From Acidithiobacillus sp. AMEEHan (GTDB lineage: Bacteria > Pseudomonadota > Gammaproteobacteria > Acidithiobacillales > Acidithiobacillaceae), in NCBI RefSeq assembly GCF_030996345.1, contig NZ_CP118747.1:2106001-2170000 (forward strand): a stretch of 64,000 nt of DNA. The letters are read 5' to 3'. Shown here one piece after another: positions 1-64,000 of the stretch. Each line of letters begins with the position of its first letter. Position 1 is the first letter of the stretch. The notes below the pieces were generated by a model. The model was not told the DNA's origin. It made no database searches and saw only the letters and a list, made by a program, of their open reading frames with translations. A program made the translations under genes and the position numbers.

Positions 1-1731
1 GTGGCCATTGCGGCTGAATGCTGCATCGGGCGGCAGCACGACCAGGCGTAATTGCCAGTCATCCGGGACATCGCCACTGGCCGTGAAGATGTGGATACCG
101 CCAAACACACTGGAAGCAAAGGACCTCTGAATTTGGCCACGGATAGCGGGAAACACGTCCTCCTTGTCCTGGAAGCGGCGTTTCCGCTCCTCCATTTCGC
201 GGCGCAGGTTGGGCCGCGTATCGAACCAGAAGCGGTTGTTGCCACTGTTCAGGTAATGCAGGCGGTCACTCAAACGGCGCAGCGCATCTTTGTAGAGGCC
301 AACCTGTTGGCCCGGTTGCGCCACACCCAGCGCGATGCGTTCCAGTTCGATGCCGCGCACCATCTGGTTCAGCGTGCTCGGTGCACTGCCGAGAAAAATT
401 GTCCGTGCGGAACGGCGGCAGGCTTGTAAGCTGCCCAGGCGAGGATCAGCGCTCTCAATCTCAGTGGTTTCCGCACGCTCGCCGTCTACGTCGCGCTCAA
501 CGACCGGATCCCAACCCTGCGGCAGGTAGTAGATCATCTCATTGCGGGTATCCGCATCCTGCAGCGGAAAACTGCCGGGCATGATCAACGGGTCTTTGTC
601 GTTGTCCTTCCAGAGTCGGTGAATGACCTTGGCCATCAACTTCAGCACACCACGGGTGCGCTGGAAGTTGTCGAGTGACGACCAGTCCTCGTAGAGTCGA
701 TCGAACACCTCCGGGTGGATGGGATAGGCGTCCATCAGTCGGTCAAAATACCGGCTTTCCAGTGTCTCGTGGGGGAAATCTTCGCTATTCTCCGTATAGT
801 AATCGGCAAATGCCCGGCATACCGATTCAGCCGCCAGCTTGTCGTTGATACTGGAAAACAGGCGGCGACGGACGATCTCGAACGCCTCCTCGGTGCCCAC
901 CGGCTTCCACAGCGCCTGTATCCGGCCAAAGGCGTGTGCCAGCGCTTCCAATGCCCTCACCCCACGTTGGCTGCCGGCTTCCTTGTCCGATTCGGGTAGC
1001 GACGCCAGCAGCACCGCTGTGGGCACAGCCTTGAGCGCCTCGGTTAGCGCCTGAACAAAACTCAGGTTGGAATCAAAGGTGCCGCCCGCAAGGGTCATGC
1101 CCTCCTCGAATTGGCGCACATAGGCCACCAGCTCGTCGATCAGAATGACACAGGGCGCGTAGCGGCCCAGCAGGTTGGCCAGCACCTCCTTACCTGGCGA
1201 GGTGCCCGAAGCGTCTGCTTGCGCCACCAGCGCGTAGCCCTCGGCCCCGCCTAACTGCCACGCCAAATCTCCCCACAGGGTGCGGATCGCCTGGCCATCA
1301 CGCACCACCGGCTGGTTGGGTGAGGACTTGATGCCATCGAGCACGGCGACACGCGCCTTGGGCAATTCCGTCACGCCAGCCGCATCGAGAATGGCGGGAA
1401 CCCCCGGCAGGTCGCTGGTGTCAGTCGCCCCTTTGGCGAGGTGGTAGACCGCCAGCATCGTATGCGTCTTACCTCCACCGAATGCCGTTTGCAGTTGAAT
1501 GACCGGGTCTCCCCCTTTACCGGTCAGTCGTTTGACCACAGAGTCAAGCAGCAGACGCATGCCTTCGGTGATGAAGGTGCGCTGAAAGAACAGCGTAGGA
1601 TCCTGATACTCAGGCGTCGCCGTGCCTGCGTGGACGCGCGATAGATCCGCGGCAAACTCGGATTGCAGGAAGGTGCCCTTGAGAACATCTTCATGTGGGA
1701 CGGCAATTTCACGCCACGGTTTTAGACTCAT
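1..1731 (-). CDS. DUF499 ATPase of Hma-like defence locus, copy A (partial)
   Basis: The N-terminal 577 codons of a DUF499-family P-loop ATPase; the gene runs off the left window edge. The start is the ATG at 1731, preceded by a GGGGGGAAG Shine-Dalgarno stretch, and the first residues ([10 protein letters not shown]) align with the complete copy B protein ([10 protein letters not shown]). The Walker A motif FGGGKTHTM is near residue 84, and a Walker B-like CVILIDEL lies about 110 residues later. In the Hma/DISARM-like families DUF499 proteins are the ATPase partner of a DUF1156 methylase and a large helicase. The exact molecular role is not established. It begins 15 bp after the methylase stop, so it is the distal gene of the operon. 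The family call is strong; the antiphage role is inferred from gene content. Confidence 0.85.
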
Positions 1732-1746
1732 TGTACTTCCCCCCAA

Positions 1747-4655
<2,909 letters not shown>

Positions 4656-4663
4656 GTTTGGCC

Positions 4664-5281
4664 TTATTTCCAGTGCGCTGGACGTTGGAGCACAAAGCCG
4701 TCGGGTTTGACGACCTGTTCGGGTAACTGGCTGGCGCGCAGCTTGTTTTCGCTGATGGCAAGGTGGCCACTGGCGTATTGCTTGAGGGCTTTGGAATGGC
4801 GATGTGGCGGAAAGGCAACGATGACGCGCTTGGGCGGAAAGCGTTCGCGCACTCGGCGGATGGGCGTGGTGAGGTCACTGTCGCCAGAGATGACCAGGGC
4901 CACGTCGAAAGCATCGTCGAAAGCATCCGTCATCAACTGGATAGCGATGTTCACATCGGTCATCTTTTCTTCGTAGTCCAGCCAAGTGGCGTGACAAGCC
5001 CGGCACTCGCGCTTCTTTTCCAGGTAATGACCGAACTGACTCTGCACCCCTTGAACCGCCAGCGCCTCCAGATAATCGTTCTGCCGCTTCTGGTCCGCCG
5101 CATTGCGGCCATTGTCACAAATACGGGCGGAGAAGTAATGGGTGGCGACCAGTTGCTGGTCTGGTTTGAGCAAGGTGCGGGCCAGCGCGGCCACATCCAG
5201 CCAAAAGTAGCGTTTGAACCGGGCCTGCTTCAGGCCGAAGTACAGGTTGAAACCGTCGATGTAGGCAGCGACGCGGGTCAT
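4664..5281 (-). CDS. NYN/PIN-like nuclease of Hma-like locus, copy A
   Basis: A 205-residue protein of the NYN (LabA/DUF88, PIN-like) nuclease fold. The acidic residues expected for metal binding are visible: D9 in YIDGFN, D109 in MTDVNIA, and D134/D136 in [10 protein letters not shown] CxxC pair (C93, C96) in an inserted segment may bind a metal. The longer open frame starts further upstream, but the ATG at 5281 gives exactly the length of copy B and leaves the hairpin array outside the gene. The stop is 8 bp before the methylase ATG, so the two are co-transcribed. NYN proteins are usually RNases; the target is unknown. Its place directly behind an array of RNA-like hairpins suggests the transcript array may be its substrate or inhibitor (inference). 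Confidence 0.85.
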
Positions 5282-5340
5282 GGACGTGTTTCCGACCCCT
5301 TGCCATGCGTGGCAAAGGTGATACCATACAACCTGCGAAC

Positions 5341-5470
5341 CCCCCGGAGATAGCATCTCCGGCCCGACGCCCCGAAAGGGGCGTTTCTTTTTTGGGGGTT
5401 GCCCCTGGCCCCGCCGGGAATCGCATCTCCGGCCCGAGGCCTCCCTCACGGAGGCGTTTCTTTTTGAGGT
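5341..5470 (-). repeat. Tandem double-hairpin array A (2 units)
   Basis: Two units of about 65 bp lie between the helicase stop and the NYN start. Each unit has two hairpins. On the plus strand, unit 1 has CCGGAGAT-AGC-ATCTCCGG (5344-5362) and ACGCCCC-GAAA-GGGGCGT (5367-5384), followed by a T-rich stretch. Unit 2 has a degenerate first stem (5414-5432) and GCCTCC-CTCAC-GGAGGC (5439-5455). On the transcribed minus strand each unit begins with an A-rich AAAGAAACGCC stretch. The same design occurs at the same place in copy B with three units. It could be a structured RNA, a transcript-stabilising element, or a REP-like repeat family. Confidence 0.75.
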
Positions 5471-5482
5471 TACTCCAGCACA

Positions 5483-8400
5483 TCACTGCATTCTCTCCAC
5501 ACGCACAGCCCGCGCAAGCAACTCGTCAAGGTTGAGGTTGATGCTGGTCACCGCCCAATCCGGTTCCTGTGTGAAGGGTTTGGTCACGTAGAACGGCCCT
5601 TCGTGCTGCTCGCCGTCGACCAGAACGATGGCCAGGATGAATTTGTCCTGCTGGTTCAACCCGTAGAGGATTTCGCTGCGGGTGACGGTAATCGTGCTTT
5701 GCCCCTTGGCGCGCCCCTTCACCTCGATATGCCGGGAGGGTGGGAGCTTGCCATCGACAGCTTTCGGCAGACTGGTCACATCCCAGCCGCATTTCTGCGC
5801 TGAGACATCGATAACCTCATGACCAAGGGCACGCTCGGCATCCATGACGGCCTTCATGGCGACCCATTCCACGTGGGCACGGGCGTTCGCGTCTGCCGTC
5901 CATCCGGATTGCCCCTTGCGCTGTGCCAGCAGGCCGGCAGGGATCACCAGCGCTCCGCCGACTACCACTGGTGTTGCCGAGATCACATGGCGCATGGCCT
6001 GCAGTTCCTTCTCGCGCGTCTCACGCCGGACGGTCAGGTCATCAATGGTCCGGCGTACGTTCTCCAGCGTCAGGCGTACATCTTTGCCAGCGGCGATGTC
6101 GTCCTGCAGCTTGATGTAACGATCACCCCAGAAGTTGATCTCCTTGACCAGACGCTCGTTGACCGCGGCAAGGGTCTTGTCGACCATCTTCTCGCGGCGG
6201 GCACGCACCTCGTCAAAGTGCTCCGGCACCAGATGCGTGGAAGCGTGCGCCAAGGCCTCCTGCTCAAGATTCTGCGTAATCCACGGCGCGCCCAGCACAT
6301 CTTCGATCAGGCCCATGTCGGCTTTGTCGATGGGCTCCAGGTCGAGGTGCGGCGCCCAGCCGGCATTGATCGCGCCCCCCTGCGGGTCGATCTCCACAAA
6401 CTGCATGCGACGGGAAACGACATGGGCCGGGTCGCCCCCTTCCTTCACGGAATGGTCGATGAGAAACATTACCCTGGGGATGAGACCCAGGTCACTGGGA
6501 TCGACCAGTACCGCGCCTTGCTTGAGCTGGTTGCGGTGCGATTCCAGCACCAGGTCGGTAACCGCTTGCATCAGCGGATGCCCTGGGTGGATCAGGCTGG
6601 CCATCGGTACGCCGATCCGCTCGGTGAGGCGGACATATTGCTTCTCAAAACATACGCGCTCGTATTTGCGCAGCACGGGATCGAGGTTGCGGCGATCCCG
6701 CCCGGCAATTCTTCGGTCGCGCTCGCGGATGTTGGCCGGAACGTGGGTAATCTCGTAGCGACCAGGTTCGCGTGGGCGCAGTTCCCCGCCCAGTTGCTGG
6801 AAGGCTTGGCTAAAGAAAGAACGAATGAAGTAGGGTTGAAGCTTCCGCGCTTCTGCCTTTTCCATTTCCTCCTTGACGGCAAACAGCCGTTGCTCATCCA
6901 TCACCTCTTCGCAAAGGGCATTGCGCCGGATGATGGTTTCGAGGTGCTGGGTATCGAGTGCACCTTCGACCTTGCGGTGGAGACGGGCGCGGACTTCGGG
7001 ATCGGCTCCGTAGCGGATCGCCTCGAGCAGCAGGTCTTTGAGACTCTTGTCCTCGAATACCTCGCCGAGAATGTCGAATACGCGGCCGCCTAGTGCGGCG
7101 CGCTCGACTTCCAGCTTTTCGAACAATCGTTGGAAAACGTCACCCTCTCGGGTCTCGTTGGCTACCATGTTCCACAGGTGGCAGACCTCGGTTTGGCCGA
7201 TACGGTGGATGCGGCCGAAGCGCTGCTCCAGACGGTTGGGGTTCCAGGGCAGGTCGTAATTGACCATCAGGTTGGCATTCTGCAGGTTGACGCCTTCCCC
7301 TGCGGCATCGGTGGCAACCAGCACGCGCACGGCAGGATCGTTGCGAAACATCTCCTGCACTTTGCGCCGTTCCTCGCGCTTGACGCCCCCGTGGATTACC
7401 ACCACGGCCTCCTCGCTGCCAATCAACCCGCGAATCTTGACTGCGAGGTAGTTCAGCGTGTCGCGGTGCTCGGTGAAGATGATCAGTTTGCGCTGTCGGC
7501 CATCGGCATCGCGCATCTCCGGCGTATTCTGCAACAGCTTGGATAGCTCGTCCCATTTGCGATCCTGACCAGAATGGACGACCTGCCTGGCTCGCTCCTC
7601 CAGGCCCTCGAGGATGAGGATCTCGGCTTCAAGCTCCTGGATGGTCTGCGCAGCGGTGGCCTGATCGACGACGGCCTCCTCAAAATTCTCGTAATCGTCG
7701 GGCGAGAGCGCATCGTCAGACTCCCAGATATCCTCAGGAGGGTGGTTGAAGCCGATTGCGGGAAGGGTCTCGGCCAACGCCTGGCCACGGCTCCGCAGCT
7801 TTTCTTCCTCGACCCGGCGGGTGAGTTTGATGCGCCGACGCTTGAGCGACTGGTAGATTGCCTCGGGGCTGGAGGCTAGACGGCGCTGCAAGGCCGTGAG
7901 GGCGAAGCCCACGGTGCCTTTGCGCTGACCATCGAGTTGATCGGCCCGGTTCATTTCTTCCTTCACGTAATCGGTAACAGCGGCGTAGAGCGCGGCTTCA
8001 AGATCGGAGAGTTGGTAGTTGGTGGTGTAAGCACGACGTTCCGGAAACAGGCGTGTGCCATCAAAGCGCAGCATGTCTTCCTTGACCATGCGGCGCATCA
8101 GATCGGAGACATCGACCTTGTGGGCGCCATCCCGGAACTTGCCATAGAACCGGTCAGCGTCCAGCAGGGAGAGGAACAGCTGGAAGTCCTCTTCCTTGCC
8201 GTTATGGGGGGTTGCCGTCATCAACAAAAAGTGGCGGGTAATCGAGCCCAGCAACTCACCAAGCTGAAAGCGCTTGGTCTTGTTGACCTTGTTGCCGAAG
8301 TAATTGGCCGAGAGCTTGTGGGCTTCATCGACCACCACCAGGTCCCAGTGCGACAGGCGCAGCTTCTCCTGCATTTCTTCGGCGCGCGCCAGTTGATCGA

Positions 8401-9016
8401 CGCGGGCAACCATCAGATCGATGTCATCAAATGGATTGCCGCTGCGCGACTGCTCGACCTGCTCGCGGGAAAACAGCGCGAAAGAGAGGCCGAATTTCTC
8501 GAACATTTCGTCCTGCCACTGCTCGACCAGGCTACCCGGCGCGACGATGAGCACGCGCTTGGCGTCTGCCCGCATCAGCAGCTCGCGGATCAAGAGACCT
8601 GCCATGATGGTCTTGCCCGCACCTGGATCGTCGGCCAGGACATAGCGCAGGGGTTGGCGCGGCAGCATGGATTCGTAGACCGCCGTGATCTGGTGTGGCA
8701 GTGGCTCGACGTTGGAGGTATGCACCGCCATCATCGGATCGAACAAATGCGCCAGATGAATCCGGTAGGCTTCTGCGGCGAGCTTGAAATCCTCGCCTGG
8801 TGCGTCGAATGCCCAGGGTCGACCAGACTCGGCGAAAGAAAGCTTGGCCTCGTCCGTGCGAAACAGCATCCGCTCCAGTAGCTTGCCGTCTGCAGTCTTA
8901 TAGTAGACGGTGAGCGCGGTATCGCCTACCGGCTCCGTGGTGACGACGCGGACCACCTGCCCGGGCTCGATACCCGATATGGCGGCATTCTTCTGGATCT
9001 GTTCGAGTTTCAGCAC
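5483..9016 (-). CDS. SNF2-type helicase with C-terminal DUF3883, Hma-like copy A
   Basis: An 1177-residue superfamily 2 helicase. Walker A DDPGAGKT is near residue 129, DEAH near 230, and motif III-like LMTATPHNG follows. The second RecA domain carries [16 protein letters not shown] and the [11 protein letters not shown] arginine finger, as in SNF2/RapA-like translocases. Near residue 1090 a DUF3883 domain with [10 protein letters not shown] and [15 protein letters not shown] is visible. DUF3883 resembles PD-(D/E)XK nucleases, so the protein may both translocate on and cut DNA. The start is GTG at 9016, behind GGGAG. It is the first gene of the minus-strand operon (helicase, hairpins, NYN, methylase, ATPase) and is highly similar throughout to copy B. 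Confidence 0.9.
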
Positions 9017-9259
9017 AACGTCTCCCGATATTTCTGCTCAGTCTACATGACTGCAGCGTTGGATGCATAAGGCTAATTGGGCAATAGGAGTGGGGCATGC
9101 GAGATCCATCATGGGCCAACAGTTTTTCAGCCGCCCAACGCGGGTGAATCGAAAATGCCTAAGCGGTAAATAGCCTTGATGTGCTGCAGTATTGGCACGC
9201 GTTCGCCGTTGACACCACACCAGCTATCCATGGGAAACATCGGATGGTTGGGGTGGAAA

Positions 9260-12133
9260 ATGATTCGGGTCAAACCTATCAAGAGCAGTGGCGGGGCAAC
9301 AGGGGTTGCCAACTACCTGCGCAACGAGCGCAAGGACATATCGGCTGAGCAAGCGGTTGGCTATTACAGCGAGGGCGGCGGAGCACCTTCCTTCTGGGCG
9401 GGCCGTGGCGCAGAGGTCTTGGGTCTTTCGGGTGCCGTGGATACCGACCAGTTCCAGGCGCTGCTCGAAGGTAATCTGCCGGATGGAACGGATTTGGCTG
9501 GCCGGCACCAGAGTCGCCGCATGGGCGACGGCTATGTCCTCAGTGCTCCCAAGTCGGTATCCATGATGGCCTGCGAGGACGAACGCTGGAAAGCATGGCA
9601 CGACGAGGGGGTCAAGGCGGCCGTAGCGTTTATGCAGGAGCGCATGGTCTACGCGCGTCTTGGCAAAGGGGGTCGGATATCGGAGTACGACGGGGACATT
9701 ATCGCCGCCGTGCACCGGCACGAAGACGCCCGCCCCGTCGATGGGCTGGTGGATATGGACCTGCACAGCCACGTGACGGTGATCAACGCGATGCGGCGGT
9801 CCGACGGGCAATGGACCAGCATCAACAACGACCAGGGTGTCGATTGTGAACTCCAGAAAGAAGCCGATGCCATTTACTTGGCTACCATGGCCCGATTGGC
9901 CGTCGAGCACGGCTACGAATTGGAGCAAAGCGCTACCGGTTTCGAAGTGGCGGGCATTACCCGCGACCAGATCGAGGCTTTCAGCCGCCGGCGCGGGCAA
10001 ATCCAGGCGGATCTGAGCGACAAGGGCGGCATCGAGGCCGCCAGTGTGGCGCAACGGGACGCGGCCTGGTCCGCCACACGCGCCGAGAAACGGCAACTGA
10101 GCCAGTCAGAGCAACGGTGGGAGTGGCGACGACGCCTGCGGGAGGCCAAGGTTCCCACCAATGACCTATTGGTGAAGAGCCTGGAGCGCGCGAAGCGGCG
10201 GGAAATACAGCACCCAGACCGCGCAACCCTTGCCGTACAGCGGGCGCTGGAGCATTGCAGCGAACACGACACGGTATTCTCGCTCTCAGCTGTCCGCGCG
10301 GAGGCATTGCGGCAGGGTATGGCAGAAGGCCTCTCCATCGAGACGATCGACGCGGCCCTGCATTCAGCTCGCGAGTTGCTAGACGGTGGCGTAGTGGATC
10401 GGGATGGGACCGGCAAGCGGCGCAAGCTGTACACGACCACACAGGCGGTAGCGGAAGAGCTGGCGATACAGGCGATCGCCACAGAGGGCAAGGTTAAGGC
10501 CCTACGATCCCCGGAAGTCGTGTCGGCGCTCCTGGCACAACGACAGCAGGCGCAAGGCTGGAACTATTCCGACGGACAGATCGAGGCCATACAGATGGCG
10601 CTGACCGGCAAAGAGCAACATCAGGGCATCGTCGGTGCCGCCGGGGCGGGGAAAACCACCAGCATGGCTGTCATCGTGGAACACTACCGACAGGTCGGAT
10701 ACGAGGTCATCGGCCTCGCTCCCTCGGCCAAGGCGGCCGCTGAACTGCAGTCGGCGGGTTGCCAGACTCAGACCCTGGAGTCCTTCCTGCGCAGCAAACC
10801 GACGGAGGCCTCCCGTAAGGTGCTCTATATCGTCGACGAAGCGGGTATGGTCTCGCGTCGGGATTTGCTGCGCTTCTATCGGCGGGCACAGCAGGATCGG
10901 GCACGGACCCTGGCCGTGGGCGACCCCCGGCAATTGCTGGCCGTGCAGGCCGGTAATCCCTTCGAGCAACTGTTACGTTGTAACGGTTTCCGCCAGGCCA
11001 GCATCACCCAGATCAACCGGCAGAAGGACAAGGCACTATTGGCCATTGCCGAAGCCTTCGCCAGGGGGGATGCCAAAGAAGGGCTGCGGCTGGCCGATCC
11101 CTATCTGCGGGAAGTTCCCCTGCCCGATCCGGCACCAGGCCAAAAGAAGCTCGACAAACCCGCCAAGCAGGAAGTGTTGGCGAGAGCCGCTGCGGCATCC
11201 TACCTTCGGCTGTCCTCCGAGGAGCGCGGGCAAACCCTGGTTCTCGCGGCCAGCAATGGCACCAGGCGAGTCGCCAATGCCGAGATCCGCAGGGGTCTAA
11301 TCGAGCGGGGGGAATTAGGCCGGGAATCCGTGCGGATCACCGCCCTCGACAAGGTCAGCCTGAGCGTCACCCATCAGGGCCAAGCGGCATTCTATCGGCC
11401 GGGACAAGTGGTGGAACTTGGCCGCGCGGAGTCCGGCGTTGGGGAACGCGGCACTCGCTGGAAGATCGTGGGCATTGAAAATGGCAAGCTGCAAGTCGTC
11501 CCCTTGCAGGCAGAGGCGAAAGTGCCCGTAAACCTCAGGCCTTCGACACAACTGCAATTGTACGACGTGCGTCCGATGGAATTGCGCGAGGGTGACCAAG
11601 TCTTATTCCGACAGAACGACAAGAGCCGAGACCTCGATCTGCGCAACGGCGACGATGCCGTCATTGCCATCCAGAATGGAAAAGCGTTTGCAACGCTGCG
11701 CGATGGAAAGTCGATAGAGCTGAAAACCAGTGAAGTCATGGATTATGGCTACTGCCGCACCGTTCATGCCTCCCAGGGTGCCACGGTGGATCGGGCAATC
11801 GTCATCGCCGAGAGTAGCCGCGCTGGGGCGAACCTCGGCTACGTCGCCCTGAGCCGAGAGAAACACCACCTGGAAATCCTGACTGACGACAAGGACAAGC
11901 TCGCCGAGAGTTGGGGAAAATACGTCCAGCAAGAATCCGCGCGGGAGGCAGCGATGCGCGGCACGCTGCAAACTGCCAGAGACCAAGCACGGGAGGTTAT
12001 CGCGTACCAGATGGCCCATGCTCGTGCTGAAGAGAGAACTCAACGCAAAACCCCAAAACGAGAAAAGGCACGAGACACCCTCACCGCCCACAAGCAACGC
12101 AGCCCTGCCTACGACCAGGGCATTGTTTGGTGA
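9260..12133 (+). CDS. traI: MobF-family conjugative relaxase/helicase (TraI/TrwC-like)
   Basis: A 957-residue relaxase that would nick oriT and unwind the transferred strand. The N-terminal TrwC relaxase domain shows DLHSHVTVINA near residue 166, part of the three-histidine metal site, with an N-terminal YY pair (GYYSEGG) among the candidate nucleophiles. A RecD/TraA-type helicase follows, with Walker A VGAAGAGKTTSM near residue 455 and VDEAGMVS as motif II. The start ATG at 9260 (MIRVKPIKSSGG) follows a GGGGTGG ribosome binding site; an earlier ATG at 9230 is less likely. It is transcribed away from the Hma-like operon. Mobilization genes follow downstream, but no secretion-channel genes are seen, so the element is probably mobilizable in trans. 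Confidence 0.9.
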   Translation: MIRVKPIKSSGGATGVANYLRNERKDISAEQAVGYYSEGGGAPSFWAGRGAEVLGLSGAVDTDQFQALLEGNLPDGTDLAGRHQSRRMGDGYVLSAPKSVSMMACEDERWKAWHDEGVKAAVAFMQERMVYARLGKGGRISEYDGDIIAAVHRHEDARPVDGLVDMDLHSHVTVINAMRRSDGQWTSINNDQGVDCELQKEADAIYLATMARLAVEHGYELEQSATGFEVAGITRDQIEAFSRRRGQIQADLSDKGGIEAASVAQRDAAWSATRAEKRQLSQSEQRWEWRRRLREAKVPTNDLLVKSLERAKRREIQHPDRATLAVQRALEHCSEHDTVFSLSAVRAEALRQGMAEGLSIETIDAALHSARELLDGGVVDRDGTGKRRKLYTTTQAVAEELAIQAIATEGKVKALRSPEVVSALLAQRQQAQGWNYSDGQIEAIQMALTGKEQHQGIVGAAGAGKTTSMAVIVEHYRQVGYEVIGLAPSAKAAAELQSAGCQTQTLESFLRSKPTEASRKVLYIVDEAGMVSRRDLLRFYRRAQQDRARTLAVGDPRQLLAVQAGNPFEQLLRCNGFRQASITQINRQKDKALLAIAEAFARGDAKEGLRLADPYLREVPLPDPAPGQKKLDKPAKQEVLARAAAASYLRLSSEERGQTLVLAASNGTRRVANAEIRRGLIERGELGRESVRITALDKVSLSVTHQGQAAFYRPGQVVELGRAESGVGERGTRWKIVGIENGKLQVVPLQAEAKVPVNLRPSTQLQLYDVRPMELREGDQVLFRQNDKSRDLDLRNGDDAVIAIQNGKAFATLRDGKSIELKTSEVMDYGYCRTVHASQGATVDRAIVIAESSRAGANLGYVALSREKHHLEILTDDKDKLAESWGKYVQQESAREAAMRGTLQTARDQAREVIAYQMAHARAEERTQRKTPKREKARDTLTAHKQRSPAYDQGIVW

Positions 12134-12480
12134 CGCAAGCGCTGGCCGAACCCTGCGATCCTACCAAAATGCTGGCGGCAACGAGCATGAACCCGCTCGA
12201 CCGACAGACACCTTCGACAGCACAAACTTCACATCCCGCCAGGGTGCGTTTGTGCGGATAAAAGCCTACCCGCAGGGTGGGCGTAAACCAACGTGAACAC
12301 ATGGAAGGATACCGTAGGTGCACGGCAAAGCGTGTGAATCGCCGCTCCATGTGAAGCATTCCCGTGCCACTCCGTGTCAACCCAAAATCAAACCGTGTTT
12401 TGGGTTGACATTCCGCCAGCTATGGGTGAGCGGCGCCAATCTGGCACGGGGCGCAGATGCCGCTTTCAGGAGGACATGGC
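12134..12480. other. Intergenic region of the mobilization locus, candidate oriT
   Basis: This 347-bp stretch between the relaxase and the traK/L/M-like operon has no convincing gene. It holds several inverted repeats: CACATGG (12298-12304) with CCATGTG (12347-12353), an imperfect hairpin around CCTACCC-GCA-GGGTGGG at about 12268-12285, and a perfect 13-bp inverted repeat at 12375-12410. Origins of transfer usually lie between relaxase and relaxosome genes and are rich in such repeats. I do not recognise a nic site, so oriT is only a candidate. Confidence 0.4.
12375..12410. repeat. Perfect 13-bp inverted repeat
   Basis: The arm TGTCAACCCAAAA (12375-12387) and its exact complement TTTTGGGTTGACA (12398-12410) are separated by 10 nt. 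It lies about 70 bp upstream of the small traK-like gene. It may be an operator for that operon, a relaxosome protein site in oriT, or a terminator-like hairpin. The right arm ends in TTGACA, so it may also overlap a -35 element. Confidence 0.75.
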
Positions 12481-12792
12481 ATGGCACGAACGCTCACCGC
12501 AAAGGTGCTCCCCTACCTCGAAGCCATCGAGGCGGCGCACCGGGCCGGCGAATCGTGGAGGGATATTGGTGCACTGGTGGAAGCGGCCATAGACGTGCAA
12601 TTCGGATCGCCCGTTTGTTTCGGCAATGCGGTTCGGCGCGCCCGCAAAGGGGTGGACGATGGGCGCCTATGGGTCGAGCAACGGCCCCTGCCCGGTATGG
12701 CGCACAAGCCTGTGGGTCTATCCCAAATCCACAAAACACCGGTTCCACAGGAACCACGGAAATCGCTTTCCATCGATCTGGATACACCGTAA
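12481..12792 (+). CDS. Small mobilization protein, TraK-like by position
   Basis: A 103-residue protein starting MARTLTAKVLPYLEAIEAAH, with an AGGAGG ribosome binding site 6 bp upstream. It is basic and mostly helical. The segment GESWRDIGALVEAAI resembles a small helix-turn-helix. I do not recognise a family with certainty. Its place as first gene before a TraL/StbB-like ATPase and a TraM-like membrane protein matches the traK-traL-traM order of IncP-type mobilization regions, where TraK binds oriT. Function is inferred from position only. Confidence 0.5.
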   Translation: MARTLTAKVLPYLEAIEAAHRAGESWRDIGALVEAAIDVQFGSPVCFGNAVRRARKGVDDGRLWVEQRPLPGMAHKPVGLSQIHKTPVPQEPRKSLSIDLDTP

Positions 12793-12802
12793 AGGAGGTC
12801 TC

Positions 12803-13519
12803 ATGAAACATCTGGTCATCAGCCATGGCGATAAGGGGGGCGTGGGGAAAAGCATCTTCTCCATGCTGGCAGTCGAGTTCGGACTTTTCTCTGGACGGAA
12901 CGTTGCGATTGTGGAGGGCGATACCAAAATCGGTGATGTGAAGGCGCGGTATGAGGACGTGGTTTCGGTCTTGTCGGTAAATTTGGATAAAAGCGGCAAG
13001 GACGCCGAGAACGCGATAGCCACCCTCTTTAGCCACTTGGAAGCCCTGCAGAGTGATTTCGTAGTCATGAACCTCCCTGCCAATTCCCACAAGGCGATTG
13101 ACGCTTACGCGGAGATTATCGCACCCGTTGCGCAGGAGCTGGGACTGCAGATCTGTGTGGCGTGGATGATCGGGCGGGAGTCCAGCAGCGCGACCTTGGC
13201 GAACGAGTCCGCCATCTGCCAGCTGGCGGATCGCAAAATGGCCGTGGTCAATCGCCACGAATCCGATTTTGACCGAGATTACTACTGGTTCACGGCTCCG
13301 CAGTATCGGGAGGAGTGGGTCGCATCCGGTGGTTTGACCGGGGAAATCCCGGAGCTGGCCTCGCGGGTCGGGGCCAGGGTAAAGGAATACCAAGGCCAGT
13401 CTTTTGCCTCGCTGGCGGGTCCGGAAAGTCCGCTCTTCATCGTCGAGCGGCAGATCATCAAGCACTGGCTCCAAAAATCCTGGCAATGGTCGGTGATCCC
13501 CTTGCTGGAGGGGGAATGA
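12803..13519 (+). CDS. traL: ParA/MinD-like ATPase of the TraL/StbB type
   Basis: A 238-residue P-loop ATPase. The N-terminus MKHLVISHGDKGGVGKSIFS carries a deviant Walker A (KGGVGKS), as in ParA/MinD/CobQ proteins, and DFVVMNLPAN is a likely switch region. The start ATG at 12803 follows AAAGGAGG at good spacing. The next gene begins 3 bp after its stop, so translation is probably coupled. In IncP plasmids TraL, and in IncW plasmids StbB, occupy this place and affect conjugation or plasmid positioning. The ATPase fold is clear; the TraL name is by context. Confidence 0.7.
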   Translation: MKHLVISHGDKGGVGKSIFSMLAVEFGLFSGRNVAIVEGDTKIGDVKARYEDVVSVLSVNLDKSGKDAENAIATLFSHLEALQSDFVVMNLPANSHKAIDAYAEIIAPVAQELGLQICVAWMIGRESSSATLANESAICQLADRKMAVVNRHESDFDRDYYWFTAPQYREEWVASGGLTGEIPELASRVGARVKEYQGQSFASLAGPESPLFIVERQIIKHWLQKSWQWSVIPLLEGE

Positions 13520-13522
13520 ATC

Positions 13523-14302
13523 ATGCGCGATGAGACCCAAAAAGAAACGGCGAACACGGGACCCATGTCTCAGGTACTGAAGGGGATCAGTGCGGAGGAT
13601 CTCAGTGGATTCATCGGCTGGTCAACGCGCTTTCGGATCGGCCCGGACGACCCGATGTGGGGCGCTGTACTTGCGACGAAGATCTCCTACCAGGCAGCGG
13701 CAGTATCCATGGAGGCAGCGACCGACCTCTCCGCCCAGGTGGCAAAAATCCCAGAAGTCATCTACCTGGGAGCGAAACGGGCGGCCAACGAGGTGTCGGC
13801 AAGCATTGCCGGGCAGTCCGATGCGTTTGTATCACGGCTCGAAGCGGGCGGGAGCAAGTTCGCCCGGAACTTTTATGCGGAGGTGGAGCCCCTCCTCGAC
13901 CAGTCGATGAAGAAAGGCGGGGAAACCCTGGAAAAGGCCTTGCAGAGCGGTAGCCTCAAGCTGGAGAAAGCAGAACAGACGCTTGCGTCCCAGCTCTCGG
14001 GAGAGGCCGTACAACACTACATACAGGGTGCAAAGCAGGAGGCGCTGGCCACCTTCACCGACGAGGCGAGGAGAGCTGCCCAAGCTGCCGTGCGAGTAGA
14101 CCTCAACTGGTCGTACGCAGCTACTGGGGCGGTGATTCTAGCGCTGATCGTGACCGGCTGGATCGCCAATGACATCTACCTGCATGCTACCGACCGGATC
14201 GCACCAGAACCCATCCAGCAGTACACCAATGGCAAGCGGTATTGCCACCAATCCGGCCAGGACTACGTGTGCGTGCTCACCAAGGCGCCACCGGAATCTT
14301 GA
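13523..14302 (+). CDS. traM: TraM-like membrane-anchored mobilization protein
   Basis: A 259-residue protein directly downstream of the TraL-like ATPase. The first 190 residues look helical and may form coiled coils (for example LEKAEQTLASQLSGEAVQHY). One transmembrane segment (YAATGAVILALIVTGWIA, near residue 200) is followed by a short tail containing two cysteines. This matches the general shape of the IncP TraM protein, which is poorly understood. Last gene of the plus-strand mobilization operon. The name rests on gene order and topology. Confidence 0.55.
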   Translation: MRDETQKETANTGPMSQVLKGISAEDLSGFIGWSTRFRIGPDDPMWGAVLATKISYQAAAVSMEAATDLSAQVAKIPEVIYLGAKRAANEVSASIAGQSDAFVSRLEAGGSKFARNFYAEVEPLLDQSMKKGGETLEKALQSGSLKLEKAEQTLASQLSGEAVQHYIQGAKQEALATFTDEARRAAQAAVRVDLNWSYAATGAVILALIVTGWIANDIYLHATDRIAPEPIQQYTNGKRYCHQSGQDYVCVLTKAPPES

Positions 14303-14595
14303 GCGGGTACCATCCCGTTCAACCCTCTTCGGCTAGGCCTGGTTCTCTGCCGGGTTTTTCGTATCCCGGCCGACACAGTAATTGGCCGCCGGCAAGCGTA
14401 AGCATGCGACAATTACCGACCACAAGATATTGCGGACGCTGAAAGGTTAAACTGTGCTTAATGCTGAGCGGGGGGGGGGGACGACGTCGTGAGGTTGACG
14501 TGATCTCTAAGGGCGGTAAAACTGTGAGCAGACATTCATCGAGATCTGATTGATTAATATCTAAATTATTTAAAAACTTCGTGATGCAAAAAAAC
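14303..14595. other. Intergenic gap with a G11 homopolymer
   Basis: No gene is supported between the traM-like stop and the convergent minus-strand operon. The gap contains a GCCGGG...CCCGGC hairpin with a T-rich loop at about 14353-14375, and a run of eleven G residues at about 14470-14480. Base composition shifts towards AT to the right of this point, matching the low-GC genes that follow. This may mark a module junction. Confidence 0.5.
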
Positions 14596-14636
14596 AAAAT
14601 CCAAGATGACGACAGGCGTTATCTTGGATTTTTTGG
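14596..14636 (-). terminator. Bidirectional rho-independent terminator
   Basis: A perfect 12-bp stem, AAAATCCAAGAT (14596-14607) with ATCTTGGATTTT (14621-14632), is flanked by A-rich sequence on the left and T-rich sequence on the right. It lies 13 bp beyond the stop of the last gene of the minus-strand operon and faces the plus-strand mobilization operon, so it can terminate both. Confidence 0.8.
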
Positions 14637-14648
14637 TTTTACGACATA

Positions 14649-15278
14649 TTACGCGATTAACTTGCTTTTGTCAGGAAATCGCACAAATGGCTGTTCGGGG
14701 TCGTCCCCAAAAATGCTTTTGGTACTATTACCGTTATGCAACGACATGAGCGGTTTCACGCAGAGATCAAGAAGATCGTGCTCGTTCTTGAGGGATAACA
14801 GCTTGACTCCATAGGCTATACTTCCATCATTCTTCCAGCGAAGAACAACCTCATTCTCTACGTTAAAATCGAGGTCATCTTCATCTTTGGCTAACGGAAA
14901 TTTAAAATACCAATGGCCAAAGCCGAACTCATGAGAAAATCTTATCATGTAGACAATCGGATCTTCATTCCCATGAAAATCTATGAGATTTCCAGCGAGC
15001 GATATCTGAAAGCCGAAGTAGAGATCAGGTTTCCGTGCGCCCCGAGTTTTTACTGGGATACATTTTGCTAGACCTATTTTTACATTGCTGTAATCTTTAA
15101 AAAATTCTGCCAAGTCATCTTCATCACTTACCTCGTCATCAGCTATGCGAAGTTTATTCTCAACAATTTCTTTTGACAGCATAGCTGTAAGCCTGTCCGA
15201 CATCAACCCCACTTCTTTCCATGTCTGGTTGACCACATCAAAACAACTAACCAGATTTTTGCCTTTTAGATTTTCCAT
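14649..15278 (-). CDS. Protein of unknown function, last gene of nuclease/AAA operon
   Basis: A 209-residue soluble protein with no family I recognise. The start MENLKGKNLV at 15278 has a GGAGAG site upstream; a longer frame would overlap the nuclease gene. It is acidic (SDEDDLAEFF, KDEDDLDF). Its base composition is clearly more AT-rich than the surrounding mobilization genes, which suggests transfer from another source. It begins 13 bp after the nuclease stop, so it is co-transcribed with the nuclease and the tandem AAA ATPase. It may be an accessory factor, an effector inhibitor, or an effector. Confidence 0.7.
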   Translation of the reverse strand: MENLKGKNLVSCFDVVNQTWKEVGLMSDRLTAMLSKEIVENKLRIADDEVSDEDDLAEFFKDYSNVKIGLAKCIPVKTRGARKPDLYFGFQISLAGNLIDFHGNEDPIVYMIRFSHEFGFGHWYFKFPLAKDEDDLDFNVENEVVLRWKNDGSIAYGVKLLSLKNEHDLLDLCVKPLMSLHNGNSTKSIFGDDPEQPFVRFPDKSKLIA

Positions 15279-15291
15279 GCTCGACTCTCCG

Positions 15292-16029
15292 TTAGAGTGC
15301 AGCGGCGCTGCGGTAAAAAATCGTTCCTCTCTCACACCTGGATAAGAATGATTCGCTGGGGAGCTCAATGGTATTCCAGTCAAATTGCCGCCCCAACCAG
15401 AATAAATATTCCCTGTCTCGAATCCCATCCATGGCAAATGACATTATCGTATCGAACCCGTTGAAATGGCATACGTCGCAAGCCTCCAAAAAGGCGCCAA
15501 CAAGCTTCGCCCATTTTTTGGCAATGGGGTCTATCGCGTTCTTTTCAGATAGTTCAAGGCAGCGATCTTTAAAGTCCATCCAGGTGAGGTTCCTGGAGGG
15601 CTTTGCGACGTCTATCGCGTAGCGGCTCAAGACAATATGTCCCGCCAGACGTAAGTGGTCTTCAGCCTCGATGGCCTGAATCTGACGCTCTACTTGTTCG
15701 TCACCCAAGGGCGCGTTCCATTTTATCTCGATGACGTAGGCGTCTCCGCTTCCATCCGAATGCTCTTCGGTAAATACGAGATCTGGCTCGACGTTGTTAT
15801 AGCGCGGCCAGAAAGAAAGAGACAACTTGCTATCGCTCGATTTAAAGAAAAAACCAAAAATTTCCCCAATGATCGAGCGGACAGTTTCTTCGGAGAAAAA
15901 GTCGAGGGGACCAAAAATCGTTGAAGTGATCTCATCTTCCTGGGTGCGACGCTCCCCTGTTCGCTCGGCAGCGGAAACGTAACGCTCGAACGGTAGACGG
16001 CTCTTTTTATTTTCGATAGCGTGTAGCAT
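15292..16029 (-). CDS. PD-(D/E)XK-type nuclease, putative defence effector
   Basis: A 245-residue protein. The segment EPDLVFTEE (near residue 80) followed by YVIEIKWNAPLG about 15 residues later forms the D...ExK core of a PD-(D/E)XK nuclease. A following QIQAIE could supply the usual glutamine helix. The N-terminal half is acidic and helical. It sits between the tandem AAA+ ATPase upstream (44 bp gap) and a small unknown protein downstream (13 bp gap). AAA+ ATPase plus nuclease operons are common in antiphage systems, so a defence role is plausible. Cutting of DNA is inferred from the motif. Confidence 0.7.
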   Translation of the reverse strand: MLHAIENKKSRLPFERYVSAAERTGERRTQEDEITSTIFGPLDFFSEETVRSIIGEIFGFFFKSSDSKLSLSFWPRYNNVEPDLVFTEEHSDGSGDAYVIEIKWNAPLGDEQVERQIQAIEAEDHLRLAGHIVLSRYAIDVAKPSRNLTWMDFKDRCLELSEKNAIDPIAKKWAKLVGAFLEACDVCHFNGFDTIMSFAMDGIRDREYLFWLGRQFDWNTIELPSESFLSRCERGTIFYRSAAAL

Positions 16030-16072
16030 AAGGTCTCCCTGAGTGCACGATGTAAAGAAAAGGCCCTGGCTG

Positions 16073-18151
16073 CTATACGCCGCAAAACCCGAAAACGCCC
16101 TGGGGGAGCCGCTGCCTCAGGCGGATCGCGGTCTTAAGTTTTGCAATAACACCCTCGAAAGGCGAAGCTTGTCCCCGCTCGAACCGCCGGCAGAGCGTTG
16201 CGACATCCGATACAGTAAGTCCGTGCAACTGATCGGCCCATGCATCCCGCTCCGGGGGCGATGGATTCCACCAGAGGTGTGCAGACAGTTTTTCCAGAAG
16301 CAGTAGTCGTCGTTGCCGGTTTGGGAGTTGGAACTCCAAGACCCAGTCAAAGCGCCGAAACGCTGCGCCATCGAGAGATTGGACGAAGTTGGTGGCCATG
16401 ATGAGTCTCCCTCGGAAGGTATCCACCTGTTGCAGGAGTTCATTGACCGCCGAGATTTCCCAGGAATGCGTTGCACCCTCCCGGGACTGCAGGTAGCTGT
16501 CGGCCTCGTCCAAGAACAGAATCCCTCCACGAGCGCGGCGAAATGCAGAGGCAAGGTTCTGCTCCGTCTCGCCAACGTACTTTCCCAAGATATCCGAGGG
16601 CAAGAAGCAGTGCAATTCCACTCCCAGTGCCTCGGCACAATGCTGGGCGAATGCCGTCTTACCGGTCCCCGAAGGACCGTGGAGTAAGATGCGCGCATCT
16701 GCCAGGTCGGGAAGCTGTTGCAGAACCGCAGATAAGTCCTGATCACATTCGAGGAGATCGAGGTCGAAATCCATGGCAGGCGCGACTGGTGGTGTTAATC
16801 CCCTCAACTCGAGCAAGGATTCCAATGATTCTCTTGCATCGACCGCGGCATGCTTGCCCATGAGGCGTACAGCCCGCGCCGCTTGCTGGATGGCCCCAGG
16901 CGTCATCTGCGACATCGCTGCCCAGCGGGTAATGGTGCCCCCGGGTATGGCCAGGTCCTCCACCTGTTGGGAGATGATGCGTTGGCGAACGGATTTCGGT
17001 GGGGCTGTGAACTCCAGCTCATAGATCATGCGCCGGCGGTACGCGGGATCTATGCCTTCTATGGAGTTGGATATCCAGAGGGTCGGAACCTTCGATTGCT
17101 CCAGTAAGCGGTTGGTCCAGCCCTTGTGCGCGCCCACGCGCGGAGCCCAGGGAAAGAGCGAGGGCACAAAGACGTCCTCCACCTCATCGAAGAGAATCAG
17201 GCTGCGGGGCTGTCGGGCCAGAGCCCGTTGGCTAAGGGCATAGGCCTTGAAGCGATCGTCGCCCTCGATGGGATTCTGTTCCGCATCTTGACCGCGCACC
17301 TCGACGGTGGCGGTGCGCAACGCTTTTGCCAGCGCCAGAGCATATTCGGTCTTGCCCGTACCGGGTGCTCCATACAGAAGCACATGGACCCCGGGCTCCT
17401 GCGCTTGCCACGCGCCTTCCAGGATGGCCATCAAACGTTCACTGTGTGCTTTCAGGTGGGGGAAATCCTCGACGCTCAGGGCCGTGGTGGCCAGGGGATG
17501 GAAGAGCGGCGCAAAAAGCGCATCTTCGTTTTCGTGCTCCTGCAGGAGGAGCGAGGCCATGCCTGGCATCAGGCGCATATCCTCCTTGTGTACATCTTGC
17601 AGCAGGCCGCAGCTGCGCAATACCGAGTGGGGAAGCAAGGACTGATGAACGAGGATGGTATCGAGCTCCAAGGCTTCAGCCAGCAGCACCGCAATCCGAT
17701 CGACGGTCCACTCGCTGAGTTCGTCCAATACCGCAGACAGATTTTCGTAGGTCTCCGCCAGGGTGGCCAAGAGCAGGATCCGCTGCTCCGCGACGTTCAG
17801 CTCCAGGCGATTGGCGAGACGCACGATGTTCAAAAAGACTGGCACTCCCTCCTCCTGGGGCTTGGGCAGGGCACGAAGCACGTCGATCGCGCGGCGCAGT
17901 TTGCGGGCCACGGAGGCGTTGTTGTATTCCTCTTCGCCCCAGTTCAGTAGGGCCATGATCTGGCGGTCTTGCAACATCCACCAGTGGGAGCCCATCTGCC
18001 GCCCGCGAAGCCGCAGAATGCGTAAACTCCAGTAGCGAACCCAGTCTTCCAGAGGGTCCTCCTCCAGCCACGTTGACCACAGGGCAACGTCGTCATCAAG
18101 GTCCCAATCCTCGTCTTGCACGGTGTGTAGTGATGCGGGTTTTCTGGCCAC
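16073..18151 (-). CDS. Tandem AAA+ ATPase (two P-loop modules)
   Basis: A 692-residue protein with two AAA+ modules. Module 1: Walker A YGAPGTGKTEYA near residue 260 and Walker B LILFDEVEDVF. Module 2: Walker A HGPSGTGKTAFA near residue 488 and Walker B ILFLDEADSYL. An arginine-rich AFRRFDWVLEF segment follows module 2, as in spastin/SpoVK-type ATPases. The first 200 residues are helical, with no family I know. It is the first gene of a minus-strand operon with a PD-(D/E)XK nuclease and an unknown protein, and it is divergent from a WYL regulator. It probably acts as a sensor or remodelling motor for the nuclease (inference). Confidence 0.85.
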   Translation of the reverse strand: MARKPASLHTVQDEDWDLDDDVALWSTWLEEDPLEDWVRYWSLRILRLRGRQMGSHWWMLQDRQIMALLNWGEEEYNNASVARKLRRAIDVLRALPKPQEEGVPVFLNIVRLANRLELNVAEQRILLLATLAETYENLSAVLDELSEWTVDRIAVLLAEALELDTILVHQSLLPHSVLRSCGLLQDVHKEDMRLMPGMASLLLQEHENEDALFAPLFHPLATTALSVEDFPHLKAHSERLMAILEGAWQAQEPGVHVLLYGAPGTGKTEYALALAKALRTATVEVRGQDAEQNPIEGDDRFKAYALSQRALARQPRSLILFDEVEDVFVPSLFPWAPRVGAHKGWTNRLLEQSKVPTLWISNSIEGIDPAYRRRMIYELEFTAPPKSVRQRIISQQVEDLAIPGGTITRWAAMSQMTPGAIQQAARAVRLMGKHAAVDARESLESLLELRGLTPPVAPAMDFDLDLLECDQDLSAVLQQLPDLADARILLHGPSGTGKTAFAQHCAEALGVELHCFLPSDILGKYVGETEQNLASAFRRARGGILFLDEADSYLQSREGATHSWEISAVNELLQQVDTFRGRLIMATNFVQSLDGAAFRRFDWVLEFQLPNRQRRLLLLEKLSAHLWWNPSPPERDAWADQLHGLTVSDVATLCRRFERGQASPFEGVIAKLKTAIRLRQRLPQGVFGFCGV

Positions 18152-18196
18152 GATTTGCTCTCCTGTGCTGTCTGAGTGCTATTCTAGGGGAAGAAC

Positions 18197-18213
18197 GCGA
18201 CCATAACGGTCGC
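18197..18213. promoter_or_regulatory. Palindrome in the divergent promoter region
   Basis: GCGACC-ATAAC-GGTCGC is a perfect 6-bp inverted repeat in the 90-bp space between the AAA+ gene and the WYL gene. A single operator here could control both operons. The WYL protein encoded next to it is the natural candidate to bind it. Confidence 0.55.
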
Positions 18214-18241
18214 ATGCCGTCAGTCAGGAGAACTCGGCACG

Positions 18242-19288
18242 ATGCGGGAAGAAACCCAGTTTTTTCGGAGACTTTTTGTGCTGCTGCAGCTTCCCGGCAG
18301 CCAGCGCAGCAGACGCAGTGTGGCGCAATTGCGCCGGGATCTCGCCCAGCAGGGTATCGAGACCACGACACGCACCATCGAACGGGATCTTCTATGGCTC
18401 GCGCGTTTCTTTCCTCTGCATTGTGACGATAGCCGACCGCGAGGATGGTTCTGGGCAGAGGGCCGGCAGAGCATCCAGATTCCCCGACTCGACAGCCTCA
18501 CAGCACTCGTCCTCTTGCTGGCCCACGAGTCTTTGCGCTCCATCTTTCCGCCCGCCCTACTGGAGAATTGGGAACACTACCGACAGCAAGCCGAGCGCAC
18601 ACTGATGGACTCGTCATTGCGTGACTGGCGCCGCCATGTGGCCGTTCTCACATCAAGCGTGCAAGCGCCGCCGAGATTGCCGGATTGGACGCTCACGCAG
18701 ATTCTGGAGGCCCTGGAAAGTGGTCGTCAAATCGCCTTCATCTACCAAACACCGTGGCGCAAGGAAGCAAAAGACCATCGTGTAAGCCCCTGGGGTGTTG
18801 TCCTGCAGGAGGGTATTTTGTATCTGGTGGCATACCACCCTGGCCGGGGCACCCCACTGCTCTATGCCAGTCAGCGCATGCAGCGCGTGCGGCTACTGCA
18901 AGTGCCGGCCGAAGGCATGCCTCCAGGCTTTTCCCTCAGAGATTTTGCGCAAGCCAACCTGCGATTTGCCGAACCTGGGGCAAGTATCGTCCTCCGCTTC
19001 CGGGTGCGGCAGGATATGGCCCGTCTGGTGGAAGAGCGCCCCATCGGAAGTCATCAGACGGTCGAATCTCGAGGGCGAGTCTGGGTGACCTTTCGGGCAG
19101 AAGTTGAAAATTCCGCCGCCCTGCGTTGGTGGATACTGAGCTGGGGGGCCGCGTTGCAGGTATTGAGCCCTCCGGAATTGGTGGAGACTCTGCGCGGCAC
19201 CACGATAGAGATGGCCAAGCTTTATGCCCGGAGGCCAAGAATTGCCTCGTCGGCAAAGCCCAAGACACCGCAAAAGGAATCGGCATGA
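18242..19288 (+). CDS. WYL-domain transcriptional regulator
   Basis: A 348-residue regulator. The N-terminal 70 residues form a winged helix (SVAQLRRDLAQQGIETTTRT, then IERDLLWLARFF). A WYL ligand-binding domain follows around residues 165-225 (RVSPWGVVLQEGILYLVAYH, then QRMQRVRLLQ), with a C-terminal WCX-like extension. WYL proteins control many phage-defence loci, often sensing a nucleic acid or nucleotide. The gene is divergent from the tandem AAA+/nuclease operon, overlaps the ADP-ribosylglycohydrolase gene by an ATGA, and is the likely regulator of the whole module. Confidence 0.88.
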   Translation: MREETQFFRRLFVLLQLPGSQRSRRSVAQLRRDLAQQGIETTTRTIERDLLWLARFFPLHCDDSRPRGWFWAEGRQSIQIPRLDSLTALVLLLAHESLRSIFPPALLENWEHYRQQAERTLMDSSLRDWRRHVAVLTSSVQAPPRLPDWTLTQILEALESGRQIAFIYQTPWRKEAKDHRVSPWGVVLQEGILYLVAYHPGRGTPLLYASQRMQRVRLLQVPAEGMPPGFSLRDFAQANLRFAEPGASIVLRFRVRQDMARLVEERPIGSHQTVESRGRVWVTFRAEVENSAALRWWILSWGAALQVLSPPELVETLRGTTIEMAKLYARRPRIASSAKPKTPQKESA

Positions 19289-20304
19289 GCCAAGACATCA
19301 TCGATCGAATCCGGGGCGGCTTTCTGGGCGGTGCTGTGGGCGATGCTTTGGGCGAACCCATTGAGTTCCTATCGCAACAAGAACGACTCGAGCGCTGGGG
19401 ACCAGCCGGCGTGCGGGAGTTCGTCCACCCGGATGGCCTGGGTCGATTCACCGACGACACGCAGATGACCCTGTTCACTGCCGAAGCCCTGATTCTGCAC
19501 GCTCGGACCGGAGAGCCCTTGCTGCCGGCCCTCCACAAGGCGTACCTGCGCTGGCTGGTCACCCAGCAATTGCCGAGTCGGATTCCGGCGGAAGTCTACA
19601 TCAACGAGGGCTCCTTGCTGGACGAAGCCGTCCTCCACCGACGTATGGGACCAGGACGTACCTGCCTCAGGGCACTGATGGGAGCCACCGATCTCGGAAT
19701 GCCCGTAGTCAACGACAGCAAGGGCTGTGGTGGCTTGATGCGGGTAGCACCCATTGGTTTCTGGGCGGCCCTGTGCCCGGAGCAATGGGATATCCGACGA
19801 ACCTTCACCGTTGCCAGCCAAGCCGCGCAGTTGACGCACGGACATCCATGCGGCTATCTCTCGGCAGGATGTTTCGCGGTACTAGTCCGAGAGGTCTGTC
19901 TGGGCGCCGAATTGGCAGAGGCTCTGGCCACCACACTGACGTTCCAGGAGAAACTTGAGGAGACTGGTGTACCCATCCGTAACGCACTCAGTCAGGCGCG
20001 AGATCTCGCAAAAAGAAGCGTTCCCTGGGAGCAAGCAGTACTCGAACTGGGTTCCGGCTGGGTGGCGGAGGAGATTCTCGCTATCGCCGTCTATCTTGGG
20101 CTGACGGCGCCGGATACCGAGACGGGGATCGTTCAGGCCGCCAATCATCCCGGAGACGCCGACTCCGTGGGGGCCATTGCAGGTCAGTTGCTTGGGGTAT
20201 GTCATGGCAGCGTAGGATTGGGGCGCTCCCGCCGGCTGAAGGGCTATTCCACACTTGTTTCGACGATATCTGGGGTCTTTACAGAGGTAATGCGCCGCCT
20301 ATAA
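19285..20304 (+). CDS. ADP-ribosylglycohydrolase family protein (DraG-like)
   Basis: A 339-residue enzyme of the ARH/DraG fold that removes ADP-ribose from proteins or nucleic acids. Visible motifs are GGAVGDALGEPIE near residue 15, FTDDTQMTL near 53 (metal-binding Thr-Asp-Asp), SKGCGGLMRVAP near 150, and HPGDADSVGAIAGQ near 288 (second metal-binding Asp pair). The start is the ATG at 19285, which overlaps the WYL stop as ATGA, so translation is coupled. Near a nuclease/ATPase module it could reverse a self-directed ADP-ribosyl mark or counter a phage ADP-ribosyltransferase. That role is inferred; no ADP-ribosyltransferase is seen nearby. Confidence 0.9.
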   Translation: MSQDIIDRIRGGFLGGAVGDALGEPIEFLSQQERLERWGPAGVREFVHPDGLGRFTDDTQMTLFTAEALILHARTGEPLLPALHKAYLRWLVTQQLPSRIPAEVYINEGSLLDEAVLHRRMGPGRTCLRALMGATDLGMPVVNDSKGCGGLMRVAPIGFWAALCPEQWDIRRTFTVASQAAQLTHGHPCGYLSAGCFAVLVREVCLGAELAEALATTLTFQEKLEETGVPIRNALSQARDLAKRSVPWEQAVLELGSGWVAEEILAIAVYLGLTAPDTETGIVQAANHPGDADSVGAIAGQLLGVCHGSVGLGRSRRLKGYSTLVSTISGVFTEVMRRL

Positions 20305-20405
20305 CTCTGTGCGCATGAACAAAGGCGATTGTTCCCACCCAGCTAACTCGATGACAGTGGGAGTAGCCGAGAAAAAATATGCGCCCTGACGTTCTCATTC
20401 GAGTC

Positions 20406-20867
20406 CTACTCGCTTTCTAGAAAATCCCAAGCGAGTTGTCCATTGGGCTCCATAAAATAGGGTGCTGCCGAGACCGGGCCGGATGTGTGGGTGAGAGGGA
20501 ATGCCGCCATGGCCTCGAGGTAGGCCAACAGCCGCCAGCGTTTCTTGTTTACCGCTTGTCGGGAGCAGCCCATCATCCTGGCTAGTTGTGCCTGGCTTGC
20601 ACTCGGGAACTCCAGACGCAAGGCCACCAGCTTGCGTATTGCGGGCGGGGCCAGCCGAATGAGACGCTCTGCGGTTCGATTATCCTCCAGAAACAATGCG
20701 GCTGCCTCGGACGCTACTACCGCATCGTTCAGTAACCCCGAGCCCTGGCTGTGCTTTTGTCGGATGCGAAGGTTTGCGAGGGTCTTGGGCGTGGCCTTGG
20801 AGAGCAGTGGATCATGCTCGAGCAACCACAGATCCGCATCGTCAAGATGAGAGGGTCTTTTGATCAT
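20406..20867 (-). CDS. Helix-turn-helix protein of the mobile element
   Basis: A 153-residue protein with a clear helix-turn-helix near residue 95 (SQAQLARMMGCSRQAVNKK), so it probably binds DNA. The start MIKRPSHLDD at 20867 has GAGGAG 8 bp upstream, better than the ATG at 20891. It is the last gene of a minus-strand block with RepA-type helicase, primase and AlpA-like factor and may regulate replication or copy number. I do not recognise a named family. Confidence 0.65.
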   Translation of the reverse strand: MIKRPSHLDDADLWLLEHDPLLSKATPKTLANLRIRQKHSQGSGLLNDAVVASEAAALFLEDNRTAERLIRLAPPAIRKLVALRLEFPSASQAQLARMMGCSRQAVNKKRWRLLAYLEAMAAFPLTHTSGPVSAAPYFMEPNGQLAWDFLESE

Positions 20868-20871
20868 CGTC

Positions 20872-21105
20872 TCACTCCTCAATGGGTCCATAGTGCGTGC
20901 AAACGCGCAGGCTGAAGGGATAGCAGACGCCGTACCCAGATCCGCCCTTTGGCGGCAAACCGGAGATCGTGCGCGTGCAGCGCCCTGCCCCCATGGGCGG
21001 GTTCACGCTGTCCGGCTGGAAGTAGGCGCAGGTGCCACAAGACACGCGGGTAGGTGCCCCTACGCAGGATGATTCCGCCAAAGAGAAAGAAGGGTTATTG
21101 CCCAT
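20872..21105 (-). CDS. Small cysteine-rich protein
   Basis: A 77-residue protein with six cysteines in two groups (SCGTCAYF...GRCTR and GVCYPFSLRVCTHY), probably a zinc-binding module. The start MGNNPSFS at 21105 is supported by AGGAGG with 8 bp spacing and overlaps the end of the RepA-like gene. It is followed 4 bp later by the HTH gene. Similar small proteins are common in plasmid and satellite replication blocks. Function unknown. Confidence 0.65.
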   Translation of the reverse strand: MGNNPSFSLAESSCVGAPTRVSCGTCAYFQPDSVNPPMGAGRCTRTISGLPPKGGSGYGVCYPFSLRVCTHYGPIEE

Positions 21106-22477
21106 TGGCAACACCTCCTGGTGCGCCCTCATGGGCGCGCTCTCTATCCCCCATACCCCCTGCCCTATGTGAGGGCGCAGAAGGCGCGCTCACATGGGGG
21201 ACTGTGACAGGTGCGCTCTCATAATATGAAGGCGCAGAGGACGCAGAAGGCGCGCTTTCTCCGATAGCCTCCCATCCTTTGGCGGTCAAAGCCCATGCCG
21301 TTCGGGACTTGCGGTAGGCATCGCGGTAGTCCTCCCGGCTGATGAGTCCGTCCCGCTCCAGTTGCCTCATGGCGGTGAGTAGTGCGCTGGCGTTGCGGTA
21401 TTTTTTGCGCGGGAAGCCCATTTCCTCTCGCAGCATGGCCCATGCGTTGGTATGGGCCTTGGGCTCCGGGCTGACACGCTCCCCTCGCCTAACGAAATCC
21501 GCCAGCAGGCGAAGCAGGGTGCTGGTCGGCGGTTCGTTGGGCGGGTTCTCCACGTCGTGTGCGTTCTCATCCAGCTCCAGCACTCCACCATGAGAGCGCA
21601 CCAGATGCAGCGGCTCAGCAGTTCGCGGGCCGATGTTCAGCTTGTCGAGACTCAGGGTTAGGCGGCTGTCGTCATCCTTGGCGGGTGTGAGCGATAGGCG
21701 CGCGCGTGCGGAATTGTGCCAGGCCGTGCTGCCACTGTAGCTTTCGCCCCGGCCATTCACGGCCTGCTTGGGCGTATGGGTCAGCAGCAGGATCGCTGGG
21801 TGGCTGCCCGCTTGGCGGCATATCTTCGCCAGGGAACGCACAAAACCTCGGACCTGTGATCGATCGTTTTCGTTGCCCTCGAAAACATCGCTGGCATTGT
21901 CCACAACGACCAAGACAGGCTGGTACTCAGTAAGAATTTCCCACAGTCGCCCATATACGGTGGTTGGCGCGATAAAATCGCGACCCGTTTCCCTATCGCG
22001 AACCGATTCGCCAAGTGCCGGATTTTCCGTTGCATCCAGCACCAGCAGACGCTCGGCCAGGGCATGCGGATTTACATCCAGAGCGTGGCAGAGGGCGGCC
22101 AGGCGATGGCGCAGCAAAGGTTCCGCATCCTCCCCAGAGAAAACCAGCACCCGGCCAGGCGTCGTCGGCACTCCGAGGAGAGGCAAGCCCATTGCCACCG
22201 CAACGGCCAGTTGCAGCGCGAGGGTGCTCTTGCCGCTTCCACCATGCCCAGACAGCAAACAGATGTGGCCACGGGGTACCATGCCATCCCAGACAAAATC
22301 CGGTGGCGGCGAGGGAGCATCGATTACCCCGGACACATCCACGTGCGGTAGGTCCACCAGTGGCTGTGGTTCGGGAAAACCACCGTTCACACGATGCGGC
22401 TCAGATACGGACTCACGACAGAGTTGGCGCTCATCCCCGTAGGGCGCGACATTTTGCGTCCAGTGGCTCTCAAGCAT
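21095..22477 (-). CDS. repA: RepA-type replicative helicase (AAA_25)
   Basis: A 460-residue RecA-fold ATPase of the hexameric RepA type known from RSF1010-like plasmids. Walker A LSGHGGSGKSTLAL is near residue 78, EDAEPLLRHRL follows, and Walker B LVVVDNASDV is near residue 190. The C-terminus carries an extra winged-helix-like segment (MRQLERDGLISREDYR) and a low-complexity Ser/Ala/Pro tail. The start overlaps the primase gene by 8 bp, so both are made together. It would unwind DNA during replication of the mobile element. Family assignment is good; the gene name is by similarity. Confidence 0.85.
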   Translation of the reverse strand: MLESHWTQNVAPYGDERQLCRESVSEPHRVNGGFPEPQPLVDLPHVDVSGVIDAPSPPPDFVWDGMVPRGHICLLSGHGGSGKSTLALQLAVAVAMGLPLLGVPTTPGRVLVFSGEDAEPLLRHRLAALCHALDVNPHALAERLLVLDATENPALGESVRDRETGRDFIAPTTVYGRLWEILTEYQPVLVVVDNASDVFEGNENDRSQVRGFVRSLAKICRQAGSHPAILLLTHTPKQAVNGRGESYSGSTAWHNSARARLSLTPAKDDDSRLTLSLDKLNIGPRTAEPLHLVRSHGGVLELDENAHDVENPPNEPPTSTLLRLLADFVRRGERVSPEPKAHTNAWAMLREEMGFPRKKYRNASALLTAMRQLERDGLISREDYRDAYRKSRTAWALTAKGWEAIGESAPSASSAPSYYESAPVTVPHVSAPSAPSHRAGGMGDRERAHEGAPGGVANGQ

Positions 22478-23357
22478 GGGTCAACCCCTGCCGTCTTGCA
22501 GCCATAACATCGTTCCAATCGGTGCAGCCCGGCAGGATTACTGCAGGCGGTGGCAATATCTTTGCACGCGCGCGCTCGGCCGCTTCCCGAGCTTTCCGTT
22601 GCCCCACGCTGTCAAAGTCAGGGCACACCACAATGTCAAGCGCAGGCCATCGGCGACGGGCCTCTGTGGCCACGGCTTGAAGGTTGCCGGCGTCGAGTCC
22701 GGCAATGACGCAGACGAGCGGGCTCAACGCTTGGAGAGTGCAGGCGGTGGCCCAACCCTCACAAATCCAAAGCGGGCGGCTGCCATCCGGCCTTGCGGCT
22801 ACAGGAACGTAGCCACCGCCCTTTTTCATGCCTGCAATGAATCGCTTTGTGCCATCAGGTTGTATGTACTGCACTCCTCGCAGGTACCCGGCGAGGTCAA
22901 TCACCGGCAAGACCAGAGAGGTTCCACGTTGCCGCGCGATGCCTGGGGCCAGGTGTTTGCGTTGCAGATACTCATGGGACGGGCTGGCCGGCCCGGCATG
23001 ATTCCATACCCAGGCGCCACGTTTGGCGGCTTCCCGGTGCCGCGCATGTTCCTCGGCCTCTCGCTGGCGCTGCTCCTGCTCGATGCGGCGGCGCAAGGTG
23101 TCCCGTTCGGATGGGCTTAGGCGTTCCGGGCGCTTGACGCACCAGTTCACGCGGCAACCTGTGCGCCAGTCACCAGCAATACCAGCAGGTGGTGGGTCAA
23201 GGTGCAGGCGATACCAACCTGTTCGCTGCCCTGCCTTGTCAGTGGCGAGGCGCACCCGGTGCAGTTTTCCGTCTGGGGTTATGCTCTGGCCTGGGGCAAG
23301 CTCAATCCCCCCAGCAGCCAGGGCCTGAGTAAATTGCTCAATGATATCTGAGGCCAT
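22470..23357 (-). CDS. Toprim-domain primase of the mobile element
   Basis: A 295-residue primase-like protein. The region from about residue 185 has Toprim features: LWICEGWATACTLQ (catalytic Glu) and VVCPDFDSVGQRK (the DxD-like metal site). The N-terminus contains a WYRLHLDPPP/GDWRTG segment seen in plasmid and satellite primases. The start MASDIIEQF at 23357 lies 4 bp after the AlpA-like stop; the longer frame would overlap that gene. It primes replication of the element together with the RepA-like helicase. Confidence 0.8.
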   Translation of the reverse strand: MASDIIEQFTQALAAGGIELAPGQSITPDGKLHRVRLATDKAGQRTGWYRLHLDPPPAGIAGDWRTGCRVNWCVKRPERLSPSERDTLRRRIEQEQRQREAEEHARHREAAKRGAWVWNHAGPASPSHEYLQRKHLAPGIARQRGTSLVLPVIDLAGYLRGVQYIQPDGTKRFIAGMKKGGGYVPVAARPDGSRPLWICEGWATACTLQALSPLVCVIAGLDAGNLQAVATEARRRWPALDIVVCPDFDSVGQRKAREAAERARAKILPPPAVILPGCTDWNDVMAARRQGLTHA

Positions 23358-23361
23358 TGGA

Positions 23362-23622
23362 TCAGCTCTCAGCACCCTGTCGGCGCTTAGCAAGCCAAGC
23401 GGCAAGATCTGCTACTCGATAACGCACTAATCGGCCAACTTTTATGTAGGGCAAGTTATAACGCCCCGTGGTGCGCCAGTTAGTCAAAGTAGAGACTTTG
23501 ACACCCAACACTTCAGAAGCAAGCTTTTCGTTGATTTGTAGGGGGATAGCTTCAGGTTGGTAGCCCAGGGTACGGCTAATCTCAGCAATGATCTGAGCCA
23601 CAGGTTCGGTGTTGCTTTGCAT
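23362..23622 (-). CDS. AlpA/MerR-like HTH excisionase-type protein
   Basis: An 86-residue DNA-binding protein with a MerR-like helix-turn-helix (LASEVLGVKVSTLTNWRTTG, then IKVGRLVRYRVADLAAWL). This is the usual shape of AlpA or excisionase factors in integrative elements. The ATG at 23622 with GAGG upstream is preferred over a TTG 12 codons earlier. It is the first gene of a tight minus-strand run through primase and helicase, so it may switch on replication and excision. Confidence 0.75.
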   Translation of the reverse strand: MQSNTEPVAQIIAEISRTLGYQPEAIPLQINEKLASEVLGVKVSTLTNWRTTGRYNLPYIKVGRLVRYRVADLAAWLAKRRQGAES

Positions 23623-23725
23623 ACGGGTTGCCTCACAGTTGTGGATATCGTGAGACAATGATGGCGGGAGGTTTCAGGGTGATGCGGCAAATAGATCTAT
23701 TTGCCGTTTGCCGTTTTGAACAGGG

Positions 23726-24619
23726 CTATTTTTCCTTGCGGCAGCGCATAGCTTCCGGGATATCATTTTTCACGTCGCGGATGGTGCGCTCTGAGGCAGG
23801 CGTTCCTTGCAACTCAAGTAAGCGCATAATTGTGCTGGTTAAGCCGCGATCCTTGGGGTTGATTCCGGCTTCCTTGCAAAGCGCGTGGATGATGGTCAAC
23901 AAGATCTTGCGGCTATTCTGTGCACTACCTGGCAATACATCACTCCTGGCTGCCTTTTCTGCTTCCTCGTGCTGATTTTCTACGCGCCTAACCTCAGAAC
24001 TGAGCACAACTAGCTCATCAACGGTTATGAGTGATGCCGCCTCAAAATAATATCCCTCTGGCAACGGTGGAAGCAGACCACCACAGGTGGTAATTGATTC
24101 TCGAACTTCGTACATCCACAATGATCGCTCATCAGGTACCTCAAAAATCCTATTCTCGGCTCCAGTGAAATGGCTAACACTCGTCAGCACGCTATCGTCT
24201 AGCCCTCTAATCTCCTTATCCCAGCCCCGGAGAGATTTTGGGGATAAAATAGCCATCCCAGAAACGCTAATTTCAATTTTATCCGCATTCCTTTTGCGCC
24301 ATATTTCGTGTACAACACGCGGCCGAGAATACTCAAACAAACTTATTTCGTGACCTTCGAGCCCTTTTTTTGCTTTACGGGCAACCCTAATGCAAAGATG
24401 ATCTGGTGGCAGGCCAGGAAAAATATTTTCTACATTCTCTACCGTATCCGGATGATAAGAATCGCTAGTCACCGACACCCACAAATTGCCTGGTATTGGC
24501 CATGCGAACTGTAGCTTTCCTTCTGCCCCAAGTCGCAAAAGTTGTGACTCCTGGACATCCCATCTCTTGACTAATTCTGCTAACTCATAGTATTCAGGTT
24601 CTGGCAGATTGATTGTCAT
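23726..24619 (-). CDS. Protein of unknown function, mobile element
   Basis: A 297-residue soluble protein with no family I can name. The first 45 residues (YYELAELVKRWDVQESQLLR) resemble a winged helix or excisionase-like DNA-binding unit. The last 80 residues (ILLTIIHALCKEAGINPKDR, then TSTIMRLLELQGTPASERTI) look like the C-terminal helical module of mobile-element regulatory proteins. Base composition is more AT-rich than its neighbours. It stands alone between the AlpA-like gene and the toxin-antitoxin pair. Confidence 0.65.
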   Translation of the reverse strand: MTINLPEPEYYELAELVKRWDVQESQLLRLGAEGKLQFAWPIPGNLWVSVTSDSYHPDTVENVENIFPGLPPDHLCIRVARKAKKGLEGHEISLFEYSRPRVVHEIWRKRNADKIEISVSGMAILSPKSLRGWDKEIRGLDDSVLTSVSHFTGAENRIFEVPDERSLWMYEVRESITTCGGLLPPLPEGYYFEAASLITVDELVVLSSEVRRVENQHEEAEKAARSDVLPGSAQNSRKILLTIIHALCKEAGINPKDRGLTSTIMRLLELQGTPASERTIRDVKNDIPEAMRCRKEK

Positions 24620-24671
24620 TGGTGGCCATAATTTACGATAGTCATTACTAAAGAAACTGCGATGCGTTCCT

Positions 24672-24953
24672 TCAAGAGCGTGGCTCCAGCCGCACTACGG
24701 CGCGGCTTCCGGTAGCGGCGGCGATCCGCGCAATGGTTCGCATAGATGGCGGGGATTTGCCACTTTCCAGGCGGGCGATAGCCGATTGGGTGGTGCCCAT
24801 GCGTTGCGCCAATTCTGCTTGCGACAGTCCAGCGCGGGTCCGGGCTTCGATCAATTCGCGGGCGAGGCTGAACTCATCCTCCAACGCGTCGTATTCCGCC
24901 TTGAACGCGGGGTCTTTCATCCATTGCTCTTTCAGTTCCGATAAGCGGCTCAT
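24672..24953 (-). CDS. higA: HigA-like antitoxin, XRE family
   Basis: A 93-residue protein whose C-terminal two thirds form a Cro/XRE helix-turn-helix (LIEARTRAGLSQAELAQRMG, then TTQSAIARLESGKSPPS). The start at 24953 overlaps the toxin stop by ATGA. Toxin-first order and sizes fit the HigBA family. It would neutralise the upstream-encoded toxin and repress the operon. It is co-directional with the integrase, suggesting an addiction module that stabilises the element. Confidence 0.85.
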   Translation of the reverse strand: MSRLSELKEQWMKDPAFKAEYDALEDEFSLARELIEARTRAGLSQAELAQRMGTTQSAIARLESGKSPPSMRTIARIAAATGSRAVVRLEPRS

Positions 24954-25276
24954 TGCAAAACCTCCTTGGCGCGTTGCCGTGCCGTCTCTATGGCCCGCTT
25001 GGGCGTCTTCTGCGCCTTCTTGACGAAAGCATGCAGGATGACCAGCCGTCTCCCGGTTGCCGTGACATATATCGCTCTGGCAATCCCATCCGGTGCCTTG
25101 GCGCGTATTTCCCAGAGCTTGTCCTCCAGGTGCTTGACGTGTGGCTCGTGGATCTGCTCCAGGCCCACCTGCTCAATCAGCTCCACTGTCCGCAATAGAC
25201 GTGCGCGCAACGCGGACGGCAAGGCGTTGAGTTCATCATCAACACGCTGGTCAAGTGTCTCCGCAGTCCACTTCAT
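24950..25276 (-). CDS. higB: HigB-like toxin, RelE superfamily (phage Gp49-like)
   Basis: A 108-residue RelE/HigB-like mRNA interferase candidate. Typical features are HVKHLEDKLWEIRAKAPDGI in the central strands and AIYVTATGRRLVILHAFVKK near the C-terminus, where basic residues of RelE folds contact RNA. The start ATG at 25276 overlaps the integrase stop as ATGA and its own stop overlaps the HigA start, so integrase, toxin and antitoxin are translationally coupled. Cleavage of mRNA at the ribosome is expected from the family, not shown here. Confidence 0.87.
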   Translation of the reverse strand: MKWTAETLDQRVDDELNALPSALRARLLRTVELIEQVGLEQIHEPHVKHLEDKLWEIRAKAPDGIARAIYVTATGRRLVILHAFVKKAQKTPKRAIETARQRAKEVLQ

Positions 25277-26499
25277 AATATAGCGTTTTTGCGATGGCTA
25301 GGCAATTTTTTCATCGGCGTGACCTCGACAGATTTTTTGACTCCGGCAGCCACCAGAATGGCGTCGGTGCCTTTCTGCCAGGCATCGACAACGGGGTCTT
25401 GCGCCAACCTTGCATAGACGGCGGTCGTTTGCTGCGAGTGGTGCCCCAGCCCCTTGCCTATGACGGCCAGAGATACCCCCGCATCGATCTGAAAGGACGC
25501 GAGCGAACGGCGCAAGTCGTGGATGCGTAGGTCATCAATGCCTGCCCGCTGCAATAGCCGTTGCCAGCCCTTTTTGGGCTCTACAAGATGGCCGGTCCTG
25601 CCAGGTCCGGGGAATACCCACCCCTGCGCCCCGGATGTCTCTGCTCGGGACTGCAGCACCTCTATGGCAGCGTCAGTAAGAGGTACGGCGATGCTATCAC
25701 CAGCCTTTGCCTTGGAGCCAGGAATGGTCCACGTTTTGCGCTCTAGATTGATCTCCTGCCAATGCATCGCCAGCACGTTGGAACGACGAGCCCCGGTCAG
25801 CAGGGACAGCATGACATAATCGCGCACGTCCGCGCTTTTCTCGGCGGCCAGTGCCTCAAAAAATCTTGGCATTTCATCGGGGTGCAGGCGACGATCCCGG
25901 CTTTCTTCTCGGTTCATCTTGAGGCCAGCAGCGGGATTGCCCAGTCGCGGAATATCCAGCGTGTTGATTCCAAAATTGAACACGGCACGGACCAAGGCCA
26001 AGACACGGTTGCCCTGATAGAGTCCGGCTCCCGTGCTGACCCTCCGGTGCAGAGCGCGAATATGCTGACGTTCGATATCGGATAGTTTCTTCTTAGCGAT
26101 CTCTTGCAGGTGCAGACGAAAGTTACGCTCGTCGTTACCCAGGCTTTTTTTCCCCTTGGCGCGGCAATCCTTCACCCATTCGGTGAACAAGTCGGAGAAC
26201 GTCATCTCTGCCTTCTTGATGCGCCGCTGCTCAGCCGGGTTAGTCCCTGCGGCAATCTGGTTGATAATCCCCGCGGCGGTCGTGCGAGCCGTCTCAATGG
26301 TCACGGTAGCGGCGTCACCTATACGAATTTCCTCCACCCTGCCATCTACCTTGCGAATGCAGTAGAAGGTCTTGGTCCCGGCTGGGGAAATATATACGGC
26401 TAGACCTTTTTGTTTTTCGTCATAGACGCGGCGACGCTTACCGAGGATTGGTTCCAGCGCCGAAAGACTGGCTTTGGTGAAATTCACTTTCTCAGGCAT
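25273..26499 (-). CDS. int: Tyrosine integrase, P4/DUF4102 type
   Basis: A 408-residue site-specific recombinase. It has an N-terminal arm-binding DUF4102 domain (to about residue 90), a SAM-like core-binding domain, and the catalytic domain with Arg in TGARRSNVLAMHW near 233, HDLRRS near 325, LGHHSQQTT near 350 and the nucleophile Tyr in AVYARLA. P4-type integrases insert into tRNA 3' ends. A tRNA-Lys 3' fragment lies about 260 bp beyond its start, so this enzyme probably catalysed insertion there. Its stop overlaps the higB start. Confidence 0.93.
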   Translation of the reverse strand: MPEKVNFTKASLSALEPILGKRRRVYDEKQKGLAVYISPAGTKTFYCIRKVDGRVEEIRIGDAATVTIETARTTAAGIINQIAAGTNPAEQRRIKKAEMTFSDLFTEWVKDCRAKGKKSLGNDERNFRLHLQEIAKKKLSDIERQHIRALHRRVSTGAGLYQGNRVLALVRAVFNFGINTLDIPRLGNPAAGLKMNREESRDRRLHPDEMPRFFEALAAEKSADVRDYVMLSLLTGARRSNVLAMHWQEINLERKTWTIPGSKAKAGDSIAVPLTDAAIEVLQSRAETSGAQGWVFPGPGRTGHLVEPKKGWQRLLQRAGIDDLRIHDLRRSLASFQIDAGVSLAVIGKGLGHHSQQTTAVYARLAQDPVVDAWQKGTDAILVAAGVKKSVEVTPMKKLPSHRKNAIL

Positions 26500-26623
26500 C
26501 GCGGTCTCCTGTTGAAGTCTGGAACCAGTGATTTCTAGTCATTCGGCCTCACATCCAGTCGTTTATTATTAAAACCAATATGTTACAGGAGCAATAAGCA
26601 GAACAATCAGACCTACTGATTCT

Positions 26624-26651
26624 GGTTGGATCATCCAACCTATATCCAACC
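26624..26651. promoter_or_regulatory. Palindrome upstream of int
   Basis: GGTTGGAT-C-ATCCAACC (26624-26640) is a perfect palindrome with 8-bp arms, followed at once by another half site ending ATCCAACC's core (TATCCAACC, to 26651). It lies between the integrase start and the tRNA fragment, where arm-type integrase sites, excisionase sites or an int operator are expected. Which of these it is cannot be told from sequence. Confidence 0.55.
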
Positions 26652-26757
26652 GATTTAAGGTAAATTCATCAACTTTGGTGAAGGCAGTATCCGTCTAACT
26701 GATTGATATGTCAAGATAGATGAGAGCTGGTAAAACGTCGTAAATGTCAAATCCTAA

Positions 26758-26804
26758 GACTCTTAATCAGCGGGTCGTGGGTTCGATCCCCTCACAACCC
26801 ACCA
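26758..26804 (+). other. 3' tRNA-Lys(CTT)-like fragment, candidate attachment site
   Basis: The 47 bp contain an anticodon loop with CTCTTAA (anticodon CTT), a TTCGATC T-loop and a terminal CCA, but the 5' half of a tRNA is missing upstream. This is what a P4-type integration leaves at one end: the tRNA 3' portion duplicated as the attachment core. One T-stem pair is mismatched (T opposite T), so the fragment is probably not a functional tRNA. The intact gene should lie at the other end of the element, to the left of this window. Confidence 0.75.
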
Positions 26805-26813
26805 TACAAAACA

Positions 26814-26849
26814 GGCGCTTAGAGAGATTTTCTAAGTGCCTTCATTTTT
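26814..26849 (+). terminator. Terminator downstream of the tRNA fragment
   Basis: GGCGCTTAGA (26814-26823) pairs with TCTAAGTGCC (26831-26840) with one G-T pair, followed by TTCATTTTT. It lies 9 bp after the tRNA CCA end and is probably the original transcription terminator of the tRNA gene. Confidence 0.7.
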
Positions 26850-26975
26850 CGGGGTAATGCGGGGCTAACGTCAGATGGGCGCAGCCCCTTTTAACCAAAC
26901 CAAACCCTTCAGGGTACTAACTTCCCCCAAAAACCAAAAATCGATGCAAAGTAACCGGTCTCCCCGCGGCGTTCT

Positions 26976-28571
26976 TTATGCGGGCTTGCGGACGTGATAC
27001 AGCGGAGAACGCAGGGGGTTGGCGGCGAAGTGCTCTTTCCAGAGTCTTGGGGTGAGCTGCGCCACGTCCTTGGCGGGGTGGGTGGCCACCCGTTGCAGGA
27101 CATCGACGAGGTAGTCGTACGGGTCCACCCCCTGAAGCCGGCAGGTACTGAGCAGGCTCTGGATGATCCCGAGATACTCGGCGCCCAACTCGGTCCAGCA
27201 AAAGAGCCAGTTCTTCCGGCCCAGGGGAATCGGTCGGATCTGTCGTTCGATGTGGTTGCTGTCTATGGGTACGTCGGGATCTTCCAGAAAGACTTGGAGC
27301 GGACCTTTGCGGCCATGGACATAGGCCAAGGCCTTGGTGAAGAGGTTGCTCGGTAGCAGGGCGATGTCCTGGAGCTGTTGCTCTACCCAGTGGAAGAAGG
27401 CTGTCACCAGCGGCAGGGTATGTCGTCTGCGGTATTCCCGCTTGGCCTGCCCGGTGAGTTGTTTCTCCTGGATTTCTTCCTCGATGCGATAGAACTCCCG
27501 GATCTGCCGGAGGGCTTCGGCCACCCGCTCGGGCTCATGGGCCTCGGCCTTGACGAATTCTCTGCGGCTATGCGCCCAGCACTGGGCATGGACTAGCCCT
27601 TCGTTCTCTTTCTGGAACCGGGCATAGGCGGCATAGCCATCGCTCAGGAGTACGGTGCCCGGCGGCAGCTTGCCGAGTAGCTCTTCGATGTGGACCGTGC
27701 CCCGGGTGGCGGCATAGGGAAAGCAGATCTCCTGGGCATCGCCAAAGACGGGCCAGAAATACCCTCGGTGCATCTTGCCCTTCCCTGACAATCCGGCCTT
27801 GATGGGGGTTTCATCCATGGTCAGCACCCGCGATTGGCGAATGCTCTCGAACTGCGCCGCATAAATCGGTGCAAGCAGGAAGATGGAGCGTTGCACCAAG
27901 TCCGTGAGCCAGGAGCGGCTCACCCGCAGCCCCTGCTGGGTCATGCGCTGATGTTGCCGATACAAGGGCAGATGGTAGAGGAATTTGTCGATCAGGATTC
28001 CCGCCAGGAGACTGACGTCAGCCCGACCACCCTCCAAGACCGCGGCAGGCGCCGGGGCCTGGGTGATCTTTCCGGAGTCGCGCAGTTTCACTACGGGCCG
28101 CTCGTATTTGAGAACTACATAGCTGGCGGGCTCTTGGGCCAAGCGATAGCTGATCTTGGTGTCGATGATCTCATAGGCCGAAGGGTCCAGCCCCTGGGTC
28201 TCGGGAGCCGGCAGCACGATGGTTTCGACCGGCAGGCGCGATTCGTCGAAGAAGGGCAGGCTCTCTGCCTTCTCCTCGGGGCGCTTGGCCACCGTGCGGG
28301 TATGGGCAGCGACGGTACGGGTAGGAACCGGCTGTTTTTCCTGCGCCTCGAAGATCTCGCCGAGACTGAGCTGCTCTATGGGAGGAGGCGGAAGACGGCG
28401 CTCGCTCTTGGGTCCGAAGAGCTGGCGGCGAAACCAATCCAGCTGGGCTTGAAGACCTTGGATCTGTGCCTGAAATTCTTCCCGCAGGGACTGGTTGAGG
28501 AGCACCTGCAATTGCCAAGCGGCGAGGGCTTCGGGGTAGTTGCGTGGGAGCGAGGAAGTCTCTGTTTCCAT
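26976..28571 (-). CDS. tnpC: IS66 transposase TnpC
   Basis: A 531-residue transposase. An N-terminal coiled region (LREEFQAQIQGLQAQLDWFR) and a leucine-zipper-like stretch precede the catalytic core, with Asp in LTMDETPIKAG, Asp in LLSDGYAAYARF and Glu in NHIERQIRPIPLGRKNWLF. The last two bases of the gene overlap the left terminal repeat, typical for a compact IS. Full length for the family. Confidence 0.95.
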   Translation of the reverse strand: METETSSLPRNYPEALAAWQLQVLLNQSLREEFQAQIQGLQAQLDWFRRQLFGPKSERRLPPPPIEQLSLGEIFEAQEKQPVPTRTVAAHTRTVAKRPEEKAESLPFFDESRLPVETIVLPAPETQGLDPSAYEIIDTKISYRLAQEPASYVVLKYERPVVKLRDSGKITQAPAPAAVLEGGRADVSLLAGILIDKFLYHLPLYRQHQRMTQQGLRVSRSWLTDLVQRSIFLLAPIYAAQFESIRQSRVLTMDETPIKAGLSGKGKMHRGYFWPVFGDAQEICFPYAATRGTVHIEELLGKLPPGTVLLSDGYAAYARFQKENEGLVHAQCWAHSRREFVKAEAHEPERVAEALRQIREFYRIEEEIQEKQLTGQAKREYRRRHTLPLVTAFFHWVEQQLQDIALLPSNLFTKALAYVHGRKGPLQVFLEDPDVPIDSNHIERQIRPIPLGRKNWLFCWTELGAEYLGIIQSLLSTCRLQGVDPYDYLVDVLQRVATHPAKDVAQLTPRLWKEHFAANPLRSPLYHVRKPA

Positions 28572-28586
28572 TGCAGAATCATAGCG

Positions 28587-28952
28587 CTAACTCCCAGTTT
28601 CCGCCAGTTTTTCGGGGACTTGGCGCTGATAGCGACGGCGTGTTTTGGCCACTTCGAGGCCCTCGAGCAGGAGTTTCAAACCGGTCCAATCCAACTCCCC
28701 CGCTGGAGGTCGCTGCCAGCTCCAGAATTGGCCGCGCTCCAGGCGCTTGGCCCAGAGGCAATACCCTGTGCGATCCCAGTAGATCACCTTCATCTGCGTG
28801 GCGCGGCGGTTCACGAAGACGAAACAGTGCCCAGACAAGGGATCCTGCCCCAGGAACTGCCGCACCAAAGCCGACAGCCCGTCAAAAGACTTGCGCATGT
28901 CTACCGGTACCCGGCAGACGAAGACCCGGATGCGCCCCTCGGGAAAAAACAT
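28587..28952 (-). CDS. tnpB: IS66 accessory protein TnpB
   Basis: A 121-residue IS66 Orf2 protein with the family's hallmark segment VPVDMRKSFDGLSALV and FVFVNRRATQMKVIYWDRTG. It is required for IS66 transposition; the biochemical role is unclear. It lies 1 bp after the tnpA stop and 15 bp before tnpC. Confidence 0.95.
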   Translation of the reverse strand: MFFPEGRIRVFVCRVPVDMRKSFDGLSALVRQFLGQDPLSGHCFVFVNRRATQMKVIYWDRTGYCLWAKRLERGQFWSWQRPPAGELDWTGLKLLLEGLEVAKTRRRYQRQVPEKLAETGS

Positions 28953-28953
28953 C

Positions 28954-29253
28954 TCAGCCGCGGCGAATGGTAAGGGTGCAGCCGGCGCCCAAGTCCAGAC
29001 GAATCTCCAAGGAAGAAATCCCTGTCTCCCGCTCGCTTGGCAATCCCAGCTTCAGGAACTCGGGCAAGGGGGCAACGCTGGAAGATGCCGCCGTCTTTTG
29101 GCTGGCCCCACCCCGCAGCCGCTGCCGCCAGTAGTAAAATTGCGAAAGAACCAGACCCTGCCCTTGGCAAAACTGCGGCGTTGACAGCCCGCTGGTCTCT
29201 TGTGCCGTCACCATCTCCTGCCAATACCGCGTCTTTTCTTCCGAGCTGCGCAT
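28954..29253 (-). CDS. tnpA: IS66 accessory protein TnpA
   Basis: A 99-residue IS66 Orf1 protein with a helix-turn-helix region (GLSTPQFCQGQGLVLSQFYY) followed by WRQRLR. The start MRSSEEKTRYW at 29253 has GGAGAAG 7 bp upstream and is preferred over an ATG 12 codons earlier with no ribosome binding site. First gene of the IS operon. Confidence 0.88.
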   Translation of the reverse strand: MRSSEEKTRYWQEMVTAQETSGLSTPQFCQGQGLVLSQFYYWRQRLRGGASQKTAASSSVAPLPEFLKLGLPSERETGISSLEIRLDLGAGCTLTIRRG

Positions 29254-29352
29254 GATCTTACTTCTCCAAGCGTCCCAAGGAGCCATCATGCTGGCAACAC
29301 AATACCCTCAACGAAAGAACGCCGCGGAGCGATCGCTTACGATGCAAAGGTT

Positions 29353-32187
29353 CTATTCGGAATCCTCAAACTCCGCGCTCTTGAACTTCAACACATTGCA
29401 GTTTTCCTTGACTGTACGCTGGAGCCCATCATCGAAACCCGTGGCTGAATCCGCCTGAATTTCTATGGCGATTCTGACTTTCACCCCAGGACGGATGGTG
29501 AATTGCTGAACGACTTCCTCGACCAGGTCCGCAAACTGTTTCTTGGCCTGGATGGCATCAAGTTCGACGATTCCATAGAACTGCTTCTTAGGCGGCTGAG
29601 GAGCCGTTACTGCCCCTACCACATAAGCAGGCTTGGACGAATCCTCGACCTTGAGGCCAGTTGTGCCACTATCAATGGTGCCCGGTGTCTCGCCAGTTGC
29701 CTTTGGACGTGCAGCCTCTTCAGCGGCGCGCTGTGCCTGCGCATATTCGGCGGCGTTTTTCGGCTCAATCAACAATAAGGATGTGTCGAAAAACAAAGAG
29801 CTACGTTTTCCGAAAGTAAAACCAACATAGCGCCCATCTTCCTTGCCCTGGGCAAAACCAAAAAATTCTCGGCTCTCTGCAGCAGCGAAAAGCGTCTGCT
29901 GAAAAACCCGATCATCCAGCAAGCGCGGTAGGTAGAGTTGCTGGCAAGTCTGCTGCCAGACATTGAGTGCATTGACGTCTTTGGCATACTCTTTCCAAAA
30001 CCAGTCACGCAATACCTTGGCCAGGTGGATTGGTGCCCACTCGCTGATGAGCAACTCGTTTTCCTTGAGCACGCGCTCGATCTCCTGCGTCCAGTTCTGC
30101 GCCCCCGGATTGAGTGGGAAATGCTCCCAGATCAGCTCAGACAGACCTTTGCCCGGACGTGCCTCCTGCACCGGCGCGAGCAACCACTTGTAGGTTTCGC
30201 GGACCATGCGACGCACGGTCTCCTCCGCCTGCTCCAAACTGGCCTGTGCCTGCTTGGCCATGAGGTTGTCGAGGACGATGCGATTGTCCTTGTAATCCGC
30301 AACGATGCTGCGCCACGCCAGGTATGAACGAATGTGGTCCTTCAGCCGACTCACGTTATCGGAGTCCGCGGCCAGGAAGATCAGCCGGTTTTGCTTGAAT
30401 CGTGGCTGGTCACCACGTTTTTTGAGGATTTCCGTCGCACGCTCAATGGCAAGCGTCTGGCTGGTCCTGCTGAAAGCCGCATCCGGCGGCAATACCACCA
30501 GCCGCAGTGCCCAGTCGTCGGGCACGTCACCACTGCCGGTGAAGACGTGGATGCCGCCAAACACCCCGCTGGCAAAGCTGCGCTGCACGCGGTCACGGAT
30601 CGCAGGGAATACATCCTCTTTGTCCTGAAAGCGGCGCTTGCGTTCTTCCATTTCGCGCCGCAGATTGGGGCGTGTGTCGAGCCAGTAACGATTGTTGGCG
30701 TGGTTGAGGTAATGCAGTCGATCACCCAGACGCCGCAGCGCGTCCCTGAACAGGCCGGGCTGTTGCCTTGGCTGCGCCACACCCAGAATCACGCGCTCCA
30801 ACTCCAGGCCGCGCACGCCCTGGTTGGAGGTACTGGGTGCACTGCCCAGAAAGATGGCACGCGCCGCACGCCGGCAGGCCTGCACGCTGCCAAAGCGGGT
30901 ATCGTTGTTTTCGATCTCCCAGGTTTCTGAGCGTTCACCATCCACGTCGCGTTCGATCACCGGTGTCCATCCCTGGGGCAGGTAGTACAGCAGCTCGTTC
31001 AGCGTATCAACGTCCATTAACGGAAAACTGCCAGGCATAATCAGCGGGTCGTTGTTCCCGTCTCTCCACAGGCGGTGAATTACCTTGGCCATCAGCTTCA
31101 GCACTCCGCGGGTACGCTGGAAGTTGTCCAGCGTCGACCAATCCTCATAGAGGCGGTCGAAGACCTCGGGGTGGATCGGATAGGCGTGTATCAATCGCTC
31201 AAGATACTTACTGCCCTGGGTCTCCTGCGGGAAGTCGTCACGATTCTCAATGTAGTAATCTGCGAACGAGCGGCAGACCGACTCCATCGCCAGTTTGTCG
31301 CTGATGTTGGAAAAGAGCCGCCGACGCACGATCTCGAAGGCCTCCTCGGTGCCCACCGGCTTCCATAGCGCCTGTACGCGGCCGAAGTAGTGTGCCAAGG
31401 CTTCCAGCGCCTTCACCCCGCGCTGGCTGCCGGCTTCCTTGTCGGATTCCGGCAACGAGGCCAGCAAAACCGCCGTGGGAACAGCCTTCAGCGCTTCCGT
31501 CAGTGCCTGTACGAATGACAGGTTGGAGTCGAAGGTGCCGCCGGTGAGGGTTTTGCCTTCCTCGAACTGACGCACATAGGCCACCAGCTCGTCGATGAGA
31601 ATGACACAAGGTGCATGGCGAGCCAGCAGGCTGGCCAGGGTTTCCTTACCCGGTGACGTGCCCGACACGTCGGCTTCGGCAACCAGAGCAAAACCTTCCG
31701 ACCCGCCCAATTGCCAAGCCAGGTCACCCCACAAGGTACGAATGCTTTGTCCGTCTCGCAGCACCGGCTGGTTGGGTGAAGACTTGATTCCATCAAGCAC
31801 CGCGACCCGTGCCCGTGGCAGTTCCGTAACACCCGCTGCATCGAGAATGGCCGGGATGCCAGGCATGTCACTTGGCGGAACTTCGCCGCGGGCCAGGTGA
31901 TAGACCGCCAGCATGGTGTGGGTCTTGCCACCACCAAAGGCGGTTTGCAACTGGATCACCGGGTCGCCGCCTTTGCCCGTCAGCCGCTTTACCACCGAAT
32001 CCAGCAGCAGGCGCATGCCCTCAGTGATGAAGGTACGTTGGAAGAAGAGCGCCGGGTTCTGGTATTCGGCGTTGGCCGTGCCTGCATGGACCCGCGACAG
32101 GTCGGCGGCGAATTCGGCCTGCTGGAACTTGCCTTCCCGCACATCAGCGTGCGGCTCTGCGATTTCGCGCCAGGGTTTTAGAGTCAT
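29353..32187 (-). CDS. DUF499 ATPase of Hma-like defence locus, copy B
   Basis: A complete 944-residue DUF499 protein. Walker [11 protein letters not shown] is near residue 83 and Walker [20 protein letters not shown] lies about 110 residues later. The N-terminal 570 residues align closely with copy A. The C-terminal third (from about residue 790) contains low-complexity [19 protein letters not shown] and ends with [16 protein letters not shown]. Its ATG overlaps the stop of the embedded gene upstream (CCATGA), so translation is coupled. It is the last gene of the locus; an IS66 copy begins just beyond the stop. Defence role inferred from the operon. Confidence 0.88.
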
Positions 32188-33065
32188 GGAGTCACTCCCA
32201 AAATAGCCAGAATGGCGTGAAACCAGTGAAGACGAATACCTTCAGGTAGAAGATTCAATACCTGAATTGCGGACAGAAAACCAAATCCCGCACCGACCCA
32301 CTGCCAACGCCGGGTTTCTTTATCTCGTTCATTTGCTGCAACCAGTTTGTGTAACGCCTGAAGCTGATCGAGAAACTCCTGATTGATCTGTGCCAGCCGC
32401 ATCCGCTCTGCGATCAAATCCCACACCAGCGGAAGCTCTTTGCGATCCATCAACACAGGATATCGGAAGTAGTGCCGCGCATTGAATTCCGCGGAAAGGC
32501 GAATCAGTCGTGACAGCTCTTTGGGTAGCCCGTCCCATTCAGCCATCTTTACGATCAATGCCTGAATGCGCTGCTGATATGCGCACGCCAATGCCAGCAA
32601 AATAACAAATCGTTCGAACCTGTGTTGGTGCTGGCAAACAACCGAGAGTGCAGCGCCATCGACAGCCAACCAGAGGCCATCCCCAAGCTTTTCGTGGCTC
32701 TCGATCGTTAGCGTTGCGCTACCACGTAGCCATTTGGATGCGAGACTGCTTTGCTCATCCGTGGGTCCGCTGTTTGAGCAGGTTTGCCAAATTGACAGAG
32801 CCACGACGTCACCGCTTTTTTTCTGCTCGCTGTTAGAAAACGAAACCAGAAATCTGGTTTCATATTCTGTTCCGGAGAAAAACGTGAGGCGCCATTGTGT
32901 TTGATCAGTGCCTTGGAGTGTTTTTGCCGACCCTTCAAATCGATCCAGCAAAGGTTTTTGCAGAAAACCGACACCCTTGCCATTGATCGTTAATTTCTGC
33001 CAGTCATGATCTTTGACGTGGGCTTGGTCTTCAGCAGTAGAAATCGTGACATATTGCAGAGCCAT
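32184..33065 (-). CDS. Unknown membrane-anchored protein embedded in Hma-like locus B
   Basis: A 293-residue protein without a family I recognise. The first 120 residues are beta-rich ([14 protein letters not shown]). The middle is helical and rich in aromatic and basic residues. The C-terminus holds one or two membrane segments ([18 protein letters not shown], then [12 protein letters not shown]). The start ATG at 33065 is 11 bp after the methylase stop, behind GCGAGGC. The stop overlaps the DUF499 start. Copy A lacks this gene entirely: there methylase and ATPase are 15 bp apart. Genes inserted inside Hma loci are, from memory, catalogued as Hma-embedded candidates. A membrane-disrupting effector is one guess. 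Confidence 0.7.
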
Positions 33066-33076
33066 TTTTGCCTCGC

Positions 33077-35959
<2,883 letters not shown>

Positions 35960-35971
35960 TTTTCTACCTTT

Positions 35972-36589
35972 TCAGCGCCAGGTATCCGGGCGGGTAAGCA
36001 CGTAGCCGTCGGGCTTGATCAGCCGATCTGGCAACTGACTGGCGCGCAGCTTGTTTTCACTGATGGCAAGGTAGCCGTTGGCATGCTGCTTAAGTGCCTT
36101 AGAGTGGCGCTGCGGCGGGAAGGCCACGATGACGCGCTTGGCCGGAAAGCGTTCACGCACACGGCGGATCGGCGTAGTCAGGTCACTGTCGCCGGAAATG
36201 ACCAGGGCTACGTCGAAGACATCGTCGAAAGCGTCTGTCATCAACTGGATGGCGATGTTGACATCGGTCATCTTTTCTTCGTAGTCCTGCCAGGTGGCGT
36301 GGCACACCAGGCACTTACGCTGCTTTTCGAGGTAGTGGCCGAACTGGCACCGCACGCCTTGAACGGCCAGCGCCTCCAGATAGTCCTTCTGCCGCTTCTG
36401 GTCAGCCACGTTGCGACCGTTGTCGCGGATGCGGGCGGAGAAGTAGTGCGTTGCAAGCAGTTGCTGCCCCGGCTTGAGCAGGCTGCGCGCCAGCGCTGCC
36501 ACATCCAGCCAGTAGTAGCGTTTGAATCGGGACTGCTTCAGGCCGAAGTAGAGGTTAAAGCCGTCGCTATAGGCAACAACGCGGGTCAT
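35972..36589 (-). CDS. NYN/PIN-like nuclease of Hma-like locus, copy B
   Basis: A 205-residue NYN-domain protein of the same length as copy A. The acidic residues are conserved: D9 in YSDGFN, D109 in MTDVNIA, and D134 and D136 in SGDSDLTTP. The CxxC pair (KCLVC) is also kept. The start ATG at 36589 follows GGGAGG at good spacing. On the coding strand a TATAAT lies about 40 bp before the start, between the hairpin array and the gene, so the gene may also have its own promoter. It is directly behind the hairpin array and directly before the methylase. Confidence 0.87.
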   Translation of the reverse strand: MTRVVAYSDGFNLYFGLKQSRFKRYYWLDVAALARSLLKPGQQLLATHYFSARIRDNGRNVADQKRQKDYLEALAVQGVRCQFGHYLEKQRKCLVCHATWQDYEEKMTDVNIAIQLMTDAFDDVFDVALVISGDSDLTTPIRRVRERFPAKRVIVAFPPQRHSKALKQHANGYLAISENKLRASQLPDRLIKPDGYVLTRPDTWR

Positions 36590-36645
36590 CGGCTTGCCTC
36601 CCAGCTCTTGCCATGCGACTCAAAGATTATATACTGTGATGCGGT

Positions 36646-36836
36646 AACCCCCCGGAGATAGCATCTCCGGCCAGACGCCCCGAAAGGGGCGTTTCTCTTT
36701 GTGGGGTTGACTCCAGCCCCACCGGAGATAGCATCTCCGGCCCAACGCCTCCTTCGTGGAGGCGTTTTCCTTTGTGCCCCGCCATGGTGAGCAGCCATGG
36801 CCCGACGCCCTCCCCGTGCGGGCGTTTCTCTTTGTA
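36646..36836 (-). repeat. Tandem double-hairpin array B (3 units)
   Basis: Three units of about 65-70 bp. Hairpin 1 is CCGGAGAT-AGC-ATCTCCGG in units 1 and 2 (36652-36670, 36722-36740) but GCCATGG...CCATGGC in unit 3 (36781-36801). Hairpin 2 is ACGCCCC-GAAA-GGGGCGT (36675-36692), AACGCCTCC-TTCGT-GGAGGCGTT (36744-36766) and ACGCCC...GGGCGT (36805-36825). The sequence changes while the pairing is kept, which points to selection on RNA or DNA structure. Linkers share CCCC and a CTTTGT or TTCTCTTTG stretch. The array lies between the helicase stop and the NYN start, as in copy A. Confidence 0.8.
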
Positions 36837-36850
36837 GGCTTGGGTACGGG

Positions 36851-39800
36851 TCACAGCGACGCTCCCGGCGGGAAGGCTCTGGCCAGCAACTGGTCGAGAT
36901 CGAGGTTGATGCTGCTCACCGCCCAGTCAGGTTCTTGGGTGAATGGCTGGCGGACGTAGAACGGCCCTTCACATTGCTCGCCATCCACCATCACAATCGC
37001 CAAAATAAATTTGTCGGACTGGTTCAGGCCGTAAAGGATTTCGTTGCGCGTGACGGTGATGGTGGTCTGCCCCTTGGCGCGACCTTTGACCTCGATGTGG
37101 CGTGAAGGCGGTAACTTGCCGTCAAGCATTGGCGGCAGACTGGTGACGTCCCAACCGCACTTCTGCGCCGAGACATCAATGACCTCATGGCCGAGGGCAC
37201 GTTCGGCGTTTATCACGGCTTGCATGGCAATGCGCTCGATGCGGGCGCGGGCATCGGCATCAGCCGACCAACCAGGCTCTCCCTTGCGTTGCAGCAGCAG
37301 CCCGGCAGGGATAACCAACGCCCCGCCCAGCACCACCGGTGTGGCGGAGACGACATGGCGCATGGCCAGCAGTTCCTTCTCGCGTGTCTCGCGCCGCGCG
37401 GTCAGTTCATCGATGGTGCGGCGCACATTTTCCAGCGTCAGGCGCACGTCCTTTCCTGCGGCGATGTCGTCCTGCAACTTGATGTAGCGGTCGGACCAAA
37501 AGTCGATCTCTTTTACCAGACGCTCGTGCACGGCGGCCAGGGTCTTGTCCACTGCCCTCTCGCGGCGAGTGCGCACCTCGTCGAAGTGCTCGGGTACCAG
37601 TTCGCTGGAGGCATAGGCCAACGCTACCTGCTCCAGGTCCTTGCTAATCCAGGGTGCCGCCAGTACGTCCTCGATCAGTGCCCTCTCGGCGTCGGCAAGT
37701 GGCTCCAGGTCCAGGTGCGGCGCCCAGCCGGCGTTTATCGCGTGGCCCGTTGGGTCGATTTCGACGAACTGCATGCGGCGCGAGATGGTCCGCGTTGGGT
37801 CCGCCCCTTCCTTGACCGAGTGGTCAACGATGAACAGCACTTTTGGGTTGAGGCCCATGTCGCTCGGATCGACCAGCATCGCACCCTGCTTCAACTGGTT
37901 GCGGTGCCGCTCCAGCATGATGTCGGTGACGGATTGCATCAAGGGGTGCCCCGGATGCAGGAGGCTGGCCATCGGCGCGCCCACTCGGTCGCTGAAACGG
38001 ACGTATTGCTTTTCGAAGCAAACACGCTCGTAGCGTCGCAGCACCGGGTCGGCATTGCGACGGTCACGGCCGGTGATTTGCCGGTCACGCTCGCGAATGA
38101 TGGCCGGTACATGGGTAATCTCGTAGCGGCCCGCTTCGCGGGGGCGCAGCTCGCCGCCCAGTTGCTGGAAGGCCTGGGTGAAGAAGGCGCGGATGAAGAA
38201 GGGCTGCAGCTTGCGGGCCTCGGCCTTCTCCATCTCCTCCTTAACGGCGAAGAGGCGCTTCTCGTCCATCACCTCTTCGCAGAGGGCATTGCGCTTGATG
38301 ATGTCCTCGAGGTGACTGGTGTCCAGAGCGCCTTCGATCTTGCGCAGCAGGCGGGCGCGAACCTCGGGATCGGCCCCGTAGCGAATGGCCTCGATCAGCA
38401 GGTCTTTGAGGCTCTTCTCCGCAAAGACTTCGCCCAGGATGTCGAAGACCCGCCCGCCCAGAGCAGCGCGCTCGACTTCCAGCTTTTCAAACAGGCGTTG
38501 GAAGACGTCGCCCTCGCGGGTTTCGTTGGCCACCATGTTCCACAAATGGCAGACCTCGGTCTGACCGATGCGGTGGATGCGGCCGAAACGCTGCTCCAGC
38601 CGGTTCGGGTTCCAGGGCAGGTCGTAATTGACCATCAGATTGGCGTTCTGCAGGTTGACCCCTTCGCCCGCCGCGTCAGTGGCCACCAGCACGCGCACTT
38701 GAGGGTCGTTGCGGAACAGCTCCTGCACTTTGCGACGCTCTTCGCGCTTCACGCCGCCATGGATCATCACCACGGCATCTTCGTTGCCGATCAAACCGCG
38801 AATTTTGACGGCGAGGTAGTTCAGCGTGTCGCGGTGCTCGGTAAAGATGATCAGCTTGCGCCGGCGCCCGTCGGCATCGTGCATCTCGGGCGTGTCCTGC
38901 AGCAGACGGGACAGCTCGTCCCATTTACGGTCCTGGCCGGAATGGACGACCTGCCGCGCCTGTTCCTCCAGACCTTCAAGGATGGTGATCTCGGCTTCGA
39001 GTTCCTGGATGGTCTGCGCCGCAGTGGCCTGGTCGACGACGGATTCTTCGAAGTTCTCGTAGTCTTCGGGAGACAAGGCATCGGCCGACTCCCAGATGTC
39101 TTCGGGGGCGCCGTTGCTGTCGGCCAGCGTTTCGGCCAGCGACCTGCCGCGGCTTCCCAGCTTCTCTTCCTCGAGGCGGCGCTTGAGCTTGTTGCGCCGG
39201 CGTTTGAGCGACTGGTAGATGGCCTCGGGGCTGGAGGCGAGTCGGCGCTGCAATGAGGTCAGCGCGAAGCCGACGGTACCCTTACGCCCGCCATCGGCCA
39301 ACTGGTCGGCTTTGGCGAACTCGGTCTTTACATAGTCGGTAACGGCAGCGTAGAGCGCGGCTTCGAGGTCTGACAGCCTGTAGTTGACGGTGTAGGCCCG
39401 ACGCTCAGGGAACAGTGGGGTGCCGTCGAACTTGAGCAGGTCTTCCTTGACCATGCGGCGCATCAGGTCGGTGACGTCCACTTTGTGCGCGCCGTCTCGA
39501 AACTTGCCATAGAAGCGGTCGGCGTCCAGCAGCGACAGGAAGAGTTGGAAGTCTTCTTCTTTGCCGTTATGCGGCGTGGCGGTCATCAGCAGAAAGTGGC
39601 GGGTGATCGAACCCAGCAGCTCGCCAAGCTGGAAGCGCTTGGTCTTGTTGACCTTGTTGCCGAAATAGCTGGCCGAAAGCTTGTGGGCTTCATCGACGAC
39701 CACCAAGTCCCAGCGCGACAGGTGGAGCTTTTCCTGCAGGTCTTCAGCACGGGCCAATTGGTCAACACGGGCGACCAGCAGGTCGATGTCTTCGAAGGGG

Positions 39801-40420
39801 TTGCCACTGCGGGACTGCTCGACCTGCTCGCGCGAAAACAGCGTGAACGAGAGGCCGAACTTCTCGAACATTTCGTCCTGCCACTGCTCGACCAGGCTGC
39901 CAGGCGCCACAATCAGCACGCGCTTGGCGTCTGCGCGCATCAGCAGCTCGCGGATCAAGAGGCCGGCCATGATGGTCTTGCCGGCACCGGGGTCGTCGGC
40001 CAGCACATAGCGCAGCGGCTGACGCGGCAGCATCGATTCGTAAACCGCCGTGATCTGGTGTGGCAGGGGCTCCACGTTCGACGTATGTACCGCCATCATC
40101 GGATCAAAGAGGTGAGCCAGATGAATGCGATAGGCCTCGGCGGCGAGCTTGAACCCGTCGCCCGGCGCATCGAAGGCCCAGGGTCGGCCAGCTTCCGCTA
40201 ACGAAAGAATTGCCTCGTCCGTGCGGAACAGCATGCGTTCCCGCAGCTTGCCGTCAGCGGTCTTGTAGTAGACCGTCAGGGCATTGTGACCGACCGGCTC
40301 GGTGGTGACGATGCGCACGACCTGCCCCGGTTCCAAACCTGAAACAGCCGCGCCTTTCAGAATCTCTTCAAGCTTAAGAATGGTCTGTTCCCTTGTGCAA
40401 TTTTGTATCGGGTCGTACAC
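36851..40420 (-). CDS. SNF2-type helicase with C-terminal DUF3883, Hma-like copy B
   Basis: An approximately 1180-residue superfamily 2 helicase, collinear with copy A. It has DDPGAGKT (Walker A), [10 protein letters not shown] (motif II), [20 protein letters not shown], and the C-terminal DUF3883 with [10 protein letters not shown]. The frame opens with GTG at 40420, but the codon aligned with the copy A start is ATT, preceded by AAGGGAAC at ideal spacing, so the true start could be this rare ATT 13 codons later. First gene of operon B; its upstream space borders the two-component system. Confidence 0.9.
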
Positions 40421-40745
40421 GCGACGACTCTACCACCGATTTCTGCTGTCAGCGGCATGTGGCCATTCAGATGCCGACAATTGAGGAGTTATACCACGAT
40501 CACTGGCTGGCCACACAGCCAAACCCAACGATAGAGGGCATCTGTGCGAAGTGGCAGCAAATCCGGGCACCGCAGAGATGGAGGTCAACGTCGTCCAGCA
40601 ATGCCATACTGCTCACCATCAGCGCGGCTGCACTTGCGGGGCTTGCCCTGGCTTGCGCCACGAGCTGGTGCATTGGTCGTTATCATGGCGGGCAGTGCAA
40701 ACAGCCTCTCCGGCTCTTTGCGGTCATTCCCGATGCGCCGACCGA
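40421..40745. other. Gap between Hma-like locus B and the two-component genes
   Basis: No firm gene. A plus-strand frame from 40471 (MPTIEELYHDHWLATQPNPT...) to 40809 encodes about 112 residues with a hydrophobic helix, but it runs into the histidine kinase gene on the other strand and has no clear ribosome binding site. It could be a remnant of a gene cut by the arrival of the defence locus. The left part must hold the promoter of the helicase operon. Confidence 0.4.
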
Positions 40746-41999
40746 CTACCGTCTGGCGCTGGGTAACGTCAATTCGGCATCTAACCCGCCTGCCGCTGCG
40801 GCGTCGTAGTGCAGACTTCCCCCCTGCTGGGCCAGCAGGCGGTGGCAAAGCCGGATACCCATGCCTGATCCATGCCCGGTCTGGCGGGGCAGCGAACCCT
40901 CATTCATGGCGAGAATCATGGCGGCACTGACTGGTTCCCCGCCCAGGTCGACTACGTGAAAACGGCAGGAATCTTCCCCATATCGCGCCTGCAAACGGAT
41001 CGCAGCGCTGCCGTAGCGTCTGCTGTTATCGAACAGATTACGAAAAACCCGCTCCAGAGCGATGGGCCGCGCCAGAAAAGCGCCATCGGCAATCAGAACC
41101 ATCTGCACCTGCAGTCCATAGCGCTCTCGCGCGATAGAAGCCATCTCCTGCAGCCATTGCGCGACCGGAATGGTCGTTTGCTTTTCCCTTTCTCCACCCT
41201 GCACCCAAGCCAGAAAATTGCCAAGTACCTCTTCCATTTCTTCGACGTCGGCAAGCATAGCGGGTTGCTCCTGCGCCCATTCTTCGGGCGGCAGATGTAG
41301 GCTCAACAGAAGGCGAGACAACGGGGTACGCAGTTCGTGAGAGATGCCAGTGAGGAGCAGTGTGCGCTCCTCGTGCAGACGATGCAGGTCTGCAGCCATG
41401 CCCGCCAGAGTACGCTCCAATTCCTGGATATCTTCGGGGGCATGTCGGCTGACGGGATAGCCGTCCGGGTATTCCCCGCGCAGAATGTGCGGGGCAGAGC
41501 GCGCCAGGCGAGCCAGAGGCCGGTTGATCTGCCAGACGATTAACCAAGCCCCCAACAGGATCAGAAAAAGCATGATGAGCACCCGAACGAAAGTGAACGG
41601 GTTGCCGATCAGGGCCACTCCCTGAATCGGGACTCCCAACCAGTCCTGCCCTTGCTTGCCACGCAACCAAAGCCACAGCGTGCCCTCCCGCTCCTGTACC
41701 CGCAGTTGTGCGCCCTTGTCGATCCTGGCAAACGACTCTGCCACCTCTTGCCAAAAATACGACCGCGGTATCGATCCGAGCGCATGCGCAGATCTACTCC
41801 AGCCCAATTCTGTGGGTGGCCTGGCGACCAAGGTTTCATCCACCTGCCAGAGCAGTTGCGCGAAACGCTGCGCCGCCGGATCGAAGACGTAATTATGGAA
41901 CAGCAGATAGATGGAACCCTGACTGATCAGCACCAGCAGGCTGAGTAGCAGGAGGCTGCGGCCGACCGAACTGCGAGGCCAGAGTCGGCGTAATTTCAC
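40746..41999 (-). CDS. Sensor histidine kinase, EnvZ-like
   Basis: A 417-residue membrane kinase. An N-terminal transmembrane helix (SLLLLSLLVLISQGSIYLLF), a periplasmic sensor of about 120 residues and a second helix (VLIMLFLILLGAWLIVW) are followed by a HAMP linker, the phosphoacceptor box GISHELRTPLSRLLLSL, the N-box NLFDNSRRYG and the G-box GHGSGMGIRL. The D-box reads VVDLGGEPVS, a deviation from the usual DxGxG. The GTG at 41999 overlaps the regulator stop as GTGA; an ATG at 42032 would overlap it by 37 bp. It probably senses an envelope or substrate signal and phosphorylates the adjacent regulator. Confidence 0.88.
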   Translation of the reverse strand: MKLRRLWPRSSVGRSLLLLSLLVLISQGSIYLLFHNYVFDPAAQRFAQLLWQVDETLVARPPTELGWSRSAHALGSIPRSYFWQEVAESFARIDKGAQLRVQEREGTLWLWLRGKQGQDWLGVPIQGVALIGNPFTFVRVLIMLFLILLGAWLIVWQINRPLARLARSAPHILRGEYPDGYPVSRHAPEDIQELERTLAGMAADLHRLHEERTLLLTGISHELRTPLSRLLLSLHLPPEEWAQEQPAMLADVEEMEEVLGNFLAWVQGGEREKQTTIPVAQWLQEMASIARERYGLQVQMVLIADGAFLARPIALERVFRNLFDNSRRYGSAAIRLQARYGEDSCRFHVVDLGGEPVSAAMILAMNEGSLPRQTGHGSGMGIRLCHRLLAQQGGSLHYDAAAAGGLDAELTLPSARR

Positions 42000-42703
42000 G
42001 GCTCCGCAACGAAGAGATAGCCTCTTCCCCACACGGTTCGAATATGTCGCTGCTCCCGTTGATCATCGCCAAGCAGTCGTCGTAATCGCGAGATTTGCAT
42101 ATCGACGCTGCGATCTTCTGGGTCGAGACTGCGCTGCCGAGTGAGCCAGAGAAGTTTTTCCCGGCTCAATACCTGTCCTTCGTGTTCGATAAGCACCGCT
42201 AAGGTAAGAAATTCGTGGGTGGAAAGATCGAGTTGCTTGCCATTCAGAAAAATTTCCTTGCGACCACGATCGACGCGAAATGGGCCAACGATCTGCTCTC
42301 CGGACTTCTCCGGGGTGGTCACCGACGAGCCGCGCGTGCGTCGCAAGATCGCCTGAATTCTGGCGACCAGCTCGCGGGGATGAAAGGGTTTGGTAAGGTA
42401 GTCATCCGCGCCCATCTCCAGGCCGAGGATGCGGTCCAGCTCATCATTGCGGGCGGTAAGGATGAGTATCGGGATTTGCGAGTCGCGGCGGATGCGCTGG
42501 CAGATCTGCAATCCGTCTTCCTTGGGCAAACCGAGATCGAGAACCAGAAGATCTGTCGCTCCCTCCCGCAGGATACGTTCCAGTCCTTGCCCATCCGCCC
42601 GACTCTGAACGGCAAAGCCAAAGGCGCGCAGATGCGACTCCAGTAAGCTTCGCAGCCGAAGATCATCCTCCACCACCAGAATCTGGGCTTTGCCGTTTTC
42701 CAT
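41996..42703 (-). CDS. OmpR-family response regulator
   Basis: A 235-residue regulator with a receiver domain (VVEDDLRLR; phosphoacceptor in LLVLDLGLPKEDG; Lys in DDYLTKPFHPREL) and a C-terminal winged helix (LDLSTHEFLTLAVLIEHEGQ; VDMQISRLRRLLGDD; IRTVWGRGYLF). It is divergent from the RND efflux operon, with 166 bp between them, and probably controls it. Its likely sites (TTGTTACA) also occur before tetH. It is reminiscent of RsrR of Acidithiobacillus caldus, which I recall regulating tetH, but I cannot confirm orthology. Confidence 0.9.
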   Translation of the reverse strand: MENGKAQILVVEDDLRLRSLLESHLRAFGFAVQSRADGQGLERILREGATDLLVLDLGLPKEDGLQICQRIRRDSQIPILILTARNDELDRILGLEMGADDYLTKPFHPRELVARIQAILRRTRGSSVTTPEKSGEQIVGPFRVDRGRKEIFLNGKQLDLSTHEFLTLAVLIEHEGQVLSREKLLWLTRQRSLDPEDRSVDMQISRLRRLLGDDQREQRHIRTVWGRGYLFVAEP

Positions 42704-42783
42704 GACGCAAAGATACCCCTAGCGCGGCGCTCTCTCCAGGGAAAATTGTAACCAGACATCACGAGGGTCCAGTGTGCGCTTAT

Positions 42784-42823
42784 TTGTTACAAATTCACCA
42801 CGCTGCTGCTCAGGATTGTTACA
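42784..42823. promoter_or_regulatory. TTGTTACA direct repeats between regulator and efflux operon
   Basis: TTGTTACA occurs at 42784-42791 and again at 42816-42823, 32 bp apart start to start, about three helical turns. This fits binding of an OmpR-type dimer on one DNA face. The pair lies in the divergent promoter region of the response regulator and the RND operon. Confidence 0.55.
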
Positions 42824-42869
42824 GGAGCGCTGGATACACTGAGTCCGTCTTTTTCACCGGGAAGCTGGG

Positions 42870-44339
42870 ATGGATAGGAAGTACCTTTGGCCCTTGCCAT
42901 TTTTGTTACCCATACTATTGAGCGCTTGCGCCCCCGGACCCAAACTTCCCATACCCAAGATGCATGGGCCGGCGCACTATCTTGCGGATCACGAGGCTTG
43001 GGCTGGCAGCAGTCAGAAGCTGCGGTTGCAAGATAGTGCGCCGCTCGAAGACTGGTGGCGTCTTTTCGGCTCGCACGCCCTGAATCAGGACGTACACACG
43101 GCGTTGCGCGCCAACCCCGATATCCACCAGGCACAATTGGCATTGCTGCGCGCGCATCAGATCGAAAAGGTCGCTGCCGCAGGATTGGCTCCGCAGATCA
43201 TCGGAAACGGTCAGTTGGCGCGCAGTCGTGCGCTGCGCACCGGGGCCAACGGCGGGACCAGTTATCGCATTCCGGGCAATCTATACTCCCTGCTGCTGGG
43301 TTCCGTGGAAGTCAGTTATAGCCCAGATCTCTTCGGCAAGGCGACTGATCGTCTGCAGGATGCACAGGCTCAACGTAAAATCTCTCAGGCACAACTCAGC
43401 GCCACGCAGCAGGTCGTGGCCGCTGCCGTGGCGAAAGCGTTGATCAGCGCGGCGGCGGCGCAAGACCAGTGGCGCTCTGCGCGGCAAATCGCTGCGGCCG
43501 ATGCGCGCCTGCTACACCTGATCCAGCAGGAATACCAGCTCGGAGCCAGCAACTTGCAGGTCTTACGCCAGCAGGAGGCCTTGACCGCCTCGGCCAAGGC
43601 GGCCGTTATCCCCCTGCGCGTGGAAATGTCCCGACAACAGCATGCTCTGGCGACGTTATTGGGCCGCTATCCTGCACAAGGCGCGCCCTTCCCTTCTCTC
43701 CACGAGTTTCACTTACCCAAAAACATTCCTGCCGTGGTGCCCTCACGGCTGCTGATGCAACGACCGGATATCGTCGCCGCCCGAGCAGCGGTAGAAGCAG
43801 CGGCGGCCGAAGCGCATCTTGCAGCTGCCGATCGCTACCCGCAGATCGACATCAGTGCCGATCTGGGAAAGGCAGCTCAGTCTGGGACGCTGTTTTTCAG
43901 TCCTGTCTCGACCTTGTGGGGACTGGCGGGCAGTATCGTGGCACCGATCTATGAAGGTGGGGCCCTGCGGGCGCAGGAAAAAGCCGCGGTAGACTCCTAC
44001 CGGATTGCCGTATCGCACTATCACCAGGTCGTACTCAGGGCGTTTCGCCAGGTTGCCGACGCATTGCGCGCCTTGCAGGGGGCTGATCAGAGCTACACGC
44101 AGCGCCGGTTGGCTGCCCAGGCTGCAGAGCAAGCGCTCCATCTGGCGCAAACACGTTACCGAGATGGGGTAAGCAATTACGCTACGGTTCTCGACGCAGA
44201 AATCGCCAACGAAAAGGACCAACAGGCCAATTTACAGGCGGAAAGTGAACGATATCTGGATACCGTCGCATTGTTTCTGGCCATGGGCGAGGGTCCTTCG
44301 ACCTCGTCAAAAGATCACTCACAGGAAAGCCACCCATGA
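42870..44339 (+). CDS. Outer membrane efflux lipoprotein, NodT/OprM family
   Basis: A 489-residue TolC-like outer membrane factor. The signal peptide ends in the lipobox LLSAC, so it is a lipoprotein. Two repeated outer membrane efflux domains follow, with the family segments PLEDWWRLFGSHAL and PDIVAARAAVEAAAAEAHLA. It forms the outer membrane channel for the RND pump encoded downstream. The stop overlaps the adaptor start by ATGA. Confidence 0.92.
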   Translation: MDRKYLWPLPFLLPILLSACAPGPKLPIPKMHGPAHYLADHEAWAGSSQKLRLQDSAPLEDWWRLFGSHALNQDVHTALRANPDIHQAQLALLRAHQIEKVAAAGLAPQIIGNGQLARSRALRTGANGGTSYRIPGNLYSLLLGSVEVSYSPDLFGKATDRLQDAQAQRKISQAQLSATQQVVAAAVAKALISAAAAQDQWRSARQIAAADARLLHLIQQEYQLGASNLQVLRQQEALTASAKAAVIPLRVEMSRQQHALATLLGRYPAQGAPFPSLHEFHLPKNIPAVVPSRLLMQRPDIVAARAAVEAAAAEAHLAAADRYPQIDISADLGKAAQSGTLFFSPVSTLWGLAGSIVAPIYEGGALRAQEKAAVDSYRIAVSHYHQVVLRAFRQVADALRALQGADQSYTQRRLAAQAAEQALHLAQTRYRDGVSNYATVLDAEIANEKDQQANLQAESERYLDTVALFLAMGEGPSTSSKDHSQESHP

Positions 44340-45418
44340 AAAAATCCATTCCGATCGTTGCTTCCGGGATTCTCCTTCTTTTTGGTGCGGTCTTCGCCCT
44401 GCATGGGTGGCGGGAGGAACAATTGGCGCAGGCGCGTAAAGAGAATGCCCATCCCCTGGTCACGGTTTCCGCTGCCAAGGCAGCCTGGGCCACGATTACA
44501 CCGCAAAGTACTGCGGTCGGTCAGATCCGCGCGCAACAAGGGGCGGCACTGAGCCTGCAAACGGCCGGGGTCATTCGTAGCTTGCAGTTTCATTCTGGCG
44601 AAACGGTGCAGCAGGGACAGGTCTTGCTGCGCCTCGATCCCGGATCCTTGCCGGGAGCGTTACGGGAGGCGCAGGCACAGGCCAAGTTGGCGACCATCAA
44701 TGCCCAGCGTGCGGCGCGAGTCTATGCCATACACGGGATTTCGACGGCTGAGCTGGACAGGGCAAAGTACGGTGCGGAGGTGGCGAATGCCAAGGTCCAG
44801 TCCTTGCAGGAGGCGCTCGGCAATACCGTACTGCGGGCGCCGTTTTCGGGGGTACTGGGGCTGCGCCAGGTGGAAGTCGGGGAGTATTTGCCGGCGGGAA
44901 AAACCGCGGTTCGCCTGGAATCTCCGCAAAATCTACAGGTCGACTTTGCCGTTCCCCAGAATCTCGCTCCGTTCATTCAGCCAGGGGAGAAATTGCGCCT
45001 GCAATCCCGTCAGGGGGAAAAGGGTCAGCAATTCGTCGCGCAAGTCATTGCTGTCGATAACCATGTGGATCGCGCAAACCGAGCTCTGACGGTACGCGCG
45101 CAGATTCGTAGGTCCGGTTTTTTGCGACCGGGCATGTTCGTTCTGGTGAACCTGCCGACTACATCGCCACAGAGGCGACTGACGATTCCCCAGGTGGCCG
45201 TCGCCTATCACAGTTATGGGGACTTCGTGTACCTCCTCAAGCGTCAGGGACAGGACTGGATTGCCGAGGCGACTCCCGTACAGCTGGGTGCGGTGGAAGG
45301 GCAGAAGGTGGTCGTGCGCAAAGGCCTGCAGGCGGGCGATCAGGTAGTCACCGCGGGCCAGGTCAAACTGCACAACGGTGATCAGGTCCGCATCAACAAC
45401 GCCGTTTCTCTTCACTAA
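44336..45418 (+). CDS. RND efflux periplasmic adaptor (membrane fusion protein)
   Basis: A 360-residue HlyD/AcrA-type adaptor with an N-terminal membrane anchor (IPIVASGILLLFGAVFALHG). The lipoyl half (VIRSLQFHSGETVQQGQVLL), helical hairpin, second lipoyl half (LRAPFSGVLGLRQVEVGEYL) and beta-barrel (RSGFLRPGMFVLVNLP) appear in order. The hairpin is short, as in adaptors of the MexH/TriA-like branch. It bridges the inner and outer membrane components of the pump. Middle gene of a three-gene operon. Confidence 0.92.
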   Translation: MKKSIPIVASGILLLFGAVFALHGWREEQLAQARKENAHPLVTVSAAKAAWATITPQSTAVGQIRAQQGAALSLQTAGVIRSLQFHSGETVQQGQVLLRLDPGSLPGALREAQAQAKLATINAQRAARVYAIHGISTAELDRAKYGAEVANAKVQSLQEALGNTVLRAPFSGVLGLRQVEVGEYLPAGKTAVRLESPQNLQVDFAVPQNLAPFIQPGEKLRLQSRQGEKGQQFVAQVIAVDNHVDRANRALTVRAQIRRSGFLRPGMFVLVNLPTTSPQRRLTIPQVAVAYHSYGDFVYLLKRQGQDWIAEATPVQLGAVEGQKVVVRKGLQAGDQVVTAGQVKLHNGDQVRINNAVSLH

Positions 45419-45433
45419 GCCGCCGGGTGCCCC

Positions 45434-48400
45434 ATGCGATTTCTGTCCGCCTTCATTCACCGCCCCGTTCTTGCCGTTACCCTGATGGCAGCCCTGTTTC
45501 TGCTCGGGCTACGCTCGTTGGGAATGTTGCCGATAACCGAGTTCCCACCTACCAAAAGTGGTCTGATCACGATCACCACCCATTACTTTGGTGCGACTCC
45601 CAAAACCGTGAATGCCTTCATCACCGCGCCATTGGAGAAGGCAGTCGCCCAGGTACCAGGCATCAACTACATGACTGCGGTCAGTGAAAATGGAATCTCT
45701 ATCATCACCTTGTATATGCAGATGGGGGTCAACCCCAACGCCGCCCTGTCGCAAGCACAGATCAAGGTCAACAGCGTCTTGAATCAATTGCCCAAGGGTG
45801 TCATGCAACCCGTGGTAGTGGAGATGCCGGGCTCCGGCGCCTATTTGATGTATCTTACGTTTTCGGGACAGGGGCTGAATCAGCAACAGATTACGGATTA
45901 TCTGACCCGCGTGGTGCAGCCGGCTATCCAGTCGGTCCCTGGAGTGGGGGTTACCTCCATTCTGCCGCCGGGTACGGGGCCAAACGGCAATACCTTCGCC
46001 ATGCGAATCTGGCTGAATCCACAGAAAATGGCCGTCCTGAGCGTTACCGCGGCCGAGGTACGCGCGGCTCTCAAGGCGAATGACTTCGTCAGTGCCGCCG
46101 GACGGCTGCGCGATACCAATACTGCGATCTCGATCACCGCCAACACCGCCTTGCATAGCCCGACGCAGTTTCGCGAATTGGTAGTCAAGACGGTGCATGG
46201 AGTGCCGATCACCCTGGGTCAGATCGCGACGGTTTCGTTGGGCGCGCAGACCTATGACTCCTCGGTGTTGGTGAACGGCCAGCCTGCCGTGAACCTAGGC
46301 GTCATGCAGGCACCAGGAAGCAACGCCCTGCAAATGGCGACCGGCGTGAAGAAGACCTTATCCCAACTGGCCAAGGCAATGCCGGCAGGGATGCAGGCCA
46401 AGGTACTCTACAATGGGGCGCAATTCGTCCGGAGTTCCATCCAGGAAGTGTTGACCGACATTGGTCTGGCACTGTTGATCGTCATCGTCGTGGTGTACCT
46501 GTTCCTGGGTTCCTGGCGCGCCCTAGTAGTTCCGGCTCTGGCCATCCCGCTCGCCCTGATCAGCGCCATGACCCTGCTGCACGCGCTTGGCTTCACCCTC
46601 AATCTGCTCACCTTGCTGGCGATGGTACTCGCCATTGGACTGGTAGTGGACGATGCCATCATCATCGTCGAAAACGTGCACCGCCATCTGGAACACGGGA
46701 TGACCCCGATCCATGCTGCCCTGCAGAGCGTGCGGGAGCTCAGCAGTCCCATCCTGGTCATGGCGAGTACCATCGTTGCGGTGTTTTTTCCCATGGTGCT
46801 CCTGGGCGGCCTGGTGGGCCAGCTCTTCAGCGAGTTTGCTCTCACCATCGTCGCCACCGTTCTCATGTCGATGATCATCGCCCTCGTTCTGGCACCGATG
46901 CTGGCCTCCCGAATTTTGCGTGGGGGACAGCCGGGCCGGTTGGCGGCCCTCGTCGAGCGCGTCTTCGATCGCCTGCGCGCGGCCTATGGCAGAGGATTGG
47001 CACGCAGCTTCTCCTATCGCCCTGCGGTGCTCACGGGGGCCGGTTTGTTGGTCGTGGGAGTCGTGGGGCTCTTCTGGCTGAGTCCACAGGAGCTGGCGCC
47101 GCCAGCCAATCAAGGAATTGTCTATGTGAGTGGGCTCGCCCAACCGACAGCAACTCTGGAGTACATGGACAAGTACGACCGCTACCTAACCAAGTCGGTC
47201 TTTGACCAGATTCCGCAACGAAGCGATAGTTTTGTGGTGAACGGGGTCGGTATTGGCGGCTTCCTGCTCAATAACGAAATGATGTCGGGACTGGTCCTGA
47301 GGCCGGAACGTAACAAGACCACGCAGGAGGTCCGTAGCCGCGTACAAGAGCTCTCGGCGCAAGTACCGGGAATGCAACTGGCAGCCTTCGGACTGCCACC
47401 TCTCCCCGGCTCGGCGGTGGGTCTGCCCGTGCAGTTTGTGGTCAGCAGTACCTCGGGCGATTACCGGGAGCTCGACGAGGTCGGTGATGCGCTCGTGAAA
47501 AAGGCGCGCGCTAGCGGACTCTTCAGTTTTGTGGCCAGCAATCTCGAATACAACGACGTCGTATTGAAGATCCAGATTCACAAGCAGATGCTCGCCAATT
47601 TCGGGTTGACCCTGGCCGATGTAGGAAAAAGTCTGGCAACCCTGCTGGGTGGCAATTACGTAAATTACTTCAGCATGGATGGGCTCAGCTATCGCGTGGT
47701 TCCACAGGTTCCGGTGGCGTTGCGCGCCAATCCAAATCTGTTACAGAACTATCAGATCCAGACCCCTTCAGGTGCAGATGTGCCGCTGTCCACGTTCGTC
47801 ACGCTAACGCAGCAAGTCGTTCCCACCTATCTGCCGCAATTCCAGAACCTCCCAGCAGTGACGATCGAGGCCAGCCCGGCGCCGGGGGTGTCTCTGGCGC
47901 AGGCGCTCGATTTTTTGCATCGACAAGCCGAGAGCCGGATGTCGAGCAGCGATCAGATCCATTACGCTGGCGTATCCCGGCAATACGAGAAGCAGGGCAG
48001 CTCTCTCGCGATCACCTTTGCCTTTGCTTTGATCTTTGTATTGCTCTTGCTCGCGGCCCAGTTCAATGGATTCCGTGATTCCCTAGTCGTTCTTGCCGGC
48101 GTGCCGCTTGCTGCCTTCGGCGCACTGTTTCCAGTTGCCCTGGGGCTGTCGAGCATCAACATTTATTCCGAAGTTGGAATGGTCATGCTGATTGGTCTGA
48201 CCGCGAAACAAGGGATTCTCATTGTGCAATTCGCGCGACAGTTACAGACCGAACGGGGATGGGACCGGGCGTTGGCGGTACGCGAAGCGGCAGCGCTGCG
48301 CCTGCGGCCCATTCTCATGACGGTGGCTGCAATGATTGCGGGCGCGGTGCCCCTCCTCTTCGCTACGGGAGGCAACGCGGAGGCAAGGTTTTCCATGGGC

Positions 48401-48565
48401 CTGGTGATCATTGCCGGGCTCAGTTTTGGGTCCCTCATTTCCCTTTTTGTCATCCCTGCAATCTATAGCCTCTGGGGCGCTGAACTCAAGACGGCAGCGC
48501 AGAACAGAGAGAATGGGGCTGTGCTACAAAAAAAGAAAGATCCGAGTTCCATTATGCATCATTGA
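45434..48565 (+). CDS. RND multidrug efflux permease, HAE-1-like
   Basis: A 1043-residue inner membrane pump of normal RND length. It starts with TM1 (PVLAVTLMAALFLLGLRSLG). The proton-relay aspartate pair in TM4 is visible in LAIGLVVDDAIIIVENVHRH. Two large periplasmic loops and a second TM bundle (LAITFAFALIFVLLLLAAQF) complete the fold. It would export drugs, organic compounds or toxic intermediates; the substrate cannot be read from sequence. Controlled presumably by the divergent two-component system. Confidence 0.93.
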   Translation: MRFLSAFIHRPVLAVTLMAALFLLGLRSLGMLPITEFPPTKSGLITITTHYFGATPKTVNAFITAPLEKAVAQVPGINYMTAVSENGISIITLYMQMGVNPNAALSQAQIKVNSVLNQLPKGVMQPVVVEMPGSGAYLMYLTFSGQGLNQQQITDYLTRVVQPAIQSVPGVGVTSILPPGTGPNGNTFAMRIWLNPQKMAVLSVTAAEVRAALKANDFVSAAGRLRDTNTAISITANTALHSPTQFRELVVKTVHGVPITLGQIATVSLGAQTYDSSVLVNGQPAVNLGVMQAPGSNALQMATGVKKTLSQLAKAMPAGMQAKVLYNGAQFVRSSIQEVLTDIGLALLIVIVVVYLFLGSWRALVVPALAIPLALISAMTLLHALGFTLNLLTLLAMVLAIGLVVDDAIIIVENVHRHLEHGMTPIHAALQSVRELSSPILVMASTIVAVFFPMVLLGGLVGQLFSEFALTIVATVLMSMIIALVLAPMLASRILRGGQPGRLAALVERVFDRLRAAYGRGLARSFSYRPAVLTGAGLLVVGVVGLFWLSPQELAPPANQGIVYVSGLAQPTATLEYMDKYDRYLTKSVFDQIPQRSDSFVVNGVGIGGFLLNNEMMSGLVLRPERNKTTQEVRSRVQELSAQVPGMQLAAFGLPPLPGSAVGLPVQFVVSSTSGDYRELDEVGDALVKKARASGLFSFVASNLEYNDVVLKIQIHKQMLANFGLTLADVGKSLATLLGGNYVNYFSMDGLSYRVVPQVPVALRANPNLLQNYQIQTPSGADVPLSTFVTLTQQVVPTYLPQFQNLPAVTIEASPAPGVSLAQALDFLHRQAESRMSSSDQIHYAGVSRQYEKQGSSLAITFAFALIFVLLLLAAQFNGFRDSLVVLAGVPLAAFGALFPVALGLSSINIYSEVGMVMLIGLTAKQGILIVQFARQLQTERGWDRALAVREAAALRLRPILMTVAAMIAGAVPLLFATGGNAEARFSMGLVIIAGLSFGSLISLFVIPAIYSLWGAELKTAAQNRENGAVLQKKKDPSSIMHH

Positions 48566-48830
48566 CGTTGGGACCAGGGTAAGATGGTAAGGGGTGGCGT
48601 TCACGAAAATGTGTATCTCTTACCTTCTCTCTGCATGTATTTGCCAGAATCGAAGTGCTAGCGATAGACATGCATTGCGTGCAATTGCGCTGTACGCAAG
48701 GAAGTGAAAAAACTCTCACACTATGGCTGCGAGCCACTCGTGTTACCGAGCAATACGGGTGGCTGGAGTCCACAATATTATTTTTTGGAGATATGCTGGT
48801 TATTCAGAATCCTTACCATATGATATTATT

Positions 48831-50134
48831 GGTTCTTCGATGTTTCATGTGGGTAGCCTGAGATCCAGTTTACCGAGGATCAGGTAGGCCATGTTGATAA
48901 AGTTCTTGTGGGTACGGTAGCCACGGGCTTTTGCCTTGGCGGACTGGAGGAGGCTATTGAAGCCTTCCAGAATCCCGTTGGTGATCTGGCTCTCGAACCA
49001 GCGGAGCACACCATCCCAGTGATTCATGACGGTGTAGGCGACCTTGACCATTGGCGGTAATCCGCTGTCCTTGACGTTTTCCACCCAGGCCTTGAGCAGG
49101 GTGGCGCCCTGGTGGCGATTCTGGACGGTGAAGATTTCTTGGAAGGTCAGGCGAAGCTGATAAGCCTGTGCTGTCTTGAGGTTCTGGTTCTTGAGGATCT
49201 CCCGGAGCCTGGCGCTTTGCTTGGCGGAGAGCTTTCCCGGGTTCTTGAGCCAAAGCCAGCGGCTCTTTTTCAGGTCTGGTTGGGAGAGGGCTTCCCCCTT
49301 GCGTACGGCATCTACGGCCTCATTGACGAGCTTCATGAGGTGAAAGCGATCGAAGGTGACCTGGGCGTTGGGCAGGTGTTCTGCGGCCCCTTTTTGGAAG
49401 GCTGGCGAGAGGTCCATGCTGACCTCCGTAATGGCCTCGGCGCTGCCGCCATGGGCCTGCAGATCTTCGGCGAACTGCGCAAAAGTCTCGGCATCCTTGC
49501 CGGGTGTGGCAAACAGCAGGCGCTTCGCCACGAGGTCCACAAACAGGGTGATGTAATCATGGCCGCGCCGGCTGCTCGTCTCATCGATACCGACGGAATG
49601 GACCTCTGACATGTCCGCGGCCTCGCGGGCCTTGGCGACGTAATGATCGAGCACCCGCCAGAGTCGCTGGTCCGTCTCCCGCACTAGGCGGGAGACCGTC
49701 AACACGGGCATCTCCCGGACCATGGCCATGACTAGAGCCTCAAAGAGCAGCGTGAATCCCGAGCCTTCCCGCGCCCAAGGGACGGATACCAAATGCACGC
49801 CGTGTTCCGGGCAATGGACCCGTGGTACGCGGGCATGGAGATAAGCCGCATGCTGGAAGAAGTCGAGGTGACGCCAGACCTTCTCCTGGGTGTCATAGAC
49901 CGGGCAGTCCTGGCCGCAGACCGGACAGGGAAACTGACTACCCCTTGGGAAGTTCACATGCAGGTCCAGGCGCTTTTCCTCCACCGTGAACCGCACATCG
50001 TCCACCATCCACGGCGGAACCAACCCCAACGCCAGAGTGAACAGTTGATTACCTTGGTCCATCCTTATCCTCAGCTCGCTGCCCTTCCCATAAAGCAATC
50101 ATACCGCCTTACCCACTCAATGTGTCGAGGAGCC
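48831..50134 (-). mobile_element. ISL3-family insertion sequence (ISAfe1-like), complete
   Basis: A 1304-bp element with imperfect terminal repeats of about 25 bp. The left end begins GGTTCTTCGA, and the complement of the right end begins GGCTCCTCGA; both share GTGGGTA further in. It is flanked by the 8-bp direct repeat ATATTATT (48823-48830 and 50135-50142), as expected for ISL3. It carries one intact transposase gene. It inserted about 200 bp upstream of tetH, just outside the candidate TGTAACA operator cluster, separating it from whatever lay upstream. Confidence 0.93.
48845..50062 (-). CDS. tnp: ISL3-family transposase
   Basis: A 405-residue transposase. An N-terminal zinc-finger region (CPVCGQDCPVYD, then VHCPEHG) is followed by an HTH segment and the DDE core with SVGIDETSSRRGHDYITLF, EVSMDLSPAFQKG and QITNGILEGFNSLLQSAKAK (catalytic Glu). 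The ATG at 50062 behind GAGGATAAGG is preferred over the frame's first codon at 50098. Full length, so the element may be active. Confidence 0.93.
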   Translation of the reverse strand: MDQGNQLFTLALGLVPPWMVDDVRFTVEEKRLDLHVNFPRGSQFPCPVCGQDCPVYDTQEKVWRHLDFFQHAAYLHARVPRVHCPEHGVHLVSVPWAREGSGFTLLFEALVMAMVREMPVLTVSRLVRETDQRLWRVLDHYVAKAREAADMSEVHSVGIDETSSRRGHDYITLFVDLVAKRLLFATPGKDAETFAQFAEDLQAHGGSAEAITEVSMDLSPAFQKGAAEHLPNAQVTFDRFHLMKLVNEAVDAVRKGEALSQPDLKKSRWLWLKNPGKLSAKQSARLREILKNQNLKTAQAYQLRLTFQEIFTVQNRHQGATLLKAWVENVKDSGLPPMVKVAYTVMNHWDGVLRWFESQITNGILEGFNSLLQSAKAKARGYRTHKNFINMAYLILGKLDLRLPT

Positions 50135-50160
50135 ATATTATTGGATAAAATTTTCACACC

Positions 50161-50194
50161 GTAACAAGATGTAACAGAGATACACGTTGTTACA
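50161..50194. promoter_or_regulatory. TGTAACA/TGTTACA cluster in the tetH promoter region
   Basis: GTAACA (50161-50166), TGTAACA (50170-50176) and TTGTTACA (50187-50194) form an inverted repeat with an 11-nt spacer plus an extra half site. They lie 140-175 bp before the tetH start and 19 bp inside the right edge of the ISL3 insertion site. The same octamer is found beside the response regulator gene at about 42.8 kb. Likely operator for an OmpR-type activator (inference). Confidence 0.55.
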
Positions 50195-50335
50195 AAAAAT
50201 AGGTTGATGGATATTTTTGTGGTATCTACCATTACATCAGCTTTTATGATTATTTAGATTACATTACTATATTACCATAGTCTAATTAATCAATTGAAGG
50301 CTCATGTGAAAAATTCATCATGATAGGAGTTGACC

Positions 50336-51829
50336 ATGAATGCAAAACAAATCTATGTAGCCGTCGCGATAGCAGCCTGGACACCTATGGCCGCGTTTGC
50401 CGCAAATGTACCTCTCGATCCGATACATAATTCGCTGGATCCGCAAAGCCCGTTTGCGACGCTGTATTTGCCTCAAAATGCGCCCATCGCTGCGGATAGA
50501 GTGGGGCCAGAATCATGGACTCATGCCTATGGAAATCCGCAACATAATGCCGCATTCTCGGTGCGAGCAAATGCGCCGCAGTGGATTCGTCAGGGAGTGC
50601 GCTGGAACTTTCCAGAGGCGCGTGCCTGGCCATTGAACGACGATCATCCCTACGGGGAAAAAGTGGACGGATTAAAAGAAGCCCTGCCAGTGCAGACGCA
50701 GTTTTATGGCAACGCATTGGGGGTTTCCGTAGTGCGTGGTGTTGTGTATGCCGAAAGCGATGATATGTTCGCCTATGCCATCAACGCAAAGACCGGAAAA
50801 TTGATTTGGCGATCCAGCCCGGTGGCTAATACGCTCATGGGAAATCCATTGGTAGTTGGTAACCATGTCTATCTCTCGGCAGGCAGTGTTTCTTTCAATT
50901 TTGCGAACGTCATGGAATATAAAAAGGATCCAGAAAAAGCCGGTCGTGGAAAGGACATCAGCTACAACGGGGTATTCTGCCTGAACAGAAAGACGGGCAA
51001 GCTGGAATGGAGTTTTAAGACTGCGGGAGACGCGATGCCGACACCAGCGTACGCAGATCACTCCCTTTTCATCAGTACCGGCGATGGGAATATATACCGA
51101 ATCTCCTCAACCGATGGCAAACCGGAATGGAAAACCCATGTCGGCGGCATTGCCAACATGTCCAGTCCAGTAGTCATGGGTGGGCGGGTATATGTCTCCA
51201 TGTCCGTGATTCCCGGCCTGTATAGTCTGGATATTCATTCTGGAAAGGTGATCTGGAAAGGTGAAATCCCGGGTGCGGTGAATACCGGGATGGGGGATGT
51301 CTCTCCCGCAGCCGCAGATGGCATTGTGGTAATGGATACTGTCGCAAACGCAAAAATCGTCGACGGAAAGCCAACCATGGAAACCATAGTGCGGGCCTTT
51401 AATGGTAAGACGGGACAGGTATTGTGGACTGATAATCTGGGGCGCGGTCCAAAGATTCCTGCATTCAAAGGCGGTGTGCCGATGATTCACGATAATATGG
51501 TCTACGTCGGCAGTCCTGTAACGTCTGATTACACCGCAATTGACCTTCACACTGGCCAGGTCAAATGGACATGGAAAGTACCGAACCCAGGTCCTGCGGG
51601 TGCGGGGCGTGGAGCACCCACCTATTATCAGGGAACGCTCTATATCTCCACTGGGCCGGATATCTACGCGGTGAACCCCAAGAACGGTCACCTCATCCAC
51701 AGTTACCACGTAGGAGGACGTTTCGGCATCGTGAACCCCACTATCGTCGGCGGCACCATGTACCTGGGCAACTCGTGGGACTGGGTAAATGCGGTACCAG
51801 TGAAGGATGTGAACCCGCAGTTCAGCTAA
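50336..51829 (+). CDS. tetH: Tetrathionate hydrolase, PQQ-type beta-propeller
   Basis: A 497-residue exported protein with a signal peptide (AVAIAAWTPMAAFA), followed by a PQQ-like beta-propeller with repeated blades (INAKTGKLIW, LNRKTGKLEW, FNGKTGQVLW, DLHTGQVKWTW). This is the known build of Acidithiobacillus tetrathionate hydrolase, which hydrolyses tetrathionate to thiosulfate, sulfur and sulfate in the acidic periplasm or cell surface. The start at 50336 has AGGAG at proper spacing. The doxDA gene follows 30 bp later, and the pair forms the S4 intermediate pathway unit: hydrolysis here, thiosulfate oxidation by the next protein. Confidence 0.93.
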   Translation: MNAKQIYVAVAIAAWTPMAAFAANVPLDPIHNSLDPQSPFATLYLPQNAPIAADRVGPESWTHAYGNPQHNAAFSVRANAPQWIRQGVRWNFPEARAWPLNDDHPYGEKVDGLKEALPVQTQFYGNALGVSVVRGVVYAESDDMFAYAINAKTGKLIWRSSPVANTLMGNPLVVGNHVYLSAGSVSFNFANVMEYKKDPEKAGRGKDISYNGVFCLNRKTGKLEWSFKTAGDAMPTPAYADHSLFISTGDGNIYRISSTDGKPEWKTHVGGIANMSSPVVMGGRVYVSMSVIPGLYSLDIHSGKVIWKGEIPGAVNTGMGDVSPAAADGIVVMDTVANAKIVDGKPTMETIVRAFNGKTGQVLWTDNLGRGPKIPAFKGGVPMIHDNMVYVGSPVTSDYTAIDLHTGQVKWTWKVPNPGPAGAGRGAPTYYQGTLYISTGPDIYAVNPKNGHLIHSYHVGGRFGIVNPTIVGGTMYLGNSWDWVNAVPVKDVNPQFS

Positions 51830-51859
51830 CAACCGATTAATTTCTACTTAGAGGCAAAT

Positions 51860-52951
51860 ATGGCAACGACAATCGAAAGCGGTGGTCAGCAGACTATCGA
51901 GAGCAAACATTTATGGCGGATCATGGCCATCGGTATGCTGGCAGTACGCTTTGTTCAGGGGTGGATATATTGGGGTGGTGGCTCTCGCCGCTTCATCTAT
52001 GGTCCACAAAAAATTAATCCTGCTGGCCATTGGATGGCGTACAAGTTCCAAACCGCCATGCCTGGGGCGATTCTTGGCACCAGCCATCTGGTATCGTTTT
52101 TACTGCATCATTTTGTCCTGCTATATGCAGGAGTCATTATCTTCAGTGCAGTGGAATTGATTTCCGGGCTCATGTTGATTTCTGGCTTTCTCACTCGTCT
52201 CGCTGCAATCATGACGCTTGGATTGTCGTTCACTCTGATGCTCCTTTTTGGTTGGCAGGGTGCCACTTGTATCGACGAATGGACAATGGCGGCGTCCAAC
52301 TTCGGTATGGGCATTGCTCTTTTTCTGATCGGTGGTGGAGCGTATTCCATCGATAACTGGTTATTGAAAACCAAACCCTCGCTCGGAACAAAGGGATGGT
52401 TCCGCTGGTTGGGCGGGAGCGAGCCTTTACCTCTGTCGGATGCCGCGTTCAAAAAACTGGCACTGACGCTGTTCTGGATTGCCGTCATCTTCATCGTGGC
52501 AACCTATTCTTACTACCGTGGCTCCGTCATAACGCCCTTTCACGGCGACCCTACTGGAGTAAAGGTACATCATGTGCAAATGCGTGACCTGCAGATTGCG
52601 CCAGATGGGAGTGTTACGGTTCATATGTATGTGAACGCCGGTACCGCTTCGGTTCCATCTCATATCATCTCAGCTCGTCTGTTGGATTACGCGGGAAAAG
52701 TTGTTGAGGTATGGGATGGCAAACAGTTATCACGCCTGCCTGCTAATGACATCCACAATGACTACGCCTATCAACAGATCAGTCCAGATCCGATATTGGG
52801 CCTGAAAGCAGGGCTAGGAGCTGCCGCTACCGTACACCTGCCGGTCAGCGATTCGTCAGGCTTCCTGGGTACCAGTGCTGGGCCGTACCAATTACAGATC
52901 CTGACGATCAATGGAAAAACAATGTCTGTATCTGGTCAGATAGAGGGATGA
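51860..52951 (+). CDS. doxDA: Thiosulfate:quinone oxidoreductase, DoxD-DoxA fusion
   Basis: A 363-residue membrane protein. The first 200 residues hold the DoxD domain with about four transmembrane helices (for example LVSFLLHHFVLLYAGVIIF, LFLIGGGAYS). After another helix (LFWIAVIFIVATYSYY), the last 150 residues form a soluble DoxA-like domain (VHHVQMRDLQIAPDGSVTVH). The enzyme oxidises thiosulfate to tetrathionate and passes electrons to quinone. In Acidithiobacillus the two archaeal subunits are fused like this. It is co-transcribed with tetH. The following 259 bp to the next gene contain no clear feature. Confidence 0.92.
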   Translation: MATTIESGGQQTIESKHLWRIMAIGMLAVRFVQGWIYWGGGSRRFIYGPQKINPAGHWMAYKFQTAMPGAILGTSHLVSFLLHHFVLLYAGVIIFSAVELISGLMLISGFLTRLAAIMTLGLSFTLMLLFGWQGATCIDEWTMAASNFGMGIALFLIGGGAYSIDNWLLKTKPSLGTKGWFRWLGGSEPLPLSDAAFKKLALTLFWIAVIFIVATYSYYRGSVITPFHGDPTGVKVHHVQMRDLQIAPDGSVTVHMYVNAGTASVPSHIISARLLDYAGKVVEVWDGKQLSRLPANDIHNDYAYQQISPDPILGLKAGLGAAATVHLPVSDSSGFLGTSAGPYQLQILTINGKTMSVSGQIEG

Positions 52952-53210
52952 CCTGGTTTTTCTCTGCTTGTCTTGTTACATAAGTTCACAAATCCTCGGC
53001 ACTCCTTCAAGATTGGATAGGAGATATGTAAGTTCAGCTTGTTGGGTGCCAGGTACGGGATTTTTAACGGATAGACACAATGGTTCATTGTTGAGATTCG
53101 CTTGGCGATCGCATTCACTGCTGAAACGGGTTTATCCCGCGCACAATGAGTGAACAGATGTTTTTTCGCCAAGTACTGGGAGCAGTTCGCCTCCGCCTCC
53201 AAAGGCCGAA

Positions 53211-53816
53211 CTACTGGGAACACTTGACAATCTTTTGATGCATCTGCGCAATACTTGGCAGATATTTGTTGTCAGCCAAATCTCCCTGGATCAGCCTAAA
53301 CTCCTGCAGTGATGAAGGAGAATGCATCCAGCGGGATGCCTGGCACTCGGCAGCCAGGACAGCCTTCTTCGAAACGCCATTGCCCATCCCGATCCAGCCA
53401 GCCACGTGGCGCAGAAGGGGATGTTCTGCGGCCATAACGGCTTCGTGGTATGCGCTCTTTTCTCGGGTTCCCGCGATCGCTACCAACCAAAGCCAAGTCC
53501 TTCCAGCTTGGGAGACACTGGTATTCAAGATGACTGGCGAGAGAGCAACACAGTAGCCCGGTTGTGGAATGCTGGAGAAGTACGGAACATCGGGAATGTG
53601 TCCCACCTTGGCAATGACCTTGGAAGAATCAACGTACAAAGGGATATGCAGGCCGGAGAGCTTTTTCGCAGCGGTCTTGCTGGCTTCATGACCCTCCAAC
53701 GCATGTGTCGAGAGATATTCGCAGGCTTTGCTGGGGTCGCCGATGATCTCCGCAGAGGCCGTGACTGCCACCGCCAGCATGGCAACTGCCAATACGGATA
53801 AGATGCGGGTTTTCAT
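53211..53816 (-). CDS. Exported protein of unknown function
   Basis: A 201-residue protein with a cleavable signal peptide (SVLAVAMLAVAVTASA). The mature part has about five cysteines (KACEYL, GYCVALS, AAECQAS, VKCSQ), suggesting disulfides or metal binding in the periplasm. No family recognised. It is the last of three minus-strand genes for exported proteins (P460-like, DsrE-like, this one) that converge on tetH-doxDA, so a role in periplasmic sulfur metabolism is possible. Confidence 0.75.
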   Translation of the reverse strand: MKTRILSVLAVAMLAVAVTASAEIIGDPSKACEYLSTHALEGHEASKTAAKKLSGLHIPLYVDSSKVIAKVGHIPDVPYFSSIPQPGYCVALSPVILNTSVSQAGRTWLWLVAIAGTREKSAYHEAVMAAEHPLLRHVAGWIGMGNGVSKKAVLAAECQASRWMHSPSSLQEFRLIQGDLADNKYLPSIAQMHQKIVKCSQ

Positions 53817-53867
53817 TTCTACCTTTTCATGGTGCTCCCTCCATGGGGAGTGGCAATGAAAGAGTCA

Positions 53868-54362
53868 TCAATACACTGGGACGAGTGCATAGCCTTTCTC
53901 TTGGTAAGCGATCACCGAGATGAATCCATTTTCTACGGGATGCACTTCTGGAACCAGATTTTTGGGATGGACATCCATCCCATGCATGGCGACTCCACAG
54001 GCTTGAAATACTACGCCAGTTCTGCTCAGTTTGGCGATTTCCTGTTGTAGGTCAGCTACACTCCGCTCATCCAAATAGGAAATTCCACGACGGTCCTTGG
54101 TCAGAAAGGCAACGTCTGGACCTATGAAAACCACTATAAAATGCGGTGTTACGTGTTGCTGAAGAAACTGCTTCTCGGTAAGCGCAACGACTTTTAGAAG
54201 ATGGTCCACGCCATCAGGCTTTTTGATATTGATCAAAAATATCGCCTTAGCCGAGTGTAGGCCGGAAAGGGCCGCCGAGTCATTGAGCGTGTCGCCAAAG
54301 ACGGATGGTGCCATAGCGAATAGCGGAAATAAAAGAAATAAAAATATTCTTGAGGTCTTCAT
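53868..54362 (-). CDS. Exported DsrE-like protein
   Basis: A 164-residue protein with a signal peptide (FLFLLFPLFAMAPSVFG) and a DsrE/DsrF-like fold: AKAIFLINIKKPDGVDHLLK, HFIVVFIGPDVAFLTKD, and FQACGVAMHGMDV with a single conserved-looking Cys. Cytoplasmic DsrE proteins carry sulfane sulfur on such a cysteine; periplasmic relatives are less studied. It sits between the P460-like gene (39 bp) and an unknown exported protein (51 bp). Sulfur carrier work beside tetH-doxDA is plausible but inferred. Confidence 0.78.
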   Translation of the reverse strand: MKTSRIFLFLLFPLFAMAPSVFGDTLNDSAALSGLHSAKAIFLINIKKPDGVDHLLKVVALTEKQFLQQHVTPHFIVVFIGPDVAFLTKDRRGISYLDERSVADLQQEIAKLSRTGVVFQACGVAMHGMDVHPKNLVPEVHPVENGFISVIAYQEKGYALVPVY

Positions 54363-54401
54363 AAGACTGTCCTCTGGTATTTCGCTCTGCGCGCGTTATC
54401 C

Positions 54402-54998
54402 CTACCTGACAATGGCCTCAGGGTGCTCTTTAAGGAGGGAGACGTAGGCAGGGTTCATTTCCTGCTTGGGGAAAAAGGCTTTCCAGGTACGAATGGATAG
54501 CAATTGCTGTGGCGGTGGGGCAAATACGAAATCCTGCTTCTCTACCATCGTGTGACAAGCAATACAGGAGCCTATCTTCCCGAAAGAAATCAGCGTTCCA
54601 TCAGGCTTATAGGCTGCCATGACCCAATTTCGATCTGCTCTATCATACCCGTCAAACTTGAGCATTGCCGTCACACCGGTTGGTTTTCTGTTTTTGTTGA
54701 AGTTTTCCTTCACGAGCAGGCTGCCATTTTCATATCGGGTAACATGGACGATGCCACCTGCTTGTGAAATGGATTGCACGGCAGCGGCATTGGCGAGATC
54801 GATCGTAAAGGCATCCACTGTGCGGGAGCCGGCCTGGAATGGAGAGCTTTCTGGCATGATGGCATGGTTTTTCTGCAGAACCTGAATCTTTTGCCAGAGC
54901 GCCTGCGGCGTCGGCACAGTCTCCACTCCAGCCATCGCGGGGCCGATTGCCGCACCGGATATTCCAACTACCGCAACCAAGCATAAGATATTTTTCAT
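54402..54998 (-). CDS. Exported cytochrome P460-like haem protein
   Basis: A 198-residue protein with a signal peptide (ILCLVAVVGISGAAIGPAMA). A beta-rich domain (NWVMAAYKPDGTLISFGK) is followed by the haem-binding CIACH motif, the arrangement of cytochrome P460 family proteins. One c-type haem is expected in the periplasm. It starts the three-gene minus-strand group next to tetH-doxDA. Detoxification of nitrogen oxides or an electron transfer role in sulfur oxidation are both possible; the sequence does not decide. Confidence 0.8.
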   Translation of the reverse strand: MKNILCLVAVVGISGAAIGPAMAGVETVPTPQALWQKIQVLQKNHAIMPESSPFQAGSRTVDAFTIDLANAAAVQSISQAGGIVHVTRYENGSLLVKENFNKNRKPTGVTAMLKFDGYDRADRNWVMAAYKPDGTLISFGKIGSCIACHTMVEKQDFVFAPPPQQLLSIRTWKAFFPKQEMNPAYVSLLKEHPEAIVR

Positions 54999-55261
54999 GG
55001 GCCTCTGCTCCTATGTGGGCGTTTCTCAAGCTAAACTACGCTCAACCCAAAGAAAACACCAGTTCCGTTAGCGGCTATCAAAGTGTGGCTATTTAGCGTT
55101 CGCGCCTGGCCCCGGTGGCGTCGCGGCGAGATGACCGGACTCGGGCAGAGGGAAGGACCGCCGCCAGTCGCAATGCGGGCGTTGCCCGCAGGATGGGCCG
55201 GGCGGAACACTCTCGTCGCCTTACGCGGAGGAAAAATGCCGACCTAGATCGCAAAGGCGGC

Positions 55262-55291
55262 TTGGTTTCTCCTGCATCAGCGGCTTATAAT
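55262..55291 (+). promoter_or_regulatory. Sigma-70 promoter of gltB
   Basis: TTGGTT (55262-55267) and a perfect TATAAT (55286-55291) are 18 bp apart, about 55 bp before the gltB start. The rest of the space from 54999 is GC-rich and holds no gene I can support. Confidence 0.65.
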
Positions 55292-55344
55292 AGTAGCCCT
55301 TTCGCCATAGGGCGGGAGGGAGTGTTCCGGCCGATGGTGAAAGC

Positions 55345-58300
55345 ATGACAAATAATCTCTACTCTCCAGATTTTGAACGCGATTCTTGTGGTTTTGGCCT
55401 CATTGCCCAAATGGACAACCAAGCCAGTCACAGCATCGTGGCCACGGCCATTGGCTCGTTGGCCCGCCTGACGCATCGTGGGGCGGTCGCCGCCGACGGC
55501 AAGAGTGGAGACGGTTGTGGGCTGCTCATCCAGATGCCGCAGGAGTTTTTTCGTGCGGTGGCTACCGAGTCGAGCATCACTCTGCCATTGCGCTTTGCCG
55601 TAGGGCAGTTTTTTCTGCCCCGCGATGGGCAGCGGGCGGAAGGAATCCGCAAGATCATTGCGGAAGAAGCGCAAGCCCTGGACCTTGCCCTCCTCGGCTG
55701 GCGCAGCGTGCCGACCGTGGCTGAAGCCTGCGGTGCGGAAGCGCTGAAGACCCTTCCAAGTGTCGAGCAGGCATTCCTCAGCGGTGAGGAGGCAGATGAC
55801 GATGCCTTCGAGCGTCTCTGTTATCGCCTGCGCCGGCGAGTGGAAAAACGTTGCGCCGCCGACAGCGACTTTTTTGCAGTCACTTGCTCGAGCCGGGTGA
55901 TCGGCTACAAGGGGCTGGTCATGCCCGAGCATCTGCCCGATTTTTATCCCGATCTGCGCGATCCGCGTTTTGCATCGGCGCTGGTCAGCTACCATCAGCG
56001 CTTCTCCACCAACACCTGGCCGGAGTGGCGTCTGTGCCAGCCCTTCCGAATTCTCGCCCACAACGGCGAGCTGAACACCATCCAGGGTAACCGCAACTGG
56101 GCTCGGGCACGTGCCCCTCTGCTGCAATCTGATCTCTTGCCCATGGACGAGGTGCTGCCAGCGGTTGGTGGCGGCAGCGACTCTTTCAGCTTGGATAATA
56201 TGCTCGAACTGTTGGTGCAGGGTGGCATGGACTTTTTCAAGGCCCTGCGCTTGCTGATTCCGCCGGCCTGGCACAATGTGCCCAATATGGCTCCGGAACT
56301 GAGGGCCTTTTATGAATACCACTCCATGCGCATGGAAGCCTGGGATGGTCCCGCTGGCCTGGTGCTCAATAACGGGCAGATGGCGGTCTGCGCCCTGGAT
56401 CGCAATGGCCTGCGGCCGGCGCGCTATGTCATCACCCGCGACCGCATCATCAACATCGCCTCGGAAGTGGGTGTGTTCGACTACGCGCATCAGGACATCA
56501 CCGCGCAAGGACGGGTGGGTCCCGGTCAGATCCTCGCAGTGGATCTACGCGATGGTCAGTTGCTGGACAATAGCAGCATCGATTTGCGCATTCAGAGCAG
56601 CGCCCCTTACGGCGACTGGCTGGCAGAATATGCCGAACATCTGGACGTAGACGACGATGCGCCGGAAATCGCCCGCTCGGTAACGGACCTCGTTGCCTGG
56701 GAAAAGGCCTTTGGCGTCAGTATGGAGGAGGAAGATCAGGTCATCCGGGTGCTCGCCGAAGGTGGCCAGGAGGCGGTCGGCTCCATGGGCGACGATACTC
56801 CGGTGGCGGTGCTTTCCACTCAGCCGCGCCATCTGGCCGACTACTTCCGTCAGCAATTTGCCCAGGTTACCAATCCGCCGATCGATCCGTTGCGGGAATC
56901 TCTGGTCATGTCCCTGAATGCCATCCTAGGTACGGAGAGCAATCTCTTTGCCGAGCGCCCGGAGTATGCGCGGCGCATCGAGGTGCATTCGCCAGTGCTG
57001 TCCGACGCTGCCTTTCAGGCACTGGTTTCGCGTACGGAACCCGCCTTCCGCGCGCAGATTTTCAGCATCTGCTATCCGCGCAGCGGTGATCTCGAATCTG
57101 CGGTCACCAGTCTCTGTGCAGAAGTCGTGGCGGGAGTGCAAGCGGGAGCTGTGATCGTGGTGCTGGACGACAGCGGATTGCAGAGGGATCAGGTCTATAT
57201 CCCTGCGCTCATGGCGGCGGGTGCGGTGCATCACGCCCTGATCGACGCCGGCTTGCGTACCCGCTGCAATATTCTTGTCGCTACTGCCCACGCTCGTGAC
57301 CCCCATCACTTCGCCACACTCATCGGCTACGGCGCTACCGCAGTTTATCCCTACCTCGCCTATGCCATTGTGCGCAGCCTGGCCGAGCGTCGTGCCTTCA
57401 GCCAGCCTGTGGGGGTGACCAAGGCCTTGGCCAATTACCGAAAGGGGATCGACAAAGGGCTCTACAAGATTCTCTCCAAGATGGGGATCTCCACCCTTGC
57501 CTCCTATCGCAGCAGCCAGCTCTTTGAGGCGTTGGGACTGTCTTCGCGGGTGGTAGAGCGCTGCTTCCGCGGCACAGTCACTCGTATCGAGGGGGCAGAT
57601 TTCCGGCACCTAGAGGCGGACGTGCGTCAACTCTTGGCAGATGCTTGGCGTCCGCACCGGCGGATGAGTGCTGGCGGTCAGCTGAAATACATCCATGGTG
57701 GCGAATACCATGCCTACAACCCGGATGTCGTCGCCAGTCTGCAGGCCGCCACCCGCTCCGGCCGCCAGGAGGATTATCGCAGTTTCGCTGAGCTGGTGAA
57801 CGGACGGCCGGTCACCAATCTTCGCGATCTGCTGCACCTGCGCGGTGGTAAGGCGATCCCGCTGCATGAGGTGGAACCCGTCGAGGGCATTACCCCACGC
57901 TTCGACACCGCGGCGATGTCCTTGGGCGCGCTTTCACCCGAGGCGCATGAGGCCTTGGCCATTGCCATGAACACTATTGGCGGGCGCTCCAACTCCGGCG
58001 AGGGTGGCGAAGATCCTGCCCGCTATCACAACAACAAGGTCAGCAAGATCAAACAGATCGCCTCCGGCCGCTTCGGTGTGACGCCGGAGTATGCGGTCAA
58101 TGCCGAAGAGTTGCAGATCAAGATCGCTCAGGGCGCCAAGCCTGGCGAAGGCGGTCAGTTGCCCGGGCACAAGGTCAGCGGCATCATCGCGCGCCTGCGC
58201 TATGCCAAGGAAGGTGTGGCGCTGATCAGCCCGCCGCCGCACCATGATATCTATTCCATCGAAGACCTCGCACAGCTCATTTTTGACCTCAAGCAGGTCA

Positions 58301-59763
58301 ATCCCAGCGCTTTTGTTTCGGTCAAACTGGTCTCCGAAGCCGGTGTGGGCACCGTCGCTGCCGGGGTGGCCAAGGCCTATGCCGATCGCATCACCATCGC
58401 TGGCTACGACGGCGGCACTGGTGCCAGCCCACTGACTTCAGTGAAATACGCCGGTTCTCCCTGGGAGCTGGGGCTGGCGGAAACTCAGGTCACCCTGCGC
58501 AAGAATTTCTTGCGCCATCGCGTGCGTCTGCAGGTCGACGGTGGCTTCAAGACAGGGCTCGATGTGGTGAAGGGCGCCTTGCTCGGCGCTGAGAGTTTTG
58601 GCTTTGGTACCGCACCGATGATCGTGCTGGGCTGCAAGTATCTGCGCATCTGCCACCTCAACAACTGCGCCACCGGGGTGGCTACCCAGGACGAGACCTT
58701 GCGCAAGCACTTCAAAGGGCTACCAGAACTGGTAATCAACTACTTCCGTTTTGTTGCCGAAGAAGTGCGCGAGATCATGGCCGAACTTGGCATTCGTCGT
58801 TTCGACGACCTGGTGGGGCGCAGTGACCTACTGGAGATCGGCAAGGCGGCAACGGACAAACAGGCCGCCCTGGATCTGCGCCCACTGCTCGGCAATGCCG
58901 CGCTGGAAAATGCTGATCACAACATTCATCAGCAGGATCGCAATCCGCCCTTCGACCGAGGCGAACTTGCCGAACAAATCGTGGCCGATGCCCGTCCGGC
59001 CCTGGAGGAAAGAATTCCCACACGGCTGCACTATCGCATCCAGAACACCCACCGCTCCATCGCGGCGCGACTGGGGGGCGAGATCGCCAAGCGCTACGGT
59101 AATGCCGGTTTGCCCGATGACTGCGTCCACGTCGAGCTGCATGGCACCGCCGGACAGTCCTTCGGCGCCTTTTCCGTTCAGGGCATGACCCTGCGCTTGC
59201 ACGGGGATGCCAATGATTATGTCGGTAAGGCCATGAATGGTGGCCGCATCATCATTGCGCCGCCCGAGAATGTCCCCTATGTCGCCGCCGAATCGGCCAT
59301 CATCGGCAATACCTGTCTCTATGGCGCCACGGGCGGGATGCTGCACGCCGCTGGGCGCGCCGGCGAGCGCTTTGCGGTGCGTAACTCCGGAGCGATTGCG
59401 GTCATCGAGGGCGCTGGCGATCACGCCTGCGAATACATGACCGGTGGCCAGGTCATCATTCTCGGACGGGTTGGCGTCAATTTCGGCGCCGGCATGACCG
59501 GTGGTCTCGCTTTCGTGCGCGATGCCGACGGCCAGTTTCCGAATCGCGTCAATGGCGAGTTGGTCAACGTCCATCGCATCGATACCGAATCCATGCGCGG
59601 TTACGAAATCTTATTGAAACGCCATGTCAAACGTCACCTAGAATGGACTGGTAGCCTGCTGGCCCAGGACTTGCTCAACAATTGGTCGCGCTTTGTCGCA
59701 CAGGTCTGGCTGGTGGTGCCCAAGGCGGCCAAGCTCGATGTGTTGCTCGAAGAAGCCAGTTGA
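55345..59763 (+). CDS. gltB: Glutamate synthase (NADPH) large subunit
   Basis: A 1472-residue enzyme that transfers the amide of glutamine to 2-oxoglutarate. A 14-residue propeptide precedes the catalytic Cys15 (RDSCGFGLIAQ) of the Ntn glutaminase domain. The central and FMN-binding synthase domains follow (GGRSNSGEGGEDPARY; SVKLVSEAGVGTVAAGVAKA), then the 3Fe-4S cysteines in CKYLRICHLNNCATG, and the C-terminal beta-helix (MTGGQVIILGRVGVNFGAGM). Full length. It is followed 24 bp later by gltD. Confidence 0.97.
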   Translation: MTNNLYSPDFERDSCGFGLIAQMDNQASHSIVATAIGSLARLTHRGAVAADGKSGDGCGLLIQMPQEFFRAVATESSITLPLRFAVGQFFLPRDGQRAEGIRKIIAEEAQALDLALLGWRSVPTVAEACGAEALKTLPSVEQAFLSGEEADDDAFERLCYRLRRRVEKRCAADSDFFAVTCSSRVIGYKGLVMPEHLPDFYPDLRDPRFASALVSYHQRFSTNTWPEWRLCQPFRILAHNGELNTIQGNRNWARARAPLLQSDLLPMDEVLPAVGGGSDSFSLDNMLELLVQGGMDFFKALRLLIPPAWHNVPNMAPELRAFYEYHSMRMEAWDGPAGLVLNNGQMAVCALDRNGLRPARYVITRDRIINIASEVGVFDYAHQDITAQGRVGPGQILAVDLRDGQLLDNSSIDLRIQSSAPYGDWLAEYAEHLDVDDDAPEIARSVTDLVAWEKAFGVSMEEEDQVIRVLAEGGQEAVGSMGDDTPVAVLSTQPRHLADYFRQQFAQVTNPPIDPLRESLVMSLNAILGTESNLFAERPEYARRIEVHSPVLSDAAFQALVSRTEPAFRAQIFSICYPRSGDLESAVTSLCAEVVAGVQAGAVIVVLDDSGLQRDQVYIPALMAAGAVHHALIDAGLRTRCNILVATAHARDPHHFATLIGYGATAVYPYLAYAIVRSLAERRAFSQPVGVTKALANYRKGIDKGLYKILSKMGISTLASYRSSQLFEALGLSSRVVERCFRGTVTRIEGADFRHLEADVRQLLADAWRPHRRMSAGGQLKYIHGGEYHAYNPDVVASLQAATRSGRQEDYRSFAELVNGRPVTNLRDLLHLRGGKAIPLHEVEPVEGITPRFDTAAMSLGALSPEAHEALAIAMNTIGGRSNSGEGGEDPARYHNNKVSKIKQIASGRFGVTPEYAVNAEELQIKIAQGAKPGEGGQLPGHKVSGIIARLRYAKEGVALISPPPHHDIYSIEDLAQLIFDLKQVNPSAFVSVKLVSEAGVGTVAAGVAKAYADRITIAGYDGGTGASPLTSVKYAGSPWELGLAETQVTLRKNFLRHRVRLQVDGGFKTGLDVVKGALLGAESFGFGTAPMIVLGCKYLRICHLNNCATGVATQDETLRKHFKGLPELVINYFRFVAEEVREIMAELGIRRFDDLVGRSDLLEIGKAATDKQAALDLRPLLGNAALENADHNIHQQDRNPPFDRGELAEQIVADARPALEERIPTRLHYRIQNTHRSIAARLGGEIAKRYGNAGLPDDCVHVELHGTAGQSFGAFSVQGMTLRLHGDANDYVGKAMNGGRIIIAPPENVPYVAAESAIIGNTCLYGATGGMLHAAGRAGERFAVRNSGAIAVIEGAGDHACEYMTGGQVIILGRVGVNFGAGMTGGLAFVRDADGQFPNRVNGELVNVHRIDTESMRGYEILLKRHVKRHLEWTGSLLAQDLLNNWSRFVAQVWLVVPKAAKLDVLLEEAS

Positions 59764-62264
<2,501 letters not shown>

Positions 62265-62275
62265 GGGGCCTCGAT

Positions 62276-63196
62276 CTAGCGCGATTGACTACCGTGACGC
62301 CAAGCCTCCCACGCATCGCGCAGGCGGTGGCGATGAGGGTCCAGATAGGTAATTGCAGCGCCCTCCTCCATCCGGTGTAACGACTCCCGTATCAGACGCT
62401 GCGTCTCTTTCGCGAGTTCTCTCCGACCCAGTTGCGGCGACAAGGGCGAACCGAAGTGGATGCGCAGGGTGAGCGGTGCCGAGGCCGTGAGCCGCCACAG
62501 ATGTCCCGCAAGGGTATCGTCGCCAATGAATGGGCAGACCCGATCCGCACGTCCGGGACGGAGGACATCCTCATAACGCAGGGTAACCGGTACCACCATA
62601 GTGCCAGAACTGACGGCGGTCTCGAAAGGAGCGGCGAAAAAGTCGCCAACGTCCGTGCCGTCGCTTGTCGTCCCCTCGGGAAAGATCGTGAGAATACGGC
62701 CATCACGAAGAACCTTGGCCGCCTCTTTCAAAACCCGCTGACTGGCCCTAGCGTCGCTACGGTCGATGAAGAAGGTTCCCAGGCGACGTGCCAAACGCCC
62801 AAAGAGAGGCCAAGACTCCATCTCCTTTTTGGCGACAAACTGACCTGGGCGAATCGCGGCGAGTGCCAGAATATCCAGATAGGATACGTGATTGGCCGCC
62901 AACATTGTCGGCGCCATCGGCAAGGTCCCAGCTACCCGGAGCCGGATTCCCAGGATGCGCAGCGCAACGCCACACCACCAGCGAAATACCGCCAGCGCCG
63001 ATCCATCGATTTCCGCCTTGCGTCCGTAGTACCACCAGCTCAGGGGAAACGCCAGAACCAGATGCAGGCCGAGGGCGGGGATACGCCACAAGCGGCGATA
63101 GAAACGCGGTTTGCTGCGCCGCAGGATGCGGTCGCTGGGGTACGGGATCAGTTGCGCTTGTGCAGACGAGGAGCGACGTCGCCAACGAAAGATCAT
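62276..63196 (-). CDS. 1-acyl-glycerol-3-phosphate-type acyltransferase (OlsA/PlsC-like)
   Basis: A 306-residue membrane acyltransferase. The PlsC motif I is NHVSYLDILAL and motif III-like IFPEGTTSDG; one hydrophobic anchor (IPALGLHLVLAFPLSWWYY) lies near the N-terminus. The ATG at 63196 overlaps the upstream gene's TGA as ATGA, so it is preferred to the longer frame. Coupled behind an OlsB-like N-acyltransferase, it is probably OlsA, which adds the second acyl chain to lyso-ornithine lipid; a plain phosphatidic acid role is the alternative. Confidence 0.85.
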   Translation of the reverse strand: MIFRWRRRSSSAQAQLIPYPSDRILRRSKPRFYRRLWRIPALGLHLVLAFPLSWWYYGRKAEIDGSALAVFRWWCGVALRILGIRLRVAGTLPMAPTMLAANHVSYLDILALAAIRPGQFVAKKEMESWPLFGRLARRLGTFFIDRSDARASQRVLKEAAKVLRDGRILTIFPEGTTSDGTDVGDFFAAPFETAVSSGTMVVPVTLRYEDVLRPGRADRVCPFIGDDTLAGHLWRLTASAPLTLRIHFGSPLSPQLGRRELAKETQRLIRESLHRMEEGAAITYLDPHRHRLRDAWEAWRHGSQSR

Positions 63197-63969
63197 TTGC
63201 CTTGGGCCACAGGATCCAGAAAACGTTGCTGGTAGCGCGAAGTAATCAGTCGTGAATCGCACCATACAAAAAAGTCGGCGCAGTGAAACTGGGGATCCCA
63301 ATACGGCTCGCCTCCCAGCCGCACTCCCGCCCGTAAGTAGCCTTTCAGCAGTGTCGGCAACTCGACCGGCTCCACCTGAGCGTCGGGATCGAAGCCGGGT
63401 ACCGGGCGCAGGGGAAACACGCGCTGTTCGGCTGGCACCATCTGCTGCTCCAGCGAACGATAGAGGGCACCAAGCGCCGGACCATTGGTGCTATGCACGC
63501 TGGCGCAACCCATGAGATGTTCGATGTCCCACATGCCCATGGCCTCTGCCAAGCCTGACCAAAGAAGAACGATCACGGCGCCTTGGCGATAGTCTGGATG
63601 TACGCAAGATCGACCGAGTTCCATGACCCGCGAGCCGAGTGCCAAGGGACGCGACAGGTCGAATTCTGTCTGCGCGTAGTAGCGCCCTACCTTGGCTACC
63701 TGTTCCGGCAGGAAAAGTCGGTAGGTACCGACTACTTCCTGTCGAACCTCATCCTCGACGATCAGGTGCTCGCAGAAGGGATCATACTCATCCTGATCGA
63801 TTCCCGGCGGGCCACTTAGCTGGGCACCAAATTCCGCACTGAAAACTCGATAGCGCAGCCGCTGCGCCGCCTCGATCTCGTCCTGATGACGAGCGAGATA
63901 CAGTCGCAGCGAGCGCTCGCCCTTTTTGGTATTACGACCCATGTCTTTCTGGACTTGCGTTTCGAGCAT
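63193..63969 (-). CDS. Ornithine-acyl-ACP N-acyltransferase-like (OlsB/GNAT)
   Basis: A 258-residue GNAT-fold protein of the hemolysin/OlsB family. Typical segments are LRYRVFSAEFGAQL near residue 40, FCEHLIVEDE, VGTYRLFLPEQV, and MELGRSCVHPDYRQGAVIVL, followed by LMGCASVHSTNG. OlsB attaches a 3-hydroxy fatty acid to ornithine. With the coupled OlsA-like gene it would make ornithine lipids, which help acidophiles keep membranes stable. The start at 63969 is the furthest upstream; an ATG 9 codons later is possible. Confidence 0.85.
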   Translation of the reverse strand: MLETQVQKDMGRNTKKGERSLRLYLARHQDEIEAAQRLRYRVFSAEFGAQLSGPPGIDQDEYDPFCEHLIVEDEVRQEVVGTYRLFLPEQVAKVGRYYAQTEFDLSRPLALGSRVMELGRSCVHPDYRQGAVIVLLWSGLAEAMGMWDIEHLMGCASVHSTNGPALGALYRSLEQQMVPAEQRVFPLRPVPGFDPDAQVEPVELPTLLKGYLRAGVRLGGEPYWDPQFHCADFFVWCDSRLITSRYQQRFLDPVAQGK

Positions 63970-64000
63970 CCCTCAATCCCCCTATTCGGGTTGCAGCAGA

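Follow-up and report, generated by a model that had tools for sequence, protein, structure and literature searches.

The repeat array between the helicase and nuclease genes of an Hma defence operon is probably a small-RNA gene paired with the adjacent NYN nuclease gene, its RNA most likely binding the NYN protein and keeping the nuclease inactive. The RNA structure, its promoter and terminator signals, the linkage and co-inheritance of RNA and NYN gene, a kept active site and an asymmetric pattern of loss were all computed here; transcription, binding, inhibition, toxicity and the trigger we infer. Together the two genes probably form an undescribed bipartite RNA-NYN toxin-antitoxin-like module, and the best reading by analogy is that it would work like a type III toxin-antitoxin (TA) or AbiF-RNA system with a different nuclease family.

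Organization of the Hma loci and their repeat arrays

The window, by which we mean the whole 64,000-nucleotide stretch analysed (C1:2106001-2170000 of a 2.63 Mb genome), carries an Hma operon on its minus strand (Table 1). The preliminary description had reported two tandem units of two hairpins each between the helicase and NYN genes, about 60 bp before the NYN start, and both statements were confirmed: the units occupy 5336-5466, between HmaA (stop end 5483) and the NYN ATG at 5281. A core pattern allowing up to three mismatches matched four times in the window, versus a mean of 0.26 in shuffled sequences. HmaC of the first locus runs on past the left edge of the window, and the start of the first HmaB was placed by inference, as the PADLOC match begins at residue 96 of a longer ORF.

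The layout was also said to recur at a second locus, and it does, with three units there rather than two. R1, a covariance model of the unit, found seven copies in this genome, split 2, 3 and 2 among three Hma loci that all have a HEC-09 NYN gene next to the array; HmaA, HmaB and HmaC occur together at all three. One further match scored 20 bits and only the three NYN loci exceeded 21 bits, with 150 of 1128 first-look candidates scored. The element is therefore not the genome-wide REP-like repeat that had been raised as a possible objection. Mobile-element genes lie near the Hma loci (TrwC relaxase, 9176-12133; phage-type integrase, 25273-26499; IS66 transposase, 26976-28571), and a 320-aa protein encoded between the second HmaB and HmaC (32184-33146) matched nothing in Pfam or PADLOC at E <= 0.001.

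Table 1. Features of the first and second Hma loci, and the third RNA copy of the genome (window positions unless a contig is given).
Feature	Position	Strand	Evidence
HmaC ATPase, 5' part	1..1731	-	tblastn on adjoining stretch L227: 77% identity, 948 columns
HmaB DUF1156 methylase	1747..4656	-	PADLOC HmaB 1768 bits
NYN-domain nuclease, 205 aa, PADLOC HEC-09	4664..5281	-	Pfam NYN 50.3 bits; HEC-09 324 bits
Predicted sigma70-type promoter of small RNA, TTGCCA-N16-TACCAT, TG before -10	5300..5327	+	
Small RNA unit 1	5334..5393	+	R1 68.9 bits (unit in training set); fold -27.8 kcal/mol; family covariation
Small RNA unit 2, built like unit 1 but with its first hairpin imperfect	5405..5466	+	R1 61.4 bits (in training set)
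HmaA helicase with NOV_C (DUF3883)	5483..9016	-	Pfam; PADLOC HmaA 2152 bits
Second HmaC	29353..32187	-	PADLOC HmaC 1558 bits
Second HmaB	33077..35959	-	PADLOC
Second NYN nuclease, HEC-09, 84% identical to first	35972..36589	-	Pfam; PADLOC 321 bits
Predicted promoter of second RNA array, TTGCCA-N16-TATACT	36608..36635	+	
Second locus RNA unit 1	36643..36701	+	R1 63.2 bits
Second locus RNA unit 2	36713..36774	+	R1 65.8 bits
Second locus RNA unit 3, first stem CCATGG..CCATGG	36773..36834	+	R1 65.1 bits
Second HmaA	36851..40420	-	PADLOC
Third RNA copy, elsewhere in genome	C1:860025-860156		

The array is predicted to be transcribed away from NYN

The preliminary description had assigned the array to the coding strand of NYN. 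This assignment is overturned by a predicted promoter and the terminators of both units, which lie on the plus strand and would direct transcription away from NYN. The promoter is present at both other copies in the genome with -10 elements TATACT and TACTAT and the same 16-nt spacer, and it gives a start near 5334 as the predicted 5′ end of unit 1. This unit consists of a hairpin CCGGAGAT-AGC-ATCTCCGG, a CCC linker and a terminator stem GACGCCCC-GAAA-GGGGCGTT followed by a U-tract. The terminator stems of the two units lie at 5366-5385 and 5439-5455, each followed by a T run.

Wobble pairs lean to the same strand, with G-U versus A-C cells at 49:16 and 60:22 in the alignments A2 and A6 described below, although about half of this lean comes from the outer pair of stem 2, without which the counts are 23:15 and 37:22. 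The strand call rests on the promoter and terminators, the wobble pairs being weaker evidence than first counted. Folding energy does not discriminate between strands at the window locus, where z is -2.40 for the plus strand (137 nt) and -2.04 for the minus strand (133 nt). Unit 1 has a z of -3.15, unit 2 by itself is no more stable than shuffled sequences (0.30), and the second locus gives -8.75 (plus) and -4.83 (minus). As evidence for RNA structure, folding energy is weaker than covariation.

Promoter-like sites also precede the RNA in related loci. An approximate promoter matrix was applied to 29 of the 33 clade-A RNA loci, with the near-duplicates L021, L022, L023 and L030 left out. In 24 loci the RNA is preceded by a sigma70-type site at a distance of 0-11 nt, mostly 3-8; three of these loci are the copies from the window's genome, and 22 of the 24 sites have a shuffle p <= 0.01 (the failures are L029, 0.130, and L044, 0.115). 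In all five other loci, of Bacteroidetes type, a TAnnTTTG box ends exactly 6 nt before the RNA; we take this box to be the −7 motif of the Bacteroidetes lineage itself. L015 also bears a Bacteroidetes title, yet its site is of sigma70 type.

Both hairpins covary

Covariation was analysed in the training alignment A2 and in A6, drawn from loci outside A2, and both hairpins covary in each. A2 holds 37 units (36 distinct) and omits, of the 41 NYN loci described below, L009, L013, L035 and ten clade C loci; 92.4% of its cells are paired, a value biased upward because the units were picked by a hairpin scanner. Two-sided changes occur at 13 of 18 pairs, and the covariation score is 0.476 versus 0.09-0.13 for slid controls. 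A6 takes 30 of 41 R1 matches (29 distinct units), leaving out duplicates and the weakest matches (L059, L158, L159, L163 and also L152). Its paired fraction of 92.9% leans the same way, as all of its units were found with R1; two-sided changes occur at 15 of 18 pairs and the score is 0.401 versus 0.07-0.14. A whole stem is swapped with pairing kept in unit 3 of the second locus, where CCGGAG..CTCCGG has become CCATGG..CCATGG. Unpaired elements conserved in A2 are the loop [UG][AC]G[CU]A and the linker CCCGACG, the latter belonging to a conserved CCCGACG..CGUUUC pair of elements.

These patterns bear on whether the palindromes act as DNA. An operator or other DNA-level palindrome, used for example in autoregulation by NYN or an HTH protein, would suit the near-perfect dyad of hairpin 1, but it is hard to reconcile with stems that vary through compensatory changes while loop and linker stay conserved, or with a promoter and terminator that frame the unit, and we give it hardly any credence.

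Rfam 15 at gathering score returned no match over the RNA in the window and 20 further NYN loci, and five relatives searched at E up to 5 gave none over the RNA. Weak matches of the window locus to Atu_C8, MIMT1_1 and NLPC-P60 were rejected as far below the cut-offs and indicative of no known RNA family. The abiF RNA (RF03085) was not found at 5250-5500 at E up to 5, nor in the window at gathering score.

RNA and NYN genes are linked across phyla

NYN homologues were collected from 41 loci of a GTDB species set, titled Proteobacteria, Planctomycetota, Chloroflexi-type, Bacteroidetes, Actinobacteria, Caldisericales, Armatimonadetes and others. R1 scores at least 38 bits immediately upstream of NYN in 30 of these loci, 28 of which were used to build it. 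The remaining 11 are L035, which has a same-strand element, and ten distant actinobacterial homologues (clade C), where nine loci give weak R1 matches (13.8-27 bits) and similar elements were seen by eye.

Surveys of 891 sampled genomes yielded 20 NYN genes that reach 240 bits, a line for "close" homologues drawn after seeing where R1 matches end, and all 20 adjoin an R1 match (11 are from new genomes and nine from window or 41-locus genomes). In the window's phylum (398 genomes, 13 candidates scored), each of eight NYN genes of at least 290 bits has its match within about 135 nt. Similarly, a match accompanies all ten genes of at least 280 bits in Bacteroidota (by title the phylum of G020; 247 genomes, 21 candidates scored), two of them, L118 and L119, at 39.3 bits, and both genes of at least 240 bits in Actinobacteria (by title the phylum of G024; 246 genomes), one of which carries a stop codon. 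NYN genes of 200-211 bits (L120, L122 and L123) had no R1 match. A covariance model of the space upstream of NYN was the check that the preliminary description had proposed, and its concern that homologous loci might lack the element is not borne out among these 20 genes.

The linkage also holds from the side of the RNA. In 31 NYN-bearing genomes, namely the window's own and 30 from the 41-locus set, with at most 150 first-look candidates scored per genome, R1 matches reaching 38 bits number 41; 40 adjoin a NYN gene, and the one exception sits at a contig end that fits. A Mantel test over 21 loci, two near-identical ones of 23 having been dropped, points to co-inheritance of RNA and NYN (r 0.738; 0 of 5000 permutations). 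A REP- or attC-like repeat or plain terminator with no NYN-specific role is thus very improbable and already largely refuted: palindromic units and solo copies beside other genes, one of them 15 nt 3′ of a tRNA-Ala gene, would fit such an element, but not the near-exclusive adjacency to NYN, the confinement of copies above 21 bits to three NYN loci of the window's genome, or the promoter in front of the RNA. Six matches of 29-33 bits (L068-L073) were set aside as chance, the same genomes having no HEC-09 gene at E <= 1e-10. A match of 30 bits was found at G030:C19 (L058).

The NYN protein retains a putative nuclease site

The HEC-09 profile matches the whole protein, residues 1-205, at both loci (Table 1), and the PF01936 NYN score compares with a cut-off of 24.2 bits. 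An AlphaFold2 model (pLDDT 94.9) resembles VPA0982 and the MARF1 NYN domain; the nearest solved folds include 2qip (Z 18.2, 157 residues, rmsd 2.7), and mouse MARF1 NYN aligns with Z 16.1 (148 residues, rmsd 2.7). D9, D109, D134 and D136, with N12, likely form an acidic site. In a set of 76 proteins, from which the short L088 was dropped, D109 and D136 are present in every member and D134 in 75; D9 and N12 occur in all 76, counts biased because 39 of the proteins were located by a motif demanding these residues. The family also has an invariant CxxC (C93, C96) at a turn between two predicted strands (alignment A3), extended to four cysteines in actinobacterial members, which is a possible zinc-binding RNA contact.

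The RNA outlives the NYN gene

Among 25 Bacteroidota RNAs, eight have an intact NYN gene, four a broken one, four a stub of 14-28 codons (that of L153 judged by eye) and nine none found within flanks of ~1.5 kb, leaving 17 copies without intact NYN; some of the broken genes may be assembly errors. In the window's phylum, two of ten RNA loci of at least 39 bits are without intact NYN: G300 is a decayed Hma locus with RNA, and the RNA of G285 lies beside a tRNA-Ala gene. In a set of 57 related genomes that counts the window's own, the only other one with RNA or NYN is G917. This genome of the same genus keeps two RNA units, while its NYN gene joins residues 1-25 to 147-205 in frame, a deletion that takes out D109-D136. 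No close NYN gene without RNA was seen among the 20 of at least 240 bits in 891 genomes. Loss of NYN with retention of RNA, and not the reverse, is predicted by an antitoxin-toxin pair and not by a cofactor. Solo RNAs might also persist as terminators of neighbouring genes or because the decay is recent.

This asymmetry weighs against a role of the RNA as a positive partner, that is, a cofactor, guide or substrate for NYN activity or targeting, as ncRNAs serve DRT and CRISPR effectors. The constant linkage, the co-inheritance, the conserved loop, the CCCGACG..CGUUUC elements and the invariant CxxC speak for such a partner; but NYN genes should then occur as inert orphans and the RNA should decay once NYN is lost, the opposite of what is seen, and no variable spacer-like segment stands out in A2. 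We consider a positive role unlikely.

Several solo or truncated loci have noteworthy neighbours. A solo RNA at L062:1410-1562, scoring 72.5 bits, is separated by 15 nt from the 3′ end of a tRNA-Ala gene, with which it could be co-transcribed or as whose terminator it could act. At L147:1821-2717 and at L152, RNA and an NYN stub are followed by an Abi_2 (AbiF-type) gene (by Pfam in L147, by eye in L152); one of these RNA-linked systems may take the other's place. In a Bacteroidales genome, an abiF RNA (RF03085, 52.9 bits) at L051:1980-2016 is found near the NYN-RNA module. The RNA of L156 (and, by eye, of L154) is directly divergent to an hsdR gene with NYN missing, and at L141:416-1240 a solo RNA and a DUF3800 gene point away from each other. 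At L065/L077 (G032:C143), two RNA units are followed by a repeated match to the HmaA C-terminus and then by one more RNA unit with NYN, an order that is a partial duplication of the locus.

Orientation of the RNA varies within the NYN family

We scanned 88 NYN upstream regions for a two-hairpin element with a T-tail. The element was found in 74, above the 95th percentile of 314 control windows; the scan dropped L013 (short) and L089, L107, L121, L125, L134 and L168 (no located start motif), and fragment NYN matches from the genome surveys were not entered. No recognisable element was seen at L090, L164, L167 and L171. The majority of the distant homologues examined carry a similar arrangement of promoter, hairpin and terminator; by eye, the element lies on the NYN strand in many of them, often with a promoter-like site in front. 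In a tree of the 76 proteins the divergent layout forms one large clade, with L012 (same strand) as an exception inside it and L086 (divergent) outside. In clade B, whose members are clearly same-strand, the RNA sequence differs from that of the window, and the 14 units aligned have their stems out of register.

The occurrence of the RNA in either orientation, as in L012, favours a role in trans. Action in cis on expression of NYN or the operon, as an antisense RNA, an attenuator or through interference from a divergent promoter, could draw on the RNA being antisense to the HmaA-NYN junction in Hma loci and on the clade B element being a terminator in front of NYN. Orientation nevertheless differs between branches while adjacency stays, and at the window locus, where this was calculated, pairing between unit 1 and the NYN leader was equalled by 148 of 200 shuffled leaders, so that antisense control of the leader was rejected. 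Overall, we regard a cis mechanism as quite unlikely.

Relation to known RNA-protein systems

In our preferred reading, an RNA that checks the nuclease, a small-RNA gene of one to three units (two in the window) would be transcribed from its own promoter away from NYN, and an intrinsic terminator after each unit would yield two-hairpin RNAs of ~60 nt. These RNAs would bind the NYN endoribonuclease and hold it inactive. Phage infection or host damage might lower or alter the RNA and free NYN, which would then cut RNA and lead to cell arrest or death. Within Hma and type I restriction loci, the module could thereby act as a reserve effector.

The original idea, an RNA that serves as antitoxin, substrate or guide by analogy with type III TA systems, holds in part. 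What stands is an RNA gene that belongs to NYN in a type III TA-like manner, as indicated by linkage, covariation, promoters and decay asymmetry. With ToxIN, CptIN and TenpIN it shares an RNA gene beside a ribonuclease gene, a terminator ending the RNA gene and a defence context. The same-strand, RNA-before-toxin layout of ToxIN is not found in the window, where the genes are divergent, but L012 has it, and so do further branches of the family such as clade B. The likeness to the tandem-repeat antitoxin ToxI had to be given up, as each unit here has its own terminator and most loci have a single unit. Type III toxins are of ToxN, CptN or TenpN type. For the window nuclease a Pfam scan gives NYN only, and ToxN is absent from the list of structure matches, an absence that is no evidence against a ToxN-like fold.

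By analogy, the nearest precedent is AbiF (Abi_2) with RCd22, likewise a small structured RNA beside a toxic defence protein. RCd22 is reported to bind AbiF directly and so to neutralise it, both in cis and in trans (PMC12373285). The window module differs in protein family (Pfam NYN, not Abi_2) and has no abiF RNA at the array. An NYN-type nuclease in a defence locus is also known from the B. fragilis Cmr system, described as a Mn2+-dependent ssRNase with a proposed role in trimming crRNA intermediates (PMC11346440); the abstract names no small-RNA partner of the window type.

The window NYN protein itself is PADLOC HEC-09, one of the Hma-embedded candidates (HECs) described in PMC12988326. 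HEC-09 models the protein alone and takes in neither an RNA partner, nor contexts outside Hma, nor the asymmetric decay. The main text of the PADLOC paper names Hma and does not contain NYN, and another paper mentions HEC-09 once, in a correlation list (PMC12447246). None of the literature matches listed is a paper on an RNA partner of NYN, although a preprint could exist. If correct, our reading would give the RNA-protein systems of toxin-antitoxin and abortive-infection type a further toxin fold, NYN, together with a new RNA family, and would explain how the candidate HEC-09 works. A gene modelled as a protein alone would then have a constant RNA partner missed by protein-based discovery, and HEC-09 clones assayed without the RNA may give toxicity or a false negative.

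Genomic contexts and plasmid-borne relatives

The preliminary description had treated these loci as Hma-like, yet the module is not Hma-specific: Hma genes were recognised in four of the 41 loci (L006, L007, L008 and L013) and in the other 37 none was found, as counted on the available stretch of each locus, some contigs being short. In L022 the NYN-RNA module lies between hsdS and hsdR, and at other loci its neighbours were catalogued simply as ORFs. The gene for the anticodon nuclease PrrC likewise lies between hsdS and hsdR, in type Ic restriction-modification loci, but PrrC is held by restriction-modification proteins rather than by RNA and is of another nuclease family. A DUF1016 protein is encoded between hsdM and hsdS of the same module-bearing restriction locus (L022:6038-6640).

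Among plasmid records, 367 carry NYN homologues, 207 of them from Klebsiella and 45 from Escherichia, and among the 25 matches listed the enterobacterial plasmids measure 3.5-5.0 kb; further matches come from three phage records and 40 viral contigs. In three enterobacterial plasmids read upstream of NYN, a conserved structured leader and a terminator precede the gene. On pTHEOS01 of Thermus oshimai, an NYN protein (66% identical) is encoded beside a helicase with NOV_C, with a divergent RNA of 58.7 bits. It is about an even question whether all of these belong to one previously unrecognised, phylum-spanning class, in which NYN RNases would be checked by two-hairpin RNAs, same-strand or divergent, on small enterobacterial plasmids, viral contigs and Hma or restriction loci, and in which an RNA that remains once its toxin is gone may shield the cell from incoming modules. 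Relatives in Thermus and on E. coli plasmids of 3.5-5.0 kb put the module within reach of direct tests. The three plasmids read (NZ_CP097217, NZ_CP112889 and NZ_CP091701; L223, L224 and L226) are RNAI-type replicons of 3.5-4.3 kb from E. coli and Klebsiella, and their structured leader is long and conserved, with the terminator just before NYN.
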